A stretch of DNA of 64,000 nt from contig NZ_DF976995.1 in assembly GCF_001485475.2 (NCBI RefSeq), forward strand, positions 1 through 64,000. The letters run 5' to 3'. This stretch comes from Tepidanaerobacter syntrophicus (GTDB lineage Bacteria; Bacillota; Thermosediminibacteria; Thermosediminibacterales; Tepidanaerobacteraceae). The translations under genes and the position numbers were made by a program. Of the stretch, positions 1 to 64,000 are shown piece by piece (within the stretch, counting starts at the first letter, position 1; each line of letters opens with the position of its first letter). Below the pieces are notes generated by a model, which saw only the letters and a list, made by a program, of their open reading frames with translations, made no database searches and was not told the origin of the DNA.

Positions 1-211
1 CCATTATGCCTTTAAATATTTCTCCTCCCAAGAGAAGCTCTGAAAGAAAATACTCGCCTTTTTCAAACTTATCTCCTACAACAGCCATAGCATCTCTGCA
101 TACATCTAGAAGTTTTTGAGCATCTCCACCTTTTTCAAGATACTCTTTAGCAAGACTTACTGCACCTTCTTCATCCATATCTACTATTTTGTTGAAAAGT
201 TCATCAAGCAC
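1..211 (-). CDS. Corrinoid (B12-binding) methyltransferase protein, 5' part
   Basis: The gene runs leftward off the window edge and only its first 70 codons are present. The translation (LDELFNKIVDMDEEGAVS, then helices ending LSELLLGGEIFKGIM) looks like the N-terminal helical cap domain of MtbC/MttC-type corrinoid proteins. In that family a downstream domain carries the methyl-accepting cobamide for a methyltransferase partner. The GTG start at 209-211 is chosen because a GGGGGAAGG ribosome binding site lies about 5 bases upstream. The cobalamin-ligating His motif would lie outside the window, so subfamily and substrate cannot be told. A good sigma-A promoter lies at 340-368. Confidence 0.7.
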   Translation of the reverse strand, partial: MLDELFNKIVDMDEEGAVSLAKEYLEKGGDAQKLLDVCRDAMAVVGDKFEKGEYFLSELLLGGEIFKGIM

Positions 212-339
212 TTTACCTTCCCCCTTTACAGTTTTTTTGGAACACCCCACAGTAATGAGAAAATTATTGATATTTTCTTCACACCATCCTTTCCTATGCC
301 GATTTAAACCAGTTATAAAACTTTATACTTTCTGACACT

Positions 340-368
340 AGTATATACGAGTATATCGAAATTGTCAA
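340..368 (-). promoter_or_regulatory. Sigma-A promoter of the corrinoid-protein gene
   Basis: Read on the minus strand, TTGACA (363-368) is followed after exactly 17 bases by TATACT (340-345). This is a near-consensus promoter pointing at the gene that starts at 211. The repeated AGTATA around the -10 could be a regulator site, but that is only suggestive. Confidence 0.7.
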
Positions 369-438
369 CTGATTGTGAATTGAATTTCTTTACTTACTCT
401 TTATAAATATTAGTTTTTTGGATATGATTCTATATCTA

Positions 439-480
439 AAAAAATCTCCCTGTCAAAGATTTACAACCGGGAGATTTTTT
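439..480 (-). terminator. Rho-independent terminator of the IclR gene
   Basis: AAAAAATCTCCC (439-450) pairs perfectly with GGGAGATTTTTT (469-480) across an 18-base loop. On the minus strand the stem ends in a run of T, as expected 3' of the gene ending at 504. Confidence 0.8.
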
Positions 481-503
481 TACTGTATTAATTTGTAAAG
501 ATG

Positions 504-1295
504 TTATTTTCTAATATATTTGCGAGGATCTAAACAACCTAATTCTCTAGAAATATCAGCTGCTGCTTTTAATATTAATTGTGAGTAATCTCGGTTTATT
601 TTTTCTAAGTTTATCCGTGTAATCGGCCCTGATATACTCAAACTTGCCACTACATTGCCCGTATAATCAAATATTGGAGATGCCACACACATAACATCAT
701 CCTCTGACTCTCTATTGTCAATGGCATAACCAAGGGCTTTAACTTTATCTAATTGTTTTTTCAAAACATCTATGTCAGTTATAGTATTTTTTGTCTGCTT
801 TGGCAGCCCCCATTTTTGGATAATATAATCAAACTCTTCCTCGGGCAGAAAGGCTGCTTGCGCTTTTCCTGATGCAGTACAATGGACAAAGTTTTTGTCA
901 CCAACCTTGTGGAATGTCTGAAGATTTTCCGTAAAGTTAACTTTGTCAATATATATTATCTGTCCCGCATCGATCATTGTAAGGTAGACTGTTTCACCGG
1001 TTTTCCTTGCAAGGTCCTCCATAAAAGGCCTGGCAACTGTCCTTATATCCATATTTGAGATAAGATTAAATCCTAAATTAAGTATTTTGAAACTAAGTTT
1101 GTACTTTCCGGTTTCAGGATTTTGGGTGACATACCCTTTGTGTTCCAATGTATCAAGAAAGCGATAAACCGTACTTTTATGAAGATTAGTATATTTGCCG
1201 ATTTCAGTTACGCCAAGCTCTTTGCCGCAAGACAGCGCCTCGAGTATCTCTAAAGTGCGAAGACAAGACCTTAGCAGGTTTTTTTCTTTATCCAC
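504..1295 (-). CDS. IclR-family transcriptional regulator (KdgR-like)
   Basis: The 263-residue protein has the IclR architecture. A winged helix-turn-helix lies at about residues 10-60 (LEILEALSCGKELGVTEIGK), followed by a C-terminal effector-binding domain to about residue 255 (with SISGPITRI near its end). The start is GTG at 1293-1295; the nearby upstream ATG is out of frame and the ribosome binding site is weak. The gene is divergent from kduD-kduI across about 290 bases, and IclR members such as KdgR control 2-keto-3-deoxygluconate genes. The most likely role is local control of uronate catabolism through the palindromes at 1477-1493 and 1522-1544. The effector is inferred, not shown. 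Confidence 0.85.
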   Translation of the reverse strand: MDKEKNLLRSCLRTLEILEALSCGKELGVTEIGKYTNLHKSTVYRFLDTLEHKGYVTQNPETGKYKLSFKILNLGFNLISNMDIRTVARPFMEDLARKTGETVYLTMIDAGQIIYIDKVNFTENLQTFHKVGDKNFVHCTASGKAQAAFLPEEEFDYIIQKWGLPKQTKNTITDIDVLKKQLDKVKALGYAIDNRESEDDVMCVASPIFDYTGNVVASLSISGPITRINLEKINRDYSQLILKAAADISRELGCLDPRKYIRK

Positions 1296-1476
1296 AATAT
1301 CACATCCATAAAGTCTAATTTATTATTTATATGTTACTTGTTCATATAAATCGTGTCAACTTTTTGTCTAATTCAGTTCAATACACAAAAAAGCGCAAGA
1401 TGTTCAATCGAATATTTATATTACAGGCAGGATTCCTGATGTTTGTGTAGAATAGTATAAGTAAAAGCAAAACATC

Positions 1477-1493
1477 GTTTTATTCAATAAAAC
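1477..1493. promoter_or_regulatory. Perfect 17-base palindrome, candidate IclR operator
   Basis: GTTTTATT-C-AATAAAAC is a perfect inverted repeat with 8-base arms in the intergenic region between the IclR gene and kduD. Its position and size suit an IclR-family dimer. It lies upstream of a second palindrome at 1522-1544. Confidence 0.45.
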
Positions 1494-1521
1494 AACATGA
1501 GAACATTTTTACTTACTGAAA

Positions 1522-1544
1522 TATTCTATTTAAATAATAGAATA
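1522..1544. promoter_or_regulatory. Perfect inverted repeat close to kduD, candidate operator
   Basis: TATTCTATT and AATAGAATA form perfect 9-base arms around TAAAT, ending 45 bases before the kduD start. It could be a second operator or an RNA hairpin in the leader. The sequence alone cannot separate these. Confidence 0.4.
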
Positions 1545-1589
1545 AAAATACAGTAAAGTCAAATGTTCCGCAAAGCAGGAGGCATTCAA

Positions 1590-2348
1590 ATGATACTGGA
1601 AAAATTTGCTTTATCGGGAAAGACGGCCATAGTAACCGGCGCCAGGACGGGGTTAGGCAAAGGAATGGCTGTAGGACTTGCGGAAGCCGGAGCAGACCTG
1701 GTGATTGTAAACCGATCGCCGATGCTGGAGACCGAGGAAGAGATTAGAAAATTAGGCAGAAGATGCCTGCCTATTGAAGCTGATCTTTCGAATACAAATG
1801 TAATACCGGAAATAGTCAAAAGAACGTTGGATGAATTCGGCAAGATAGACATATTAGTGAATAATGCCGGCATAATACGTCGAGCTCCTTCTATTGAATT
1901 TACAGAAAAAGACTGGGACGATGTAATAAATGTGAATCTTAAGGCGGTTTTTTTCTTCAGTCAAGCCGTTGCAAGAGAAATGATAAAAAATAATGGAGGT
2001 AAGATAATCAACATTGCTTCAATGCTCTCATTTCAAGGGGGCATACTGGTGCCGTCTTATGCTGCCAGCAAAGGGGGAGTTGCTTCTTTGACAAAAACAT
2101 TGGCAAATGAGTGGGCTAAATATAACATAAATGTAAATGCCATTGCACCGGGTTATATGGCCACCAACAATACTGAACCTCTTAGAAAAGATGATGAGAG
2201 AAATAAGTCTATTCTTGACAGAATACCGGAAGGAAGATGGGGACTTCCCGAAGATTTAAAAGGAGCTGTGGTTTACCTTGCCTCGGAAGCGTCAGACTAC
2301 GTAACCGGACACATATTGTGTGTAGACGGAGGATGGCTGGCAAGATAA
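1590..2348 (+). CDS. kduD: 2-dehydro-3-deoxy-D-gluconate 5-dehydrogenase (SDR family)
   Basis: KduD reduces 2,5-diketo-3-deoxygluconate to 2-keto-3-deoxygluconate in pectin/uronate breakdown. The protein is a classical short-chain dehydrogenase: TGARTGLGKGMA nucleotide-binding motif near the N-terminus, NNAG in the middle, catalytic Ser before a YAASK motif. The opening ILEKFALSGKTAIVTG is typical of KduD. An in-frame ATG exists at 1563, but AGGAGG at 1577-1582 sits 7 bases before the ATG at 1590, so the start is placed there (252 residues). kduI follows after 26 bases, which supports the assignment over a generic SDR. Confidence 0.88.
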   Translation: MILEKFALSGKTAIVTGARTGLGKGMAVGLAEAGADLVIVNRSPMLETEEEIRKLGRRCLPIEADLSNTNVIPEIVKRTLDEFGKIDILVNNAGIIRRAPSIEFTEKDWDDVINVNLKAVFFFSQAVAREMIKNNGGKIINIASMLSFQGGILVPSYAASKGGVASLTKTLANEWAKYNINVNAIAPGYMATNNTEPLRKDDERNKSILDRIPEGRWGLPEDLKGAVVYLASEASDYVTGHILCVDGGWLAR

Positions 2349-2374
2349 TAAAATTATATTGGAGGTCTTATTAA

Positions 2375-3208
2375 ATGTTTGATGTTAGATACGCTTCAAG
2401 TAACAAAGATGCAAGAAGTTATGATACTGCAAGGCTTAGAGAGGAGTATCATATTAGCGGGCTTTTTAAGAAAGATGAAATTAGATTAGTATATTCTCAT
2501 TTTGACAGGATAATTGCAGGTTCAGTTTGTCCTGCCGAAAGAGAGTTAAAGCTAGAAGCAGGAAAAGAAATAGGAGCAGAATACTTTCTTGAAAGAAGAG
2601 AGCTTGGAGTCATTAATATTGGAGAAAAAGGTGTTGTTTCTCTTGATGGAAAAGATTATGAGATGGAACCGAGAGATGGACTTTATGTAGGCAAGGGAAC
2701 AAAAGATATAGTTTTTAAGTCAATAGATAAAAATAAACCTGCAAAGTTCTATATAAATTCTGCGCCGGCACATAAAACATACCCAACAGTTAAAATAAAT
2801 ATTAGCAAGGCAAATCCAGTTACGCTAGGTTCGAAAGAGGAGCTAAACGAACGAACCATATATCAGTACATACATCCGAATGTGTGTAATTCCTGCCAGC
2901 TGTCTATGGGCATGACAATGCTTAAAGAGGGTAGCGTGTGGAATACAATGCCTTGCCATACACATGATCGCAGAATGGAAGTATACCTTTATTTTGATAT
3001 GACCGATGATGCATTGGTATTTCATATGATGGGAGAACCTCATGAAACCAGACACATTATAATGAGAAATGAAGAAGCCGTAATTTCACCACCTTGGTCT
3101 ATTCATTCAGGCGTCGGAACCCAAAAGTATACTTTCATATGGGGGATGGTAGGCGAAAATCAAGCTTTTGATGATATGGACCACATAGATAATAAAGATT
3201 TAATATAA
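2375..3208 (+). CDS. kduI: 5-dehydro-4-deoxy-D-glucuronate isomerase
   Basis: KduI converts 5-keto-4-deoxyuronate, released from unsaturated uronates, to 2,5-diketo-3-deoxygluconate, the substrate of KduD next door. The length of 277 residues is usual for the cupin-fold KduI family. The [18 protein letters not shown] segment supplies the zinc-ligand His-x-His and Glu, and the later PPWSIHSG supplies the third His. GGAGG lies 10 bases before the ATG. It forms an operon with kduD and ends at a strong terminator. Confidence 0.93.
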
Positions 3209-3247
3209 TATTCTGAGCTAAAATAAATGCATAAGAAATAGAAATTG

Positions 3248-3281
3248 GCACCCGTTTACAGGTTAAGCGGGTGCTTTTTTC
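3248..3281 (+). terminator. Terminator after kduDI
   Basis: GCACCCG (3248-3254) pairs with CGGGTGC (3268-3274), followed by six T. It closes the kduD-kduI unit. Confidence 0.85.
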
Positions 3282-3442
3282 GTAAAAGCATTTTCCTGTA
3301 TTTATAGTAACTAATCATTTTGCTTAAAATAACGATAAGCTAATTATTAAACATGAGCATTTTGTCCATATGCAGTTGTTAGAAACTTTGATATTGTATT
3401 ATTATACTTATACATAAAATACTAAAGAATGCAGGTGCTTTT

Positions 3443-4597
3443 ATGAAAGTAATTATAGCTCCCGATTCATTCAAAGGAAGTCTAAGTTCCATACAAGCAG
3501 CTGAAGCAATAGAACGCGGAATAAAAAAGGCGGCTTTAGCCTACAGCGAGAATGTAGAAGTTGCAAAAGTGCCAATGGCAGATGGAGGAGAAGGCACGGT
3601 AGAAGCTATTATAAGTGCGGTAGGAGGTAAAATAATTCCTACAAAAGCCTTAGACCCTCTTGGAAGACCCATAGATTCTTTTTTTGGCGTATTACCTGAT
3701 AATACAGCGGTTATTGAAATGGCAGCGGCATCAGGACTTAACTTTTTAAAAGAGGAAGAACGCAATCCTTTAAAAACTACAAGCTACGGCACCGGCCAAT
3801 TGATAAAAGCGGCACTGGATATGGGCTGCGAAAATATAATAATTGGTATTGGAGGCAGCGCCACAAATGACGGCGGAGTAGGGATGGCTCAGGCCATTGG
3901 AGTAGAGTTCTTGGATAAAGAAGGCAAACAAATAGGTTTTGGAGGCGGAGAGCTATCTAAAATCTATAAAATTGATATTTCTAATCTGGATGGCAGGGTA
4001 AAGAATGCAAAATTCACTATTGCCTCAGATGTAAAAAACCCGTTATGCGGTCCTGAAGGAGCTTCTGCTATCTATGGCCCGCAAAAAGGCGCAACACCTG
4101 AAATGATAGAAATCCTTGACAAAAACCTCGATCATCTTGCAAAAATAATAAAAAGAGATCTTGGCAAGGATATAAAAGACTTGCCGGGAGCAGGAGCTGC
4201 AGGGGGCTTGGGAGCAGCTTTGATGGCGTTTTTAGATGCACAACTAAGACCCGGGATAGAAATTGTAATGGAGCTTTCAAATTTTAAGGAAAAAGTAAAA
4301 GATGCAAATATTATTTTTACAGGCGAAGGTTCTACCGACTATCAAACAAAATTTGGCAAAGTTCCCTTTGGAGTAGCGCAAGTGGCAAAAGAATATAATA
4401 AGCCGGTAATATGTGTTTCCGGCTCTCTCCTTGAAGGTTATGAGCAATTATATGAATATGGGATTTCAGCGATGTTCAGTATAGTGAACAAACCAATGGA
4501 CCTTAAGGAAGCAATGGAAAGGGGGGAGGAATTACTGTATAAGACATCAGAGAATTTGTTCAGATTGTTATTTGTTGGGCTTGGGTTAGGACGATAG
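3443..4597 (+). CDS. glxK: Glycerate 2-kinase (GlxK/GarK type)
   Basis: The enzyme phosphorylates D-glycerate to 2-phosphoglycerate with ATP, feeding glycolysis. The 384-residue protein shows the family opening IIAPDSFKGSLSS, then DGGEGTVEA, GIGGSATNDGGVGMAQA and GPQKGATPEMIE, all hallmarks of this kinase family. It lies between uronate genes and a D-2-hydroxyacid dehydrogenase, so tartronate semialdehyde or hydroxypyruvate is probably reduced to glycerate and then phosphorylated. The final few residues (FVGLGLGR) look low in conservation. Related GarK enzymes cannot be separated from GlxK by sequence alone. Confidence 0.92.
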   Translation: MKVIIAPDSFKGSLSSIQAAEAIERGIKKAALAYSENVEVAKVPMADGGEGTVEAIISAVGGKIIPTKALDPLGRPIDSFFGVLPDNTAVIEMAAASGLNFLKEEERNPLKTTSYGTGQLIKAALDMGCENIIIGIGGSATNDGGVGMAQAIGVEFLDKEGKQIGFGGGELSKIYKIDISNLDGRVKNAKFTIASDVKNPLCGPEGASAIYGPQKGATPEMIEILDKNLDHLAKIIKRDLGKDIKDLPGAGAAGGLGAALMAFLDAQLRPGIEIVMELSNFKEKVKDANIIFTGEGSTDYQTKFGKVPFGVAQVAKEYNKPVICVSGSLLEGYEQLYEYGISAMFSIVNKPMDLKEAMERGEELLYKTSENLFRLLFVGLGLGR

Positions 4598-4727
4598 ATA
4601 CGAGATTAACTGTTTACAGAATTAGTTTATATCTATTTTATATAACTTCTCAAGATTTTGCATAGTCTGGTCTATATTAAATTTTCATTTAAGTTTACAG
4701 AACGATATATTATACGAGGAGGATAAG

Positions 4728-5684
4728 ATGAAAATAGTAGTTTTAGATGGATATACGTTAAACCCTGGTGATTTATCATGGGAAGATCTTAAAAAGTTAG
4801 GTGACTTAACAGTATATGATCGGACACCCAACGATAAAATCATAGAAAGAATAGGTAATGCAGAAATAGTATTTACAAATAAAGTGCCGATAACAAGAGA
4901 AGTTTTAGAAAAAACAAATATTAAATATATTGGAGTTCTTGCTACAGGTTATGATGTAGTTGATATTAATGCCGCAAAAGAAAAAGGTATACCAGTTACT
5001 AATATACCAACATACGGGACAGCATCAGTAGCTCAGATGGTATTTGCACATATATTGGAGATATGTCACCATGTGGCCGCGCATAGCGAAGCTGTTAAAG
5101 CCGGAGAGTGGACCAATAATCCGGATTGGTGTTTTTGGAAATATCCCCTCATTGAACTAGCGGATAAAAACATGGGTGTAATTGGGTATGGAAGAATAGG
5201 GCAAGCGGTAGGAAAAATAGCTCAAGCATTTGGTATGAAAGTACTTGCGTATGATAAATATCAAAATAAAGATCTTGAGTCCGAAACCATGAAGTATGTT
5301 GACTTAGATGAACTTCTTAAAAATTCAGATGTAATAAGTTTACACTGTCCACTAACAGAAGAAAACAAAGGTATAATAAATAAGAGTACAATAGCCAAGA
5401 TGAAAGACAGCGTGATTATAATAAACACAGCGAGAGGTCAGCTTATAGTTGAAGAAGATTTAGCAGAAGCATTAAATCAAGGCAAGGTATATGCTGCAGG
5501 GTTAGATGTTGTATCAAAAGAGCCTATCGAAGAAGATAATCCCCTGCTTAAAGCAAAGAATATATTTATCACGCCGCATATTGCTTGGGCGCCAAAAGAA
5601 TCACGCCAGAGATTAATGGATATTGCAGTAGAGAACTTAAGAGCTTTCTTGGAAGGTCGGCCTGTTAATGTAGTAAATAAATAA
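4728..5684 (+). CDS. D-2-hydroxyacid dehydrogenase (glycerate/hydroxypyruvate reductase-like)
   Basis: This NAD(P)-dependent oxidoreductase has 318 residues, close to the usual family length. The Rossmann motif GYGRIG is at 153-158 and the catalytic triad is Arg236 (INTARGQL), Glu265 (SKEPIEED) and His284 (ITPHIAW). Residues around the substrate loop (VLATGYDVVD, GTASVAQMVFAH) match glycerate dehydrogenase / hydroxypyruvate reductase relatives. GAGGAGG precedes the ATG closely. Its place between glycerate kinase and a CdaR regulator suggests it supplies glycerate. Exact substrate and cofactor choice are inference. Confidence 0.85.
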   Translation: MKIVVLDGYTLNPGDLSWEDLKKLGDLTVYDRTPNDKIIERIGNAEIVFTNKVPITREVLEKTNIKYIGVLATGYDVVDINAAKEKGIPVTNIPTYGTASVAQMVFAHILEICHHVAAHSEAVKAGEWTNNPDWCFWKYPLIELADKNMGVIGYGRIGQAVGKIAQAFGMKVLAYDKYQNKDLESETMKYVDLDELLKNSDVISLHCPLTEENKGIINKSTIAKMKDSVIIINTARGQLIVEEDLAEALNQGKVYAAGLDVVSKEPIEEDNPLLKAKNIFITPHIAWAPKESRQRLMDIAVENLRAFLEGRPVNVVNK

Positions 5685-5787
5685 GATGATTAAACGAAAT
5701 AGGAAAACTTGAAATAAATAAAGAGGATAATTAAATGTAGGTAGAGAATAATATTAATAGAATAGTTGAGGCTGGGAGGGTATTATT

Positions 5788-6975
5788 TTGGAAATAACCC
5801 ATGAATATGCCCAGAGCATAGTTGAAAAAACTAAAGATCTACTTGGTAAAAATATAAATATTATGAACAGTTTGGGCATAATTGTGGGAAGTGGAGATAA
5901 ATCCCGAATAGATACCTACCATGAAGGCGCGGCAGAAGTTATAAAAACAGGGAAAAGTATGGAAATAACGTCTGAGCAAGCTGAAAAACTGGAAGGTGTA
6001 AAACCGGGCGTTAACCTTCCGGTTTACCTTAATGATAGAATCGTAGGAGTTGTTGGAATTACCGGGGAACCTGATGAAGTAAGGCCGTTTGGACAACTGC
6101 TAAAAATTTCAGTTGAAACAATGCTAAATCAAATATTTTTATCAGAACAGCTTCGTATGGAACAAAACGCAAAGGAACTTTACGTAAACGACATCATAAA
6201 CGGCAACATTCAAGACATAAATGCGTTTTTGACTAAAGGACAAGTTTTCGGTTTTGACATGACTATTTATCGGATCGCACTTGCAGTAAAGATAAAAGAA
6301 AGCATTAATACAGGACACAAAAAGTTGGCATCTCAAGAAATACAAGAAAAAATACTTGCTTGCATAAAAAACGTTTTTAACAATCCCCAGCATATGGTAA
6401 GCCACAATGGCAGCAATAATTATATCGTCCTTTATGCGACTGATGAAACAGACCCTGAATTTATAAAGGAAGAGCTTAGTAAAACCGCAGAAATTTTAAA
6501 ACGCAACCTTAGCAAATATTCGGCCACGTTTTCTATTGGAGTGGGCTCGTACTATCCGGGCCTTTCCGGAATACGTAAATCATATAAAGAGGCGGTGAAA
6601 GCACTTCAATTACAAGAAAAAATTTTAAAAGGTTCTCAAACGCTCCCGGAACTCATTTTTGCATCAGATATTGCCCTTGAAATGATGCTTTCAGCTGTGC
6701 CCGAAGAAATTATAGATACATATATTGACCAGGTAGTTTCTAAAGGCGAGGCTAAGACTTTTTTAAAAGATACGAAGTTGACTACGACTTTAAAAACCTA
6801 TTTTTCATCTAATTTAAATATCTCTAAAACAGCTAAAACCCTCAATGTTACACGAAATACGGTAAGCTCAAGACTTGAAAAAATAAAAGAGCTTACCGGT
6901 CTTGACCCGTCTGATTTCAATGACGCTTTAAAGCTGGATGTCTTGCTTAGAGCGGTTTATATAAAAGAAATATAG
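5788..6975 (+). CDS. CdaR-type sugar diacid regulator
   Basis: The 395-residue protein has an N-terminal sugar-diacid recognition domain (about 1-130), a middle region and a C-terminal PucR/CdaR helix-turn-helix (about 335-390, NISKTAKTLNVTRNTVSSRL). Proteins of this build, such as E. coli CdaR, activate glucarate, galactarate and glycerate genes. The start is TTG at 5788 because GGGAGGG lies 7 bases upstream and no better start exists. It sits directly after the glycerate kinase and reductase genes and probably controls them. The inducer may be glycerate or a sugar diacid. Confidence 0.88.
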   Translation: MEITHEYAQSIVEKTKDLLGKNINIMNSLGIIVGSGDKSRIDTYHEGAAEVIKTGKSMEITSEQAEKLEGVKPGVNLPVYLNDRIVGVVGITGEPDEVRPFGQLLKISVETMLNQIFLSEQLRMEQNAKELYVNDIINGNIQDINAFLTKGQVFGFDMTIYRIALAVKIKESINTGHKKLASQEIQEKILACIKNVFNNPQHMVSHNGSNNYIVLYATDETDPEFIKEELSKTAEILKRNLSKYSATFSIGVGSYYPGLSGIRKSYKEAVKALQLQEKILKGSQTLPELIFASDIALEMMLSAVPEEIIDTYIDQVVSKGEAKTFLKDTKLTTTLKTYFSSNLNISKTAKTLNVTRNTVSSRLEKIKELTGLDPSDFNDALKLDVLLRAVYIKEI

Positions 6976-7010
6976 CTTGAAGCAATTCTAAATCTTTTGT
7001 CCAAAATAAC

Positions 7011-7060
7011 AAACCAGCTCCACTCAATATCTTTTGAGGCAGGGGCTGGTTTTTATTTTT
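7011..7060 (+). terminator. Terminator after the CdaR-type gene
   Basis: AACCAGC and GCTGGTT form the outer stem, with CTCAA/TTGAG-type pairing inside, followed by a T-rich tract (TTTTTATTTTTTT). It separates the glycerate genes from the BMP transporter. The rest of the 6976-7277 gap holds a TTGACA at about 7210 with no convincing -10 at the right distance, and no recognisable riboswitch. Confidence 0.75.
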
Positions 7061-7277
7061 TTAGCAAGAAGGATTTTTCGTTTTGAGGTTGAATTATTCA
7101 AGTGCAGGATACATTTTGTTGAGTCACAATTTATTACGGTGCCAAGTAAAATTATGCTGCCTAAAGTCAATTTCTACATTAAATGCAAAAACTAAGGAAT
7201 TGTAGCAGTTGACAAGAAGAACTAATCAGATAAAGTTATAGTTATGAAGTGAATGAAAGTAAAAAAGGAGGGTCATT

Positions 7278-8333
7278 ATGAAAAAAATTCTTGCTTTGTT
7301 GTTAACGATTGTTATGATGGTTGGTTTGCTGACCGGATGCGGCGGTGGAGGCGGCGGCACATCTGAAAGCAAAACACCTGCGGAGGACGAACAGGCTCCA
7401 AAGAAAAAGATAGCTCTTTTATGTGATGTGGCAGGTACTCAGGTTTTTGTTTTAAGCATGATAAATGGATTAAAGGATAGTGCTCAAGAATACGGATTTG
7501 AGCCTATTGTTACCGAATGCGCCGATGCTGCGGCATTTGAAGACAATGCACGCGCCTTAATTGAAGAAGGCGTGGATCTAATTATCGGCGGCGGCTGGCA
7601 GGCCGGGGATGCTATCAATAAGGTGGCTACGGAATTTCCGGATGCTGCAGACTATGCATTAATAGATGCTGAAGTAGAAGCAGAGAACGTCAAATGCATC
7701 TCTTATAGAGAGCAAGAAGGCGCATATCTTGTAGGCATGATTGCAGCTTATGTTACAGATGAGAATGACAAATTGTTCGGCTCGATACATGTTAACCAGG
7801 GAGCAGGTTCATGGAAGTGGCGCTATGGTTATATGGAAGGCGTAAAGGCCATTAAGCCCGATGCAAAATTTATCTTTAATTACACGGGAAACTTTAACGA
7901 TCCGGCAAAAGCAAAGGAATTTGCTATTCAGCAGTATGAACAAGGCTGTAAGTTTATCAACGGAGCCTCGGCAGGCGGAGACAAGGGGATTTTTGAAGCG
8001 GCAAAAGAAAAGGGATTTTATACCTCGGGTCAAGATGTTGATTTAACAACCCCTGACAATCCCTATATCGTAACATCTCAGATAAAAGACACATATGCTA
8101 CCGTAAAATATCTTGTGCAAAAATATATGACAGAAGAGTGGACAACAGACAATGAAACCTGGGGTGTAAAAGAAGGCACAATTGGAGCTGTCCATGTAAC
8201 TCACGAAGGTAAGGGTCCTATACCTGAAAGCTTAACAGCTGAAGAGCTTAACAAAGTAAAACAGGCTGCTGAGGATATAAAAACAGGCAAGCTGGATTTG
8301 GCAAATATGCCTGCTGAAGAGGATTATAAGTAG
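7278..8333 (+). CDS. BMP-family substrate-binding lipoprotein of an ABC importer
   Basis: The 351-residue exported lipoprotein has a signal peptide with lipobox LLTGC followed by a glycine-rich linker (GCGGGGGG). The mature part starts KKKIALLCDVAGT and belongs to the Bmp/PnrA periplasmic-binding family, which binds nucleosides and some related ligands. GGAGGG precedes the ATG. It is followed by the double-domain ATPase and two permeases typical of this importer class. A strong intergenic hairpin after the gene probably raises its expression relative to the membrane parts. The ligand is not determinable here; purine nucleoside is the default for the family. Confidence 0.9.
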   Translation: MKKILALLLTIVMMVGLLTGCGGGGGGTSESKTPAEDEQAPKKKIALLCDVAGTQVFVLSMINGLKDSAQEYGFEPIVTECADAAAFEDNARALIEEGVDLIIGGGWQAGDAINKVATEFPDAADYALIDAEVEAENVKCISYREQEGAYLVGMIAAYVTDENDKLFGSIHVNQGAGSWKWRYGYMEGVKAIKPDAKFIFNYTGNFNDPAKAKEFAIQQYEQGCKFINGASAGGDKGIFEAAKEKGFYTSGQDVDLTTPDNPYIVTSQIKDTYATVKYLVQKYMTEEWTTDNETWGVKEGTIGAVHVTHEGKGPIPESLTAEELNKVKQAAEDIKTGKLDLANMPAEEDYK

Positions 8334-8353
8334 ATATGGTTTTATAGTATTAA

Positions 8354-8383
8354 TTAATAGGGGCGGCTTGCCGCCTCTATTAA
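8354..8383 (+). other. Stable hairpin between binding-protein and ATPase genes
   Basis: GGCGGC (8362-8367) and GCCGCC (8370-8375) form a GC-rich stem extended on both sides to about 14 pairs, with a two-base apex. No T-run follows directly, so it looks like an mRNA-stabilising or partial-termination element and not a full terminator. Confidence 0.6.
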
Positions 8384-8468
8384 GAACTTTGGGCCGTTTT
8401 TGAAATAAACCTAGGATTGTTTTCAAAGACCTCCTTGGAAGTTTTATAGATTATAGGGGTGCATTGAG

Positions 8469-9977
8469 TTGCTTCTAAGAATGGAAAATATCACTAAGTT
8501 ATATGGCTCTCTTTTAGCAAATGATAATGTGAGCTTAACGTTAGATAAAGGTGAAATTCTCGCAATTGTTGGCGAAAATGGAGCAGGTAAATCTACATTA
8601 ATGAAGATTCTTTATGGACTTGAAATGCCAACCAGTGGAGAAATATACATAAATGATAAGCTTTGCGATTTCAAAAGCCCGATGGATGCTATACGACAAG
8701 GAATAGGGATGGTGCAGCAAAATTTTATGCTTTTTAATCCTTTTACTGTGGCTGAAAACATCGTGTACGGTAAAGAGCCGCGAAGCCACAGAATTTTTTT
8801 TGATAGGAGAAAAGCGGCTGAAATTGTAAGGGAATTGTGCAGAAAGTACGGCCTTGAAATAGACCCTGAACTTAAGGTGGAGGATTGCCCCGTAGGTCTT
8901 CAACAAAGAGTGGAGATTTTAAAGGTTTTATACAAAGATGCTGAAATCATTATTCTCGATGAGCCTTCAGCGGTATTAACCCCGCAAGAAGTAGACGAAC
9001 TTTTAAAGACTATAAAAGGACTTGCAGCATTGGGCAAGAGCATAATACTAATAACACATAAACTTCAAGAGGTTATGGACGTTGCAGATAGAATTATGGT
9101 CATGAGAGAGGGCAAGCGCATCGCTGAGGTTAAAAAGACAGAAACGAGTATTGAAGAACTTTCGTATCTGATGGTGGGAAGAAGACTTGCTGCGAGAAAA
9201 GTTGAAAAACAAAAATCGGGTAAAAATGTTTTAAAAATAGAAAATCTTACATATGTAACTCCTGAGAAGAAAAATGTTTTAAAAGGGGTTAATATTCATG
9301 TAGACGAAGGCGAAATAGTGGGAATAGCCGGAGTATCCGGCAACGGGCAATCAGAGTTAATTCAGTGTATAACAGGTATGATCGCTCCTACCGGCGGTAA
9401 AATTTTGCTCGATGGCAAAGATATTACAGGCAGGCCTGTCTGGGAAGTAAGGTATTCGGGGCTATCGCATATACCTGAAGACAGGTATTACATGGGATGC
9501 GCTAAAGATGCCAATTTAGTAGAAGTTGCTATAATGGGCCATCATATCAAGCCTGCATACTCACAAAAAGGAATTTTGAAAACTACAGAGATTAGAAAAT
9601 TTACACGGAATCTGCTTACAAAATATGATGTAAGGCACAGCAGCTTAACCCAAAAGGCAAAAGAATTATCAGGCGGGAATATTCAAAAGCTTATAGTTGC
9701 AAGAGAAATAGAGCATGGGAATAAATTTTTGGTTGCGGCAGAACCTACTCGCGGTGTGGATATAGGTGCTATGGAGTTTATACATGACAAAATACTGGAA
9801 GTAAGATCAAAAGGCGGCGCGGTGCTGCTTATTTCTTCAGAGCTTACAGAGATTTTATCACTTTCCGACAGAATATATGTTATGTACGGCGGCAATACAA
9901 ACGGCGAATTTACTAGAGAAGAAGCAACTTCTGAAAAACTGGGGCTGTTAATGATGGGAGGCAAATTAAATGAATAA
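8469..9977 (+). CDS. Nucleoside-type ABC importer ATPase (two ATPase domains)
   Basis: The 502-residue protein has two ABC domains in tandem, as in YufO/NupA. Domain 1 has Walker A GENGAGKST, a weak signature (VGLQQR) and Walker B IILDEPSAVL. Domain 2 has the degenerate Walker A GVSGNGQSE, signature LSGGNIQK and AAEPTRGVD. This asymmetry is normal for the rbsA/yufO class. TTG at 8469 is taken as start with GGGGTG just upstream; an in-frame ATG at 8481 is the alternative. It overlaps the next permease gene by 8 bases, implying translational coupling. Confidence 0.92.
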   Translation: MLLRMENITKLYGSLLANDNVSLTLDKGEILAIVGENGAGKSTLMKILYGLEMPTSGEIYINDKLCDFKSPMDAIRQGIGMVQQNFMLFNPFTVAENIVYGKEPRSHRIFFDRRKAAEIVRELCRKYGLEIDPELKVEDCPVGLQQRVEILKVLYKDAEIIILDEPSAVLTPQEVDELLKTIKGLAALGKSIILITHKLQEVMDVADRIMVMREGKRIAEVKKTETSIEELSYLMVGRRLAARKVEKQKSGKNVLKIENLTYVTPEKKNVLKGVNIHVDEGEIVGIAGVSGNGQSELIQCITGMIAPTGGKILLDGKDITGRPVWEVRYSGLSHIPEDRYYMGCAKDANLVEVAIMGHHIKPAYSQKGILKTTEIRKFTRNLLTKYDVRHSSLTQKAKELSGGNIQKLIVAREIEHGNKFLVAAEPTRGVDIGAMEFIHDKILEVRSKGGAVLLISSELTEILSLSDRIYVMYGGNTNGEFTREEATSEKLGLLMMGGKLNE

Positions 9978-11070
9978 CGATACTCAAAAGAGCTTTATAA
10001 AAATTTGCCTAAAAGCATGGAATGCCTTAAAACAGCCTATAATAGCAACGGTTTTTGGGCTACTAATCGGAGCAGTATTAATTTTGACAACAGGTGAAAA
10101 CCCCATTAATATATATAATCAAATGTTTAGAAAATCATTTCTTGAGCCCTATTATTTAATGCAAACCTTGACACGAGCAACACCTGTAATAATTTGCGCT
10201 ATAGCCACAGCAGCGGCATGGAGAGCGGGAAATATAAATATAGGGGTAGAAGGACAGATGATCATAGGTTCTTTTACAGCCACCGCATGCGCACTTTATT
10301 TATCAGGTCCTCCTATATTTGTGCTGACAGTTTCAATATTATTGGGAATGATAGCAGGGGCGCTTTATTCCACAATTGCAGCCGCCCTGAATTTAAGATT
10401 TGGCACATCGATTGTTATATGCACTCTTATGATGAATTATATCGCAAATTATATTGCCAGTTATTTTGTAAATTTTCCCCTAAAAGATCCCCATGGAGAT
10501 CCTATTGCGGCTCAGACGGCGGTCATAGATAAAAGCCTTCATTTTCTTAAGCTTTCCAGCAGGAGCACTCTTAATATAGGATTTCTTATTGCTGTCGGAA
10601 TTACGCTCTTATTTATTTTTATTTCCCAAAGGGCTGTATTCGGTTATGAATCGAAAATGACAGGATTAAACCCTATTTTTGCTCACTACGGAGGCGTAAA
10701 CCAGAGACAAGTCACGCTCAAGACAATGGCGTTAAGCGGTGCTATTGCGGCAGTGGCTGGTATATGCGAGATTTTTGGAGTAAAGTATCGCTACATTGAT
10801 TCTATGTTTGTAAGCGGAGGTTATGCATGGACAGGTCTTATGGCCGCGCTGATAGCAAATCTTGATCCTGTAGGCATGTTTTTTGCTTCTACATTTCTTG
10901 CAGGATTACAAGTGGGCGGTCAATCCATTCAGCGCACCTCTAATATCCCTTATCAAATGGCTACGGTTATCCAATCATGCATAACACTTTTTGTGTCAGT
11001 TAAGCTTACCTTTGATTTTATAAAATGGAAAAGGCACGCCAAAACAGGCGCCGACAAGGAGGCGGATTAG
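9970..11070 (+). CDS. ABC importer permease 1 (BMP/nucleoside type)
   Basis: This 366-residue integral membrane protein of the YufP/NupB class has a long N-terminal region and about eight to ten hydrophobic segments. The GNINIGVEGQMIIGSF stretch and the SGGYAWTGLMAALIAN segment near the C-terminus are typical of these branched-chain/nucleoside-type permeases. It overlaps the ATPase gene by 8 bases and is followed one base later by the second permease. It forms the transmembrane channel with that protein. Confidence 0.9.
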   Translation: MNNDTQKSFIKICLKAWNALKQPIIATVFGLLIGAVLILTTGENPINIYNQMFRKSFLEPYYLMQTLTRATPVIICAIATAAAWRAGNINIGVEGQMIIGSFTATACALYLSGPPIFVLTVSILLGMIAGALYSTIAAALNLRFGTSIVICTLMMNYIANYIASYFVNFPLKDPHGDPIAAQTAVIDKSLHFLKLSSRSTLNIGFLIAVGITLLFIFISQRAVFGYESKMTGLNPIFAHYGGVNQRQVTLKTMALSGAIAAVAGICEIFGVKYRYIDSMFVSGGYAWTGLMAALIANLDPVGMFFASTFLAGLQVGGQSIQRTSNIPYQMATVIQSCITLFVSVKLTFDFIKWKRHAKTGADKEAD

Positions 11071-11071
11071 G

Positions 11072-11974
11072 GTGGACTCTAATTACATAGCAAGCCTTAT
11101 AAATTCTACGCTCAGATCCACTACGCCTGTTTTACTTGTAGCACTGGGATCTGCAATATGTAGCCAGGTAGGTGTATTTAATATTGCTCTTGAAGGCCAG
11201 ATGCTTATAGCTTCATTTACTTCAATAGTTGTAAATTATTTAACCGGTAGTGTCTTGCTTGCCATTATTGCAGGGATAATATCTGGTACAATTATCGGTG
11301 CTATCGTAGCTGTTGTTCAAGTTAAATACCAAGCTGCCGATATGGTAGTGGGTAACTCGCTTAATCTTTTAGTCGCAGGCCTTACAAGTATATTGCTTTT
11401 TGTGATTTTAGGAGTAAGAGGAAGCTTCAGTAGTCCGGATTTGATACCTCTAGGCAAGATGAATATATCTTTTATAAGAGCATTGCCTTTTATCGGCAGA
11501 GTTTTGGCAGATTTGACTGTTGTTGATTATATTTCTTATGTAATAGCGATATTGATGTATATTTTTCTTTTCAAAACAGTTGCCGGTTTTAGGGTTCATT
11601 CTATTGGAATCAATAAAGAAGCGGCAGAGAGCCTTGGAGTAAATACACTTAAAATCAGGATGGCGGCAGTTGCATTTTCCGGAGCATTATCAGGGCTTGG
11701 GGGCAGTGTGCTTAGCATGGGGCAAGTAACTCTCTTTACAGAAAACATGACAGCCGGCCGGGGCTTTATAGCAATGGCTGCTGCCGGAATGGGGCAAAAC
11801 CATCCTTTGTATGTGATAGGCTCAAGCCTATTGTTTGGTGCTGCTCAAACCTTGAGTGTTTCCCTGCAAAATATAATTCCCAGCCAGCTGACGATGACAA
11901 TTCCTTATATTATTACGATAATAGCCCTTTCTGTTTTTGGCTACAGGACAAGAAAGCAAAAATCCATGAAATAA
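11072..11974 (+). CDS. ABC importer permease 2 (BMP/nucleoside type)
   Basis: The 300-residue partner permease is of the YufQ/NupC class. FNIALEGQMLIASF matches the conserved loop of permease 1, and the IGINKEAAESLGVNT and GRGFIAMAAA motifs are typical. GTG at 11072 follows AAGGAGG by nine bases. With the preceding three genes it completes a four-component importer. Confidence 0.9.
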   Translation: MDSNYIASLINSTLRSTTPVLLVALGSAICSQVGVFNIALEGQMLIASFTSIVVNYLTGSVLLAIIAGIISGTIIGAIVAVVQVKYQAADMVVGNSLNLLVAGLTSILLFVILGVRGSFSSPDLIPLGKMNISFIRALPFIGRVLADLTVVDYISYVIAILMYIFLFKTVAGFRVHSIGINKEAAESLGVNTLKIRMAAVAFSGALSGLGGSVLSMGQVTLFTENMTAGRGFIAMAAAGMGQNHPLYVIGSSLLFGAAQTLSVSLQNIIPSQLTMTIPYIITIIALSVFGYRTRKQKSMK

Positions 11975-12072
11975 ATGTTGCTTTTTGCCTATAGGATTGA
12001 TAAAATTAGGGTGCATTAAGTCAACTCAAAAACGTCCGGCATCCTAAAAGGAGCTGGAACGGAGGTGAAAAC

Positions 12073-12591
12073 ATGAAAACTGATTTTACAGTGAATCGCC
12101 GATACACGCGAACATTGACGGTATCAGGCTTGCTTGGAGCTTTATCGGTAGTGTTGGGCTTGACGCCCTTAGGCTTTATACCGGTTCCTACAGCGGCAGG
12201 CCATGCCACGATAATGCATGTACCGGCAATTTTAGGCGCTGTTTTGGAGGGACCAACAACGGGAGCCTTAACAGGCTTAATTTTTGGCCTTTACAGTCTT
12301 TTAAGGGCAAGCAGTCCGCTTTTTGCAGACCCTTTGATAGCCTTAGTGCCTAGAATCCTAATCGGCGTAGTGACATATCAGGTATATCGCCTTACCCATA
12401 GCGATGGATTGGCTGCAGCCTTCGGGAGCATGACCAACACCTTAGGCGTTATGGGCTTAGCTGTGCTAAGAGGCTATGTGCCTGCACCGGCAGCATGGAT
12501 AGTGGTGCTGACTCATGGTATACCTGAGATGATCGTTGCCGTAGTTATTACTGTAATAATTTGTAAAGCTATGCGAAAAAGCAGAAGGTGA
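12073..12591 (+). CDS. panT: ECF transporter S-component, probably for pantothenate
   Basis: This small 172-residue membrane protein has five to six hydrophobic segments. Its LGLTPLGFIPVPTAAGHAT and IMHVPAILGAVLEGP stretches resemble PanT-like S-components of energy-coupling-factor vitamin importers. GGAGGTG lies just before the ATG. It ends 4 bases before coaX, which uses pantothenate, so pantothenate is the likely substrate. No EcfA/EcfT genes are in the window, so it would rely on a shared ECF module elsewhere. Confidence 0.78.
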   Translation: MKTDFTVNRRYTRTLTVSGLLGALSVVLGLTPLGFIPVPTAAGHATIMHVPAILGAVLEGPTTGALTGLIFGLYSLLRASSPLFADPLIALVPRILIGVVTYQVYRLTHSDGLAAAFGSMTNTLGVMGLAVLRGYVPAPAAWIVVLTHGIPEMIVAVVITVIICKAMRKSRR

Positions 12592-12595
12592 ACTT

Positions 12596-13372
12596 ATGAT
12601 CCTTGCAATTGACGTAGGAAATACAAACCTGGTTTTTGGAATTTATCACAGCGGCAGTCTTTTGGTATCATACAGGATGGCTACACATCATGATTATACA
12701 GAAGATGAATACAGTCTTGTTTTTACTTCACTGCTGCATTTAAAAGATTTGGATCGCAACAGCATTGAGGGAGGAATCATTTCATCTGTTGTTCCGTCAC
12801 TGACTGTTGTCTTGGAAAAAATGTGCAAAAAGTATTTTGAATTTGCACCCATAATAGTTGGCCCGGGAATTAGAAGCGGTATAAATATAAAATATGAAAA
12901 CCCGAAAGAAGTAGGAGCCGACCGCATTGTCAATGCAGTAGCCGCTCTTTATAAATATGGCGGACCGGCTATAATTATAGATTTTGGCACTGCAACTACT
13001 TTTGATGCCTTGACAGCGGAAGGGGATTATCTTGGGGGCGCTATAGCTCCCGGAATAGGTATATCTTCTGAGGCGCTTTTTAAAAGCGCTGCGAAATTGT
13101 ATAGGGTAGAAATAGCAAAACCCGAAAGAGTAATCGGAAAAAACACGGCATCCAGCATACAATCAGGAATATACAACGGATATGTGGGCCTAGTTGAAAA
13201 TATTGTAGACAGGATGAAAGAAGAAATGGGCGGTGGTTCGATATGCACTATTGCCACAGGCGGCCTAGCCCCCTTGATATGCAGCAATGCAAGAAATATT
13301 GACAGAGTTGACATGATGCTTACCCTTGATGGATTAAACTTACTTTATGAAAAAAATACTGTTAAAAGTTAA
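12596..13372 (+). CDS. coaX: Type III pantothenate kinase
   Basis: CoaX phosphorylates pantothenate as the first step of coenzyme A synthesis. The 258-residue protein shows the ASKHA-fold motifs in order: IDVGNTNLVFGIY at the N-terminus, GADRIVNAVAA at about 107, and IIIDFGTATTFDAL with its essential Asp at about 127. Length and motifs fit type III kinases, which are insensitive to CoA feedback. The gene is tightly linked to the S-component gene and closes with a strong terminator. Confidence 0.95.
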   Translation: MILAIDVGNTNLVFGIYHSGSLLVSYRMATHHDYTEDEYSLVFTSLLHLKDLDRNSIEGGIISSVVPSLTVVLEKMCKKYFEFAPIIVGPGIRSGINIKYENPKEVGADRIVNAVAALYKYGGPAIIIDFGTATTFDALTAEGDYLGGAIAPGIGISSEALFKSAAKLYRVEIAKPERVIGKNTASSIQSGIYNGYVGLVENIVDRMKEEMGGGSICTIATGGLAPLICSNARNIDRVDMMLTLDGLNLLYEKNTVKS

Positions 13373-13402
13373 GGGAAAACCCAGGTTTTCCCTTAACTTT
13401 TT
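13366..13402 (+). terminator. Terminator after coaX
   Basis: AAGTTAAGGGAAAAC (13366-13380) pairs perfectly with GTTTTCCCTTAACTT (13385-13399), followed by T. The stem overlaps the last codons of coaX. Confidence 0.9.
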
Positions 13403-13503
13403 GTAATTATAGGCTTTAGCACATCAAGCAAGCAAAACAATAAGCCATCCGTATAACGGGTGGTTATGATTAAAGGCAAGGTTAGATTTGGAGGTTTGAG
13501 ATA

Positions 13504-14478
13504 TTGCAGAAAGGTTATTTTGATGTACCGCTTTATTTAGCGCCTATGGCAGGCGTTACTGATTTGCCCTTTAGACTTATATGCAAAAAATTAGGTGCGG
13601 ATGTTCTGATAACCGAGATGATTAGCACTCGGGGGATTGTTTATAATGATTTAAAAACAAAAAAACTATTTATAATAGACGAAGAAGAAAAGCCAATAGG
13701 GGTTCAGCTTTTTGGAAACAATCCGGAAGATTTTAAAATAGCAGTTAAAAAAATTGATCATATGTCTTTTGACTTTATAAATATAAATATGGGGTGTCCG
13801 ACTCCAAAAATAGTTAAAAACGGTGATGGATGCGCCTTGATGAGAGATATTAAACTTGCGTCAAGCATAATAAAATCAACTGCCGAAGCCTCCACAAAAC
13901 CTGTATCCGTTAAGATTAGAAAAGGATGGGACGAGGAGAGCGTAAATGCAGTTGAGTTTTCACAAATGGCGCAAGAAAGTGGTGCATCGATGATTATAGT
14001 TCATGGCAGAACAAGGGAAATGTTTTACTCAGGTAAGGCAGATTGGGATATAATAAAAAAAGTAAAGGACAAAGTGAGTATACCTGTCATAGGAAACGGA
14101 GATATATTTACTGCTGAAGATGCACTTTCCATGCTCTCTAAAACCGGTTGTGACGGAATAATGGTAGGGCGCGGCGCTTTAGGGAATCCATGGATTTTTA
14201 GAGATATCAAGCACTTTCTTGCAACAGGAGAAAAGCTTTCCCCTCCCACCTTAGACGAAAGGCTTCAGATAATGATGCTGCATTTAGACAAAGCCATATC
14301 ATATCATGGCCTGAGACTTGGCATACTTGAAATGCGCAAACATCTGGCTTGGTATATAAAGGGTTTGCCTCATTCCGCTCCCATTAAAAATACTCTGCAA
14401 AAATGCAAAGATGTTACATCTATTAAAGAAATACTAAATAACTATTTTGCAAAATTAGCTCAACAAGGCTATCAATAA
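13504..14478 (+). CDS. dusB: tRNA-dihydrouridine synthase
   Basis: This flavoenzyme reduces uridines in the tRNA D-loop using FMN and NADPH. In the 324-residue protein the family motifs appear in order: [21 protein letters not shown] with the catalytic Cys, [20 protein letters not shown] and [11 protein letters not shown], then GRGALGNPW. The TTG start is supported by GGAGG at 13490-13494. It seems to be a single-gene unit between two terminators, and the DusB assignment within the Dus family is the usual one for Firmicutes. Confidence 0.93.
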
Positions 14479-14492
14479 AGGTATTTGCTGGT

Positions 14493-14534
14493 AAATCAAG
14501 AGAAAGCCAAAATTATTTTCTCTTGATTTTTTTT
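14493..14534 (+). terminator. Terminator after dusB
   Basis: AAATCAAGAGAAA (14493-14505) pairs with TTTCTCTTGATTT (14517-14529), followed by more T. Confidence 0.85.
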
Positions 14535-14540
14535 GTGAGT

Positions 14541-14575
14541 TGATATAAAATGATGTGAGCACAAAAGTGTGCACA
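14541..14575 (+). promoter_or_regulatory. Extended -10 promoter with overlapping imperfect palindrome
   Basis: TGATATAAA (14541-14549) is an extended -10 element. Directly downstream, TGTGAGCAC (14554-14562) and GTGTGCACA (14567-14575) form an imperfect palindrome (7 of 9 pairs) over the expected transcription start. That is the position of a repressor site. The first gene of the unit encodes an HTH protein, so autoregulation is plausible. Confidence 0.45.
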
Positions 14576-14588
14576 AGGAGGTGCCGCT

Positions 14589-15119
14589 GTGGATTTTATA
14601 AGGATTGGCGGTAAGCTTATTAGCATATCCCGAATAGAAAATACCATTCAAGAAATGCTGATTTTGCGACAGCAAGGAGTTTCTCAAGCGGATGTAGCTA
14701 AAAAGTTTAACACTGACAGGACCTTCTTATCTCGCTTGGAGAGCTTAGGAGAAATAAGAAAGGGGAAAACCATAGCAATAGTTGGATTTCCAATAAAAAA
14801 CACAGAAGAACTTAAACAAATGGCAGCTCAGGAAGGCGTAGACTTTACATTGATTATGAATGATAAAGAACGCTGGGATTTTGTGTATGAAAAAAGCGGA
14901 ATAGAGCTGCTAAATGAAGTTATGGGAATCATCTACCAGGTAAGACAATATGATGTAGTTATTTTATTCGGCTCAGATCAAAGGCTTCGACTTTTTAAAG
15001 CACTTTTAGACAAAGAAGTCATACCTGTAAATATCGGTAAATCACCTATAACAGAAGATGTTTATGTAGATCCTGAAAACCTAAAGGAAATTATAAAAAC
15101 CATAAAGAAGGAAGATTAA
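14589..15119 (+). CDS. Helix-turn-helix protein of the AAR-like gene unit
   Basis: The 176-residue protein has a clear helix-turn-helix near residues 20-50 (GVSQADVAKKFNTDRTFLSR). A C-terminal alpha/beta domain starts at about 60 (GKTIAIVGFPIKNTEELK) and I cannot assign it to a named family. The start is GTG at 14589 with AAGGAGGTG upstream. It ends one base before the next gene, so the three genes 14589-17135 are probably co-transcribed. It most likely regulates this unit, with the C-terminal domain sensing a ligand. Function beyond DNA binding is unknown. Confidence 0.75.
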   Translation: MDFIRIGGKLISISRIENTIQEMLILRQQGVSQADVAKKFNTDRTFLSRLESLGEIRKGKTIAIVGFPIKNTEELKQMAAQEGVDFTLIMNDKERWDFVYEKSGIELLNEVMGIIYQVRQYDVVILFGSDQRLRLFKALLDKEVIPVNIGKSPITEDVYVDPENLKEIIKTIKKED

Positions 15120-15120
15120 A

Positions 15121-16029
15121 ATGAAGCATGTTATGAGCGTGAGCATAGGTTCTTCCAAAAGAGATCATAAAGTGGAGACAGAAATTTTAGGAGAAAAATT
15201 CATAATAGAGCGTGTGGGAACTGACGGAAGCATAGAAAAAGCCATTGAAATCATAAAAGAAAACGATGGCAAAGTAAGCGCCTTCGGCATGGGTGGAATA
15301 GACCTTTATGTTTGCATCGGCAATAAGCGATTTACAATAAGAGACGCAGTGCCGATTGCTCAAGCGGCTAAAATATCTCCTATCGTGGACGGCTCGGGTT
15401 TAAAAAATACTCTTGAGCGCCGAGTAGTGAACTACCTTGCCGAAAACAAAATCGTGGATTTTGAAGGTAAGAAAGTACTCTTAGTCTGCGGCCTAGATAG
15501 GTTTGGCATGGCAGAGGCTTTAGATAAAACCGGGTGCAAACTGACATTTGGAGACCTTATTTTTACAGTAGGAGTGCCTATTCCGGTAAGATCCCTTAAA
15601 AGCTTGAATATTTTAGCGAGCATCTTAGCCCCTATTATATGCAAGCTTCCATTTAACATGCTGTATCCTACAGGAGAAAAACAAGAGAAAAAGGCCGGTT
15701 CCTCAAAATATGAGCGTTTTTATAATGAGGCAGATATTATTGCCGGTGACTTTCATTTTATAAAGCGCTATATGCCTGATAGGCTTGATGGCAAAATTAT
15801 ATTAACAAATACCGTAACATCGGACGATGTAAAGATGCTGACTCAAAGCGGTGTAAAAATGCTGATTACAACAACACCTGAACTAAATGGCAGATCTTTT
15901 GGGACAAATGTCATGGAAGCTGTTCTTGTGTCTCTTTCTGACAAACCTTATAAATCCTTAACTCCAGCAGACTATGAAGAACTTTTAGACAAAATCGGGC
16001 TTACCCCAAGAGTAGAGGTTTTAAACTAG
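15121..16029 (+). CDS. Uncharacterised protein paired with the AAR-like reductase
   Basis: The 302-residue cytosolic protein has no signal peptide. Visible segments are AFGMGGIDLYVCIG (54-67), a Rossmann-like stretch VLLVCGLDRFGMAEAL (119-134), GDLIFTVGVPIPVRSL, and a late NELNGR-like turn (TTPELNGRSFGTN). I recall relatives being labelled dehydrogenase-like, but no convincing nucleotide-binding glycine motif or catalytic residues support this. It lies between an HTH protein and an AAR-like reductase with tight spacing, so it probably acts in the same process, perhaps in substrate handling. Specific function is unknown. Confidence 0.7.
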   Translation: MKHVMSVSIGSSKRDHKVETEILGEKFIIERVGTDGSIEKAIEIIKENDGKVSAFGMGGIDLYVCIGNKRFTIRDAVPIAQAAKISPIVDGSGLKNTLERRVVNYLAENKIVDFEGKKVLLVCGLDRFGMAEALDKTGCKLTFGDLIFTVGVPIPVRSLKSLNILASILAPIICKLPFNMLYPTGEKQEKKAGSSKYERFYNEADIIAGDFHFIKRYMPDRLDGKIILTNTVTSDDVKMLTQSGVKMLITTTPELNGRSFGTNVMEAVLVSLSDKPYKSLTPADYEELLDKIGLTPRVEVLN

Positions 16030-16052
16030 AAAATAATTAAAGAGGTGCGATC

Positions 16053-17135
16053 ATGGAAAAATTTGCCTTTATAATACATCCTATCGAAGTATCTGATGTA
16101 TTTAGAAAATTGAAGTTCATGGAAAAACTGCCGCCAAACATGGTGGAGGCTATAATGAAATACGTGCCGCCTTTTACAATTTCTCACATTACGGGAGTAA
16201 AAAGCCCATACAATGAAGCCGAGGGCTGGTTTGTTACATGTCCACTGACAACACGACAAATGATTGAACTTCCGGAAGACTTTGTAATTAAAAAAATTAT
16301 AAAGGCAGGGAAACTGGCGGAGAAACTAGGAGCTAAAATAGTCGGCCTTGGCGCCTTTACATCAGTAGTGGGAGATGCCGGAATTACTATTGCCAAAAAC
16401 TTAAACATACCTGTTACCACGGGCAATAGCTATACCGTTGCTACTGCCATAGAAGGCACAAAAAAAGCTGCTGAAATTATGGGTAAAGACATAAAAGAAG
16501 CTCAGGTGTTGGTTATTGGAGCTGCCGGGTCTATCGGAAAGGTATGTGCTCAAATTCTTGCAAGAGACTGCAAACATCTGACGCTTGTTGGAAGGCATAC
16601 AGAAAAACTTCAGGATGTAGCTGATAAAATACTAAAAGATACAGGGAATTCTGTGAAAATAACATCAGATACAAGAAGCGCCGTAAGAAATGCAGATGTT
16701 ATTGTGACGGTTACCAGCAGTCTTGATACGATAATTGAAGCAGAGGATTTAAAGCCCGGTGCGGTAGTATGCGATGTATCCCGGCCAAGGGATGTTTCAA
16801 AGGAAGTTGCCGAAAAACGCGATGATGTCCTTATAATAGAGGGTGGCGTAGTAGAAGTTCCCGGCGACGTAAATTTCAATTTTAATTTTGGTTTTCCACC
16901 AAAAACTTCTTACGCCTGTATGGCTGAAACTATGATGCTGGCGTTAGAGGGCCGCTATGAGAGCTTTTCCTTGGGTAGAGATCTGACGGTAGAACAGGTA
17001 GAAGAGATAACAAGGATAGCCAACAAGCATGGATTTAAATTAGCCGGCTTTAGGAGTTTCGAACGGGAAGTAACGCAGGAGCAGATTGAAAACATTAAAA
17101 GGAACGCGAAGAAAAAACAAGAGCAGGCAAGCTGA
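16053..17135 (+). CDS. Acyl-ACP reductase-like (AAR-like) aldehyde-forming dehydrogenase homologue
   Basis: The 360-residue protein matches the layout of cyanobacterial long-chain acyl-ACP reductase along its length. Segments are FAFIIHP at the N-terminus, ISHITGVKSPY (44-53), GLGAFTSVVGDAG (98-110), VTTGNSYTVATA (121-132) and the Rossmann loop GAAGSIG (156-162). Later come EGGVVEVPGD and YACMAETMM, whose Cys289 aligns with the reported active-site Cys of AAR, then FSLGRDLTVEQVEEI and KHGFKLAGF. AAR reduces acyl-ACP or acyl-CoA to fatty aldehyde with NADPH. No decarbonylase lies nearby, so the product fate is open. The family match is from memory of AAR sequences; the actual substrate is inference. 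Confidence 0.75.
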   Translation: MEKFAFIIHPIEVSDVFRKLKFMEKLPPNMVEAIMKYVPPFTISHITGVKSPYNEAEGWFVTCPLTTRQMIELPEDFVIKKIIKAGKLAEKLGAKIVGLGAFTSVVGDAGITIAKNLNIPVTTGNSYTVATAIEGTKKAAEIMGKDIKEAQVLVIGAAGSIGKVCAQILARDCKHLTLVGRHTEKLQDVADKILKDTGNSVKITSDTRSAVRNADVIVTVTSSLDTIIEAEDLKPGAVVCDVSRPRDVSKEVAEKRDDVLIIEGGVVEVPGDVNFNFNFGFPPKTSYACMAETMMLALEGRYESFSLGRDLTVEQVEEITRIANKHGFKLAGFRSFEREVTQEQIENIKRNAKKKQEQAS

Positions 17136-17139
17136 AACC

Positions 17140-17178
17140 ATAACCTCACCTGAAGTAACCGGGTGAGGTTATAATTTT
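17140..17178 (+). terminator. Hairpin terminator after the AAR-like gene unit
   Basis: ATAACCTCACC (17140-17150) pairs with GGTGAGGTTAT (17162-17172), followed by AATTTTAG. The T-tract is short, so termination strength is uncertain. Confidence 0.65.
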
Positions 17179-17262
17179 AGTATATATCGGAACTTAATTT
17201 ATTTTTGCTCTGTACTATGTTAAAATAACAATACAAGAGAATAAATTTTAGGGGGATAATGA

Positions 17263-18414
17263 ATGGCAGAAAATAATAAGAGCAAAGATTTTATCATGGT
17301 TTTACTGGCGACAGTTGCCTTTGTTTCCACATATTACATAATGATGCCCGTTATCCCCGTATATATGCTAGAACTTGGCTTTGACAACTTGACGATAGGC
17401 ACCACGATGGGTCTTTTTTCTATAAGTTCCATGCTTGCAAGACCCATTGGCGGCATTTGGATAAATACATACACAAGCAAAAAAGTTATGCTAATTTCTA
17501 TAGCTTTATTTTTTCTTACACCACTGCTTTTAAAAACATTTCCTGCTTTAGCAGGTCTTTCGTTGACGCTTTTAATTTACGGATTTACAGTAGGCGCATT
17601 TTCTGTGGCATCAGCAAATTTTACGGCTGATATATCATCCTCTGAAAATCTCGTAAGATTTATGGGTTTTAATTCAGTAGCCGTAATGATTGCAAAAGGC
17701 TTGGCTCCTGCCGCCGGAGTAAAACTTATTAATAACTATAATTTTAATGTTGCAGTTTACTCGACAGTTGCTGCTGCGGTATTTGCCCTGATTTTATTGC
17801 TTTTCGTTTCCGATATAAAAGCAGATACAAAAAAAGAAGAAGATTCTAACTTCATAAGGGTGCTGCTTAACAAAAGCGTTTATCTGCCGACTATAGTGCT
17901 CTTTTGCGGTATGACCACATTTGGCGCAATTTCAGCAATGCTTCCTCTCTTTGCTGCTGCAAAAAATATTACGGGAACGGAATACTTTTTCGTAATAAAT
18001 ACTGCAGTAGTAGTTGCGACAAGGCTGCTGGTAGGAAGGTGGAGCAATAAGTATCTTGAACAGATTATAGCATTTGCTCTGCTTGACCTTACAGTATCAC
18101 TTATTTTGATGAGTTTTGTAAATAGTTTTCAAGGATTAATCGTTGTTGCTATAATATACGGATTAGGTTTTGCACTGCTTTTCCCTTTTATGACATCGCT
18201 TTTAGTTCTTACAATTCGCGGTATATCAAGAAGCACGGCATTAGGCGCATTTACAGCGGCTTTTGATTTAGGAGTGGCCGCAGGTGTTACATTAGGCGGC
18301 TTTAGTGAATATATGGCATTTGAAAGATTGTATCTCTTTCTTGCGGCGATACCATTTATAGGCTATCTGATTTATCAATATATTTACAGACCTTATATAA
18401 GGCAGTTGGAATAA
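17263..18414 (+). CDS. MFS transporter
   Basis: The 383-residue membrane protein has twelve predicted hydrophobic segments and the MFS loop 2-3 motif form MLARPIGGIWIN. It lacks a known substrate signature. GGGGG lies before the ATG. It follows the AAR-like unit after a hairpin and precedes the AMMECR1-fusion gene by 35 bases, so it may share a transcript with the latter. The substrate is unknown; small-molecule efflux is the usual role of such 380-residue carriers. Confidence 0.85.
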   Translation: MAENNKSKDFIMVLLATVAFVSTYYIMMPVIPVYMLELGFDNLTIGTTMGLFSISSMLARPIGGIWINTYTSKKVMLISIALFFLTPLLLKTFPALAGLSLTLLIYGFTVGAFSVASANFTADISSSENLVRFMGFNSVAVMIAKGLAPAAGVKLINNYNFNVAVYSTVAAAVFALILLLFVSDIKADTKKEEDSNFIRVLLNKSVYLPTIVLFCGMTTFGAISAMLPLFAAAKNITGTEYFFVINTAVVVATRLLVGRWSNKYLEQIIAFALLDLTVSLILMSFVNSFQGLIVVAIIYGLGFALLFPFMTSLLVLTIRGISRSTALGAFTAAFDLGVAAGVTLGGFSEYMAFERLYLFLAAIPFIGYLIYQYIYRPYIRQLE

Positions 18415-18449
18415 TGATACTTATTTAAAATTTAAAGGAGGGTCTTGAA

Positions 18450-19823
18450 ATGAGCGTTTTGTCAGGCTATTTAATGCCGCATCCCCCGATTATGGTAGAG
18501 GAAGTCGGTGGAAAAGAGGCCCAAAAAGTAATTTCTTCTATAAACGCTGCCAATACAGTAGGTAGGGAAATAGCAAAACTCTCTCCTGATACTATAGTTA
18601 TAATATCCCCTCATGGTCCTATTTTTGCAGATGCCTTATGTATCTATGATTTTAATTTAAAAGGCAGTCTTGCATCCTTTGGCGCTCCTGAGGTAAAGAT
18701 GAGTTTTGAACGCGACGCAGAGCTTGCAGATGAAGTGCGCGAAAGGGCGAACAGGCATGGCATTTCAACTGTTACAACCAGTGAAGTTGGGGTTTGGAAA
18801 TACGGCTTCAAAGAGGAGCTGGATCATGGTGTAATTGTGCCTATGTATTTTATTGCCAAATATTCTTCGAATTTTAAATTAATGCCTTTATCTTTCGGTA
18901 TGCTTCCATATGAGGACCTTTACGAATTTGGAAAACTGATACAAGAATCTGCAAAAGCGCTAAATAAAAAAATAGTAGTAATAGCAAGCGGAGATCTTTC
19001 TCACAGGCTTACAAAAGATGCACCTGCAGGTTATGACCCATACGGAAAAGTGTTTGAAGACCAATTGGTAGATGCATTGAGAAAATTTGATTTAAAAGCT
19101 CTTCGATCTATTGACCCGGTGGTTATCGAAAGAGCCGGAGAATGCGGCTTAAGATCAATTTGGATTATGGCAGGCACTCTTGACGGCTGCAAAGTGGAGC
19201 CTGAAGTGCTTTCACATGAAGGGCCTTTTGGCGTAGGTTACTGTATAGCAAGATTTAAGGTTGCCGAACAAAAAGAAGATTCAAGCGAAACGCCTGAAAA
19301 AGAAACAGAAGATCCTTATGTAAAACTTGCTCGCTACACCCTTGAAACCTATGTGAAAGAGGGCGTTATACCGCCGCTACCCGAAGATTTACCCGAAGAG
19401 ATGCTCAAACAAAGGGCTGGGGTGTTTGTGTCGATAAAGAAGGGCGGACAACTTAGAGGGTGTATAGGAACATTTTTACCCACCCGCAAGAACATCGCAG
19501 AAGAGATTCAAAGAAATGCTATAAGTGCAGGGTGCGAGGATCCACGATTTTACCCGGTAGAAAAGGATGAACTTCCTGAACTTGAATATTCCGTAGATGT
19601 TCTTACAGAGCCTGTGCCGGTGTACAGTATTGACGAACTTGATCCTAAGAAGTACGGTATTTTAGTAAGAAAAGGCTATAAATCCGGTCTGCTGTTGCCT
19701 GATTTAGAAGGTGTGGATACAGTAGAGCAGCAGCTTAGAATAGCCCTTGCGAAAGCCGGGATAAGACTTGATGAGGACTATCAGATATATAAATTTGAAG
19801 TGGAAAGGCATGAAGAAAAATAA
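18450..19823 (+). CDS. AmmeMemoRadiSam protein: LigB/MEMO-like plus AMMECR1 fusion
   Basis: The 457-residue two-domain protein has, at residues 1-275, a class III extradiol-dioxygenase/MEMO-like domain with potential metal ligands His11 (MPHPPI), His55 (SPHGP), His126 (ELDHG) and His185 (GDLSH). Residues 285-455 form an AMMECR1 domain with the hallmark [11 protein letters not shown]. Related genomes link these domains to a radical SAM enzyme (here at 22163); the joint function is not established. GGAGGG precedes the ATG. The two domains are often separate genes, so the fusion is informative about partnership. Confidence 0.88.
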
Positions 19824-19830
19824 TTTAGGG

Positions 19831-19866
19831 TTGATTTTTGAAATATACTTGTTATAATTATACAAT
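19831..19866 (+). promoter_or_regulatory. Overlapping sigma-A promoters for proBA
   Basis: TTGATT (19831) with TATAAT (19853-19858) at 16 bases, and TTGAAA (19838) with TACAAT (19861-19866) at 17 bases, overlap each other. Transcription would start near 19865-19873, which rules out the ATG at 19870 as the practical proB start. Confidence 0.7.
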
Positions 19867-19911
19867 ATAATGCATAATTATAAGATACTTAATAAGCCTG
19901 AGGTGAAAGTT

Positions 19912-20718
19912 TTGAAAGAGGATTTATATAAGACAATAGTGGTTAAAGTCGGAACTACGACACTTGTAAATGAAAATGGTAAACTAAATATCGTAGGAAT
20001 TGAAAAGCTGGTCAGGGTAATCTCTGCTATAAAAAACAGCGGTAAAAATGTTGTTCTCGTTACATCGGGAGCGGTAGGGGCGGGAGCTGGCAGGCTTGGC
20101 ATAAAAGGCAAAGGCGATATTAGAATTAAGCAGGCTTTAGCAGCTGTGGGGCAGGGCGTTTTAATGCAATTTTATGAGAAACTTTTTTTGGAATATGGCG
20201 TGAATGTGGCACAAGTATTGCTCACAAGAGAAGATTTGGAGACTGATATAAGAAGGCAAAATGCCTTAAATACATTGACTACACTTTTTGAATTTGAAGT
20301 AGTGCCAATAGTAAATGAAAACGACACAGTGGCAGTAGAAGAAATTGTCTATGGAGATAATGATACTTTGGCGGCAGTTGTGGCAAAACTAATTGGGGCA
20401 GATTTGCTTGTTATTCTTTCAGACGTGGACGGTCTTTATACTATGCCTCCCCATGAGCCGGGAGCTGAAAAGATTCCTTATGTAAAGGAAATAACGCCGG
20501 AAATCGAGGCTCTGGCAGAAGGGTCCTATTCAAATCTTGGGACGGGTGGTATGCAAAGCAAAATTAAGGCTGCAAAAATTGCAACCGAAGCAGGAATAGC
20601 AATGGCAATTATCAGCGGCGAAAGTCCTACGGATATTTACAACATCTTAGATGGCAGTACTGCCTGCGGCACTTTCTTTGAACCCAAAAAAGCCGGGGAA
20701 TGCGCTAAAGAAGCATAA
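19912..20718 (+). CDS. proB: Glutamate 5-kinase, short form without PUA domain
   Basis: ProB phosphorylates glutamate at the gamma carboxylate, the first step of proline synthesis. The amino-acid-kinase motifs are clear: VVKVGTTTLV, VTSGAVGAGAGRLG, VPIVNENDTVA and LGTGGMQSKIKAA. The protein stops after the kinase domain (269 residues from the TTG at 19912), so the C-terminal PUA domain of the longer form is absent. GAGGTG lies 6 bases before that TTG, and the promoter position excludes an earlier start. proA follows after 18 bases. Confidence 0.93.
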   Translation: MKEDLYKTIVVKVGTTTLVNENGKLNIVGIEKLVRVISAIKNSGKNVVLVTSGAVGAGAGRLGIKGKGDIRIKQALAAVGQGVLMQFYEKLFLEYGVNVAQVLLTREDLETDIRRQNALNTLTTLFEFEVVPIVNENDTVAVEEIVYGDNDTLAAVVAKLIGADLLVILSDVDGLYTMPPHEPGAEKIPYVKEITPEIEALAEGSYSNLGTGGMQSKIKAAKIATEAGIAMAIISGESPTDIYNILDGSTACGTFFEPKKAGECAKEA

Positions 20719-20736
20719 TTTAATGGGGTGATTTTA

Positions 20737-21981
20737 TTGGACAGCGTTTTGGATATTGCAAAAAAGGCAAAGGAAGCATCATATAAAATTGCATTAAGTT
20801 CTACCACGGTTAAAAACGATGCGTTAACTTATATGGCACAAGCACTTGAAGATATGAAAGATGATATAATTTCGGCGAATCAAGAAGATGTATCAAATGC
20901 GCGCAAAAACGGACTTAAAGAGGCCCTTATCGAAAGACTTACATTGACCGAACAGCGAATTTCCGGGATGATAGAAGGCTTTTTGACTCTAGTGGATTTG
21001 CCTGACCCTGTAGGTGGTGGCACGATAATTAAAAGGCCTAATGGGCTTACATTGTTAAAAGAAAGGGTGCCATTAGGTGTAATTGGCATAATATATGAAT
21101 CAAGGCCAAACGTTACCTCGGATGCGGCCGGGCTATGTATAAAATCCGGAAATGCCGTTATTCTTCGCGGCGGATCTGAAGCAATAAATTCAAACAAAGC
21201 TATCGTAAAGGCACTTTGCAGCGGACTCAAAAGATCTGGTCTTCCAGAAAGCTGTATACAATTGATAGAAGATACCGATCGGGAAAGGATTCAAGAACTT
21301 TTTAAGATGAGAGATTATGTGGATGTCATAATTCCCCGGGGAGGCGGAGCTCTTATTAAAAATGTTGTAGAAAATTCTAAGATACCGGTTATAGAAACCG
21401 GAGAAGGCAATTGCCATATTTATGTGGATGAATTTGCCGATTTGCCGATGGCAGAAAAGATATTGATAAACGCTAAAACCAGCAGACCTTCAGTATGCAA
21501 TGCTGCGGAAAAATTGCTTGTCCATGAAAAAATTGCTAAAGATTTTTTGCCTGATGCCCTTTTGAAATTACAAAAACTAGGAGTTGAAATTCGCGGCTGT
21601 GAAAGGACTAGGAAGATTTATCCTAATGCTATCCCGATTAAAGATGAAGACTGGCCTATGGAGTATCTTGACTTTATAATAGGTGTAAAAGTTGTAGACA
21701 GCATAGATGAAGCCATTGAGCATATTAACCGTTTTGGAACACGGCATTCCGAAGCCATTGTTACCAAAGATTACGAAAGAGCGAATAAATTTCTTGCAGG
21801 TGTGGATGCAGCGTGCGTCTATGTTAATGCCTCTACCCGATTTACTGATGGCGGAGAGTTTGGAATGGGGGCAGAAATAGGAATAAGCACTCAGAAGCTT
21901 CATGCAAGAGGTCCTATGGGACTTGAAGAGCTGACGACAACAAAATATCTCATATTAGGTAATGGTCAGATTAGAGAGTAA
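20737..21981 (+). CDS. proA: Glutamate-5-semialdehyde dehydrogenase
   Basis: ProA reduces glutamyl-5-phosphate to the semialdehyde with NADPH. About 414 residues long, it shows LGVIGIIYESRPNVTSDAA, PRGGGALI, ETGEGNCHIYVDE and the catalytic-Cys segment SRPSVCNAAEKLLVH. A GTG at 20728 is possible, but GGGGTG fits better as ribosome binding site for the TTG at 20737. With proB it forms a two-gene unit between its own promoter and terminator, lying within a set of AmmeMemoRadiSam genes. Confidence 0.95.
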   Translation: MDSVLDIAKKAKEASYKIALSSTTVKNDALTYMAQALEDMKDDIISANQEDVSNARKNGLKEALIERLTLTEQRISGMIEGFLTLVDLPDPVGGGTIIKRPNGLTLLKERVPLGVIGIIYESRPNVTSDAAGLCIKSGNAVILRGGSEAINSNKAIVKALCSGLKRSGLPESCIQLIEDTDRERIQELFKMRDYVDVIIPRGGGALIKNVVENSKIPVIETGEGNCHIYVDEFADLPMAEKILINAKTSRPSVCNAAEKLLVHEKIAKDFLPDALLKLQKLGVEIRGCERTRKIYPNAIPIKDEDWPMEYLDFIIGVKVVDSIDEAIEHINRFGTRHSEAIVTKDYERANKFLAGVDAACVYVNASTRFTDGGEFGMGAEIGISTQKLHARGPMGLEELTTTKYLILGNGQIRE

Positions 21982-22010
21982 ATAATTTAACTAACCTAAA
22001 TATAATAACC

Positions 22011-22050
22011 AATAAAGCATCTATCTTTTCGGCTGATGCTTTATTTTTTT
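22011..22050 (+). terminator. Terminator after proBA
   Basis: AATAAAGCATC (22011-22021) pairs with GATGCTTTATT (22035-22045), followed by a T-run. Confidence 0.9.
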
Positions 22051-22076
22051 ACAGGTTTGCTTTATATGTTATAAGC

Positions 22077-22106
22077 TTGCAATAATATAAGATTTCCTAG
22101 TATAAT
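22077..22106 (+). promoter_or_regulatory. Sigma-A promoter for the radical SAM gene
   Basis: TTGCAA (22077-22082) and TATAAT (22101-22106) are 18 bases apart, just upstream of the AmmeMemoRadiSam radical SAM gene. Confidence 0.65.
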
Positions 22107-22162
22107 TGAAAAAGGAAGTAACGGAGGGAGGGTAAAGACGGTTTTGACAAGCAAAGCCAGTC

Positions 22163-23158
22163 TTGATGCAAATGAAAGAAGCCATGTATTATCGAAAAAA
22201 TGTCGATGGCAGCGTCGAGTGCGTCCTTTGCCCACATCACTGTATAATATCTGAGGGACACACAGGAATTTGCAGAGTAAGAAGAAATATAGGAGGCATA
22301 CTGTATTCTGAAAACTATGCACAAGTTTCATCGTGGGGAATGGATCCTGTAGAGAAAAAGCCATTATATCATTTTTACCCTGGAAATGTGATATTTTCAG
22401 TAGGAAGCATAGGGTGCAACTTTAAATGTAAATTTTGCCAAAATTGGCAAATCGCTCAATCTACAGATGTTCCAACTCAAGAAGTAAATCCAGAAGATTT
22501 AGTTGCTATAGCTAAAGGACAGCGGAAAAATATAGGTATAGCCTATACCTATAACGAACCTACTATATGGTATGAATATGTGTTGGAATGCGCAAAACTT
22601 GCTCACGAGGAAGGCCTTAAAAATGTCTTGGTAACGAATGGCTTTATCGAAAAAGAACCGCTAAATCAAATCCTCCCATTTGTAGATGCCATGAACATAG
22701 ACTTAAAAGCATTTCATGAAGATTTTTATAAGAAACTTTCATCAGGACGTCTTGCGCCTGTAATGGAAACAATAGAAATTTCTCAGAAAAAATGCCATGT
22801 TGAATTAACAACACTTATAATTCCCGGTATGAATGATAGCGCCGAAGAAATAGAAGCCCTTGCAAAGTGGGTTTCTTCTCTCAGAAAAGATATACCTATT
22901 CACTTTACTCGCTATTTTCCGTGCTACAAATTGGATATCCCGGCTACACCTTTTGAGACAATAAAGAAAGCTAGAGAAATAGCATTAAAATATTTGGATT
23001 ATGTTTACACTGGCAATATGACAGATGAAACAGGCAGCAATACTTACTGCCCTTCATGCGGGAAAATGGTTATTCAAAGGACAGGCTACTTTGTGCAAAT
23101 AGAAATGGAAGATAGCAAGTGTCCAAATTGCGGCAGAGATATTCTGGTAATAAGATAA
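22163..23158 (+). CDS. amrS: AmmeMemoRadiSam system radical SAM enzyme
   Basis: The 331-residue radical SAM protein has its 4Fe-4S cysteines in GCNFKCKFCQNW (Cys85, Cys89, Cys92). More cysteines lie at the N-terminus (VECVLCPHHC and GICRVR) and in a C-terminal zinc-ribbon-like pair (YCPSCGK and CPNCGRD). EKKPLYHFYPG is typical of this family, related to pyruvate-formate-lyase activases. Its function is not established; it occurs with AMMECR1 and MEMO domains, which here are fused at 18450. TTG at 22163 and ATGs at 22166 and 22172 are all possible starts, none with an ideal ribosome binding site. Confidence 0.88.
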   Translation: MMQMKEAMYYRKNVDGSVECVLCPHHCIISEGHTGICRVRRNIGGILYSENYAQVSSWGMDPVEKKPLYHFYPGNVIFSVGSIGCNFKCKFCQNWQIAQSTDVPTQEVNPEDLVAIAKGQRKNIGIAYTYNEPTIWYEYVLECAKLAHEEGLKNVLVTNGFIEKEPLNQILPFVDAMNIDLKAFHEDFYKKLSSGRLAPVMETIEISQKKCHVELTTLIIPGMNDSAEEIEALAKWVSSLRKDIPIHFTRYFPCYKLDIPATPFETIKKAREIALKYLDYVYTGNMTDETGSNTYCPSCGKMVIQRTGYFVQIEMEDSKCPNCGRDILVIR

Positions 23159-23212
23159 AAATGTATGAAGCTTTAATAATGAAAAAAACGCGCCAGGAGA
23201 GGAGAAATTACT

Positions 23213-24496
23213 ATAGACCAGAAACCGGCAAACAATATAATAGATTTATTTAGAATGCTCGACGGCAATGCTAGGACCTGTGTGATGTTCGAACCTATGT
23301 GGGGCATTCCTTATGTACTCTATAATTTTTATTTAAGCCTTTATATGAAAAGTCAGGGCATAACAGATAAACAAATAGGATTTCTGATATCTCTAGGGTT
23401 TATAACGGCAATAATATTTTCTCTTTTGGCAGGGCCCATAACCGATACATTGGGGAGGCGAAAAACTACATTTGTTTTTGACGTTATAGCATGGCCCCTT
23501 GCTGCGCTGATTTATGCTTTTGCAAGCAATTTTTGGATGTTTGCTCTGGGAATTATGATAAATAGTGCTCAGCGAGTTACAGCTGTCTCTTACAACTTAA
23601 TGGTGATAGAAGACTCCAGTAATGAACAGCGCTTTGCTGCCTTTAATCTGATAAATATAATAAATATATCAGCAGGTATTTTAACACCGATTGCAGGAAT
23701 TGCAGTAAAGATGTATGGTATAGTAAAGGCAGAAAGATTCTTTTTGATATTGGCAGTAGTTAGTATGACAGTAATGATGGCGCTTAGGTATTATTTTCAT
23801 ACCGAAACTTCCACAGGCAAGGTTATATTAGAAGAAAGATCTAAGCACAAAAAGAAAGCCGGCTACAATAAAAACATATACAAAGAAGTAATTGCTGAGC
23901 TTAAATACAAACCCTTAATCCTAATGATAATGAGTGTATTAATACTTTTTAATATGTATACCACAATCGGCACCCACCTTAGCCTTTATTTTGCTCCCTA
24001 TATGTCAGAAGTTCTCAAAATAGAAAAATCTATGATATCACTGCTGGGAGTTGCAAATTCTGCTACTATGATTGCAACATTGGTTTTTATTAATCCGATT
24101 TTAAGCGGAAAAAACACTATAACCAATATGGTGACAGGATTGATTTTACAAGCATGTGGCCTCTTTATGCTAATTACAATTCCAACAAATAATCTTGTAA
24201 TTACAATACTAGCTGTAATGGTCTTTGCCGCAGGCTTTGGTATATTCAGGCCATTTGCTGATGCTATGCTGGCAGAAGTTACGGAAGGCAATACCAGAGC
24301 TACAATTTATTCACTGCTGAATACCGGAATCTCCATTTTAAGTGCAACAATGGGACTTATTTCAGGTTACATCTATGATTTGAATCCACGGCTAATATAC
24401 ATAATTTCAATTTGCATTTTATTTATCTGTATGCTAGTTTTGCTTTCAATGAAAAAATCATTTAGCACCCAAAACAGTGATGGAGAGGCTTTGTAA
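23213..24496 (+). CDS. MFS transporter with a probable AUA start
   Basis: The membrane protein has about 427 residues and twelve hydrophobic segments; the loop GPITDTLGRRKTTF is a good MFS signature. The first in-frame ATG (23255) has no ribosome binding site. A strong GGAGAGGAG at 23197-23205 is followed in frame by ATT (23207) and ATA (23213), with no ATG, GTG or TTG back to the stop at 23180. Starting at ATA adds DQKPANNIIDLFR before MLDGNART, a natural-looking N-terminus. The substrate is unknown. If ATA is not used, the gene starts at 23255. Confidence 0.78.
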   Translation: MDQKPANNIIDLFRMLDGNARTCVMFEPMWGIPYVLYNFYLSLYMKSQGITDKQIGFLISLGFITAIIFSLLAGPITDTLGRRKTTFVFDVIAWPLAALIYAFASNFWMFALGIMINSAQRVTAVSYNLMVIEDSSNEQRFAAFNLINIINISAGILTPIAGIAVKMYGIVKAERFFLILAVVSMTVMMALRYYFHTETSTGKVILEERSKHKKKAGYNKNIYKEVIAELKYKPLILMIMSVLILFNMYTTIGTHLSLYFAPYMSEVLKIEKSMISLLGVANSATMIATLVFINPILSGKNTITNMVTGLILQACGLFMLITIPTNNLVITILAVMVFAAGFGIFRPFADAMLAEVTEGNTRATIYSLLNTGISILSATMGLISGYIYDLNPRLIYIISICILFICMLVLLSMKKSFSTQNSDGEAL

Positions 24497-24502
24497 AAAC
24501 TC

Positions 24503-24531
24503 TTGTGCAAAATTAGAGCGTGTGCTATAAT
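24503..24531 (+). promoter_or_regulatory. Sigma-A promoter for rpmE
   Basis: TTGTGC (24503-24508) and TATAAT (24526-24531) are separated by 17 bases, 68 bases upstream of the rpmE start. Confidence 0.75.
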
Positions 24532-24599
24532 ACTAAAGGTACTCTAAATTTGAGGCGAACCAACTTTATCTTATAAATTTATTCAAAGAGGTGAAAGGC

Positions 24600-24818
24600 A
24601 TGAAGAAAGGCATACATCCTAAATATGTGAGAGCTACAGTCAAATGCGCCTGTGGAAATACATTTGAAACGGGATCGACAAAAGAGGAACTCCGCGTTGA
24701 AATATGCTCAAAGTGTCATCCTTTCTTTTCAGGCAAGCAGAAGCTGGTTGATACCGGAGGCCGTGTGGAAAGATTCAAGAAGAGGTACGGCTTACAAGAA
24801 GCAAAAGACGAGGAGTAG
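24600..24818 (+). CDS. rpmE: 50S ribosomal protein L31, zinc-binding form
   Basis: The 72-residue protein of the large ribosomal subunit opens MKKGIHPKY. The zinc ligands are in CACG and CSKC (a CxC plus CxxC set), so this is the C+ form that binds zinc. AGAGGTG at 24587-24593 sets the ATG at 24600, and the GTG at 24591 is part of that ribosome binding site. It has its own promoter and a hairpin terminator and begins the conserved housekeeping block. Confidence 0.95.
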
Positions 24819-24824
24819 GTCAAG

Positions 24825-24855
24825 AAGGTTGGAGGTTGTCTCTAACCTTTTTTCT
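24825..24855 (+). terminator. Terminator after rpmE
   Basis: AAGGTT-GAG pairs with CTC-AACCTT around a short loop, with one bulge on each arm, followed by TTTTTT. Confidence 0.75.
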
Positions 24856-24888
24856 TAATCCCTTAAGCATTGCCAATAGGAGGAAAAA

Positions 24889-25749
24889 ATGAAGGAAGTT
24901 AAACCTGCCATAGGGGGCCAAGCGGTAATTGAAGGCGTAATGATGCGCGGTCCCAAAAGCACAGCTATTGCTGTGAGAAAAGACAATGGTGAAATTGTCT
25001 TAAAAAAAGACGAAAACCACTCGATTTCTGAGCGCTATAAATTTCTTAAATTGCCTATATTAAGAGGAGTAGTTTCCCTAATTGAGATGATGATAATAGG
25101 AATTCAAACCCTGTCATATTCTGCTACAATGGCAGGCTACGAAGAGGAAGAAACCCTTACCACTAAGGACATAGCTATTGCGCTGGCCTCTGCGGTTCTA
25201 TTTGCAGTTGTCCTGTTTGTAATTTTACCAACTGTTGCTGTCAAATTTATAAGCGCAAATATAAAGACACCGTTTTTGCTTAGCCTTGCTGAGGGATTTT
25301 TGCGAATAGCAATTTTTGTAGCGTATGTAGCAGTTATTTCTCTTATGAAAGATATTCGCAGAGTTTTTGAATACCACGGAGCAGAACACAAGGTCGTTCA
25401 CTGTTATGAACATGGCGAAGATCTGACTCCGGAAAATGCTAAGAAATATTCTACTGTTCACCCCAGGTGCGGTACTAGTTTTATAATGATAGTAATGATA
25501 GTAAGCATACTTCTTTTTTCTATATTGGGATGGCCGGGGATAATAGCAAGAATTGTTTCGAGAATTTTGCTTCTGCCTGTAGTTGCAGGGATTTCATATG
25601 AACTTATTCAACTTGCAGGAAGAAGCAGCAGTCCGTTTTTAAAAATATTAAATACTCCGGGTATGTGGCTTCAGAAACTTACAACGAGAGAACCTGATGA
25701 TTCTCAATTGGAAGTTGCGATAGCGGCGTTGAAGGCTGTAATAGATTAA
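24889..25749 (+). CDS. yqhQ: DUF1385 membrane protein YqhQ
   Basis: The 286-residue protein shows the DUF1385 signature at the start ([16 protein letters not shown]) and the conserved [13 protein letters not shown] segment with possible metal-ligand His and Glu. There are four or more hydrophobic segments in the middle and C-terminal parts. Molecular function is not established. It sits between rpmE and prfA, a common place in Clostridia. Confidence 0.9.
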
Positions 25750-25778
25750 TTCTGTTCAAACCGCAGGAAGGTGATTTT

Positions 25779-26846
25779 ATGATAGAAAAATTAGAAACAA
25801 TTGAAAAGAAATATGATGAACTTACACAAAAAATATCTGATCCCCAGATAATAGCCCGTCAGGATGAATGGATAAAGCTTGCGAAGGAACACGCTTCATT
25901 AGAAGATACTGTAGCGTGTTTTAAAGAGTATAAAAAGGTTGCAAAAGAATTAGCAGAAAATTATGAACTTTTGAAGGAAAATAATGACCCTGAGATGGAA
26001 CAGCTCATCAAAAGTGAAATAGAAATATTAGAAAAGAAAAAAGCTCAGCTGGAAGAAGAATTGCGAATAATGCTGCTTCCAAAAGATCCTAACGATGAAA
26101 GAAATGTCATAATGGAAATACGTGCAGGCACCGGAGGCGAAGAAGCGGCACTTTTTGCAGGTGATTTGTTTCGAATGTACAGCCGGTATGCCGAGAAAAA
26201 GGGATGGAAAGTCGAAATTATCGAATCAAATCCTACAGAGCTTGGAGGATTTAAAGAAATAATTTTTGAAATAAACGGTAAAGGTGCATACAGCCGATTA
26301 AAGTATGAATCAGGAGTTCATAGAGTGCAGAGAGTTCCAACAACAGAAGCAGGAGGCAGAATTCATACGTCGGCTGCGACTGTTGCAGTATTGCCTGAAG
26401 CTCAAGAAGTAGATGTAGAGATAAATCCGGATGATCTTCGCATAGATATATATAGAGCCTCCGGCCACGGCGGACAAGGCGTAAATACTACCGACTCGGC
26501 TGTAAGAATAACTCATATACCCACAGGCATAGTTGTTACCTGCCAGGATGAGCGCTCGCAGCTCAAGAATAAAGAAAAAGCAATGAAGGTACTCAGAGCT
26601 CGATTATTGGAAAAAATGCAAGAAGAACAGGATCGGGAAATAGCACAGAGCCGCAGGAGTCAAATCGGTTCAGGTGATCGCAGTGAGCGCATACGCACAT
26701 ATAATTTTCCCCAGGGAAGGGTAACGGATCATCGCATAAATCTCACAACACACCAACTTGCAAGCATATTAGAAGGCGAGCTTGACGAGATAATCGATGC
26801 CTTAATTGCTGAAGACCAAGCAAAAAAACTGGCCAGAGCCCAATAA
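25779..26846 (+). CDS. prfA: Peptide chain release factor 1
   Basis: RF1 reads UAA and UAG and triggers peptide release. The 355-residue protein contains the GGQ motif in [14 protein letters not shown] and the anticodon-like segment [11 protein letters not shown] (PxT form, which marks RF1 and not RF2). The GGQ glutamine would be methylated by PrmC, encoded 16 bases downstream. Confidence 0.97.
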
Positions 26847-26861
26847 AAAGAGGGAAGTTTT

Positions 26862-27716
26862 GTGAAAGTCAGAGAAGCTTTGACAGAAGGCACTAATATA
26901 TTAGCCGCAAAGGAAATAGAAAATCCTGCTCTAGATTCGCAGATTATATTAGGATATGTGCTTAAAAAAGACAGGGTATATCTGCTTACACATGATGATA
27001 TTATGCTCAGCAGCGAGCAAGCAGATGCATTTAATAAATTATTAAAACTGCGATGCCGCCACATTCCGATTGCATATATTGTGGGAGAAAAAGAATTCTA
27101 CGGAATTAAATTGCATGTGAAACCCGGGGTTCTGATTCCGCGTCCCGAAACTGAATTTGCAGTTGAAGAAACTTTAAATGCTATTTTGGATATAAAAAAA
27201 CCTAAAGTTGCCGATATATGCTGCGGCAGTGGTGCAATTTCGGTAGCTATTGCAGCAAACAACCAAAATGTAAGAATATATGCGTCGGACATATCGGATA
27301 TTTCCTGCGAAATTACTAGAATCAATGTAAATTCCTATAATTTACAAGATCGGATATTTGTATTCAAAGGGGATTTGTTAGAGTCCTTCAAAGAAAATAA
27401 CATAAGAGATTTCGATGTGATTGTTTCAAACCCCCCTTATATTCCTGAAAGTGAACTGGCAAATCTACCTCCGGATGTAAAAAACGAACCTGAATCAGCC
27501 CTAAACGGTGGCTTAGATGGCCTAATGTTCTATAGAAAAATAGCTTTCGAGGCTCCGAGATTTTTAAAGCCTCAAGGGAAAATTATTTTTGAAATTGGTT
27601 GGAATCAAGCAGAAGCAGTAAGAAAAATTTTACTGGCAAATGGCTTTACGGCAATTTCAGTTGTAAAAGATTACGCAGGTTTTGACAGAGTAATTTCAGG
27701 AAGCTTAAATTACTAA
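26862..27716 (+). CDS. prmC: Release factor glutamine methyltransferase
   Basis: PrmC methylates the GGQ glutamine of release factors with S-adenosylmethionine. The 284-residue protein has an N-terminal helical domain, then PRPETEFAVEE, the SAM-binding ADICCGSGAISVAIA and the catalytic NPPY in IVSNPPYIPESEL. GTG start, AGGGAAG upstream. It is directly behind its substrate gene prfA. Confidence 0.96.
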   Translation: MKVREALTEGTNILAAKEIENPALDSQIILGYVLKKDRVYLLTHDDIMLSSEQADAFNKLLKLRCRHIPIAYIVGEKEFYGIKLHVKPGVLIPRPETEFAVEETLNAILDIKKPKVADICCGSGAISVAIAANNQNVRIYASDISDISCEITRINVNSYNLQDRIFVFKGDLLESFKENNIRDFDVIVSNPPYIPESELANLPPDVKNEPESALNGGLDGLMFYRKIAFEAPRFLKPQGKIIFEIGWNQAEAVRKILLANGFTAISVVKDYAGFDRVISGSLNY

Positions 27717-27734
27717 ATCAAAGAAGGTTTTTAG

Positions 27735-28775
27735 TTGAATACACAGATTGTTTCTGTAGATAAAGATAAACCGGAAAAAGAAATAATCAAACAGGCGGCA
27801 AAGATAATTAAAGCCGGTGGTCTAGTGGCATTCCCAACTGAGACGGTTTACGGATTAGGCGGCAATGCACTGGATGCAGAAGTTGCAAAAAAGATATATG
27901 CAGCAAAAGGAAGGCCTCAAGACAATCCTTTAATTGTTCATATTTATTCTCTGATACAATTGGAAGAATTGGTAAAAGAAATACCAGCAAAAGCACATGC
28001 GCTAATGGAAAAGTTCTGGCCGGGGCCACTTACAATTATATTTTATAAAAAGGATATTGTACCTTACAGCACTACAGGCGGTTTGGATACCGTAGCAATT
28101 CGAATGCCTGCACATCCTGTAGCTTTAGAGCTTATTAAAGAATCCGGGGTCCCGATAGCGGCACCGAGTGCCAATATTTCCGGAAAACCAAGCCCCACAT
28201 GTGCTCAGGATGTAGCAGAAGATCTTTCGGGAAAAATCGACATGATATTAGACGGCGGGCCGGCAGAAGTGGGAGTGGAGTCTACGGTACTGGACATTTC
28301 TGAAGAGATACCTATAATTTTAAGACCCGGCGGAGTTACAAAAGAAGAACTGGAAAAAGTCTTGGGAAAAGTAGAAGTGGACCCGGGCCTTGCGCCTGGC
28401 GAAAAGCCTCGATCACCCGGACAAAAATACCGACACTATGCCCCGAAAGCCCAAGTTACTGTTTTTGAAGGGACAGTAGAAAATCAGGTGAAAGCTATTT
28501 GCGCTTTAGCGGCAGAACTTGAAAGCCGTGGTCTCAAAGTTGGAATTATGGCAACAGCTCAGACAAGGCATTTTTATACAAAAGGATATGTTATTTCAGT
28601 AGGCGACAGGACGGCGCCTCTTACCATTTCGTCAAATCTTTTTTCTATTTTAAGAAAATTTGACAGACTTGGCGTAGATAAAATCCTTGCAGAAAGCATA
28701 CCAAAAACAGGTATAGGTCTTGCGGTGATGAATAGATTATATAAGGCCGCCGGATATAATATTGTAGAAGTGTAG
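27735..28775 (+). CDS. sua5: L-threonylcarbamoyladenylate synthase (Sua5/YwlC)
   Basis: The enzyme makes threonylcarbamoyl-AMP from threonine, bicarbonate and ATP for the t6A modification of ANN-decoding tRNAs. The 346-residue protein has the YrdC domain (about 1-210: FPTETVYGLGGNA, AAKGRPQDNPL, APSANISGKPSPT) and the extra C-terminal Sua5 domain. The TTG start follows AAAGAAGG. It belongs to the prfA-prmC operon as in other Firmicutes. Confidence 0.95.
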   Translation: MNTQIVSVDKDKPEKEIIKQAAKIIKAGGLVAFPTETVYGLGGNALDAEVAKKIYAAKGRPQDNPLIVHIYSLIQLEELVKEIPAKAHALMEKFWPGPLTIIFYKKDIVPYSTTGGLDTVAIRMPAHPVALELIKESGVPIAAPSANISGKPSPTCAQDVAEDLSGKIDMILDGGPAEVGVESTVLDISEEIPIILRPGGVTKEELEKVLGKVEVDPGLAPGEKPRSPGQKYRHYAPKAQVTVFEGTVENQVKAICALAAELESRGLKVGIMATAQTRHFYTKGYVISVGDRTAPLTISSNLFSILRKFDRLGVDKILAESIPKTGIGLAVMNRLYKAAGYNIVEV

Positions 28776-28786
28776 GAGGGTCTTTC

Positions 28787-29230
28787 TTGAAGAAAATAGT
28801 TTTTGTATGCACCGGAAATACCTGCCGCAGCAGCATGGCAGAAGCCCTGTTTAAGAAAATGTTAGATGACAAGGGTAGATCTAAGGAATTTAAAGTTTCA
28901 TCCTGCGGCACCCATGCCATTTTCGGCCTGCCTGCTTCTGAAAATGCAATACAAGTTATGAAGGATGAAGGGATAGATTTAAGCGGCCATAGGTCGCGTC
29001 CCCTTACAGAAGATATCCTTGCAGCAGATCTTGTTTTAACAATGACCCTCTCTCAAAAAGAATATATACTCAGCATATTTCCCGAAATGCGCGGCAGGGT
29101 TTTTACCCTTGGCGAATATGCAGGTGACGGCAGAGAAATTCCGGATCCTATCGGCATGGATGCCAATTTTTATAGGATGGTTGCAAGGGAAATTAAAGCA
29201 AAATTACAAAAAATAATAACCAAGCTTTAG
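28787..29230 (+). CDS. ywlE: Low-molecular-weight phosphatase, probably protein-arginine phosphatase
   Basis: The 147-residue protein has the P-loop CTGNTCRSS near the N-terminus and the general acid Asp in IPDPIG. Thr in the third P-loop position after Cys (CTGNTC) is the feature that makes B. subtilis YwlE prefer phospho-arginine; tyrosine phosphatases usually have a larger residue. It would then oppose the McsB arginine kinase in protein quality control. TTG start with GGAGGG upstream. Confidence 0.85.
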   Translation: MKKIVFVCTGNTCRSSMAEALFKKMLDDKGRSKEFKVSSCGTHAIFGLPASENAIQVMKDEGIDLSGHRSRPLTEDILAADLVLTMTLSQKEYILSIFPEMRGRVFTLGEYAGDGREIPDPIGMDANFYRMVAREIKAKLQKIITKL

Positions 29231-29234
29231 ACAG

Positions 29235-29264
29235 TGGACAATAATCACAAATTAAGTATATAAT
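29235..29264 (+). promoter_or_regulatory. Sigma-A promoter for rpiB-glyA-upp
   Basis: TGGACA (29235-29240) and TATAAT (29259-29264) are 18 bases apart in the gap before rpiB. Confidence 0.55.
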
Positions 29265-29302
29265 TAACAAAAGTATTTTTTAATTAAAGGGGTGGTAATA
29301 AA

Positions 29303-29746
29303 TTGACTATAGCTATAGCCAGTGATCATGGCGGTTACAAGCTAAAGAACGAAATTATAAGCTACTTTGATAAAAATAAGATTTCTTACAAAGATTTGGG
29401 GTGCTTTTCTGAAGAGCCGGTAGACTATCCGGACATAGCCATCAAATGTGCTGAGGCTGTTGCTCGGGGAGAATTTGAAAAAGGCATTATAATCTGCGGT
29501 ACCGGCATAGGTGTATCAATTACTGCAAATAAAGTTAAAGGAATTCGTGCGGCACTGTGCCACGATACTTTTTCTGCTAGGATGTCAAGAGAGCATAATA
29601 ATGCTAACGTTCTAACAATGGGCGGTAGGGTTATTGGGCCCGGCCTTGCGATAGATATTGTAAAAGAGTGGCTTGCAGCAGAGTTTGCAGGAGACCGGCA
29701 TCAACGTAGGGTTGAAAAAATAATGGAATATGAAAATTCAAAATAA
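29303..29746 (+). CDS. rpiB: Ribose-5-phosphate isomerase B
   Basis: RpiB interconverts ribose 5-phosphate and ribulose 5-phosphate. The 147-residue protein has IASDHGGYKLK at the N-terminus and the catalytic-Cys loop CGTGIGVSITANKVKGIRAA, then HNNANVLTMGGR. TTG start behind AAAGGGGTGG. Confidence 0.94.
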   Translation: MTIAIASDHGGYKLKNEIISYFDKNKISYKDLGCFSEEPVDYPDIAIKCAEAVARGEFEKGIIICGTGIGVSITANKVKGIRAALCHDTFSARMSREHNNANVLTMGGRVIGPGLAIDIVKEWLAAEFAGDRHQRRVEKIMEYENSK

Positions 29747-29800
29747 GTCTTTGAAGATAGGCCTTTAACTTTTCAAACAATACAAGAAGAGGTGTTCAAA

Positions 29801-31039
29801 GTGGATATACTTAAACTCGTAGATCCGGAAATAGCTGATGCCATTGAAAAAGAAACATATAGACAGCAGCATAAACTGGAAATGATTGCATCAGAAAATT
29901 TTACAAGCAAGGCAGTTATGGAAGCCCAAGGTTCTGTTCTGACTAATAAGTATGCAGAAGGCTACCCGGGAAAACGCTATTATGGCGGCTGTGAATATGT
30001 AGATATTGTAGAAAATATCGCGCGAGAGCGAGCGAAAAAGCTCTTTTCGGCAGAACATGCAAATGTTCAGCCTCATTCAGGCTCCCAAGCAAATATGGGC
30101 GTCTATTTTGCGTATCTTAATTATGGAGATAAAGTTCTTGGTATGAACTTAGCTCATGGCGGTCATCTTACTCATGGAAGTCCTGCAAGCATTTCGGGGA
30201 AATATTATAATTTTATACCTTATGGAGTTTCTAAAGAAACCGGATATATTGACTATGATAATATGGAAGCATTGGCCCATGAACACAAACCCAAGATGAT
30301 AGTGGCAGGCGCCAGCGCATATCCAAGAATTATTGACTTTGAAAGAATTGTGCAGATTGCAAAAGATGTAGGGGCATATGTTATGGTGGATATGGCCCAT
30401 ATAGCAGGTCTTGTGGCAGCCGGTCTTCATCCGAACCCTGTTCCCATATGTGATTTTGTAACGACAACAACACATAAGACGCTTAGAGGTCCAAGAGGCG
30501 GCATTATATTTTGCAAACAAGAATATGCCAAAGCCATAGACAAAGCAATTTTTCCCGGAATTCAGGGCGGACCTTTAATGCATGTAATTGCAGCGAAAGC
30601 GGTTTGCCTAAAAGAAGCTTCAACTGACGAATTTGTAGAATACCAGAAACAAGTAGTAAAAAATGCTAAAACATTAGCCGGCGCCCTTTCGGATAAAGGC
30701 TATAATCTTGTTTCAGGCGGCACCGATAACCATCTGATATTGATAGATTTAAGAAATAAAAATCTTACCGGAAAAGAAGCAGAGCACCTTTTAGAAGAAG
30801 TAGGCATTACCGTAAATAAAAATGCCGTTCCCTTTGACACCGAAAGTCCTAATGTCACAAGTGGTATAAGGGTCGGAACACCTGCCCTTACCTCTAGAGG
30901 TATGAAGGAAGCGGAAATGGAAAAAATTGCCGAATTAATGGACGAAGCCTTAACTAAAGGACAGGATGAACTTGTCAAAATAAAAATATCAAAAGCAGTG
31001 GCTGCTCTTTGCGAACAATTTCCGCTTTATGCGAAATAA
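29801..31039 (+). CDS. glyA: Serine hydroxymethyltransferase
   Basis: GlyA uses pyridoxal phosphate and tetrahydrofolate to convert serine to glycine and methylene-THF. Motifs include [26 protein letters not shown] and the PLP-lysine segment [22 protein letters not shown] (29787-29794) lies 6 bases before the GTG at 29801, so that GTG and not the one at 29792 is the start (412 residues). Confidence 0.96.
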
Positions 31040-31046
31040 AAACTAG

Positions 31047-31688
<642 letters not shown>

Positions 31689-31700
31689 AGATAAATCTCG

Positions 31701-31728
31701 AGGCTGTCCTATTTAGGACAGCCTTTTT
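31701..31728 (+). terminator. Terminator after upp
   Basis: GGCTGTCCT pairs with AGGACAGCC around ATTT, followed by TTTTT. Confidence 0.9.
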
Positions 31729-31802
31729 AAACTTTATACACCAGATATGTGCATTTTATAAATAAAAATTTTTTCCAGAATTAAATATTATGAAAGAAAC
31801 TA

Positions 31803-31831
31803 TTTACAAAATGATTTTTCTATGATATATT
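31803..31831 (+). promoter_or_regulatory. Sigma-A promoter of the sialate cassette
   Basis: TTTACA (31803-31808) and TATATT (31826-31831) are 17 bases apart, 38 bases before nanA. The RpiR regulator at the end of the cassette may act here, but no clear palindrome is visible. Confidence 0.6.
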
Positions 31832-31868
31832 TTATTTAAACAATTTAAAAAACGGGCGGGAGATAAAA

Positions 31869-32786
31869 GTGATACTTGAAAAATTTAAAGGTGTTTTCCC
31901 TGCTTTATATGCTTGTTATGATGATACAGGGGAAATATCAAGAGAAAGAACAATGAGTTTATGCAATTACCTTTATGAAAAAGGTGTAAAAGGCCTTTAC
32001 GTAGGCGGAAGTTCAGGAGAGTGTATATATCAAAACCTAGAAGAAAGAAAAGCTACGTTAAAGTATGCATCCGAAGCAGTAAAAGGCAAGCTTACACTTA
32101 TTGCACATGTAGGCGCGCCTTCTACAAGAGAAAGCAAGATACTTGCAAGATATGCTGCAGAATTAGGATACGATGGATTATCGGCAATTCCGCCAATATA
32201 TTTTAAGTTGCCTGAAAGTTCTATATACAACTACTGGACGGAAATAATAGATTCGACAGACCTGCCATTTTTTATCTACAATATACCACAGACTACAGGA
32301 TACAGTCTTTCATTAGATTTGTTCAAAAAGATGCTTGCGAATAAAAAGGTTAAAGGAGTAAAAAATTCTTCTATGCCGGTGCTTGACATTGAAAGATTCA
32401 AAAGAGCCGGAGGCGATGACATCATAGTATTTAACGGTCCTGACGAGCAGTATGTAGCAGGAAGATTAATGGGTGCTGATGGGGGAATAGGGGGCACCTA
32501 TGGGGTAATGCCGGAACTATTCCTTAAAGCAGAAGAGTTTGTGACATCCGGCGGTTTTAAAAATGCCAGGGCAATCCAAGGCGATATTAATGACATTATC
32601 ATAGCATTAACCTCACTTAACGGGTCAATGTATTCTGTGATAAAAGAAATTTTAAAGCTAAAAGGGATGAACCTCGGCAGTGTCAGAGCGCCGCTTGAAG
32701 GTGTATCAGGAGAAGATTTAAATAAAGTAAAAGATATAAAGGAACTTATTGATTCCACAATTTTGAAATGGAAGAAAGTAAAATGA
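31869..32786 (+). CDS. nanA: N-acetylneuraminate lyase (DapA/NanA superfamily)
   Basis: The class I aldolase cleaves N-acetylneuraminate to pyruvate and N-acetylmannosamine. The 305-residue protein shows GVFPALYACYDDTG, YVGGSSGECIY (the substrate-carboxylate loop), the catalytic Tyr in FFIYNIPQTTGY and the Schiff-base Lys in VKGVKNSS. Sequence alone could fit other DapA relatives, but nanE and nanK in the same cassette make NanA the best call. GTG start behind GGGCGGGAG. It overlaps the esterase gene by 4 bases. Confidence 0.88.
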   Translation: MILEKFKGVFPALYACYDDTGEISRERTMSLCNYLYEKGVKGLYVGGSSGECIYQNLEERKATLKYASEAVKGKLTLIAHVGAPSTRESKILARYAAELGYDGLSAIPPIYFKLPESSIYNYWTEIIDSTDLPFFIYNIPQTTGYSLSLDLFKKMLANKKVKGVKNSSMPVLDIERFKRAGGDDIIVFNGPDEQYVAGRLMGADGGIGGTYGVMPELFLKAEEFVTSGGFKNARAIQGDINDIIIALTSLNGSMYSVIKEILKLKGMNLGSVRAPLEGVSGEDLNKVKDIKELIDSTILKWKKVK

Positions 32787-33418
32787 AAAGGATAGTATGC
32801 TTTGGAGATTCAAATACTTGGGGCTATAATGCCGTTACCATGGAAAGATTTTCGGAGGACATCAGGTGGCCGTGCCTTCTAGGGAAACTTCTTGGAGATG
32901 AATTTCAGGTAATCGAGGAGGGGCTTTGCGGTAGAACAAGTGTGGCCGATGACCCCTTATTTGAAGGTTTAAATGGCTATACATATATTTATCCTTGCTT
33001 GATGAGCCATGCACCGTTGGAACTTGTAATAATTATGCTCGGTACTAATGATAGCAAAGAAAGGTTTAATTTGACATCTTATAATATAGCACAGGGTATA
33101 ACAAGACTGGCTCTTAAAGCTAGTAGCGTTCCGGCAGGCAAGGGTGGCGGTTTTCCAAAGGTTTTGGTAGTTGCGCCACCTCCAATAGGCAGCGAATATT
33201 TTAACACGGAAATAGGAAAATCCATGGGGGCAAACTGCGATATTAAATCTTATGAACTTTCGCACCACCTGGAAGAACTTTTACAGCCTGAGGAGATAGA
33301 GTTTTTAGACACAAAAGGGATAGTTTCCATGAACAAAGTGGACTATATGCACCTTGATGAAAAAGGCCATAAAGTATTAGCAAATATAGTTTGTAAAAAG
33401 GTCTTAGAAATGTTATAG
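32783..33418 (+). CDS. SGNH/GDSL hydrolase, perhaps sialate O-acetylesterase
   Basis: The roughly 211-residue cytosolic hydrolase shows block I VCFGDSNTWGYN with the catalytic Ser, block III MLGTNDS, and the C-terminal Asp-His pair in DYMHLDEKGH. An in-frame ATG exists at 32768, but the ATG at 32783 overlaps the nanA stop as ATGA and starts right before the catalytic block, as in relatives. In a sialate cassette it probably removes O-acetyl groups from sialic acids or N-acetylmannosamine derivatives. That role is inferred from context. Confidence 0.85.
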   Translation: MKRIVCFGDSNTWGYNAVTMERFSEDIRWPCLLGKLLGDEFQVIEEGLCGRTSVADDPLFEGLNGYTYIYPCLMSHAPLELVIIMLGTNDSKERFNLTSYNIAQGITRLALKASSVPAGKGGGFPKVLVVAPPPIGSEYFNTEIGKSMGANCDIKSYELSHHLEELLQPEEIEFLDTKGIVSMNKVDYMHLDEKGHKVLANIVCKKVLEML

Positions 33419-33504
33419 GATTTTTGACAGGAGGTGGAGGAAAGCCTGCGAAAAAAGTGAAATATTGTTATAAATAAAAAACCGTCACCCTGTTTATACT
33501 CAAT

Positions 33505-33540
33505 ATGTCATCCTGAGCGATGCGATAGCGAAGGATTTGT
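33505..33540. repeat. Candidate dispersed intergenic repeat (TGTCATCCTGAGCG type)
   Basis: The stretch beginning ATGTCATCCTGAGCGATGCG and ending GCGAAGGATTTGT resembles a short repeat I recall from intergenic regions of many bacteria. ATCCT at one end pairs with AGGAT at the other. Only one copy is visible in this window, so repeat status is from memory. Confidence 0.45.
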
Positions 33541-33580
33541 TAAAGGAACTATATTATTAATTTCAGGAGGGATTGTGTTT

Positions 33581-34987
33581 ATGTTAAGGAAACGTTTAGT
33601 GGCTCTATTGATGGTATCAATACTTATGCTTACATTGGTTGCGGGCTGCGGTCAGAAAACCGAAAACAAGCCTGAGGCTGAAGGGGCGAAAGGCACAGGT
33701 AAAGAAAAAGTTGAGATATCACTTTGGCTTACACCTCAATGGAAAGGCGTTTTTGATGCTAGCGAAGAAGGTGCTGACTATGACAGCTTCTTCAAGTATG
33801 CTGCAAAGAGATTTTCCGAGGAATATGAAGATTATGATGTAACAGTAGATGTACAGGTGATTGCAGGAGACCAGCGTGATGAACTGTTAAATGTTAACTT
33901 AAATGGCGGAACACCACCGGATATTTTCTACGAAAGTGTATTTGCAATGGGAGATTATGCACATAGGGGTGCATTGGTTCCCTTAAACGATATTGTAGAT
34001 GATACTGCCAAAAAAGACATAGCCCAAAATTTCTGGGATGTTGTAACATTTGGTGACGATATTTATTTCTATCCATTCTCCCACATGCCGGGCACATTAG
34101 TTTATAATGCCGATATGTTTAGAGCCGCAGGATTGGATGAGTATATAGGCGGGGAAAATGAAATTAAAACGTGGTCATTGGAAGAATTTGAAAAGATTTT
34201 AAACACATTGAAGACAAACCTTCCAAAGGATAAATATCCAAACGCTTATCCGATGGCTCTATTTGCCTTAAATAATCAAGGAGACACTTGGAATCTTGCT
34301 TACCTGAGGATGTTTGGAAATAAGTTCTTTGATGAAAACGGAAACATAATATTAAATGATGAAAAAGGAGTTAAAGCTGCACAGTGGCTTAAAAAAATTT
34401 ATGATGCAGGCTTGACAAATCCGGGAGCAGAATCAGTTTCTTCAAATGATTGCAATGCCATGTTCCAAAATCAGCAGCTTGCAATCAGTTTTACAAATTC
34501 AGTTTTGTTCAATAATCTAAAAGCTGATATGGAAAGCGGCAAGGTAGCTAAATTCGATGCAAGGCTTGCTAATATTCCTTCAGAGAGCGGAGAGCCGCTG
34601 ACCTTTACCTATGTAACAGGCAGCTGCGTATTTAATACCAATGATGAAACTAGAGTAAAAGTAAGCAAAGATTTCGTAAAGTTCTTCTCAACAGATCCGG
34701 AACTTGTAAAAGCCTCGAAAAATGGTGTTCCGGTAAGAACATCTGTAGTTGAAGAATTTAAATCCGAAAAACCGCTATTTGAAGCATATGATAAAAATTC
34801 TAAGTATCTGTTTAACTTTACGGGAAATGTGCCTGGTTATAGTGAGTTAAGACAGGTGTTGTATCCTGAACTGCAGGCATTATATACCGGTGAAAAGACA
34901 CCGGAACAAGTCGTCAAAGATTACCAAACAAAGGGCAATGAAGTGATACAAAACGCAAAAAAGAATTCTGTAATTTATAATAAGTAG
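33581..34987 (+). CDS. Sugar-binding lipoprotein of an ABC importer (family 1)
   Basis: The roughly 468-residue exported lipoprotein has signal peptide LVALLMVSILMLTL and lipobox VAGCG. The mature part has family 1 solute-binding features (ISLWLTPQWKG, NGGTPPDIFYE, AMFQNQQLAISF). AGGAGGG at 33565-33571 precedes ATG 33581 by 9 bases; the GTG at 33575 is too close but possible. Two permeases follow, and the neighbours metabolise sialic acid, so sialate or N-acetylmannosamine is the likely ligand. Confidence 0.88.
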   Translation: MLRKRLVALLMVSILMLTLVAGCGQKTENKPEAEGAKGTGKEKVEISLWLTPQWKGVFDASEEGADYDSFFKYAAKRFSEEYEDYDVTVDVQVIAGDQRDELLNVNLNGGTPPDIFYESVFAMGDYAHRGALVPLNDIVDDTAKKDIAQNFWDVVTFGDDIYFYPFSHMPGTLVYNADMFRAAGLDEYIGGENEIKTWSLEEFEKILNTLKTNLPKDKYPNAYPMALFALNNQGDTWNLAYLRMFGNKFFDENGNIILNDEKGVKAAQWLKKIYDAGLTNPGAESVSSNDCNAMFQNQQLAISFTNSVLFNNLKADMESGKVAKFDARLANIPSESGEPLTFTYVTGSCVFNTNDETRVKVSKDFVKFFSTDPELVKASKNGVPVRTSVVEEFKSEKPLFEAYDKNSKYLFNFTGNVPGYSELRQVLYPELQALYTGEKTPEQVVKDYQTKGNEVIQNAKKNSVIYNK

Positions 34988-35006
34988 CATCTTTGTTAAA
35001 AAAGAA

Positions 35007-35043
35007 GGTTTGTCTTAAGCCCAAAAAGGGCTTAAGACAAACC
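35007..35043 (+). other. Perfect 16-pair hairpin between binding-protein and permease genes
   Basis: GGTTTGTCTTAAGCCC (35007-35022) pairs perfectly with GGGCTTAAGACAAACC (35028-35043) around AAAAA. No T-run follows, so it probably protects the upstream mRNA or partly attenuates transcription into the permease genes. Confidence 0.7.
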
Positions 35044-35060
35044 ATAGAGAGGTAAAAGTA

Positions 35061-35945
35061 TTGATGAAAATCAATGAAAAATCTTTAAAACAAAACCTTA
35101 CAGGATATTTGTTCATAATGCCGCAGCTTTTGCTTTTCTTAATATTTATGGTGTATCCTATATTCGAAGGAATAAGGCTAAGCTTGTATAAAATCGATTA
35201 TAAAACGGAAACCTTCGTTGGATTACAAAATTATATTACACTGTTTAAAGATCCCGTATTTACTCAAGCGACAATAAATACTATTATTTTTGTTGTATGC
35301 ATAGTTGCTCTGACGGTGGTTTTTGCACTATTTGTAGCATCTGCTGTTTTTGATAAAGATGCCAGATATGTATCTTTTATACGAGGATCTTATTATATTC
35401 CGGTAATGGTTTCGATGGTAGTTATGAGCATGATCTGGAGCTTTCTGCTTAATCCGGCTAATGGACTTATACCTTATTTGGCAAGACAAGCAGGATTGCC
35501 GGTGGTAAATTTTTTAGGCAACAGGGCTTTGGTGAAACCGGTAATAATATTTATAACTTTTACAACTAACGTGGGACAGGCAATAATTTTATATATAGCC
35601 GCCATGATTGGTGTGCCCAAAGAAATTTTTGAAGCTGCGGAAGTGGATGGAGCAAATAGACTTGAAGTCATATTCAAAATACTTATTCCATTGGTAAGAC
35701 CTACCACTATCTATATAACAATAATCAATATTATTGCGGTTTTGAAGATATTTGTAGTTATCCAACTGCTAACCGGCGGCGGACCTAACAATGCTTCTAC
35801 GACTTTGATGTACTACCTATACAATAATGCCTTTAAATACAACCGCCTGGGAATTGCTTCGGCTGTGGGCGTAATCATGTTTATAATCACACTAATTCTG
35901 TCGGTGCCGCAATTAAAAGCCATGCTTAGGGGGCAGGAGCAATGA
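35061..35945 (+). CDS. Sugar ABC importer permease, MalF type
   Basis: The 294-residue membrane protein has six hydrophobic segments and opens with the typical PQLLLFLIFMVYPIFEGI. The EAA loop for ATPase docking is EAAEVDGANRLEVIFKILIP. TTG 35061 and ATG 35064 are both possible behind GAGAGG. It overlaps the second permease by 4 bases. Confidence 0.92.
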   Translation: MMKINEKSLKQNLTGYLFIMPQLLLFLIFMVYPIFEGIRLSLYKIDYKTETFVGLQNYITLFKDPVFTQATINTIIFVVCIVALTVVFALFVASAVFDKDARYVSFIRGSYYIPVMVSMVVMSMIWSFLLNPANGLIPYLARQAGLPVVNFLGNRALVKPVIIFITFTTNVGQAIILYIAAMIGVPKEIFEAAEVDGANRLEVIFKILIPLVRPTTIYITIINIIAVLKIFVVIQLLTGGGPNNASTTLMYYLYNNAFKYNRLGIASAVGVIMFIITLILSVPQLKAMLRGQEQ

Positions 35946-36775
35946 AGAAGAAAATTAAAAGAGAGCCTGTCGATATAGCAGCTAACATAATAGTTACCTT
36001 TTTTGCCATACTAAATCTATTTCCTCTCTACTGGCTTTTTACAAGTTCACTAAAGAATAGTGCAGATGTTGTAAAAATGCCGCCTGACTGGATTCCGAAG
36101 TCGCCTACTTTTTCAAATTATATAGATGTATTTCAGAACCAGCCTGCTTTAAGATGGGCATTTAACAGCATAGTTGTTTCACTTGTTGCGACGATAGGAG
36201 TAATTATAGTAAGTTCCCTAGCTGCTTATGCATTTTCAAAACTTGAATTTAAAGGCAAAAATATAATCTTTCTAATGCTTATTTCCAGTTTGATGATACC
36301 TAAAGAAGTTATGATAGTTCCCCTCTACAGGATTATACAAAATTTTAATATGGCAAACAAACTCAGTGGAATGATATGGCCTAATGTAGCTACTGCTTTC
36401 GGTGTATTTATGTTAAAAGGGTTTTTTGATACTATTCATAATTCATTAAGAGAAGCAGCTATAATTGACGGTGCCAGTGAATTTCAGATTTTTTACAAGA
36501 TAATGCTTCCGGTTGTAAAACCCGGCATTGGAGCACTGTTTATTCTAAACTTTGTTCAGGTATGGAATGATTATCTATGGCAGTTAGTAGTTGGTCAGGA
36601 AAAGAGTGCTAAGACTTTAATGGTTGGTATAGCCACACTAATGCAGGATCTAAATCCCAACTTTGCTTATAAGATGGCGGGAGCTACTGTAGCTGCAATT
36701 CCTATGCTGCTTATGTTTATCTTTTTTCAACAGTATTTTACAAGGGGCATTACAATCGGTTCAGTAAAAGAATAG
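35942..36775 (+). CDS. Sugar ABC importer permease, MalG type
   Basis: The 277-residue membrane protein has six hydrophobic segments; its EAA loop is REAAIIDGASEFQIFYKIML and the C-terminus ends QYFTRGITIGSVKE, typical of MalG-type permeases. It starts within the previous stop (ATGA overlap). No ATPase gene follows, so this importer must share an MsmK-like ATPase encoded elsewhere. Confidence 0.92.
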   Translation: MKKKIKREPVDIAANIIVTFFAILNLFPLYWLFTSSLKNSADVVKMPPDWIPKSPTFSNYIDVFQNQPALRWAFNSIVVSLVATIGVIIVSSLAAYAFSKLEFKGKNIIFLMLISSLMIPKEVMIVPLYRIIQNFNMANKLSGMIWPNVATAFGVFMLKGFFDTIHNSLREAAIIDGASEFQIFYKIMLPVVKPGIGALFILNFVQVWNDYLWQLVVGQEKSAKTLMVGIATLMQDLNPNFAYKMAGATVAAIPMLLMFIFFQQYFTRGITIGSVKE

Positions 36776-36808
36776 TTTTAAATAATCTTAGCATATGGAG
36801 ACATAAAG

Positions 36809-37531
36809 ATGACAGATAAAAAGGACAAGATATTTAAGCAAATAAAAAACAAACTTATCGTATCTTGCCAGGCACTGCCCGATGAACCGCTTCACAGTTC
36901 CTTTATAATGGGTAAGATGGCTTATGCGGCATATTTAGGCGGAGCCGGTGGGATAAGAGCCAACAGCATTGAAGATATAAGGGAGATAAAAAAGAACGTA
37001 AAACTTCCAATAATTGGTATAATAAAAAAAGTTTATGAAGGCTCAGAGGTATTTATCACACCTACCGAAAATGAAGTCGAATTGCTGTACAATGAAGGCG
37101 TTGACATTATCGCAACAGACGCTACCAAGAGAATAAGGCCGGACGGCACTACAATCAGTGAAATGTTTCCGAGGCTTAGAGAAAAATATCCCGATCAAAT
37201 ATTTATGGCAGACTGTTCAACATACGAAGAGGCAAAAGAGGCTTATGAATTGGGATTTGACTGCCTTGGCACTACCTTATGCGGATATACAGAATATACA
37301 AGGGATAGAAAACTGCCGGATTTGGAACTGATAGGAAGGCTTACTAAAGATTTCGACATTCCTGTTATAGCCGAAGGGGGTATATGGGCTCCTGAAGATA
37401 TAAAAAAAGTATTTAGCTTAGGCGTCCATGCAGCCGTCGTTGGCAGCGCAATAACAAGACCTATGGAAATAACCAAGAGGTTTGTAAATGCAATCGGTGA
37501 AGTAGTGGATTCTGGCACGTGTGTTAAATAG
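36809..37531 (+). CDS. nanE: N-acetylmannosamine-6-phosphate 2-epimerase
   Basis: NanE converts N-acetylmannosamine-6-phosphate to N-acetylglucosamine-6-phosphate. The 240-residue TIM-barrel protein has [16 protein letters not shown] at the N-terminus, [21 protein letters not shown] and [13 protein letters not shown], all typical of NanE. It stands between the transporter and nanK in the sialate cassette. Confidence 0.95.
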
Positions 37532-37557
37532 ATGGATTTTATAAAGGATGATTATTA

Positions 37558-38463
37558 ATGAAGATACTTGCTGCGGATATTGGAGGAACATCCATAAAGC
37601 TTGGTATATCTGATGAAAAAGGTAATCTGGACGTTTTCAAGGAATATCCATCTGAAGCTAAAAAAGGCGGAAAGTTTCTTGTAGAAAAGCTGATAAGCAT
37701 AATAAGCGAATATAGGGAATTCGAAGCTATCGGTATCAGTACCGCGGGACAGGTGGATTGTGAAAAAGGCTCGATTATATATGCCAATGAAAATATACCA
37801 AATTATACAGGAACAAAGTTGAAGGATATTTTAGAAAGCAGGTTTTGCGTGCCGGTAAAAGTAGAAAATGATGTTAATGCAGCAGCACTTGGCGAGAAAT
37901 ATTTTGGAGCAGGCAGAGGGTTTAGTGATTTTCTTTGCCTAACATATGGCACGGGTATTGGTGGGGCAATTATCATCGACTCCAGGCTTTACAAAGGTCA
38001 TAATGGGATTGCAGCTGAGTTTGGCCATATTATAACACATCCCCTGGGCAAAAAATGCAGCTGCGGCAGTTTAGGCTGTTATGAGGCTTACGCTTCTACC
38101 AAAGCTTTAGTAGAAAAGGCCGAAAAACTGCTTAAAACCCCCTTGGACGGAAAAAAGATTTTTGATAGAATGAAACAAGGCGATACCCAAATACAGGATA
38201 TCGTAAATGAATGGGCCTTTGAGATAGCGCTAGGGCTTACTTCTTTAATCCACATATTTAATCCTGTAGCCGTTATCTTGGGCGGAGGGGTCATGGAGCA
38301 GGATGTTCTTGTAAATATGATTTATGATAAAGTAAATGGAATGATTATGGAAAGCTTTAGGGACGTTAAAATTATCAAAGCATCTCTCGGAAATAAAGCC
38401 GGAATCCTCGGAGCAGTATCCCTTCATTTAAAAGAGGCGGCAGAAAGAAGTGATGCATCATAA
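37558..38463 (+). CDS. nanK: ROK-family N-acetylmannosamine kinase
   Basis: The 301-residue ROK kinase has the ATP-binding [13 protein letters not shown], the catalytic-Asp [21 protein letters not shown] and the zinc motif [16 protein letters not shown]. In this cassette it should phosphorylate the N-acetylmannosamine released by NanA; glucokinase-like activity is an alternative because ROK specificity is hard to read. The stop TAA shares bases with the probable ATA start of the next gene. Confidence 0.88.
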
Positions 38464-39314
38464 AATCAGATATATTTTCACAAATTCGGTCAAGATATAA
38501 CTTATTTACTAATACTGAAAAGAAAATTGCCGATTATATCCTTGAACATGCAAATGACGTGATTTACATGTCAATTACCGACTTAGCCGATGCGTGCGGC
38601 GTGGCAGACTCGAGTATATTTAGATTCTGTAAGACTTTAGATTTTAAGGGCTATCAAGAGTTTAAAATAGCACTGGCTCACAGCATTTCACCTGATGACG
38701 AGGGAACTTTCCATCTGACAAGTCAAATCACCATGGAAGATACCATAAAAGAAATATCTTCAAAGCTGCTTGCAACAAATATCAGCGCCTTAAATGAAAC
38801 CTATAATCTGGTAAAAGAGGAAGATGTCAAAAAAGCAGTTGACTTCCTTATAAATGCCAACAGGATTCACTTTTTTGGCGTTGGAGCATCCCTCATAACA
38901 GCTTTAGAAGCTAAAAACAAGTTTATGAGAATAACAAATAAAACCGAATGCTCTATAGATGCGCACTTGCAAATTATGTCAGCAGCTCTGATGGATGAAA
39001 ATGATGCAGCGGTTTTAATTTCCTATTCAGGTTCGACTAAGGATACAATAGAGATTGCAAAGCTTGCAAAGGAAAGAGGCGCCAAAACTATTTGCATTAC
39101 CAGATTTGCTAAATCACCTCTTACTGCGTATTCTGATGTTATTCTTCTGTGCGGTGTAAACGAAGGTCCCCTTCAAAGCGCCAGCTTGTCTGCAAAAATT
39201 TCACAGCTTTTCTTGCTGGATATCCTCTATGCCGAGTACTTTAAAAGAACTCGCAAAGAATCCATAGCAAATAAAGAAAACACATCTAAGGCAGTTGTCG
39301 AAAAGCTGCTTTAA
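38460..39314 (+). CDS. RpiR-family regulator with a probable AUA start
   Basis: The regulator has an N-terminal RpiR helix-turn-helix (about 1-75) and a SIS sugar-phosphate-binding domain (about 110-250, [25 protein letters not shown]). The first ATG is at 38559, but starting there would remove the first helices of the HTH. The same frame continues upstream as [14 protein letters not shown] and [14 protein letters not shown], a standard RpiR N-terminus, back to ATA at 38460; TGA at 38451 closes the frame. ATA overlaps the nanK stop as ATAA. It probably controls the sialate genes in response to an amino-sugar phosphate. Confidence 0.82.
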
Positions 39315-39325
39315 AAATGAAATCG

Positions 39326-39363
39326 GTCCTGCAACTTTAAAAAAAGTAAGCAGGGCTTTTTTG
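39326..39363 (+). terminator. Terminator after the sialate cassette
   Basis: CCTGC pairs with GCAGG (39350-39354), with ACTT/AAGT inside, followed by TTTTTT. It ends the cassette at the RpiR gene. Confidence 0.75.
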
Positions 39364-39477
39364 TATTGCAAGATAGTGTAAAATATTTCTAGGGTTTTTG
39401 CAGGAAAAATTCATTCGAACGCAGAATAAAGGCCTTACCATCCTTGCATAATGTTTAATAGAAAATATAGTAATTCA

Positions 39478-39486
39478 TGCTATAAT
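39478..39486 (+). promoter_or_regulatory. Extended -10 element before a small open frame
   Basis: TGCTATAAT (39478-39486) is a perfect extended -10 sequence. No good -35 is seen. It lies 24 bases before the small frame at 39510. Confidence 0.45.
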
Positions 39487-39509
39487 GGTCATAGACAGGA
39501 GCAAGGGTG

Positions 39510-39608
39510 ATGAATATGGCGGAAAAGAAAATTAATGCCGGAGGCGCAGGAAACGATGGACAAAATACAAAAGGACCTGCCGAGCCGAAAATATACAAAT
39601 CCGGGTAG
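39510..39608 (+). CDS. Possible small protein or decayed gene fragment
   Basis: A 32-codon frame opens MNMAEKKINAGGAGNDGQ and ends at TAG 39606. AGGAG lies 8 bases before the ATG and an extended -10 lies upstream, so it has real expression signals. Just past the middle another frame reads IQIRVDERFDKRLKVT before a TGA near 39650, which looks coding. This suggests either a tiny Lys/Gly-rich protein or a frameshifted remnant. I do not recognise it. The rest of the 39315-39758 gap holds a terminator and the promoter at 39640. Confidence 0.4.
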   Translation: MNMAEKKINAGGAGNDGQNTKGPAEPKIYKSG

Positions 39609-39639
39609 ACGAAAGGTTTGACAAAAGACTTAAGGTTAC

Positions 39640-39668
39640 TTGACACTATCTCTATTTCAAAATTAAAT
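39640..39668 (+). promoter_or_regulatory. Sigma-A promoter of the chemoreceptor gene
   Basis: TTGACA (39640-39645) and TTAAAT (39663-39668) are 17 bases apart, about 90 bases before the chemoreceptor gene. Confidence 0.5.
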
Positions 39669-39758
39669 TGAATTTCCATGGTAACATATGGTAATATATT
39701 AACTATGGGCAGATATAAATAATTGATCATATAAGTTCTACACGGGGAGGGGACCGAA

Positions 39759-41171
39759 ATGTTTTTTGAAAATACAAATAAAATTCTAGATGCCATCATC
39801 GAAGGAAAATCAGTTTCTACCAATGATCCTAGAGTTGCAAATGCCGCAGAAAAAATTAATAAGCTTAAGACCATTAAAGAAGACGCGAGAAATATGCTGC
39901 TTAAAACAATCTCGCTAAGTTCTTCGCTGGGAAGCATAGAAGTAAATATTAAGTTTCTTATGGATGAAATAGAGTCTATTATGAATGAACTTAACCTACA
40001 GTCAGAAAATAATGCGGCTTTTGTCCAAGAGACAACCGCATCAATGGAAGAAATAGATAATGCCGTTGATGATAACGTAAAGATGATGGATCAAATCTTA
40101 AATAATATTGCGCAAATTGTTGAAAATAATGACAAGAATATGGAAAGCGTAAACTTGATGGGGCAAGTATGCGAAAAAGTTACTGAAAGCAATAATGCAG
40201 TAAACGAGACGCTGACAAAGCTTTTAAATAATTTAAATGAAATAGGAAATATTATTGCTGTAATAGAGCAAATTGCAGATCAGACAAATTTACTTGCGCT
40301 AAACGCTCGGATAGAGGCGGCACGGGCAGGTGAAGCCGGCAGAGGATTTGCAGTTGTGTCGGAAGAAATAAGAAAACTTGCAGATAATACCAAACAAAGT
40401 CTTGATGAATTTAAAGGCTTTACTCAAGAAATTCAGAAAGACTCGGCAAGAAGCTTGGAAAGTATGAAAACGACAAATGAGGTAATGAGGCAGATTCCGA
40501 TAGTTACAAAAACCATTAAAGATACAGTGGAGGGCAACTTCAGCGCAATAGACAATATAAAGAAAGAGATGGAGGGATTTGCAGCGTCCTTTGAACAAAT
40601 TAGCGCCGCAGTAAATGAAATAACTACTGCTATGAATAGCCTATCACAAAAGACAGAAGAAATCACAAGCATAATATACAGGCTCGACGGCGATATTAAA
40701 AATCTGGATTCCATAAAGCACAGTATAAACGAAATTGATAATTCATTTATAGAACAAAATAAGAAATACTATCAAAGATTCATGGAAAGCGACAATGAAA
40801 TTACAGCCCAGGAGCTTGTAGAAATTTTACAAAATGCCATCAAACAGCATGACTTATGGATGCAGACGTTGGAGGAAGCAATAAATTCCAATAAGTTAAT
40901 GCCTCTTCAAACTGACGGCGATAAGTGCTCCTTTGGCCACTTCTACAATGCTATAGTAATAAATGATAATGACATAAAGGACTTATGGCGAAATGTTGAC
41001 GAATATCATCACAAGTTACACCAAGCAGGGCAGAGCGCACTTATGGCAATAAAAAACAAAGAAATAGAAGCGGCAAAGAAATATTACCAAATTGCTAAGG
41101 AGAATTCTCAAAAAGTTCATCAGATGATAGATAAAATGATCAGCAATTTAAAAAATAAGACATCAGCTTAA
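39759..41171 (+). CDS. Soluble chemoreceptor with C-terminal zinc-binding CZB domain
   Basis: The 470-residue methyl-accepting chemotaxis-type protein has no transmembrane segment, so it acts in the cytoplasm. Residues to about 350 are a long coiled coil with the signalling tip [18 protein letters not shown] (Arg replaces the more usual Ala in LNAAIEA). About residues 360-445 form a CZB domain: HDLW, CSFGHFY and HHKLH supply the 3-His/1-Cys zinc set. Relatives such as H. pylori TlpD sense oxidants. It lies alone between the sialate cassette and dCMP deaminase. Confidence 0.88.
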
Positions 41172-41199
41172 ATTCCTCGATTTTGGAAGGCGATTATTT

Positions 41200-41625
41200 A
41201 TGCGAAAAGATTGGGATACATATTTTTTAGAAATAGCATTTAAAGTAAGAGAAAGGTCAACATGTCCCAGACTTCAAGTAGGTGCTGTTGTAGTAAAAGA
41301 CAATAGAATCAAGGGAACCGGATACAATGGAAGCCCTTCCGGCCTTGTTCATTGTGATGATGCGGGCTGTATGATGAGAGGCAACCATTGTGTGCGCACT
41401 ATCCATGCCGAAGTAAACGCTCTCCTAGAATGCTCTCCCGAGGAACGTAAGGATGCCACGCTTTACGTAACTGCACGCCCTTGTGCCGAATGTTCAAAAC
41501 TAATTATAAACTCAGGCATAAAGCGAGTAGTATATGCTATGGAATATCCTCCGGATTATGATTGGTTCAAGGACGCTCCGTGGATAGAGTTGGTTTACAT
41601 GCCTATTACTCAAGGCGAGTCTTAG
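41200..41625 (+). CDS. comEB: dCMP/cytidine deaminase family protein (ComEB)
   Basis: The 141-residue zinc deaminase has the zinc and catalytic Glu motif IHAEVNALLE and the second zinc motif PCAECSKLI. It opens RKDWDTYFLEIAFKVRERS, as in dCMP deaminases. It converts dCMP to dUMP for thymidylate synthesis. It belongs to the conserved block that usually continues from upp, here interrupted by about 9.5 kb. Confidence 0.93.
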   Translation: MRKDWDTYFLEIAFKVRERSTCPRLQVGAVVVKDNRIKGTGYNGSPSGLVHCDDAGCMMRGNHCVRTIHAEVNALLECSPEERKDATLYVTARPCAECSKLIINSGIKRVVYAMEYPPDYDWFKDAPWIELVYMPITQGES

Positions 41626-41646
41626 CAAAACATCTGCCTTTTATCA

Positions 41647-41675
41647 TTGACAAACAATTTTGTTTGAAATAAAAT
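41647..41675 (+). promoter_or_regulatory. Sigma-A promoter with palindromic spacer before tagO
   Basis: TTGACA (41647-41652) and TAAAAT (41670-41675) are 17 bases apart. The perfect palindrome CAAACAATTTTGTTTG (41651-41666) lies between and partly over the -35, the position of a repressor site. Confidence 0.65.
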
Positions 41676-41713
41676 AAAAAGAAGAGTATGTAAATACAAA
41701 GGGAGCGATTTCA

Positions 41714-42751
41714 TTGCCGCATTACATATACGGTTTTTTAATGTCAATGGTTTTGGCATATTTAACTACACCGTTTGTAATGAAACTTGCTTGGAAAATC
41801 GGAGCAATAGATGTCCCGAAAGATGCCCGGCGAGTTCATAAAAAACCGATGCCGAGGCTGGGCGGACTTGCGATTTATATTTCGTTTATGGTAACAGGCT
41901 TGCTTATATTGCCGCTGGAACTTCCTTATGTCCGTGGAATATTTTTGGGAGGAAGCATCATTGTAATACTTGGAATTTTAGATGATATTTACAATCTTCC
42001 AGCAAAAGTAAAGTTGCTGGGCCAACTTGCGGCAGCAGGAGTTTTGGTGCTTTTTGGCGTTAAAGTTGAGATACTGACAAATCCTCTAGGCGGTATGATC
42101 ATCTTAGGGAAATTAGCAATACCAGCGACTCTGTTTTGGGTGGTAGGTATTACGAATACTTTAAACTTTATTGACGGATTGGACGGTCTTGCAGCAGGGA
42201 TAGCAGCAATTGCAGCTTTTACGATGATGCTGGTAAATTTGAGCCTAGAACAAGCGAATGGCGCTTTGGTGATGGCCCTTCTTGCAGGTGCTGCGATTGG
42301 TTTTTTGCCGTATAATTTTAATCCTGCAAAGATTTTTATGGGAGATACCGGGTCGATGTTTTTAGGATTTATCCTGGCTGCCCAAGCTATGGAAGGCATG
42401 GTAAAAAGCGCTACTGTTATAGCTTTGATTGTGCCGATACTTGCGCTAGGACTGCCTATTTTTGATACTGTTTACGCAATTTTGCGCAGATTTGTCCATG
42501 GAAAGCCTATTATGCAAGCTGATAAGGGACACGTGCATCACAGACTTATAGCAATAGGCCTGTCTCAAAAACAAGCTGTGCTTTTCATGTATGTTATAAG
42601 TATATCTCTTGGAATATGCTCGGTAATCCTAGCTATGTTAGGCGTTAGGCAGGCACTGATAGCTTTTGCGCTACTCGCCTTTATGCTTTTGCTTTCTGCA
42701 AGACATATAAATACAACCTTGGAAGCTAAAAAAACAACTCATGGGATGTAA
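41714..42751 (+). CDS. tagO: Undecaprenyl-phosphate GlcNAc-1-phosphate transferase
   Basis: This 345-residue polytopic membrane enzyme of the MraY/WecA/TagO family starts cell-wall glycopolymer synthesis by loading GlcNAc-1-phosphate on the lipid carrier. Motifs are RRVHKKPMPRLGG, LDDIYNLPAKVKLLGQ with the DD pair, NFIDGLDGLAAG, MGDTGSMFLGF and GHVHHRLIAIG. TTG start. The UDP-GlcNAc 2-epimerase 15 bases downstream fits a teichoic-acid-type linkage unit. Confidence 0.93.
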   Translation: MPHYIYGFLMSMVLAYLTTPFVMKLAWKIGAIDVPKDARRVHKKPMPRLGGLAIYISFMVTGLLILPLELPYVRGIFLGGSIIVILGILDDIYNLPAKVKLLGQLAAAGVLVLFGVKVEILTNPLGGMIILGKLAIPATLFWVVGITNTLNFIDGLDGLAAGIAAIAAFTMMLVNLSLEQANGALVMALLAGAAIGFLPYNFNPAKIFMGDTGSMFLGFILAAQAMEGMVKSATVIALIVPILALGLPIFDTVYAILRRFVHGKPIMQADKGHVHHRLIAIGLSQKQAVLFMYVISISLGICSVILAMLGVRQALIAFALLAFMLLLSARHINTTLEAKKTTHGM

Positions 42752-42765
42752 AGGAGAAAAAGCCA

Positions 42766-43920
42766 TTGAACAAGATAAAGATTCTGATTATTTTTGGAAC
42801 AAGACCTGAAGCCATAAAAATGGCACCATTGGTCCAGGAACTTAAAAAGAGAAACAATTTTTTTGACTGCACAATAGCAGTTACAGCTCAACACCGAGAG
42901 ATGTTGGATCAGGTGCTGAGTCTTTTTAATATAAGAGCTGACCATGATTTGAATATAATGACGGACAAACAAACGCTGTTTGGCATTACAACTACTGCGC
43001 TTTTGGGTTTGGGACAGGTGCTTGATAAGGTGAAACCTGACATGGTAATAGTGCACGGCGATACTACTACCACTTTTGCAGGAGCACTGGCGGCTTTCTA
43101 CTATAAGGTGAAAGTAGGACATGTGGAAGCAGGACTTCGCACTCATAATAAATGGCTTCCATTCCCTGAAGAAATGAACAGAAAGCTAACCGGTTCATTA
43201 GCCGACATACATTTTTCCCCGACTGAAACCGCAAAAAAGAATTTACTTAAAGAAGGAGTTAATCCGGAAAATATCATAGTTACAGGCAACACAGTAATAG
43301 ATGCGCTGCAAACTACCGTTAAGAAGAATTTTGTTTTTTCAACAGCAGCCTTGAATGATATAGACTATACTAAAGAAAAGGTTGTTTTAGTTACAGCCCA
43401 TCGCAGAGAAAATTTAGGAAAGCCTCTAGATGACATATGTCATGGGCTTAAAAAACTAGCAGATGATTTTGACGACATTAAAATAGTGTACCCTGTACAT
43501 TTGAACCCTGCTGTGCAAAACACAGTTTTTGATGTTTTAGATAATCACGAACGTATACTGCTTCTAAATCCCTTAGATACTGATGAGATGCACAACTTAA
43601 TGGCCAGGAGCTATATGGTAATTACTGACTCCGGGGGCTTACAAGAAGAGGCTCCATCTCTGGGCAAGCCGGTTCTTGTTTTAAGAAATGAAACCGAAAG
43701 GCCTGAAGCAGTAGATGCAGGGACCGTCAAAGTAATCGGAACAGAAATTAATACTATATACAAAGAAGCAGCGAGGCTCTTGACAGATAAAGACGAATAC
43801 GGAAAAATGGCAAACTCAGTAAATCCATACGGAGATGGCTGTGCATCTAGAAGAATTGCGGATTTTTTACTCTATTATTTCGGAATTACTAAAAGCAAAC
43901 CTGAAGAATTTAGATCTTGA
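42766..43920 (+). CDS. wecB: UDP-N-acetylglucosamine 2-epimerase (non-hydrolysing)
   Basis: The enzyme interconverts UDP-GlcNAc and UDP-ManNAc. The 384-residue protein has FGTRPEAIKMAPLV, VHGDTTTTFAGA, VGHVEAGLRTHNKW and DSGGLQEEAPSLGKPVLVLR. TTG start behind AAAGGAG. With tagO it provides the linkage-unit precursor for wall polymers. A probable terminator follows. Confidence 0.95.
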   Translation: MNKIKILIIFGTRPEAIKMAPLVQELKKRNNFFDCTIAVTAQHREMLDQVLSLFNIRADHDLNIMTDKQTLFGITTTALLGLGQVLDKVKPDMVIVHGDTTTTFAGALAAFYYKVKVGHVEAGLRTHNKWLPFPEEMNRKLTGSLADIHFSPTETAKKNLLKEGVNPENIIVTGNTVIDALQTTVKKNFVFSTAALNDIDYTKEKVVLVTAHRRENLGKPLDDICHGLKKLADDFDDIKIVYPVHLNPAVQNTVFDVLDNHERILLLNPLDTDEMHNLMARSYMVITDSGGLQEEAPSLGKPVLVLRNETERPEAVDAGTVKVIGTEINTIYKEAARLLTDKDEYGKMANSVNPYGDGCASRRIADFLLYYFGITKSKPEEFRS

Positions 43921-43944
43921 ATAATATGACTTATATAGTATAAT
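43917..43944 (+). promoter_or_regulatory. Possible promoter just before a short terminator hairpin
   Basis: TTGAAT (43917-43922) and TATAAT (43939-43944) are 16 bases apart. A hairpin with a T-run lies only about 13 bases beyond. A transcript from here would be about 35 bases unless the hairpin is read through. Confidence 0.4.
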
Positions 43945-43956
43945 GGTGTTTATTAG

Positions 43957-43984
43957 GGAACTTTTTAAAGTTCCATATTTTTTA
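43957..43984 (+). terminator. Terminator between wecB and the ATPase operon
   Basis: GGAACTTT (43957-43964) pairs with AAAGTTCC (43967-43974), followed by ATATTTTTT. Confidence 0.7.
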
Positions 43985-44024
43985 TAAGTTCTCTCTAATA
44001 TTTAGAAACAGGGGAAAATGTTAC

Positions 44025-44053
44025 CTGTCAATGTGATAAAATTCACATATAAT
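44025..44053 (+). promoter_or_regulatory. Promoter with Rex/CRP-like palindrome in its spacer
   Basis: CTGTCA (44025-44030) and TATAAT (44048-44053) are 17 bases apart. The perfect palindrome ATGTGATAAAATTCACAT (44031-44048) fills the spacer exactly. Its core TGTGA-N6-TCACA matches the general form of Rex and CRP sites. Its position would block RNA polymerase, favouring a repressor. It lies upstream of atpZ and the V/A-type ATPase genes. Confidence 0.6.
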
Positions 44054-44135
44054 ATTTTACAAAATTAAGAGGCATGATGGATATTTGGAAAGATCAATAA
44101 TAAATAAAAGTCTCGCTAAACACTGCTTATCTGGT

Positions 44136-44164
44136 TTGAATTTAACATGCTCATGTTGTATAAT
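44136..44164 (+). promoter_or_regulatory. Second promoter directly before atpZ
   Basis: TTGAAT (44136-44141) and TATAAT (44159-44164) are 17 bases apart. The expected transcription start is at about 44171-44172, the atpZ ATG, so this promoter would give a leaderless or nearly leaderless mRNA. Confidence 0.6.
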
Positions 44165-44171
44165 TTATACC

Positions 44172-44405
44172 ATGAAAGATTTTAAAAAAGGCGTCAAATA
44201 TCTAGCGATCGCAATGCAAATAGGGATAGATATTGCTCTACCTATAGCAAGCGGCATATACATCGGAGCTTATTTAGACCAAAGATTTTCTACTGGTAGC
44301 GCATTTTTAATTTGCGGTTTTCTTCTAGGTTTAGGTTCGAGCATAGCAGTAGTTTACAGACTAATATCTTACCAGCTTGACAAGAAAGATGACGATAAAA
44401 AATAG
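44172..44405 (+). CDS. atpZ: AtpZ/AtpI-family ATP synthase accessory protein
   Basis: The small 77-residue membrane protein has two hydrophobic hairpin segments (AIAMQIGIDIALPIASGIYI and FLICGFLLGLGSSIAVVY). AtpZ/AtpI proteins precede F-type ATPase operons, where they assist rotor assembly or ion supply. Here the gene precedes a V/A-type ATPase. A frame from TTG 44085 is open, but its extra N-terminus (Cys-rich, not hydrophobic) is unlike the family, and ATG 44172 gives the natural start. No ribosome binding site precedes that ATG. Confidence 0.78.
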   Translation: MKDFKKGVKYLAIAMQIGIDIALPIASGIYIGAYLDQRFSTGSAFLICGFLLGLGSSIAVVYRLISYQLDKKDDDKK

Positions 44406-44436
44406 CTTTCACTTCCTAAATAAAGCAAGAGGTGAG

Positions 44437-44457
44437 GTGAATCGTCAAATATTCTAA
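44437..44457 (+). other. Possible six-codon leader peptide
   Basis: AGAGGTGAG is followed by GTG-AAT-CGT-CAA-ATA-TTC-TAA (MNRQIF), immediately before two hairpins in the ATPase leader. It could be a remnant or a regulatory leader frame. Support is weak. Confidence 0.2.
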
Positions 44458-44461
44458 AATT

Positions 44462-44499
44462 TGCTATATATAACTGTATTATGATAGTTATATATAGCA
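44462..44499 (+). other. Hairpin 1 in the ATPase leader
   Basis: TGCTATATATAACT (44462-44475) pairs perfectly with AGTTATATATAGCA (44486-44499) over a 10-base loop. No T-run follows. Confidence 0.6.
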
Positions 44500-44517
44500 G
44501 TTGACTGAAATGCGGTG

Positions 44518-44545
44518 AACATCTTAACAAAGAACTTAAGATGTT
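44518..44545 (+). other. Hairpin 2 in the ATPase leader
   Basis: AACATCTTAA (44518-44527) pairs perfectly with TTAAGATGTT (44536-44545) over 8 bases. It stands 64 bases before the first ATPase gene. Confidence 0.55.
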
Positions 44546-44608
44546 GATAATGCCAGATATTACCAAATTTGCCGCAATAATCATTCTATACAAGGAGGTG
44601 GGTAACTA

Positions 44609-44932
44609 TTGAAAGAAGTATTAGAGGATATAAAAGCTGCGGAAGAAAAGGCGAGACAGATGATAGAAGAAGCCGAAAAAGAAGCAAAGGCAATCCTTGC
44701 TAAAGCAACCGAAAAAGGTGAGTCAATGTTGGAAGATGCTAAGAAGCAAGGCGAAGAGCAGAGACAAAAACTTATGCAGGATGCAGAAACTGAGGCGTCA
44801 AAGGTTGTTGAAGACCTCAAAAGAGAACATGAGCAGCAAATCAAGCATTTAAAAGAGACTGCCGCTAAAAAGGCAGACAAAGCGGCAGATATGATCGTAG
44901 AGAGGATTGTGAAGTTCCATGGCAATAGTTAA
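44609..44932 (+). CDS. V/A-type ATPase peripheral stalk subunit G/H
   Basis: The 107-residue protein is almost wholly charged coiled coil (EDIKAAEEKARQMIEEAEKE onward), typical of the G/H stalk subunit that pairs with subunit E. TTG start behind AAGGAGGTGGG. It overlaps the subunit I gene by 14 bases. First gene of a nine-gene ATPase unit in the order H-I-K-E-C-F-A-B-D. Confidence 0.88.
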   Translation: MKEVLEDIKAAEEKARQMIEEAEKEAKAILAKATEKGESMLEDAKKQGEEQRQKLMQDAETEASKVVEDLKREHEQQIKHLKETAAKKADKAADMIVERIVKFHGNS

Positions 44933-46856
44933 AATGGAAAAAATGCATCTTTTGGCCCTGAAAAGCGAACAAAGCAAATTAATGCAGACTCTTCAAAAAA
45001 CAGGCATTGTAGAAGTGATTGATATTACAGAAGATGGAAACGAAGAAAAACAGGGACATAAAGAAGATAGAATCCGAGACGAAATTGCAAAAGAATTAGC
45101 GGAATTGGAAGCTAAGCTTAGCGATTTAAAGTTTGGTATTGATTTTTTAAAGCCCTATTCAAAATCTCCGAATCCTCTTATATATGGCAAGCCTGATGTA
45201 AAAAAAGATGAGCTGTCAGAGATTCTATCAGCTGAATCTAAAATTAAAAAAAGTCTTCAAGTGGTCTTTGATTTAGACAAAAAAATCGTGCACCTAAAAT
45301 CTGAAGAATCAAAGATATTAAACCAAATAGATTTTCTTATGCCCTGGCAAGGCCTTGATATTCCCTTAGAGCAATTGGGCTATACGGATAAAGCTGCTTT
45401 TATGGCAGGCGTTATTCCACGCAAATCAAAGGATAAGCTGGAAGAAAAAATAGAAGAAAACTCTTTGTTGGCAGATATAAAAGTTATCGGCGAAAGGCGA
45501 GATGACTTGTATGTGCTTATCATATATCATATAAGCGGCAAAGAAGAAATCCAAAACCTTTTCAAAGAGTTTTCGGTCACTATACAAGATTTTATGGGAC
45601 TTCAAGGAGCTCCTTCTGAAATAATAGAACAGAGTAAAAAAAGACTGGATGAGATACAAAAAGAGCGCGAAGCCATTAAGACTCAGGCTCAAGGCATGAC
45701 TCAAGAGCTATTTAATTTTGAAGTTCTATATGACTATTATATGATTGAAAAAGATAGAAAGACAAATACATTGAAGCTCTTTGACACCGATAAATCCTTT
45801 TATTTACAGGCTTGGATACCTAAGGAGCGCAAAACTTACATAACAGAGATTATATCTAAAATTACAGACATGGTTTATGTAGAATTTACAGAACCGGAAG
45901 AAAATGATGATATACCAGTTCTTCTTTCAAACTCAAAGCTGGTTGAACCATTTGAAGTAATTACCGAACTTTATAGCCTGCCGGATCCTCGCGGAATCGA
46001 TCCGAACCCTTATATGGCTCCATTCTACTGGATATTTTTTGGGATGATGCTAAGCGATGCAGGATACGGCATTATATTAAGCTTACTTACGGCTGTAGCG
46101 TTATTAAAGTTTAAGCTCGAAGGCTCAGGTAAGAAGTTTATAAAGATGTTTTTCCTCTGCGGAATATCCACAACTATCTGGGGCGCGATTTTCGGCGGTT
46201 GGTTTGGGGATCTTATCAAGATAAAGCCATTGTGGATAAATCCTTTAGACAATCCTATGGCTGTTTTAATAGTTTCATTTGCATTAGGCGTAATTCAAAT
46301 ATATACAGGGATAATATTAGAGGGATATAAAAACATTAGAGATGGTCATGTATTAGATGCCATAATGGATCAGGGATTCTGGCTTTTGCTTCTTACCGGT
46401 ATTTTAATGTTTGTATTCCAGCCGCTTGCGGGAATAGCAAAGTATTTAGCTATTATTGGGGTAGTTGGTCTTGTATTAACTCAAGGAAGAGCGCAAAAAA
46501 ACGTTCTAATGAAATTTGCTTCCGGTGTTTTAAGTTTATATAATATAACAGGTTATTTAAGCGATTTACTATCTTACTCCAGACTATTGGCCTTAGGCCT
46601 TACTACTGGTGTTATAGCTAGTGTTATAAATACAATGGCAAAGACGATAAGTGGAAGCATTATAGGGTTCATAATTATGATTTTAGTATTATTAGGCGGA
46701 CACGTATTTAATATAGTAATCAATGCATTAGGTGCATATGTTCACAGCAGCCGTTTGCAGTATATTGAATTCTTCAGTAAGTTTTATGAAAGTGGCGGAC
46801 GGGCGTTTGACCCCTTAAGAATTAAAACAACTTATGTTAAGTTGGAAGATTTATAA
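44919..46856 (+). CDS. ntpI: V/A-type ATPase subunit I (stator membrane subunit a)
   Basis: The 645-residue protein has a soluble coiled-coil N-terminal half (1-335) and a C-terminal membrane half with seven to eight segments. The GDLIKIKPLW, NITGYLSDLLSYSRLLALGLT and GGHVFNIVINALGAYVHSSR stretches form the ion-channel region; the Arg of SYSRLLALGL is the conserved half-channel arginine. It forms the stator path for ions against the K ring. Confidence 0.95.
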   Translation: MAIVKMEKMHLLALKSEQSKLMQTLQKTGIVEVIDITEDGNEEKQGHKEDRIRDEIAKELAELEAKLSDLKFGIDFLKPYSKSPNPLIYGKPDVKKDELSEILSAESKIKKSLQVVFDLDKKIVHLKSEESKILNQIDFLMPWQGLDIPLEQLGYTDKAAFMAGVIPRKSKDKLEEKIEENSLLADIKVIGERRDDLYVLIIYHISGKEEIQNLFKEFSVTIQDFMGLQGAPSEIIEQSKKRLDEIQKEREAIKTQAQGMTQELFNFEVLYDYYMIEKDRKTNTLKLFDTDKSFYLQAWIPKERKTYITEIISKITDMVYVEFTEPEENDDIPVLLSNSKLVEPFEVITELYSLPDPRGIDPNPYMAPFYWIFFGMMLSDAGYGIILSLLTAVALLKFKLEGSGKKFIKMFFLCGISTTIWGAIFGGWFGDLIKIKPLWINPLDNPMAVLIVSFALGVIQIYTGIILEGYKNIRDGHVLDAIMDQGFWLLLLTGILMFVFQPLAGIAKYLAIIGVVGLVLTQGRAQKNVLMKFASGVLSLYNITGYLSDLLSYSRLLALGLTTGVIASVINTMAKTISGSIIGFIIMILVLLGGHVFNIVINALGAYVHSSRLQYIEFFSKFYESGGRAFDPLRIKTTYVKLEDL

Positions 46857-46919
46857 TACTAACTTATTAAATACTAATTTGTATTATGATTTATAATAAA
46901 TTTTGAGGAGGAATTGTAA

Positions 46920-47399
<480 letters not shown>

Positions 47400-47413
47400 G
47401 GGAGTGTCTTGCC

Positions 47414-48016
47414 GTGGAGGGTATTGCAAGAATAAAAGAGACTATATTAGAAGAAGCAAAACAAGAAAAAGAAAAAATTATTAATGAGGCGAAAACGCAA
47501 GCAAAAGAAATAGAGGCAAGGTATAAAAGCCAAGTCGATCAAATACTTGGCAGCATATTAGAAAAGGCAAAAAAAGCGGCAGAAGAGAAAAAACGCAGAA
47601 TAATTTCCATGGCTGAACTAGAAAATAGAAAAGGCCTGCTTAAAGCAAAACAGGAAATTATTGATGAGGTTTTTGAAAAGGCGAAGAAAAAATTAAAAGC
47701 TCTGCCGGATGAACAGTATCGAAATCTTATAGCCGATATGCTTATAAAAAGCACAATTACAGGAAATGAAGAAGTTATAATATCCGAAAGTGACAGACAG
47801 AGGATAACACCGGAATTTATCAAAGAAATTAATGAAAAACTTAAAGATATGTGCAAGCAGGGAAATTTGAGAATTTCCAAAACTTCAGAAGATATGATAG
47901 GCGGTTTTATCTTAAAGTCTGAAGATGTAGAAATCAACAGCACATTTGATTCCCTTATAAAAATGGAAAGGGAAGAATTGGAAACAGAAATAGCCAAAAT
48001 ACTTTTCGAGGAGTGA
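47414..48016 (+). CDS. ntpE: V/A-type ATPase subunit E (peripheral stalk)
   Basis: The 200-residue protein has a long charged N-terminal helix (ILEEAKQEKEKIINEAKTQA) and a globular C-terminal part with GGFILKSEDVEINSTFDSL, the conserved E-subunit end. GTG start; GGGAGTG lies upstream. It pairs with the G/H stalk and holds the catalytic head. Confidence 0.92.
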   Translation: MEGIARIKETILEEAKQEKEKIINEAKTQAKEIEARYKSQVDQILGSILEKAKKAAEEKKRRIISMAELENRKGLLKAKQEIIDEVFEKAKKKLKALPDEQYRNLIADMLIKSTITGNEEVIISESDRQRITPEFIKEINEKLKDMCKQGNLRISKTSEDMIGGFILKSEDVEINSTFDSLIKMEREELETEIAKILFEE

Positions 48017-48020
48017 TTAA

Positions 48021-49025
48021 ATGGCTAAAGATACAGATTTCTTATACGTTTCGGCTAGAATAAAGTTTTTAGAAACTAAGCTCCTCGGAAAAAGCGCCAT
48101 CGACAGGCTTCTTGATGCTCCCGGTATAGATGATGCCCTAAAAGCGCTGAGTGATACAGAGTATGGCAGCGATATTGCTGAAATGGAAAATATATATGAT
48201 TTTGAAAAGGTTTTAGAGCACAGTATGTTAAGGACCATTGATACGCTCAAAGAATCCTTCAAGAATCATGAGCTGATAAGATTTTTTAACCTTAAAAATG
48301 ATTATCACAATCTTAAAGTGATTTTAAAGGGCAATATCCTGGGCACAGAAGTCAAGGAGTACTTTTCACATCTAGGTGAAGTTTCGCCTGAAGAAATGCA
48401 AAAATATGCCCAGGGCGAAAACAGCGCAGCTGTACCGGATAATTTCAAAGAGGCATATGACAAAGCCTTAGAAATTTACGATGCGACAAAAGACCCGCAA
48501 AAAATCGATCTGTTTTTAGACCAAGCCTTATTTAAAGAGATGGAAAAAATTACAGAGCAATCAAAAATTCCTTTTTTAAAAGTATACTTAGCCGCACTTT
48601 CCGATATTACAAATATAAAAACAATGTTGAGGCTTAAAAAAGCAGATTCAGACATACGAACGTTAGAAAGCGCGTTGGTCGTTGGCGGCAGTTTAAAGAG
48701 CGATTTTTTTAAGGAGATTTTTACAGGCAGCACTCAGAGCATAATAGAGGCCTTTAGTTCAACGCCTTATTATGAGATAGTTGAAGAAGGTCTTACGGCC
48801 TGGGAGTCTACAGGCAGTCCTCTAGTGCTTGAAAAAATGGCCGATAATTACTTAATGGCTCTTGCGAGAAAAGGCTTGTATACACCTTTTGGCCCGGAAA
48901 CAGTAGTAGGATATATGGCAGCAAGAGACAATGAGCTAAAGCTTCTAAGAATTATCCTAGTTGGAAAGATTAATGGCATATCCTCGGATATGATAAGGGA
49001 GCGATTAAGAGATGTCTACATATAA
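48021..49025 (+). CDS. ntpC: V/A-type ATPase subunit C (rotor adaptor)
   Basis: The 334-residue V-type subunit C/d joins the central shaft to the K ring. It has the repeated three-part helical build (FLYVSARIKFLETKLL, FNLKNDYHNLKVILKG, DITNIKTMLRLKK, DNELKLLRIILVGK). It starts 4 bases after ntpE and overlaps the F subunit gene by 14 bases. Confidence 0.92.
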   Translation: MAKDTDFLYVSARIKFLETKLLGKSAIDRLLDAPGIDDALKALSDTEYGSDIAEMENIYDFEKVLEHSMLRTIDTLKESFKNHELIRFFNLKNDYHNLKVILKGNILGTEVKEYFSHLGEVSPEEMQKYAQGENSAAVPDNFKEAYDKALEIYDATKDPQKIDLFLDQALFKEMEKITEQSKIPFLKVYLAALSDITNIKTMLRLKKADSDIRTLESALVVGGSLKSDFFKEIFTGSTQSIIEAFSSTPYYEIVEEGLTAWESTGSPLVLEKMADNYLMALARKGLYTPFGPETVVGYMAARDNELKLLRIILVGKINGISSDMIRERLRDVYI

Positions 49026-49343
49026 AATGGCTGTGGTAGGAGATAAAGACACAGTTCTTGCTTTCAAATCTCTGGGTGTTGATATATTCCCCGTGCTGGA
49101 CGGCAAAGAAGCAAGCTTTACAATGACGAGGCTTGCAAAAGATAATTATGCTGTAATTTTTGTAACAGAGCAAATAGCTAAAGAAATCCCGGAGAAAATA
49201 GATCAATTTAGAAATCAGATGCTCCCGGCAATTACCTTGATTCCAAGTAACCAAGGGAGTTTAGGGATAGGTATGGGAGAAGTCAAGAAATCCGTGGAAA
49301 AAGCCATTGGAGTAGATATCATTTTTGGAAAAGAGGGAGAGGA

Positions 49344-49347
<4 letters not shown>
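49012..49347 (+). CDS. ntpG: V/A-type ATPase subunit F
   Basis: The 111-residue central-stalk subunit opens with [20 protein letters not shown] and carries [17 protein letters not shown], both typical of V-ATPase F. It overlaps its neighbours on both sides (14 and 4 bases), implying coupled translation. Confidence 0.93.
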
Positions 49348-51109
<1,762 letters not shown>

Positions 51110-51113
<4 letters not shown>

Positions 51114-52498
51114 TTAAAGAATACAGGACAGCTAGAGAGATTGCAGGCCCCTTGATGATGGTTGAAAATGTGGAAGGCGTAAAATACAATGAGCTTGTTG
51201 AAATAGAAACAGCATCAGGCGAAATACGACGAGGCCAGGTACTCGAAATTGATGGAGATAAAGCACTGGTTCAGCTTTTCGAAGGCTCAACAGGACTGAA
51301 TATAAATGACTGCAAAATTAGATTTTTAGGCAAAAGCATTCAGCTTGGCGTCTCAGCCGATATGCTAGGAAGAGTATTTGACGGATCGGGAAGGCCAAAA
51401 GATAACGGTCCGAAGATTATCGCGGAAAAACGGCTTGATATTGACGGCAGCCCTATAAATCCGGCTGCTAGAGACTACCCCTCAGAGTTCATCCAGACCG
51501 GTATCTCGGCAATTGACGGATTAAATACCCTTGTCAGAGGCCAGAAACTGCCGATATTTTCAGGTTCAGGTCTGCCCCATGCCCAGCTTGCAGCTCAGAT
51601 AGCAAGACAGGCTAAGGTGCTTGGTGCAGAAAGCAAATTCGCTGTTGTATTTGCAGCAATGGGCATTACCTTTGAAGAAGCAAATTACTTCATATCTGAC
51701 TTTAGAAAAACAGGCGCCATAGATAGATCTGTACTTTTTATAAATCTTGCAAACGATCCGGCAATCGAACGTATATCTACTCCTCGTATGGCGCTTACAT
51801 GCGCAGAGTTTCTTGCCTTCGAAAAAGACATGCATGTTTTGGTTATACTAACCGATATGACTAATTATTGTGAGGCCCTTCGAGAGGTCTCTGCGGCACG
51901 AAAAGAGGTTCCCGGACGCAGAGGCTATCCCGGCTACTTATACACTGACCTTTCATCAATATATGAAAGAGCCGGACGATTAAAGGGAAAGAAAGGTTCA
52001 ATTACCCAAATACCGATTTTAACAATGCCAGAAGATGACAAGACTCACCCTATACCTGACCTAACCGGTTATATAACCGAAGGCCAGATAATCTTGAGCC
52101 GAGAACTGTTTACAAAAGGAATAACCCCTCCGATTGATGTTTTGCCTTCCTTGTCAAGACTTAAAGATAAAGGAATCGGTAAAGGCAAAACCAGAGAAGA
52201 CCACGCAGATACCATGAACCAGCTTTTTGCTGCATATGCTCGCGGTAAAGAAGCTAAGGAACTTGCGGTAATTTTGGGAGAAGCGGCTCTTAGTGATGCG
52301 GATAAACTTTTTGCAAAGTTTGCCGATGAGTTTGAAAAACGCTATGTTTCTCAGGGAGAAAATGAGGACAGAAGTATCGAAGAAACCCTCAATCTTGGAT
52401 GGGAGCTGTTGACAATCCTGCCTAAAGCGGAACTAAAGAGGGTAAGAGATGAGTATATCGAAAAATATCTGCCTGACAAGGGAGAAGATCAACAATGA
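51110..52498 (+). CDS. ntpB: V/A-type ATPase regulatory subunit B
   Basis: The 462-residue non-catalytic head subunit has [20 protein letters not shown] and a degenerate P-loop ([16 protein letters not shown]), then [20 protein letters not shown] and [19 protein letters not shown]. Four-base overlaps with the A and D genes support equal expression. Confidence 0.97.
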
Positions 52499-53115
52499 AT
52501 ACTCGAGTAAACCCAACTCGTATGGAACTTACTCGCCTAAAAAGGCAGATAGTTGTGGCAAGGCGCGGACATAAGCTCCTTAAAGACAAACAAGACGAGC
52601 TCATAAAGCGGTTTATTGATTTAATTAAAGAAAATAAGCGATTAAGAGAAGAAGTTGAGCATGATCTGGAAATAGCTTTAAAGAGTTTTATAATGGCGCG
52701 AAGCCAGATGCCTCAAGAAGTTTTGGAAGAAAGTCTTATGATTCCAACAGCGCGAGTAAGTATCGAAATAGGCAAACAGAACATCATGAGTGTAAACGTT
52801 CCAAAGATAAATATTCATCAAGAAGAAGGCGGAAATATTTATTCCTACGGCCTTGCGAACACGTCTGCAGAGCTAGACAGTGCCATAAGCATACTTGCCG
52901 GTATGCTTCCGAAGATGCTAAAGCTTTCAGAAATAGAAAAAACCTGCCAATTGATGGCTGACGAAATCGAAAAGACAAGGCGCAGAGTCAATGCTCTAGA
53001 ATATGTTATGATACCTTCCATGGAAGAAACCATAAAATATATAACCATGAAACTTGATGAAAATGAACGCTCAACAATAACAAGACTCATGAAAATCAAA
53101 GAGATGGTTATGTAA
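52495..53115 (+). CDS. ntpD: V/A-type ATPase subunit D (central shaft)
   Basis: The 206-residue protein opens [20 protein letters not shown] and ends with a long helix ([20 protein letters not shown]), the coiled coil of the rotating shaft. Last gene of the ATPase unit. Confidence 0.95.
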
Positions 53116-53118
53116 ATC

Positions 53119-53157
53119 AAAAACCCTTACCACTGCTTATGTGTGTAAGGGTTTTAA
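53119..53157 (+). terminator. Terminator of the ATPase operon
   Basis: AAAACCCTTAC (53120-53130) pairs with GTAAGGGTTTT (53145-53155), the last four bases being T. Confidence 0.85.
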
Positions 53158-53261
53158 CATATATTAAACCTGAAAAGAGGATTTCCAAAAAATAAAGAGA
53201 ATTATCATATTACAGGATAATTGTATAGGATAATTCGGAAGTGAAGGGATTGACTTACTAA

Positions 53262-53918
53262 ATGAAGTCTGTTGCAATTATTATTCCTGCATATAATGAA
53301 GCACCCAGAATAGGAGCGGTTCTTAACGTGGTATGCAGTTATCCGCGAGAGAAACGCATCGTTGTAGTTGATGACGGTTCGAAAGATGCAACTTATGAAG
53401 CTGCAAAAAATTACGATGTAGAAAAAATAATAAGACATGATAGAAACTTAGGGAAGGGCGCAGCTCTTCAAACCGGAATAGATTACATTAAAGATTCTCC
53501 TTTGTGGCTTTTTATTGATGCAGATTTGATAAACCTTGACCATCACCATTTAGATCAGCTGCTTTTTCCGCTTGAAGAAGATTCAAGAGTTGGTATGACA
53601 ATCGGGATGCTTGTCAGTAAAAGCAAGAAAAACGTCAATCTTGCACAAAAGTATTTTTCAATTTTAAATGGCCAGCGAGGACTTGCCAATTTTTTTGTAA
53701 AAAGCCTGCCTTCCCTTGCCTGGGCAAGATTTGGAGTAGAAGTTTTTCTAAGCAATATAGCAAAGATGAATAATGTTTCGGTTGTAGAGCCTATATTAAA
53801 TAATGTAACTCATTATACTAAGGAAGAAAAATACGGCTTTATTTATGGGTTTCCATACAGACTTAGAATGTATAAAGAATGCCTGTATGCCTACTTTAAT
53901 TGGAAAAAATATATTTAA
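53262..53918 (+). CDS. Family 2 glycosyltransferase
   Basis: The 218-residue soluble GT-A enzyme has VAIIIPAYNEAPRIG, VVVDDGSKDAT and the metal-binding DAD in WLFIDADLI. No membrane segments are seen, in contrast to many polyprenyl-linked transferases. The role could be wall or compatible-solute synthesis; nothing here decides it. It lies where related genomes have short genes between the ATPase operon and murA. Confidence 0.82.
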   Translation: MKSVAIIIPAYNEAPRIGAVLNVVCSYPREKRIVVVDDGSKDATYEAAKNYDVEKIIRHDRNLGKGAALQTGIDYIKDSPLWLFIDADLINLDHHHLDQLLFPLEEDSRVGMTIGMLVSKSKKNVNLAQKYFSILNGQRGLANFFVKSLPSLAWARFGVEVFLSNIAKMNNVSVVEPILNNVTHYTKEEKYGFIYGFPYRLRMYKECLYAYFNWKKYI

Positions 53919-53933
53919 ATCATTTTTATGCTC

Positions 53934-53962
53934 TTGTAACAGGAATGTATTTAATGTAAACT
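53934..53962 (+). promoter_or_regulatory. Sigma-A promoter for murA
   Basis: TTGTAA (53934-53939) and TAAACT (53957-53962) are 17 bases apart, 59 bases before murA. Confidence 0.5.
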
Positions 53963-54020
53963 TAAAAGGGTGTAATTTAACCAACTTTGACAGTTAAATA
54001 AACTATCGGAGGGAAAACCA

Positions 54021-55274
54021 TTGTCAAGTATTGTTGTTGAAGGGGGAAAACCTCTTAAAGGAACGGTAAGAATAAGTAGTGCGAAAAATGCGGTTTTACC
54101 TGTAATGGCAGCGGCTTTACTTACTGAGGCCGAATGTGCAATTGAAGACGCTCCCGAACTTGAGGATGTAAAAGTAATGCGAGAAGTATTAAGGGCTATG
54201 GGAGCCGATGTCTGCCGCCAGGGAGACTGTATAAAAATAAGTGCTAAAACAGTAAGCTCGTTTGAGGCTCCCTATGACTTGGTAAGAAAAATGAGGGCTT
54301 CTTTTCTGGTGATGGGGCCTACTCTTGCCAGAAAAGGAAGAGCGCGTATTTCTATGCCGGGAGGATGTGCAATAGGTTCTAGACCAATAGACCTGCATTT
54401 AAAAGGATTTGCCGCCTTAGGTGCTGATATTGAACTAGGACATGGATTTGTTGAGGCTAAATGCGATAAGCTTATAGGAGCTCCGATTTATCTAGACTTT
54501 CCCAGTGTAGGAGCTACAGAGAATATAATGATGGCAGCGTCTTTGGCCGAAGGCCAGACAACTATTGAAAATGCAGCTAAAGAACCTGAAATAATTGATT
54601 TGGCAAATTTTCTAAATAGTATGGGAGCAAAGATTCGCGGCGCAGGCACTGATATAATAAAAATCGAAGGCGTAAAAGAACTTGCAGGAATTTCATATAC
54701 AGTGATTCCCGACAGAATTGAAACAGGCACCTTTCTTGTAGCAGGAGCGATAACGGGAGGCAATATACTTTTAGAAAACGTTGTTCCTGAGCACTTAAAA
54801 CCTGTAATAGCAAAACTTATAGAATGCGGTGCAAAAGTTGCAGAAGAGCCTGAGGGTCTTAGAGTAATCGGTGATGGCAGGCCTCGCCCTTCGGATATCA
54901 AGACTCTGCCGTATCCCGGATTCCCAACAGACATGCAGGCTCAGATGATGGCTTATCTTAGCATTGCAGACGGAACAAGCATGGTTACCGAAACGGTTTT
55001 TGAAAATCGATTTATGCATGTAGAAGAGCTAAAACGCATGGGTGCAAAGATAAAAATCGAAGGAAGAAGTGCAATAATCGAGGGAGTTGAAAAGCTTTCA
55101 GGAGCGCCGGTTAAGGCTACTGATCTTAGAGCAGGGGCTGCTTTGATTTTAGCAGGCCTTGCCGCGGAAGGTTTGACACAGGTTATGAATACTCATCATA
55201 TTTACCGCGGTTATGTAGATATTGTTGGAAAACTTAGAAGTTTAGGAGCTACCATAACAGAAAGCGAACAATAA
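54021..55274 (+). CDS. murA: UDP-N-acetylglucosamine 1-carboxyvinyltransferase
   Basis: MurA transfers enolpyruvate to UDP-GlcNAc, the first committed step of peptidoglycan synthesis and the fosfomycin target. The 417-residue protein shows Lys22 in [10 protein letters not shown] and the catalytic Cys116 in [16 protein letters not shown] start behind GGAGGG. Firmicutes often carry two copies; this one holds the murAA position before mbl. Confidence 0.95.
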
Positions 55275-55277
55275 TAT

Positions 55278-56234
55278 ATGAAAGCAGGCGTAAATGTGGT
55301 AAAACCAAAGGCCCTGAAAAAGGGCGACACCATCGGGGTTGTGGCCCCAAGTGGTTTTTCCGAAGAAAGCAATTTAAATAAGGCAAAAGCTATTCTTGAA
55401 AATGAAGGCTATATAGTAAAATGTGGAAAATCATGCTATGAAAAATATGGCTATCTTGCAGGACATGATGAAATAAGAGCCGAAGACATAAATCTGATGT
55501 TTCAAAACCCTGAAATCGATGCGGTTTTTTGCATGAAAGGCGGCTATGGAGCGCCTAGAATATTAGACCGGATAGACTACGAAAGCATTTCAAAAAACCC
55601 AAAAATATTTATCGGATACAGTGATATTACAGCACTGCACATACCATTTGTACAAAAATCCGGCTTAGTTACATTTCACGGCCCCATGCTCACATCTGAT
55701 TTTTTGTCAAAGGAATTTTTCGAGCAAGCATTTCGGGATATGCTGCGGGCGCTGACAACTCCAGAGCCTCTTGGGAAAATAAAAGCTCCGCCAATGTGTC
55801 CGAAAGAAGAGATGCTCGTTGCCGGATCAGCAGAAGGCACTACTATTGGCGGCAACTTGTCACTTATAGCAGCATCTCTAGGAACTCCTTATGAGATTGA
55901 TACAAAACAAAAACTCCTACTGCTTGAAGACGTTGACGAGGAACCTTACAGCATAGACAGAATGCTTACTCAACTAAGACTTGCAGGTAAATTGGAAGAA
56001 GCTTCAGGAATTGTTCTAGGCCAGTTTACAAATTGTAATCCGAAAGAACCTGAAAACAGTCTGACCCTCGATGAGGTTTTCCTCGATATACTTGTCCCTT
56101 TAGGAAAACCGATAATAAAAAATGTTTGCTTTGGTCACGGACCTTATAAATATACCCTGCCGCTGGGTGTAAAAGCCAGGATAGACCAAGAAGAAACTGC
56201 TTTTATAGTGGAGGAAAGCGCACTTCACTTATAA
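55278..56234 (+). CDS. LD-carboxypeptidase family protein (peptidase S66)
   Basis: The 318-residue cytosolic serine peptidase has IGVVAPSGFSEE, the nucleophile Ser in IGYSDITALH, Glu in LLLEDVDEEPYSIDRML and His in CFGHGPYKYTLPLG. S66 members cut murein tetrapeptides (LdcA) or peptide-nucleotide toxins (MccF). Location right after murA favours murein recycling. It starts 3 bases after the murA stop. Confidence 0.9.
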   Translation: MKAGVNVVKPKALKKGDTIGVVAPSGFSEESNLNKAKAILENEGYIVKCGKSCYEKYGYLAGHDEIRAEDINLMFQNPEIDAVFCMKGGYGAPRILDRIDYESISKNPKIFIGYSDITALHIPFVQKSGLVTFHGPMLTSDFLSKEFFEQAFRDMLRALTTPEPLGKIKAPPMCPKEEMLVAGSAEGTTIGGNLSLIAASLGTPYEIDTKQKLLLLEDVDEEPYSIDRMLTQLRLAGKLEEASGIVLGQFTNCNPKEPENSLTLDEVFLDILVPLGKPIIKNVCFGHGPYKYTLPLGVKARIDQEETAFIVEESALHL

Positions 56235-56318
56235 ATTTAAAATAAAAAAGGATTTTGGAAAAAAATGTAGAATTAAAATTTAAATGCGCTAAATTAAATA
56301 GGAGGTAAAGAATTTTTT

Positions 56319-57323
56319 ATGGATATAGGTATTGATTTAGGAACTGCTTCAGTTCTCGTATATGTTAAAGGCAAGGGAATTGTCCTACAGGAACCTTCTG
56401 TAGTTGCTATGGATAAATCAACCGGCAAGATGCTGGCTGTTGGAGAAGCGGCTCGCAAGATGATTGGGCGCACCCCGGGAAATATAGTGGCTATCCGCCC
56501 GCTAAAGGAAGGGGTTATTGCCGATTATTCTACTACAGAAATAATGCTCAAATATTTCATGAGTAAAATAGGGGCAAGCAGGATTTTCAGACCTCGAATA
56601 ATGATATGTGTGCCAACTGTGGTTACGACAGTTGAAAAAAGAGCTGTCATTGAAGCTGCCGCCGCGGCAGGGGCAAGGCAAACATATCTGATAGAGGAGC
56701 CGATAGCTGCTGCCATAGGTGCAGGCATAGATATTTCAAAACCTTTTGGAAGTATGGTAGTTGATATTGGCGGAGGAACCACTGATATAGCTGTCATGTC
56801 ATTAGGTGGCATTGTCTGCGGTGAGTCTCTTAGAGTAGCAGGAGATAAGTTTGACGATTCAATTGTAAGATTTGTAAAAAAAGAATTTAACCTTATGATA
56901 GGCGAACGCACTGCTGAAGAAGTAAAGATAAATATAGCCAATGTTTTCCCTGAAAGCGAAGAAGATAGAGCTGTTTCTATGGAGGTAAGAGGACGCAGCT
57001 TAATAAGTGGTCTTCCGCAAAATATTACAATTAATGCGGGACAAACATGCGAAGCGCTCCAAGAGCCTGTAGAACAGATCGTAAATGCGATATATGGTGT
57101 TTTAGAAAAGACACCGCCTGAACTTGCGTCTGATATAAGCGAAAGAGGAATTGTAATGACAGGTGGCGGCTCACTGTTAAAAGGAATGGACAAGATAATT
57201 TCTACTCGCACAGGCATTCCCGTCATAATTGCAGAAAATGCCATTTCAGCTGTTGCTATAGGGGCAGGAAAAGCTCTTGAAAATCTCGATATGCTGGGAC
57301 CACACGCGATTTACACAAAATAG
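56319..57323 (+). CDS. mbl: MreB/Mbl-family cell-shape actin
   Basis: The 334-residue actin-like protein has the phosphate-1 loop DIGIDLGTASVLVYVKGKG, phosphate-2 VVDIGGGTTDIAVMSLGG and the adenosine motif VMTGGGSLLKGMD. It organises lateral wall synthesis in rods. The place next to flgF-flgG matches mbl of B. subtilis, so mbl is preferred over mreB. AGGAGG precedes the ATG. Confidence 0.92.
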   Translation: MDIGIDLGTASVLVYVKGKGIVLQEPSVVAMDKSTGKMLAVGEAARKMIGRTPGNIVAIRPLKEGVIADYSTTEIMLKYFMSKIGASRIFRPRIMICVPTVVTTVEKRAVIEAAAAAGARQTYLIEEPIAAAIGAGIDISKPFGSMVVDIGGGTTDIAVMSLGGIVCGESLRVAGDKFDDSIVRFVKKEFNLMIGERTAEEVKINIANVFPESEEDRAVSMEVRGRSLISGLPQNITINAGQTCEALQEPVEQIVNAIYGVLEKTPPELASDISERGIVMTGGGSLLKGMDKIISTRTGIPVIIAENAISAVAIGAGKALENLDMLGPHAIYTK

Positions 57324-57362
57324 CTTTAAATAATATAATTTGAAATGAGGGGAGGTGGTTTT

Positions 57363-58130
57363 TTGATACGAGGTCTTTATACAGGGGCTTCAGGAATGAT
57401 TTCTGAAATGAATAAAACAGATGTTATATCAAACAATCTTGCCAATGCAAGCACTACAGGTTTTAAGAAAGACAGGGCGGTTTTTAAGGCGTTTCCAGAA
57501 ATGGATATTCATCGGATAAACGATCCGATAAGATCCGGCATAAATAGGTTGGTTGACCCAAGACCTTTTATCGGTTCTATGGGCACAGGCGCTATAACAG
57601 ACGAAGTAAGCACAGATTTTTCTCAAGGTCCCATAAAAACTACATCAAATCCGCTGGATATAGCATTAAGCGGTGAAGGGTTCTTTAGTGTCCAGACTCC
57701 TGAAGGTATAAGATATACCAGAGACGGCAGCTTTACTACAGATACGAACAATTTTCTTATAACAAAAGAAGGCTATTATGTTTTAGGCCAAAACGGGCTC
57801 ATTGAGCTAAATGGCGAAAGCGATATTATCATAAACCGCCAGGGAGAAATATTTGCAGATGGTGAGATAGTAGACAGACTTCAAATAGTAGATTTTGAAG
57901 ATAAGGGAAACCTTGAAAAACAGGGAGACAATTTGTATATGGCAAACGCTCAAGACATAGCATCTGTTGCTGAAGTAATTCAAGGAGCCCTGGAAAGCTC
58001 AAATGTTAATACTATTTCAGAGATGGTTGACTTAATTACTACTTCAAGGGCCTATGAAGCCAGTCAAAAGGTAATAACTACACATGATGAACTTTTAGGA
58101 AAGGCAGTAAATGATATAGCTGCAATATAA
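57363..58130 (+). CDS. flgF: Flagellar basal-body rod protein FlgF-like
   Basis: The 256-residue protein of the rod/hook family has N-terminal SNNLANASTTGFKKDR and C-terminal VDLITTSRAYEASQKVI, the parts that form the axial coiled coils. The frame is open to ATG 57345, but GGGGAGGTGG lies inside that stretch as the ribosome binding site of TTG 57363. It corresponds to flhO of B. subtilis. Confidence 0.9.
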   Translation: MIRGLYTGASGMISEMNKTDVISNNLANASTTGFKKDRAVFKAFPEMDIHRINDPIRSGINRLVDPRPFIGSMGTGAITDEVSTDFSQGPIKTTSNPLDIALSGEGFFSVQTPEGIRYTRDGSFTTDTNNFLITKEGYYVLGQNGLIELNGESDIIINRQGEIFADGEIVDRLQIVDFEDKGNLEKQGDNLYMANAQDIASVAEVIQGALESSNVNTISEMVDLITTSRAYEASQKVITTHDELLGKAVNDIAAI

Positions 58131-58142
58131 TCTTTATCTTTT

Positions 58143-58195
58143 AGGGCCGGACTGAATATTCAGAGGCCCTCCACTGCCGACCGACTGAAGCAGTG
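58143..58195 (+). other. Two tandem hairpins between flgF and flgG
   Basis: AGGGCC (58143-) pairs with GGCCCT around the palindrome CTGAATATTCAG. A second hairpin follows with CACTGC (58172-58177) and GCAGTG (58190-58195). No T-run follows, so they look like processing or stabilising structures. Confidence 0.5.
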
Positions 58196-58219
58196 AGATT
58201 TATTAAGGAGGGACAGCCT

Positions 58220-59026
58220 ATGATGCGCGCACTTTGGAGCGCAAGTTCTGGAATGCAGGCACAACAGCTCAATATGGATGTTACATCAAATAATCTGGCT
58301 AATGTAAATACCGCCGGATTTAAAAAAAGCCGTGCCGAGTTTAAAGACTTAATGTATGAGACATTAAAACAGCCGGATGTATACCAGCAAGGTTTAGGGA
58401 CGCCGGTGGGACTTCAGGTAGGCCTTGGAGTAAAACCGTCGGCGACGGGAAGGGACTTTAGTGAAGGCAATATTCAACCTACAGGCAATACCTTTGATGT
58501 GGCGATAGAAGGTCAAGGGTTTTTTATGGTGGAAAAGCCTGATGAGAAGTTGGCTTTTACTAGAGATGGCTCCTTTAAGCTTTCATTAGACGGCACTGAT
58601 CGAAATCTGGTAACATCAGAAGGCTATTATGTTTTAGGCCCTGATGAGGACTACATAACAATTCCGGAAGAATACACTGACGTTACTATCTCGTCAGATG
58701 GTCTTATAACAGGCCAAAACGAAGATGGGACAATAGAAGAGCTGGGCCAGATAGGCATTGTAAAATTCTTAAACCCTGAAGGCCTTCTGGCTATTGGAGA
58801 TAATCTTTATGAGGCAACAGCGGCTTCAGGTGATTATATACCTAAAGAAGATCCGACAGATGCAGGTTATGGTACCCTTGCTCAAGGCTTTTTAGAAATG
58901 TCGAATGTTCAAGTAGTAGAAGAAATGGTAAATCTCATCATTGCCCAGAGAGCCTATGAAGTAAATACAAAAGCTGTTCAAGCATCTGACGAGATGCTCA
59001 GCCAAGCAAATAATCTAAAGAGATAG
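58220..59026 (+). CDS. flgG: Flagellar basal-body rod protein FlgG-like
   Basis: The 268-residue distal-rod-type protein has MRALWSASSGMQAQQ and VTSNNLANVNTAGFKKSRAE at the N-terminus, EGQGFFMVE in the middle and VNLIIAQRAYEVNTKAVQ at the end. AAGGAGG at 58205-58211 places the start at ATG 58220, not at the GTG at 58193. It corresponds to flhP of B. subtilis. Confidence 0.93.
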   Translation: MMRALWSASSGMQAQQLNMDVTSNNLANVNTAGFKKSRAEFKDLMYETLKQPDVYQQGLGTPVGLQVGLGVKPSATGRDFSEGNIQPTGNTFDVAIEGQGFFMVEKPDEKLAFTRDGSFKLSLDGTDRNLVTSEGYYVLGPDEDYITIPEEYTDVTISSDGLITGQNEDGTIEELGQIGIVKFLNPEGLLAIGDNLYEATAASGDYIPKEDPTDAGYGTLAQGFLEMSNVQVVEEMVNLIIAQRAYEVNTKAVQASDEMLSQANNLKR

Positions 59027-59040
59027 AGGAGTAGTACAAA

Positions 59041-59352
59041 GTGGACATATTACCGATTAACACACTGAATCCTGAAGCTGAATCCTTTGTTTCAAACATT
59101 GATAAGTTAAAAGATAAAAAAAGTGATGATGAGGACCTTAAAGAAGTTTGCCAACAGTTTGAGTCTATATTTTTAAACTACCTGCTAAAATCAATGCGAG
59201 ATACAGTGCCTGATGGGGGCATGTTCAAGAAGGGAATAGCTTTTGATATTGTCCAATCTATGCACGATAGCGCTTTAAGCGAAGAAATCGCTAAAAGCGG
59301 AGGAATAGGTCTTGCAGAACAATTATATGCTCAGCTTTCAAAATACGAATAA
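59041..59352 (+). CDS. Rod-binding protein, FlgJ N-terminal-like
   Basis: The 103-residue protein matches only the rod-binding (cap) domain of FlgJ: EVCQQFESIFLNYLLKSMRD and AKSGGIGLAEQLYAQLSK. The muramidase domain of enteric FlgJ is absent, as is common in Firmicutes. GTG start, 14 bases after flgG. It probably caps the growing rod. Confidence 0.88.
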   Translation: MDILPINTLNPEAESFVSNIDKLKDKKSDDEDLKEVCQQFESIFLNYLLKSMRDTVPDGGMFKKGIAFDIVQSMHDSALSEEIAKSGGIGLAEQLYAQLSKYE

Positions 59353-59374
59353 TTGATATAACATTTTTAAACAA

Positions 59375-59400
59375 AAGGACGAACTTTAGGGTTCGTCCTT
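59375..59400 (+). terminator. Hairpin after the flagellar rod genes
   Basis: AAGGACGAAC (59375-59384) pairs with GTTCGTCCTT (59391-59400). The T-tract is missing, so it may act as a weak terminator or a 3' end stabiliser. Confidence 0.55.
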
Positions 59401-59437
59401 GATAGTATTGTGTAATTTGTTTGAAAGGATGATAGAG

Positions 59438-59863
59438 ATGCTGGATATTGATGAAGTAAAAAAGATTATACCCCACAGATATCCATTCTTGCTGATAGAC
59501 GGGATATTAGAGTTAGAAGCAGGAAAAAGAGCTGTGGGAATTAAAAATGTATCGGCAAATGAAGAATTTTTTCAAGGCCATTTTCCGCAAAAAGCTGTAA
59601 TGCCGGGAGTTCTCATTGTGGAAGCCCTTGCTCAGGTAGGAGCATGTGCCATTTTAAGCCTTGAGGAAAACAAGGGGAAAGTAGCGCTTTTTGCAGGAAT
59701 CGACAAAATGAGATTCAAACGCCAAGTAAAGCCTGGCGATCAGTTAAGATTAGAGGTGGAACTTACAAAAATAAAAGGTTCCGTTGGAAAAGGTTCAGCA
59801 AAAGCAACAGTAGATGGTGAAATAGCAGCTTGTGGAGAACTTATGTTTGCAATAAGCAAATAA
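59438..59863 (+). CDS. fabZ: 3-hydroxyacyl-ACP dehydratase
   Basis: FabZ dehydrates 3-hydroxyacyl-ACP in fatty-acid elongation. The roughly 141-residue hot-dog protein shows the catalytic His in [11 protein letters not shown] and Glu in [22 protein letters not shown] lies before ATG 59438; longer in-frame starts back to 59399 lie in the region of the upstream hairpin and are unlikely. A lone fabZ after flagellar genes is also the B. subtilis arrangement. Confidence 0.95.
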
Positions 59864-59885
59864 AATCTTATAGGAGGCGAATAAA

Positions 59886-60197
59886 TTGCAGTTTTACTTG
59901 ATAAGCGGTTTAATTTTTGCGTTTCTTGTAGCAATTTTTGCTCTCTGGAATTCTGCCCAGGTAGTTATTCGGTTTCCGCTTCTTGGAGAATTTGCCACAT
60001 CTCAGGCTTTGGTTATAATAGGTTCCGCAATGCTGGGAGCGCTTATTATAATGGTAGTAGGCCTTGTAAGAAGCTTTAAAATGGGTCAGAAGATAAAGAA
60101 ACAGGATAGATTAATAAGGGATTACGAAGAAATTATAGACAACTTGAAGAGACAACTTGAAGAAAAACAATCTCAAAAAGATCAGGGCAATAAATAG
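59886..60197 (+). CDS. LapA-domain membrane protein
   Basis: The 103-residue protein has two transmembrane segments (YLISGLIFAFLVAIFALWNS and ALVIIGSAMLGALIIMVVGL) and a charged cytoplasmic coiled coil to the end. This is the lipopolysaccharide-assembly-protein-A-like (DUF1049) build, widely found also in Gram-positives, where its role is unclear. TTG start behind GGAGGCG. Confidence 0.8.
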   Translation: MQFYLISGLIFAFLVAIFALWNSAQVVIRFPLLGEFATSQALVIIGSAMLGALIIMVVGLVRSFKMGQKIKKQDRLIRDYEEIIDNLKRQLEEKQSQKDQGNK

Positions 60198-60236
60198 ATA
60201 TAATCAGGTATTGGCTAGATTCGAAGGTGCTTAAAA

Positions 60237-61976
60237 ATGAAAAAACTTCTAGTGTATATAAAGCCTTACTGGAAATTAGCGATTCTAGGACCGTTTGCGA
60301 TGTTTGTTGAGGTTGCATGTGATTTAATGCAGCCAAACCTTATGTCTCAAATAGTGGACGAAGGCATAAAAACAGGAAATTTGGATTTTGTCATTAAAAC
60401 CGGTTTACATATGGTGTTAATAGCGATTATTGGCATAGCCGGCGGCATAGGTTGTTCTTTTTTTGCAGGCATAGTATCTCAAAGCTTTGGAGCGGATTTG
60501 AGAGAAGATCTATATCGAAGAGTGGAGAATTTTTCGTTTAAAAATATTGACGAATTTACTACAGGTTCACTTATAACCAGACTTACAAACGATGTGGTTC
60601 AGCTTCAGACTGCAGTTCTTGTAATGATGCGAATGATGGTGAGAACTCCACTGCTGCTGGTAGGCAGTTTTATTATGGCAGTTAGAATAAATGCAAGACT
60701 TGCTCTAATACTTATAGTTTGCCTGCCGATATTGCTGATTCTAGGGTACCTGCTGATAAAAAAAGCTATGCCGTTTTTTACTAAAGTACAGCAAGCCCTT
60801 GACAAGGTAAATACGATTTTGCAGGAAAATCTAGCCGGAATCAGAGTTGTCAAAGCCTTTGTAAGGGGAGAATATGAAAAGCAAAAATTTAATAAAGCAA
60901 ATGATAATTTGACAAGACTAAATATAATGGCATCTAGGATGGTTGGCCTTACAATGCCGCTGATGTTTCTCGTGATGAATATGTGTATTGCGGCTGCTTT
61001 GTGGTTTGGCGGAATGAATGTAAATATTGGAACAATGCAGACAGGGGAAGTTATAGCTTTTATAAACTACCTGACACAAATACTTTTTTCGCTGCTTAGA
61101 GTGGGCTTTATGCTGATTTTCTTCTCAAGAGCGAAAGTATCGGCAGACCGTGTCATAGAAATACTTTCTACAACTCCAGAAATTGTAAGCGGTTCCTGCG
61201 ATTCCCCTGTAGAAAAAGGAAAAGTTGAATTTAAAGATGTTTATTTTTCATACAGCGAAAAACAAGAGCCGGTTCTTAAAGATATAAATTTTACAGCTCT
61301 TCCCGGCCAAACGATTGCAATAATTGGCACTACCGGCTCAGGCAAAACAACTCTTGTAAATCTTATTCCACGCTTTTACGATGTTACAAGCGGCAGCGTA
61401 TTGGTAGATGATATAGATGTTAGAGAGAGAAATCTTAAAGTATTGCGCAGCGCTATAGGCATCGTTCCTCAAAACCCCCTGCTTTTTTCAGGAACAATAA
61501 TAGAGAATATTAAATGGGGAAAAGAAGATGCTACGGAAGAAGAAGTAATAGCGGCAGCAAAAGCTGCCCAGGCCCATGATTTTATAATGAGTTTTCCCGA
61601 AAATTACAATACCGTTTTAGGACAAAGAGGAGTAAATCTGTCCGGTGGCCAAAAACAGCGTCTTACAATTGCTCGAGCCCTGCTTAGAAAACCTGCCATC
61701 CTTATACTGGACGACAGCACAAGCGCCGTCGATGTTACAACAGAGACTCGAATACAAAAAGCTTTAAAAGAATGGATGAAAGACAAAACATGTTTTATCA
61801 TAACCTCCAGGATAAGTTCGGCCATATCAGCTGATGACATATTAGTCATGGAAGAGGGCCAGATTATTGGAAGAGGGACGCATTCTGAGTTAATAGAGTC
61901 ATGCGCCATTTATCAAGAAATTTATCATTCTCAAATGGACAAGCTTATAGAGGGTACAGCCGAGGGGGCGATATAA
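60237..61976 (+). CDS. ABC exporter half-transporter, degenerate ATPase site
   Basis: The 579-residue protein has six transmembrane helices (1-300) and an ATPase domain. Walker A GTTGSGKTT (364-372) and LSGGQ (468-472) are intact, but the catalytic Glu after Walker B is Asp493 (LDDSTS) and the H-loop His is Ser524 (ITSRIS). These are the usual changes in the inactive half of heterodimeric exporters such as TM287/288 or BmrCD. It is followed directly by its partner. Confidence 0.92.
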   Translation: MKKLLVYIKPYWKLAILGPFAMFVEVACDLMQPNLMSQIVDEGIKTGNLDFVIKTGLHMVLIAIIGIAGGIGCSFFAGIVSQSFGADLREDLYRRVENFSFKNIDEFTTGSLITRLTNDVVQLQTAVLVMMRMMVRTPLLLVGSFIMAVRINARLALILIVCLPILLILGYLLIKKAMPFFTKVQQALDKVNTILQENLAGIRVVKAFVRGEYEKQKFNKANDNLTRLNIMASRMVGLTMPLMFLVMNMCIAAALWFGGMNVNIGTMQTGEVIAFINYLTQILFSLLRVGFMLIFFSRAKVSADRVIEILSTTPEIVSGSCDSPVEKGKVEFKDVYFSYSEKQEPVLKDINFTALPGQTIAIIGTTGSGKTTLVNLIPRFYDVTSGSVLVDDIDVRERNLKVLRSAIGIVPQNPLLFSGTIIENIKWGKEDATEEEVIAAAKAAQAHDFIMSFPENYNTVLGQRGVNLSGGQKQRLTIARALLRKPAILILDDSTSAVDVTTETRIQKALKEWMKDKTCFIITSRISSAISADDILVMEEGQIIGRGTHSELIESCAIYQEIYHSQMDKLIEGTAEGAI

Positions 61977-63800
61977 ATGGTGCGACAAGGCGGTTTCGGC
62001 AGCCCCGGACGCCGCCATCGGCGGTACACGTCAACTGGCGATTCTACAATTAAAGATTCTAGAAAAACATTACAAAGGCTATGGTCCTACCTTGGCCGCC
62101 AAAAACTAGGGCTAATTACAGTTTTTTTGATGGTGCTTGCAAGCTCGGCGTTAAACCTTGCATCGCCGTATCTTTTAGGTCGAGGCATTGATGCAATGAA
62201 CTTAGGAAAAGAAAAAGTGGATTTTGCAAGTCTTAAAGTCACAGTGTTTTTGCTAATTGGTGCATATTTATTAGGGACCCTGACAACTGCCGTGCAAACA
62301 TATATAATGGCGTCAGTTGCCCAAAACACTGTAAGGGATTTAAGAAGAGATCTATTTGCTAAAATACAGACACTTCCTATACGCTTTTTTGACACCAGAT
62401 CCCGCGGCGAAATAATGAGCAGGTCTACTAATGATATAGATAATATAAACCAAATTTTAAACCAAAGCATTATTCAGATATTCTCAAGCATACTTATGGT
62501 TGCAGGCTCTCTTTTTATGATGTTTTGGATAAGCCCGCTTCTTACATTTCTAAATTTGATAATTGCACCTGTTGGATTTTTACTAACAAGAAAAATAGCC
62601 GCTTTTACCCATCAACAATTTGAATTGCAGCAGGAAGCCTTAGGTGACTTAAATGGTTACATCGAAGAGACAGTAACCGGCCAAAAGGTTATAAAGGCCT
62701 TTGGCCGTGAACAAAATGTGATTGAAAGCTTTAGAGAAATTAATAAACGCTACAGATCAGCCGCTGTACGAGCCCAAATTTTGTCAGGAATAGTTCCGCC
62801 TTTAATGAATACCATGGGAAACTTAAGTTTTGCAACAGTGGCAGGCGTCGGCGGCTGGCTGGCTTTAAGGGGTATAGTAAGTGTTGGGAATATCGCAAGT
62901 CTTTTAAACTACTCAAAACAGCTTAATCGCCCCCTAAACGAGATAGCAGATCAATTTAATATGATACAATCTGCTGTGGCCGGCGCAGAACGAGTTTTTG
63001 AAATAATGGATGAATCATCAGAGACAGACGATCCCCTAGAAATATACGCCCCTGAAAACTGGGAAGGAAATGTAGTTTTCGATGATATAACATTTGGATA
63101 TGAAAAAGATAAACCTGTCCTAAAAAATATAACAATACAAGCTCTGCCGGGACAAACTGTTGCACTTGTTGGCCCTACCGGAGCAGGCAAAACTACTGTG
63201 GTTAACTTGCTGATGAGATTTTATGATCCGGATTCTGGAAAAATTTGCGTAGACAACTACAACATTAGGCAAGTAAAAAAGGACAATATCCGAAAGGCTT
63301 CCAGCATGGTATTACAAGATACGCATTTATTTTCAGATACAGTAATGGAAAATATTCGTTATGGCCGCTTAGATGCCACAGATGAAGAAGTAATAAAGGC
63401 TGCCCAGATTGCAGGCGCACATTCCTTTATATCTCATTTACCTCAAGGATATAATACTCTCTTATCAAGGGATGGTGGAAATCTAAGCCAAGGACAAAGA
63501 CAAATGTTAGCTATTGCGCGGGCCGCTCTTGCTAATCCCACAATTTTAATATTAGATGAAGCCACAAGTAACGTAGATACAAGAACTGAAATCAAAATTC
63601 AAAAAGCTATGAAAATTCTTATGGAAGGACGCACGAGTTTTGTAATCGCTCATAGACTCAGCACTATTCGCGATGCTGATGAAATAGTTGTAATTAATGA
63701 GGGAAGAATAGTGGAAAGGGGCACTCATGAGCAGCTAATAGAAAAGAAAGGCTTCTATTACGGCCTGTGTAAAAGCCAGCAGCACGGATACCAAATTTAA
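61977..63800 (+). CDS. ABC exporter half-transporter, catalytic site
   Basis: The 607-residue partner has an N-terminal basic extension, six transmembrane helices and an ATPase domain with Walker A GPTGAGKTT, Walker B plus Glu in ILDEATSNVD and H-loop IAHRLSTI. Its signature is LSQGQ instead of LSGGQ, so the composite site with the partner's LSGGQ is the active one. The stop of the first gene and the start of this one touch. Substrate (drug, lipid or peptide) is unknown. Confidence 0.92.
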   Translation: MVRQGGFGSPGRRHRRYTSTGDSTIKDSRKTLQRLWSYLGRQKLGLITVFLMVLASSALNLASPYLLGRGIDAMNLGKEKVDFASLKVTVFLLIGAYLLGTLTTAVQTYIMASVAQNTVRDLRRDLFAKIQTLPIRFFDTRSRGEIMSRSTNDIDNINQILNQSIIQIFSSILMVAGSLFMMFWISPLLTFLNLIIAPVGFLLTRKIAAFTHQQFELQQEALGDLNGYIEETVTGQKVIKAFGREQNVIESFREINKRYRSAAVRAQILSGIVPPLMNTMGNLSFATVAGVGGWLALRGIVSVGNIASLLNYSKQLNRPLNEIADQFNMIQSAVAGAERVFEIMDESSETDDPLEIYAPENWEGNVVFDDITFGYEKDKPVLKNITIQALPGQTVALVGPTGAGKTTVVNLLMRFYDPDSGKICVDNYNIRQVKKDNIRKASSMVLQDTHLFSDTVMENIRYGRLDATDEEVIKAAQIAGAHSFISHLPQGYNTLLSRDGGNLSQGQRQMLAIARAALANPTILILDEATSNVDTRTEIKIQKAMKILMEGRTSFVIAHRLSTIRDADEIVVINEGRIVERGTHEQLIEKKGFYYGLCKSQQHGYQI

Positions 63801-63873
63801 AGTTATTGTGAAATCCGGTGCTTGCAAATACATAGACAAGTGTGTTAATATGATGATACAAATTAATATTTTA

Positions 63874-64000
63874 GCGATGAATGAGCAAAGTAGCAGTTTT
63901 AGGTCACAGTTTCAAGAGAGCAATCCGGACGGTGGAAGGGTGCGTGCCAAAACAAGCAAATTACACTCAGGAGTTTTTTTAGCTACGCTGCAGATAATGA
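63874..64000 (+). ncRNA. T-box leader, 5' part
   Basis: The order GATGAATGAGCAAAGTAGC, then AGAGAG at about 63915-63920 and GGTGGAAGGGTG at about 63931-63942, matches stem I of T-box leaders that sense uncharged tRNA. The specifier codon, antiterminator and T-box sequence lie beyond the window, so the amino acid cannot be given. Confidence 0.65.

Follow-up and report, generated by a model that had tools for sequence, protein, structure and literature searches.

The g1-g2-g3 unit of Tepidanaerobacter syntrophicus would, on balance, form a split PigE/TamH-type system in which an acyl-thioester is converted to an aldehyde and then to a primary amine under the control of a dedicated repressor. 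The unit lies within a window of 64,000 nucleotides (contig NZ_DF976995.1, positions 1 to 64,000), which is the whole stretch of DNA analysed. An amine route is favoured because the thioester reductase (TR) co-occurs with a PigE-type class III aminotransferase (TA), is fused to one in other genomes (TA-TR fusions), and has a gene that can adjoin that of the aminotransferase. The reductase-aminotransferase pair, known from a few pigment pathways, is here a conserved chromosomal module in many anaerobe genomes, and the clostridial unit probably serves an amine-making pathway that was previously known only from bacterial pigment clusters. Clostridia would accordingly make an aldehyde or amine that is yet to be described, and the finding provides a functional hypothesis for two families that had none, those of g1 and g2.

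The three genes are co-directional on the + strand and separated by gaps of 1 and 23 bases. The first, g1 (14589-15119), has a GTG start and codes for a 176 aa HTH protein; the second, g2 (15121-16029), codes for a 302 aa core protein; and the third, g3 (16053-17135), codes for a 360 aa protein assigned from its sequence to the acyl-thioester reductases of the AAR/PigE-TR superfamily. Upstream are coaX (12596-13372) and dusB (13504-14478), the latter followed on the + strand by a terminator-like hairpin with a run of eight T (about 14493-14529), a palindrome that is probably the dusB terminator and that was judged by eye; its loop is too long for the terminator scan. A second terminator-like hairpin (17140-17172, + strand) with a 13-pair stem and a T-rich tail ends the unit, which thus has an HTH gene, a putative operator and a terminator of its own, in agreement with the separate regulation proposed in an earlier, sequence-only reading of this DNA. 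An MFS gene follows g3 in the window in place of greA and lysS, and further to the right a single open reading frame (18450-19823) fuses LigB/MEMO-like and AMMECR1 domains (AmmeMemoRadiSam system proteins B and A).

The order coaX-dusB-[g1-g2-g3]-greA-lysS is repeated across Clostridia, with variant versions in Halanaerobiales, Aquicultor and Armatimonadota. The same reading had proposed a three-gene unit, and a survey finds the g1-g2-g3 order in many genomes of several phyla, which is far beyond chance; the unit is an old, syntenic, vertically inherited chromosomal locus widespread in Clostridia. The g2 gene is present in 224 of 299 genomes sampled from the phylum. A search of open-access articles found nothing on the g1-g2-g3 unit.

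The motifs of g3 that had been noted from the sequence (GLGAFTSVVGDAG, VTTGNSYTVATA, GAAGSIG at residues 156-162, and YACMAE with Cys289) are exact, and they and the open reading frames all lie where they had been placed. GAAGSIG forms the dinucleotide-binding loop (16518..16538, + strand), and the codon of Cys289, the proposed thioester nucleophile, is at 16917..16919 (+ strand). In the phmmer alignment the CMAE segment falls on the catalytic CFAE segment of AAR, so that Cys289 does align with the AAR nucleophile. The best PDB chain for g3 is PigE (4ppm; residues 3-350, E 2e-36), and Synechococcus AAR (6jzq) is matched over residues 35-329 (E 4e-24). The best NCBIfam model is likewise PigE (NF053554; 237.7 bits over profile positions 1-362, the reductase half), followed by AAR (TIGR04058; 123.5-123.9 bits, below its cut-off of 449.7, with Synechococcus elongatus among the positive controls of that search). 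Pfam yields just the generic Shikimate_DH NAD domain (PF01488, 60.8 bits) and its kin. Assignment as AroE was rejected, with TIGR00507 giving 25.5 bits against a cut-off of 200.2 and the NAD domain PF01488 being the sole match, as was assignment as a glutamyl-tRNA reductase (TIGR01035; 53.6 bits against 209.55, in the NAD domain only). The AAR superfamily and the nucleophilic Cys are borne out, but the nearest known relative is the TR domain of PigE (237.7 versus 123.9 bits); judged by these profiles, g3 ranks among the thioester reductases of the AAR superfamily and lies closer to PigE-TR than to the cyanobacterial enzyme. That g3 produces an aldehyde from an acyl thioester is very probable, given its family and the conservation of both the Cys and the nucleotide loop.

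A PigE-type class III aminotransferase is encoded in the same genome (G000) at a site distant from the unit (G000:C5:431216-432640, - strand; L279 7217-8641). It scores highest against the aminotransferase half of PigE (502.4 bits versus 433 for putrescine aminotransferase), its best PDB match is 4ppm, nearly tied with the putrescine aminotransferase 4uox, and it is 47% identical to the TA domain of the fusions. No copy of the operator described below was found at this locus.

Stand-alone g3 occurs in 153 of the 299 genomes, all 153 of which carry g2, and TA-TR fusions occur in 41, for the most part genomes in which g3 lacks the Cys, has decayed or has been lost. Of the genomes with g2, 8 of the 38 that carry a fusion also have g3, versus 145 of the 186 that do not (Fisher p 5e-11). 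A close TA, for which a stand-alone aminotransferase had to match the fusion TA domain at E below 1e-78, occurs in 118 of the 145 non-fusion g3 genomes versus none of 41 g2-only genomes (p 2e-23); the presence/absence lists behind these counts were transcribed by hand, and shared ancestry within this sample of the phylum inflates the p-values. At the family level TA is present in 53 of 62 g3 families versus 0 of 13 g2-only families (p 4e-9), a collapse that reduces but does not remove the effect of shared ancestry on co-occurrence. In one locus (L280) TA and a Cys-bearing g3 adjoin, 37 bases apart and with TA first, as in the fusions. The Cys is retained in all 33 fusions sampled. Fusion and stand-alone reductases form two separate, fully supported groups, and fusion is thus not a recent local event. 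Fusions of Pseudomonas gingeri, other Pseudomonas and the Chromobacterium group (L110, L111, L117, L118) sit inside a fusion clade that is otherwise mostly from Bacillota and Chloroflexota, and may have a bearing on the origin of the pigment-cluster enzymes.

No close TA is present in the remaining 27 of these 145 genomes, in which the aldehyde must have some other sink. The 27 include both other Tepidanaerobacter genomes sampled (G201 and G298), which have g3 proteins about 90% identical to that of G000 and lack the close TA found in it; even among members of this genus the step after the reductase may vary. The need for another sink in these genomes, and the membership of g3 in the AAR superfamily, are the points in favour of an AAR-like reductase with a fatty aldehyde passing to ether lipid or plasmalogen, to fatty alcohol or back to the acid, which we nonetheless consider unlikely. 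Two candidates for the downstream enzyme were rejected: a decarbonylase (the aldehyde-deformylating oxygenase PF11266, for which the S. elongatus control is positive) is absent from the genome, confirming that the partner of g3 is not a decarbonylase, and aldehyde:ferredoxin oxidoreductase (AOR) is also absent. AOR moreover does not track g3, since families that have g2 alone, among them f51, f64 and f86, carry it; the genes that do track it are the aminotransferase and g2, and there is no recurrent lipid-gene neighbour, the neighbours being coaX, dusB, greA and lysS. The ether-lipid (plasmalogen) and acyl-recycling roles suggested from the sequence find no support, the co-occurrence, fusion and adjacency all indicating a PigE-type aminotransferase instead.

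Similarly improbable is a small non-fatty acyl or aminoacyl thioester as the substrate of g3, much as glutamyl-tRNA reductase acts on a tRNA ester, with TA completing a cofactor or polyamine pathway. The score of TA with putrescine aminotransferase (433 bits) is also high, the glutamyl-tRNA reductase and glutamate-1-semialdehyde aminomutase pair (GluTR-GSAM) is an analogous combination of reductase and aminotransferase (PMC8341465), and the location next to coaX and other housekeeping genes is suggestive of core metabolism. On the other side, the likeness of g3 to GluTR is limited to the Rossmann part (53.6 of 209.6 bits), and the closest kin of g3 act on medium-chain acyl thioesters.

The slot between g2 and greA gives a further view of the reductase. 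Among 146 sampled loci it is filled by a g3 homologue in 113 and by a smaller protein, of uncertain descent or decayed, in 12; the remainder have nothing recognisable there. The Cys is kept in 98 of the 113 unique homologues, all 98 of which have GxxGxxG intact, and of the 15 without the Cys only 6 keep the Gly loop. Joint retention of Cys289 and GxxGxxG is what selection for a Cys/NAD(P)H reductase should produce, and the fact that the two are kept or lost together argues, at the level of sequence, that the g3 of the window is an active reductase and that the activity was abandoned in some lineages. These 15 Cys-less homologues, the more decayed proteins of ~300 aa remaining between g2 and greA (with significant similarity for L123 and L132), and the finding that stand-alone g3 never occurs without g2 could also indicate that g2 and g3 make up one hetero-oligomeric enzyme or sensor, with a mainly structural part for g3 and a reductase activity that is ancestral and dispensable. 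This is the least probable of the alternatives, given the strict conservation of Cys and GxxGxxG in 98 homologues including that of the window. In several families (f14, f18, f56, f71 and f97), moreover, the losses coincide with acquisition of a TA-TR fusion that bears the Cys, which implies that the activity matters.

Several slot proteins (e.g. L123 2888-3805, L132 5157-6050, and those of L143-L149) are g3 relatives in which the Cys is replaced by W, S, A, G, E or D, often with loss of the Gly loop as well, and form a natural series of dead enzymes with which the part played by g2 can be told from that of g3. Profile comparison by hhalign supports kinship with g3 for the L123 and L132 proteins (P 98 and 94) and, in part, for those of L135/L136 (P 41). 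Another family of ~300 aa lies exactly in the slot (L120 6908-7816, L126 6953-7987, L128 5073-5981, L130 6908-7798, L137 5076-5981, L139 and L140) and has a secondary-structure pattern that resembles g3 by eye; the L120 group has no significant similarity to g3 by hhalign (P 0.9) and is placed here by position alone; these proteins may descend from a reductase that has decayed to an extreme degree, or may have replaced it. The L122 protein at 6730 was rejected as a g3 relative, because it is not directly after g2 and scores below threshold.

The g2 protein has no match by sequence in Pfam, NCBIfam or the PDB, and is strongly conserved, with a mean column identity of 62% over 25 aligned sequences from Bacillota, Armatimonadota/Abditibacteriota and Actinomycetota. 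It had been described as an unrecognised 302-residue protein, which remains correct for its sequence family but not for its fold: a single AF2 prediction (pLDDT 87.9) has AAR as its best PDB match by Foldseek (6jzq, E 6.8e-6), and re-alignment with VIA gives Z 13.5 with an rmsd of 4.4 over 245 residues. The top eight full-length VIA rows are AAR (Z 13.5-12.8) and carmabin TAD (12.2-12.0), with glutamate dehydrogenases next at about 10. An AAR-like fold is thus predicted for g2 from this one model, and the predicted sharing of a fold by g2 and g3 is new relative to the first reading. The relation is structural only, since profile comparison by hhalign finds no sequence homology between the two (probability 0.2%). 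No Cys is invariant among the 25 aligned sequences; the Gly-loop position of g2 reads xxDRFGMA without GxxGxxG, and the helix expected to carry the Cys reads GRSFGTNVME. The invariant motifs DRxGMA and GxxFxTNxxE occupy the Gly-loop and Cys places, the equivalence of which is deduced from secondary structure.

The g2 protein is rather likely to act in partnership with the reductase, as opposed to being unrelated to it and only co-transcribed. In 41 genomes, including families f23, f51, f64 and f86, g2 is present without any TR, which points to a function beyond serving g3. Sporulation was considered as an explanation of g2 and rejected, because Spo0A_C is found in 256 of 299 genomes, many of which lack g2, and the genome analysed here gives no match to it. 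Other Tepidanaerobacter have the Spo0A C-terminal domain that was not found in the G000 assembly, that of G201 with an internal stop.

The g1 protein has a weak HTH_3 match in Pfam, and its AF2 model, also a single prediction (pLDDT 88), has a Rossmann-like C-terminal domain. Fold comparison of this domain with the PDB by Foldseek and VIA gives no confident match; Rex chains are among the weak Foldseek matches (E 0.015-0.08), and the best VIA Z of 7.6 is to generic Rossmann folds. A putative operator, TGAGCACA-AAAG-TGTGCACA (full site TGAGCACAAAAGTGTGCACA), precedes g1 at 14556..14575 (+ strand), and both the palindrome and the leading position of the HTH gene are as first described. It is the sole such site in the window at up to 3 mismatches (0.12 expected). 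The consensus palindrome TGTGCACA-N(3-4)-TGTGCACA is found before g1 in 144 of 157 loci with 13-16 of 16 positions, and none of 157 shuffled upstream regions reaches 13 (maximum 12 of 16). The best promoter-like site before g1 is TTGATT-17-TAAAAT at 14523..14551 (+ strand), from a consensus scan with an overall count not above that of shuffles; the palindrome lies between this -10-like box upstream and the g1 ribosome-binding site downstream, a placement that is the predicted position of a repressor. The g1 family precedes both g2-g3 and TA-TR fusions, with the same operator in front in both settings. In 31 related genomes there is mostly one operator-like site each, and second sites are not consistently placed. 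A wider g1 regulon was rejected, the few second sites (2 mismatches) lying within or next to genes that are unrelated and vary from one species to another. We consider it likely that g1 represses the unit by local autoregulation, and the uniform operator makes the g1 regulator and its switch directly testable.

Under the favoured split PigE/TamH-type system, g1, with its HTH and Rossmann-like sensor domain, would bind the palindrome at 14556-14575 and repress its own operon until a ligand is sensed. An acyl group from acyl-carrier protein or CoA would then be transferred onto Cys289 of g3 and reduced with NAD(P)H to the aldehyde. The constant partner g2 could be a non-reductase subunit, an acyl/ACP-binding or channelling factor, or a separate enzyme. 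Most probably the aldehyde would pass to the distant PigE-type PLP class III aminotransferase and yield the primary amine. More speculatively, g2 may be the founder of a strongly conserved AAR-fold family with a new active site, partnering (and maybe channelling for) a TR-aminotransferase route to alkyl amines, with that route being an ancient clostridial core pathway from which, or alongside which, PigE/TamH evolved, and which makes an as yet unseen cellular amine or amino-lipid.

Four known systems can be compared with the unit. Carmabin TAD (9e4x/9e50) is a distant match to g3 (E 9e-10) and the second-best structural match to g2 (Z 12.2), but is a domain of an amino-acid-adenylation (NRPS-type) protein and is only about 10% identical to g2. 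In the glutamyl-tRNA reductase and glutamate-1-semialdehyde aminomutase pair a thioester-forming reductase similarly hands an aldehyde to a PLP enzyme, although the similarity of the g3 NAD(P) domain is weak, and the genome encodes a separate Shikimate_DH-domain protein (L001) that matches better than g3 does. Cyanobacterial AAR (TIGR04058, PDB 6JZQ/6JZY), which uses NADPH to reduce long-chain acyl-ACP and works together with aldehyde-deformylating oxygenase (ADO), shares with g3 the fold family, GxxGxxG, a Cys on the Cys294 segment and a similar length, but g3 falls below the TIGR04058 cut-off, there is no ADO in the genome, and the partner is g2 instead. The closest likeness is to PigE (prodigiosin, MAP biosynthesis) and TamH (tambjamine), which are fusions of TR with a class III aminotransferase and for which experiments support reduction of the thioester to an aldehyde that is then transaminated (PMC8341465, PMC9594044). 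The TR domain of PigE is nearest to g3 and its aminotransferase domain nearest to the genomic TA, the Cys and Gly loop are conserved, and fused TA-TR versions occur in other Clostridia. The system of this genome differs in that g3 and TA are separate genes at distant loci, with scores (237.7 and 502.4 bits) under the 850 bits above which full-length PigE is called; it is vertically inherited in a housekeeping region without a pigment cluster, and it also has g2, a partner with a predicted AAR fold, and a regulator of its own with a putative operator.
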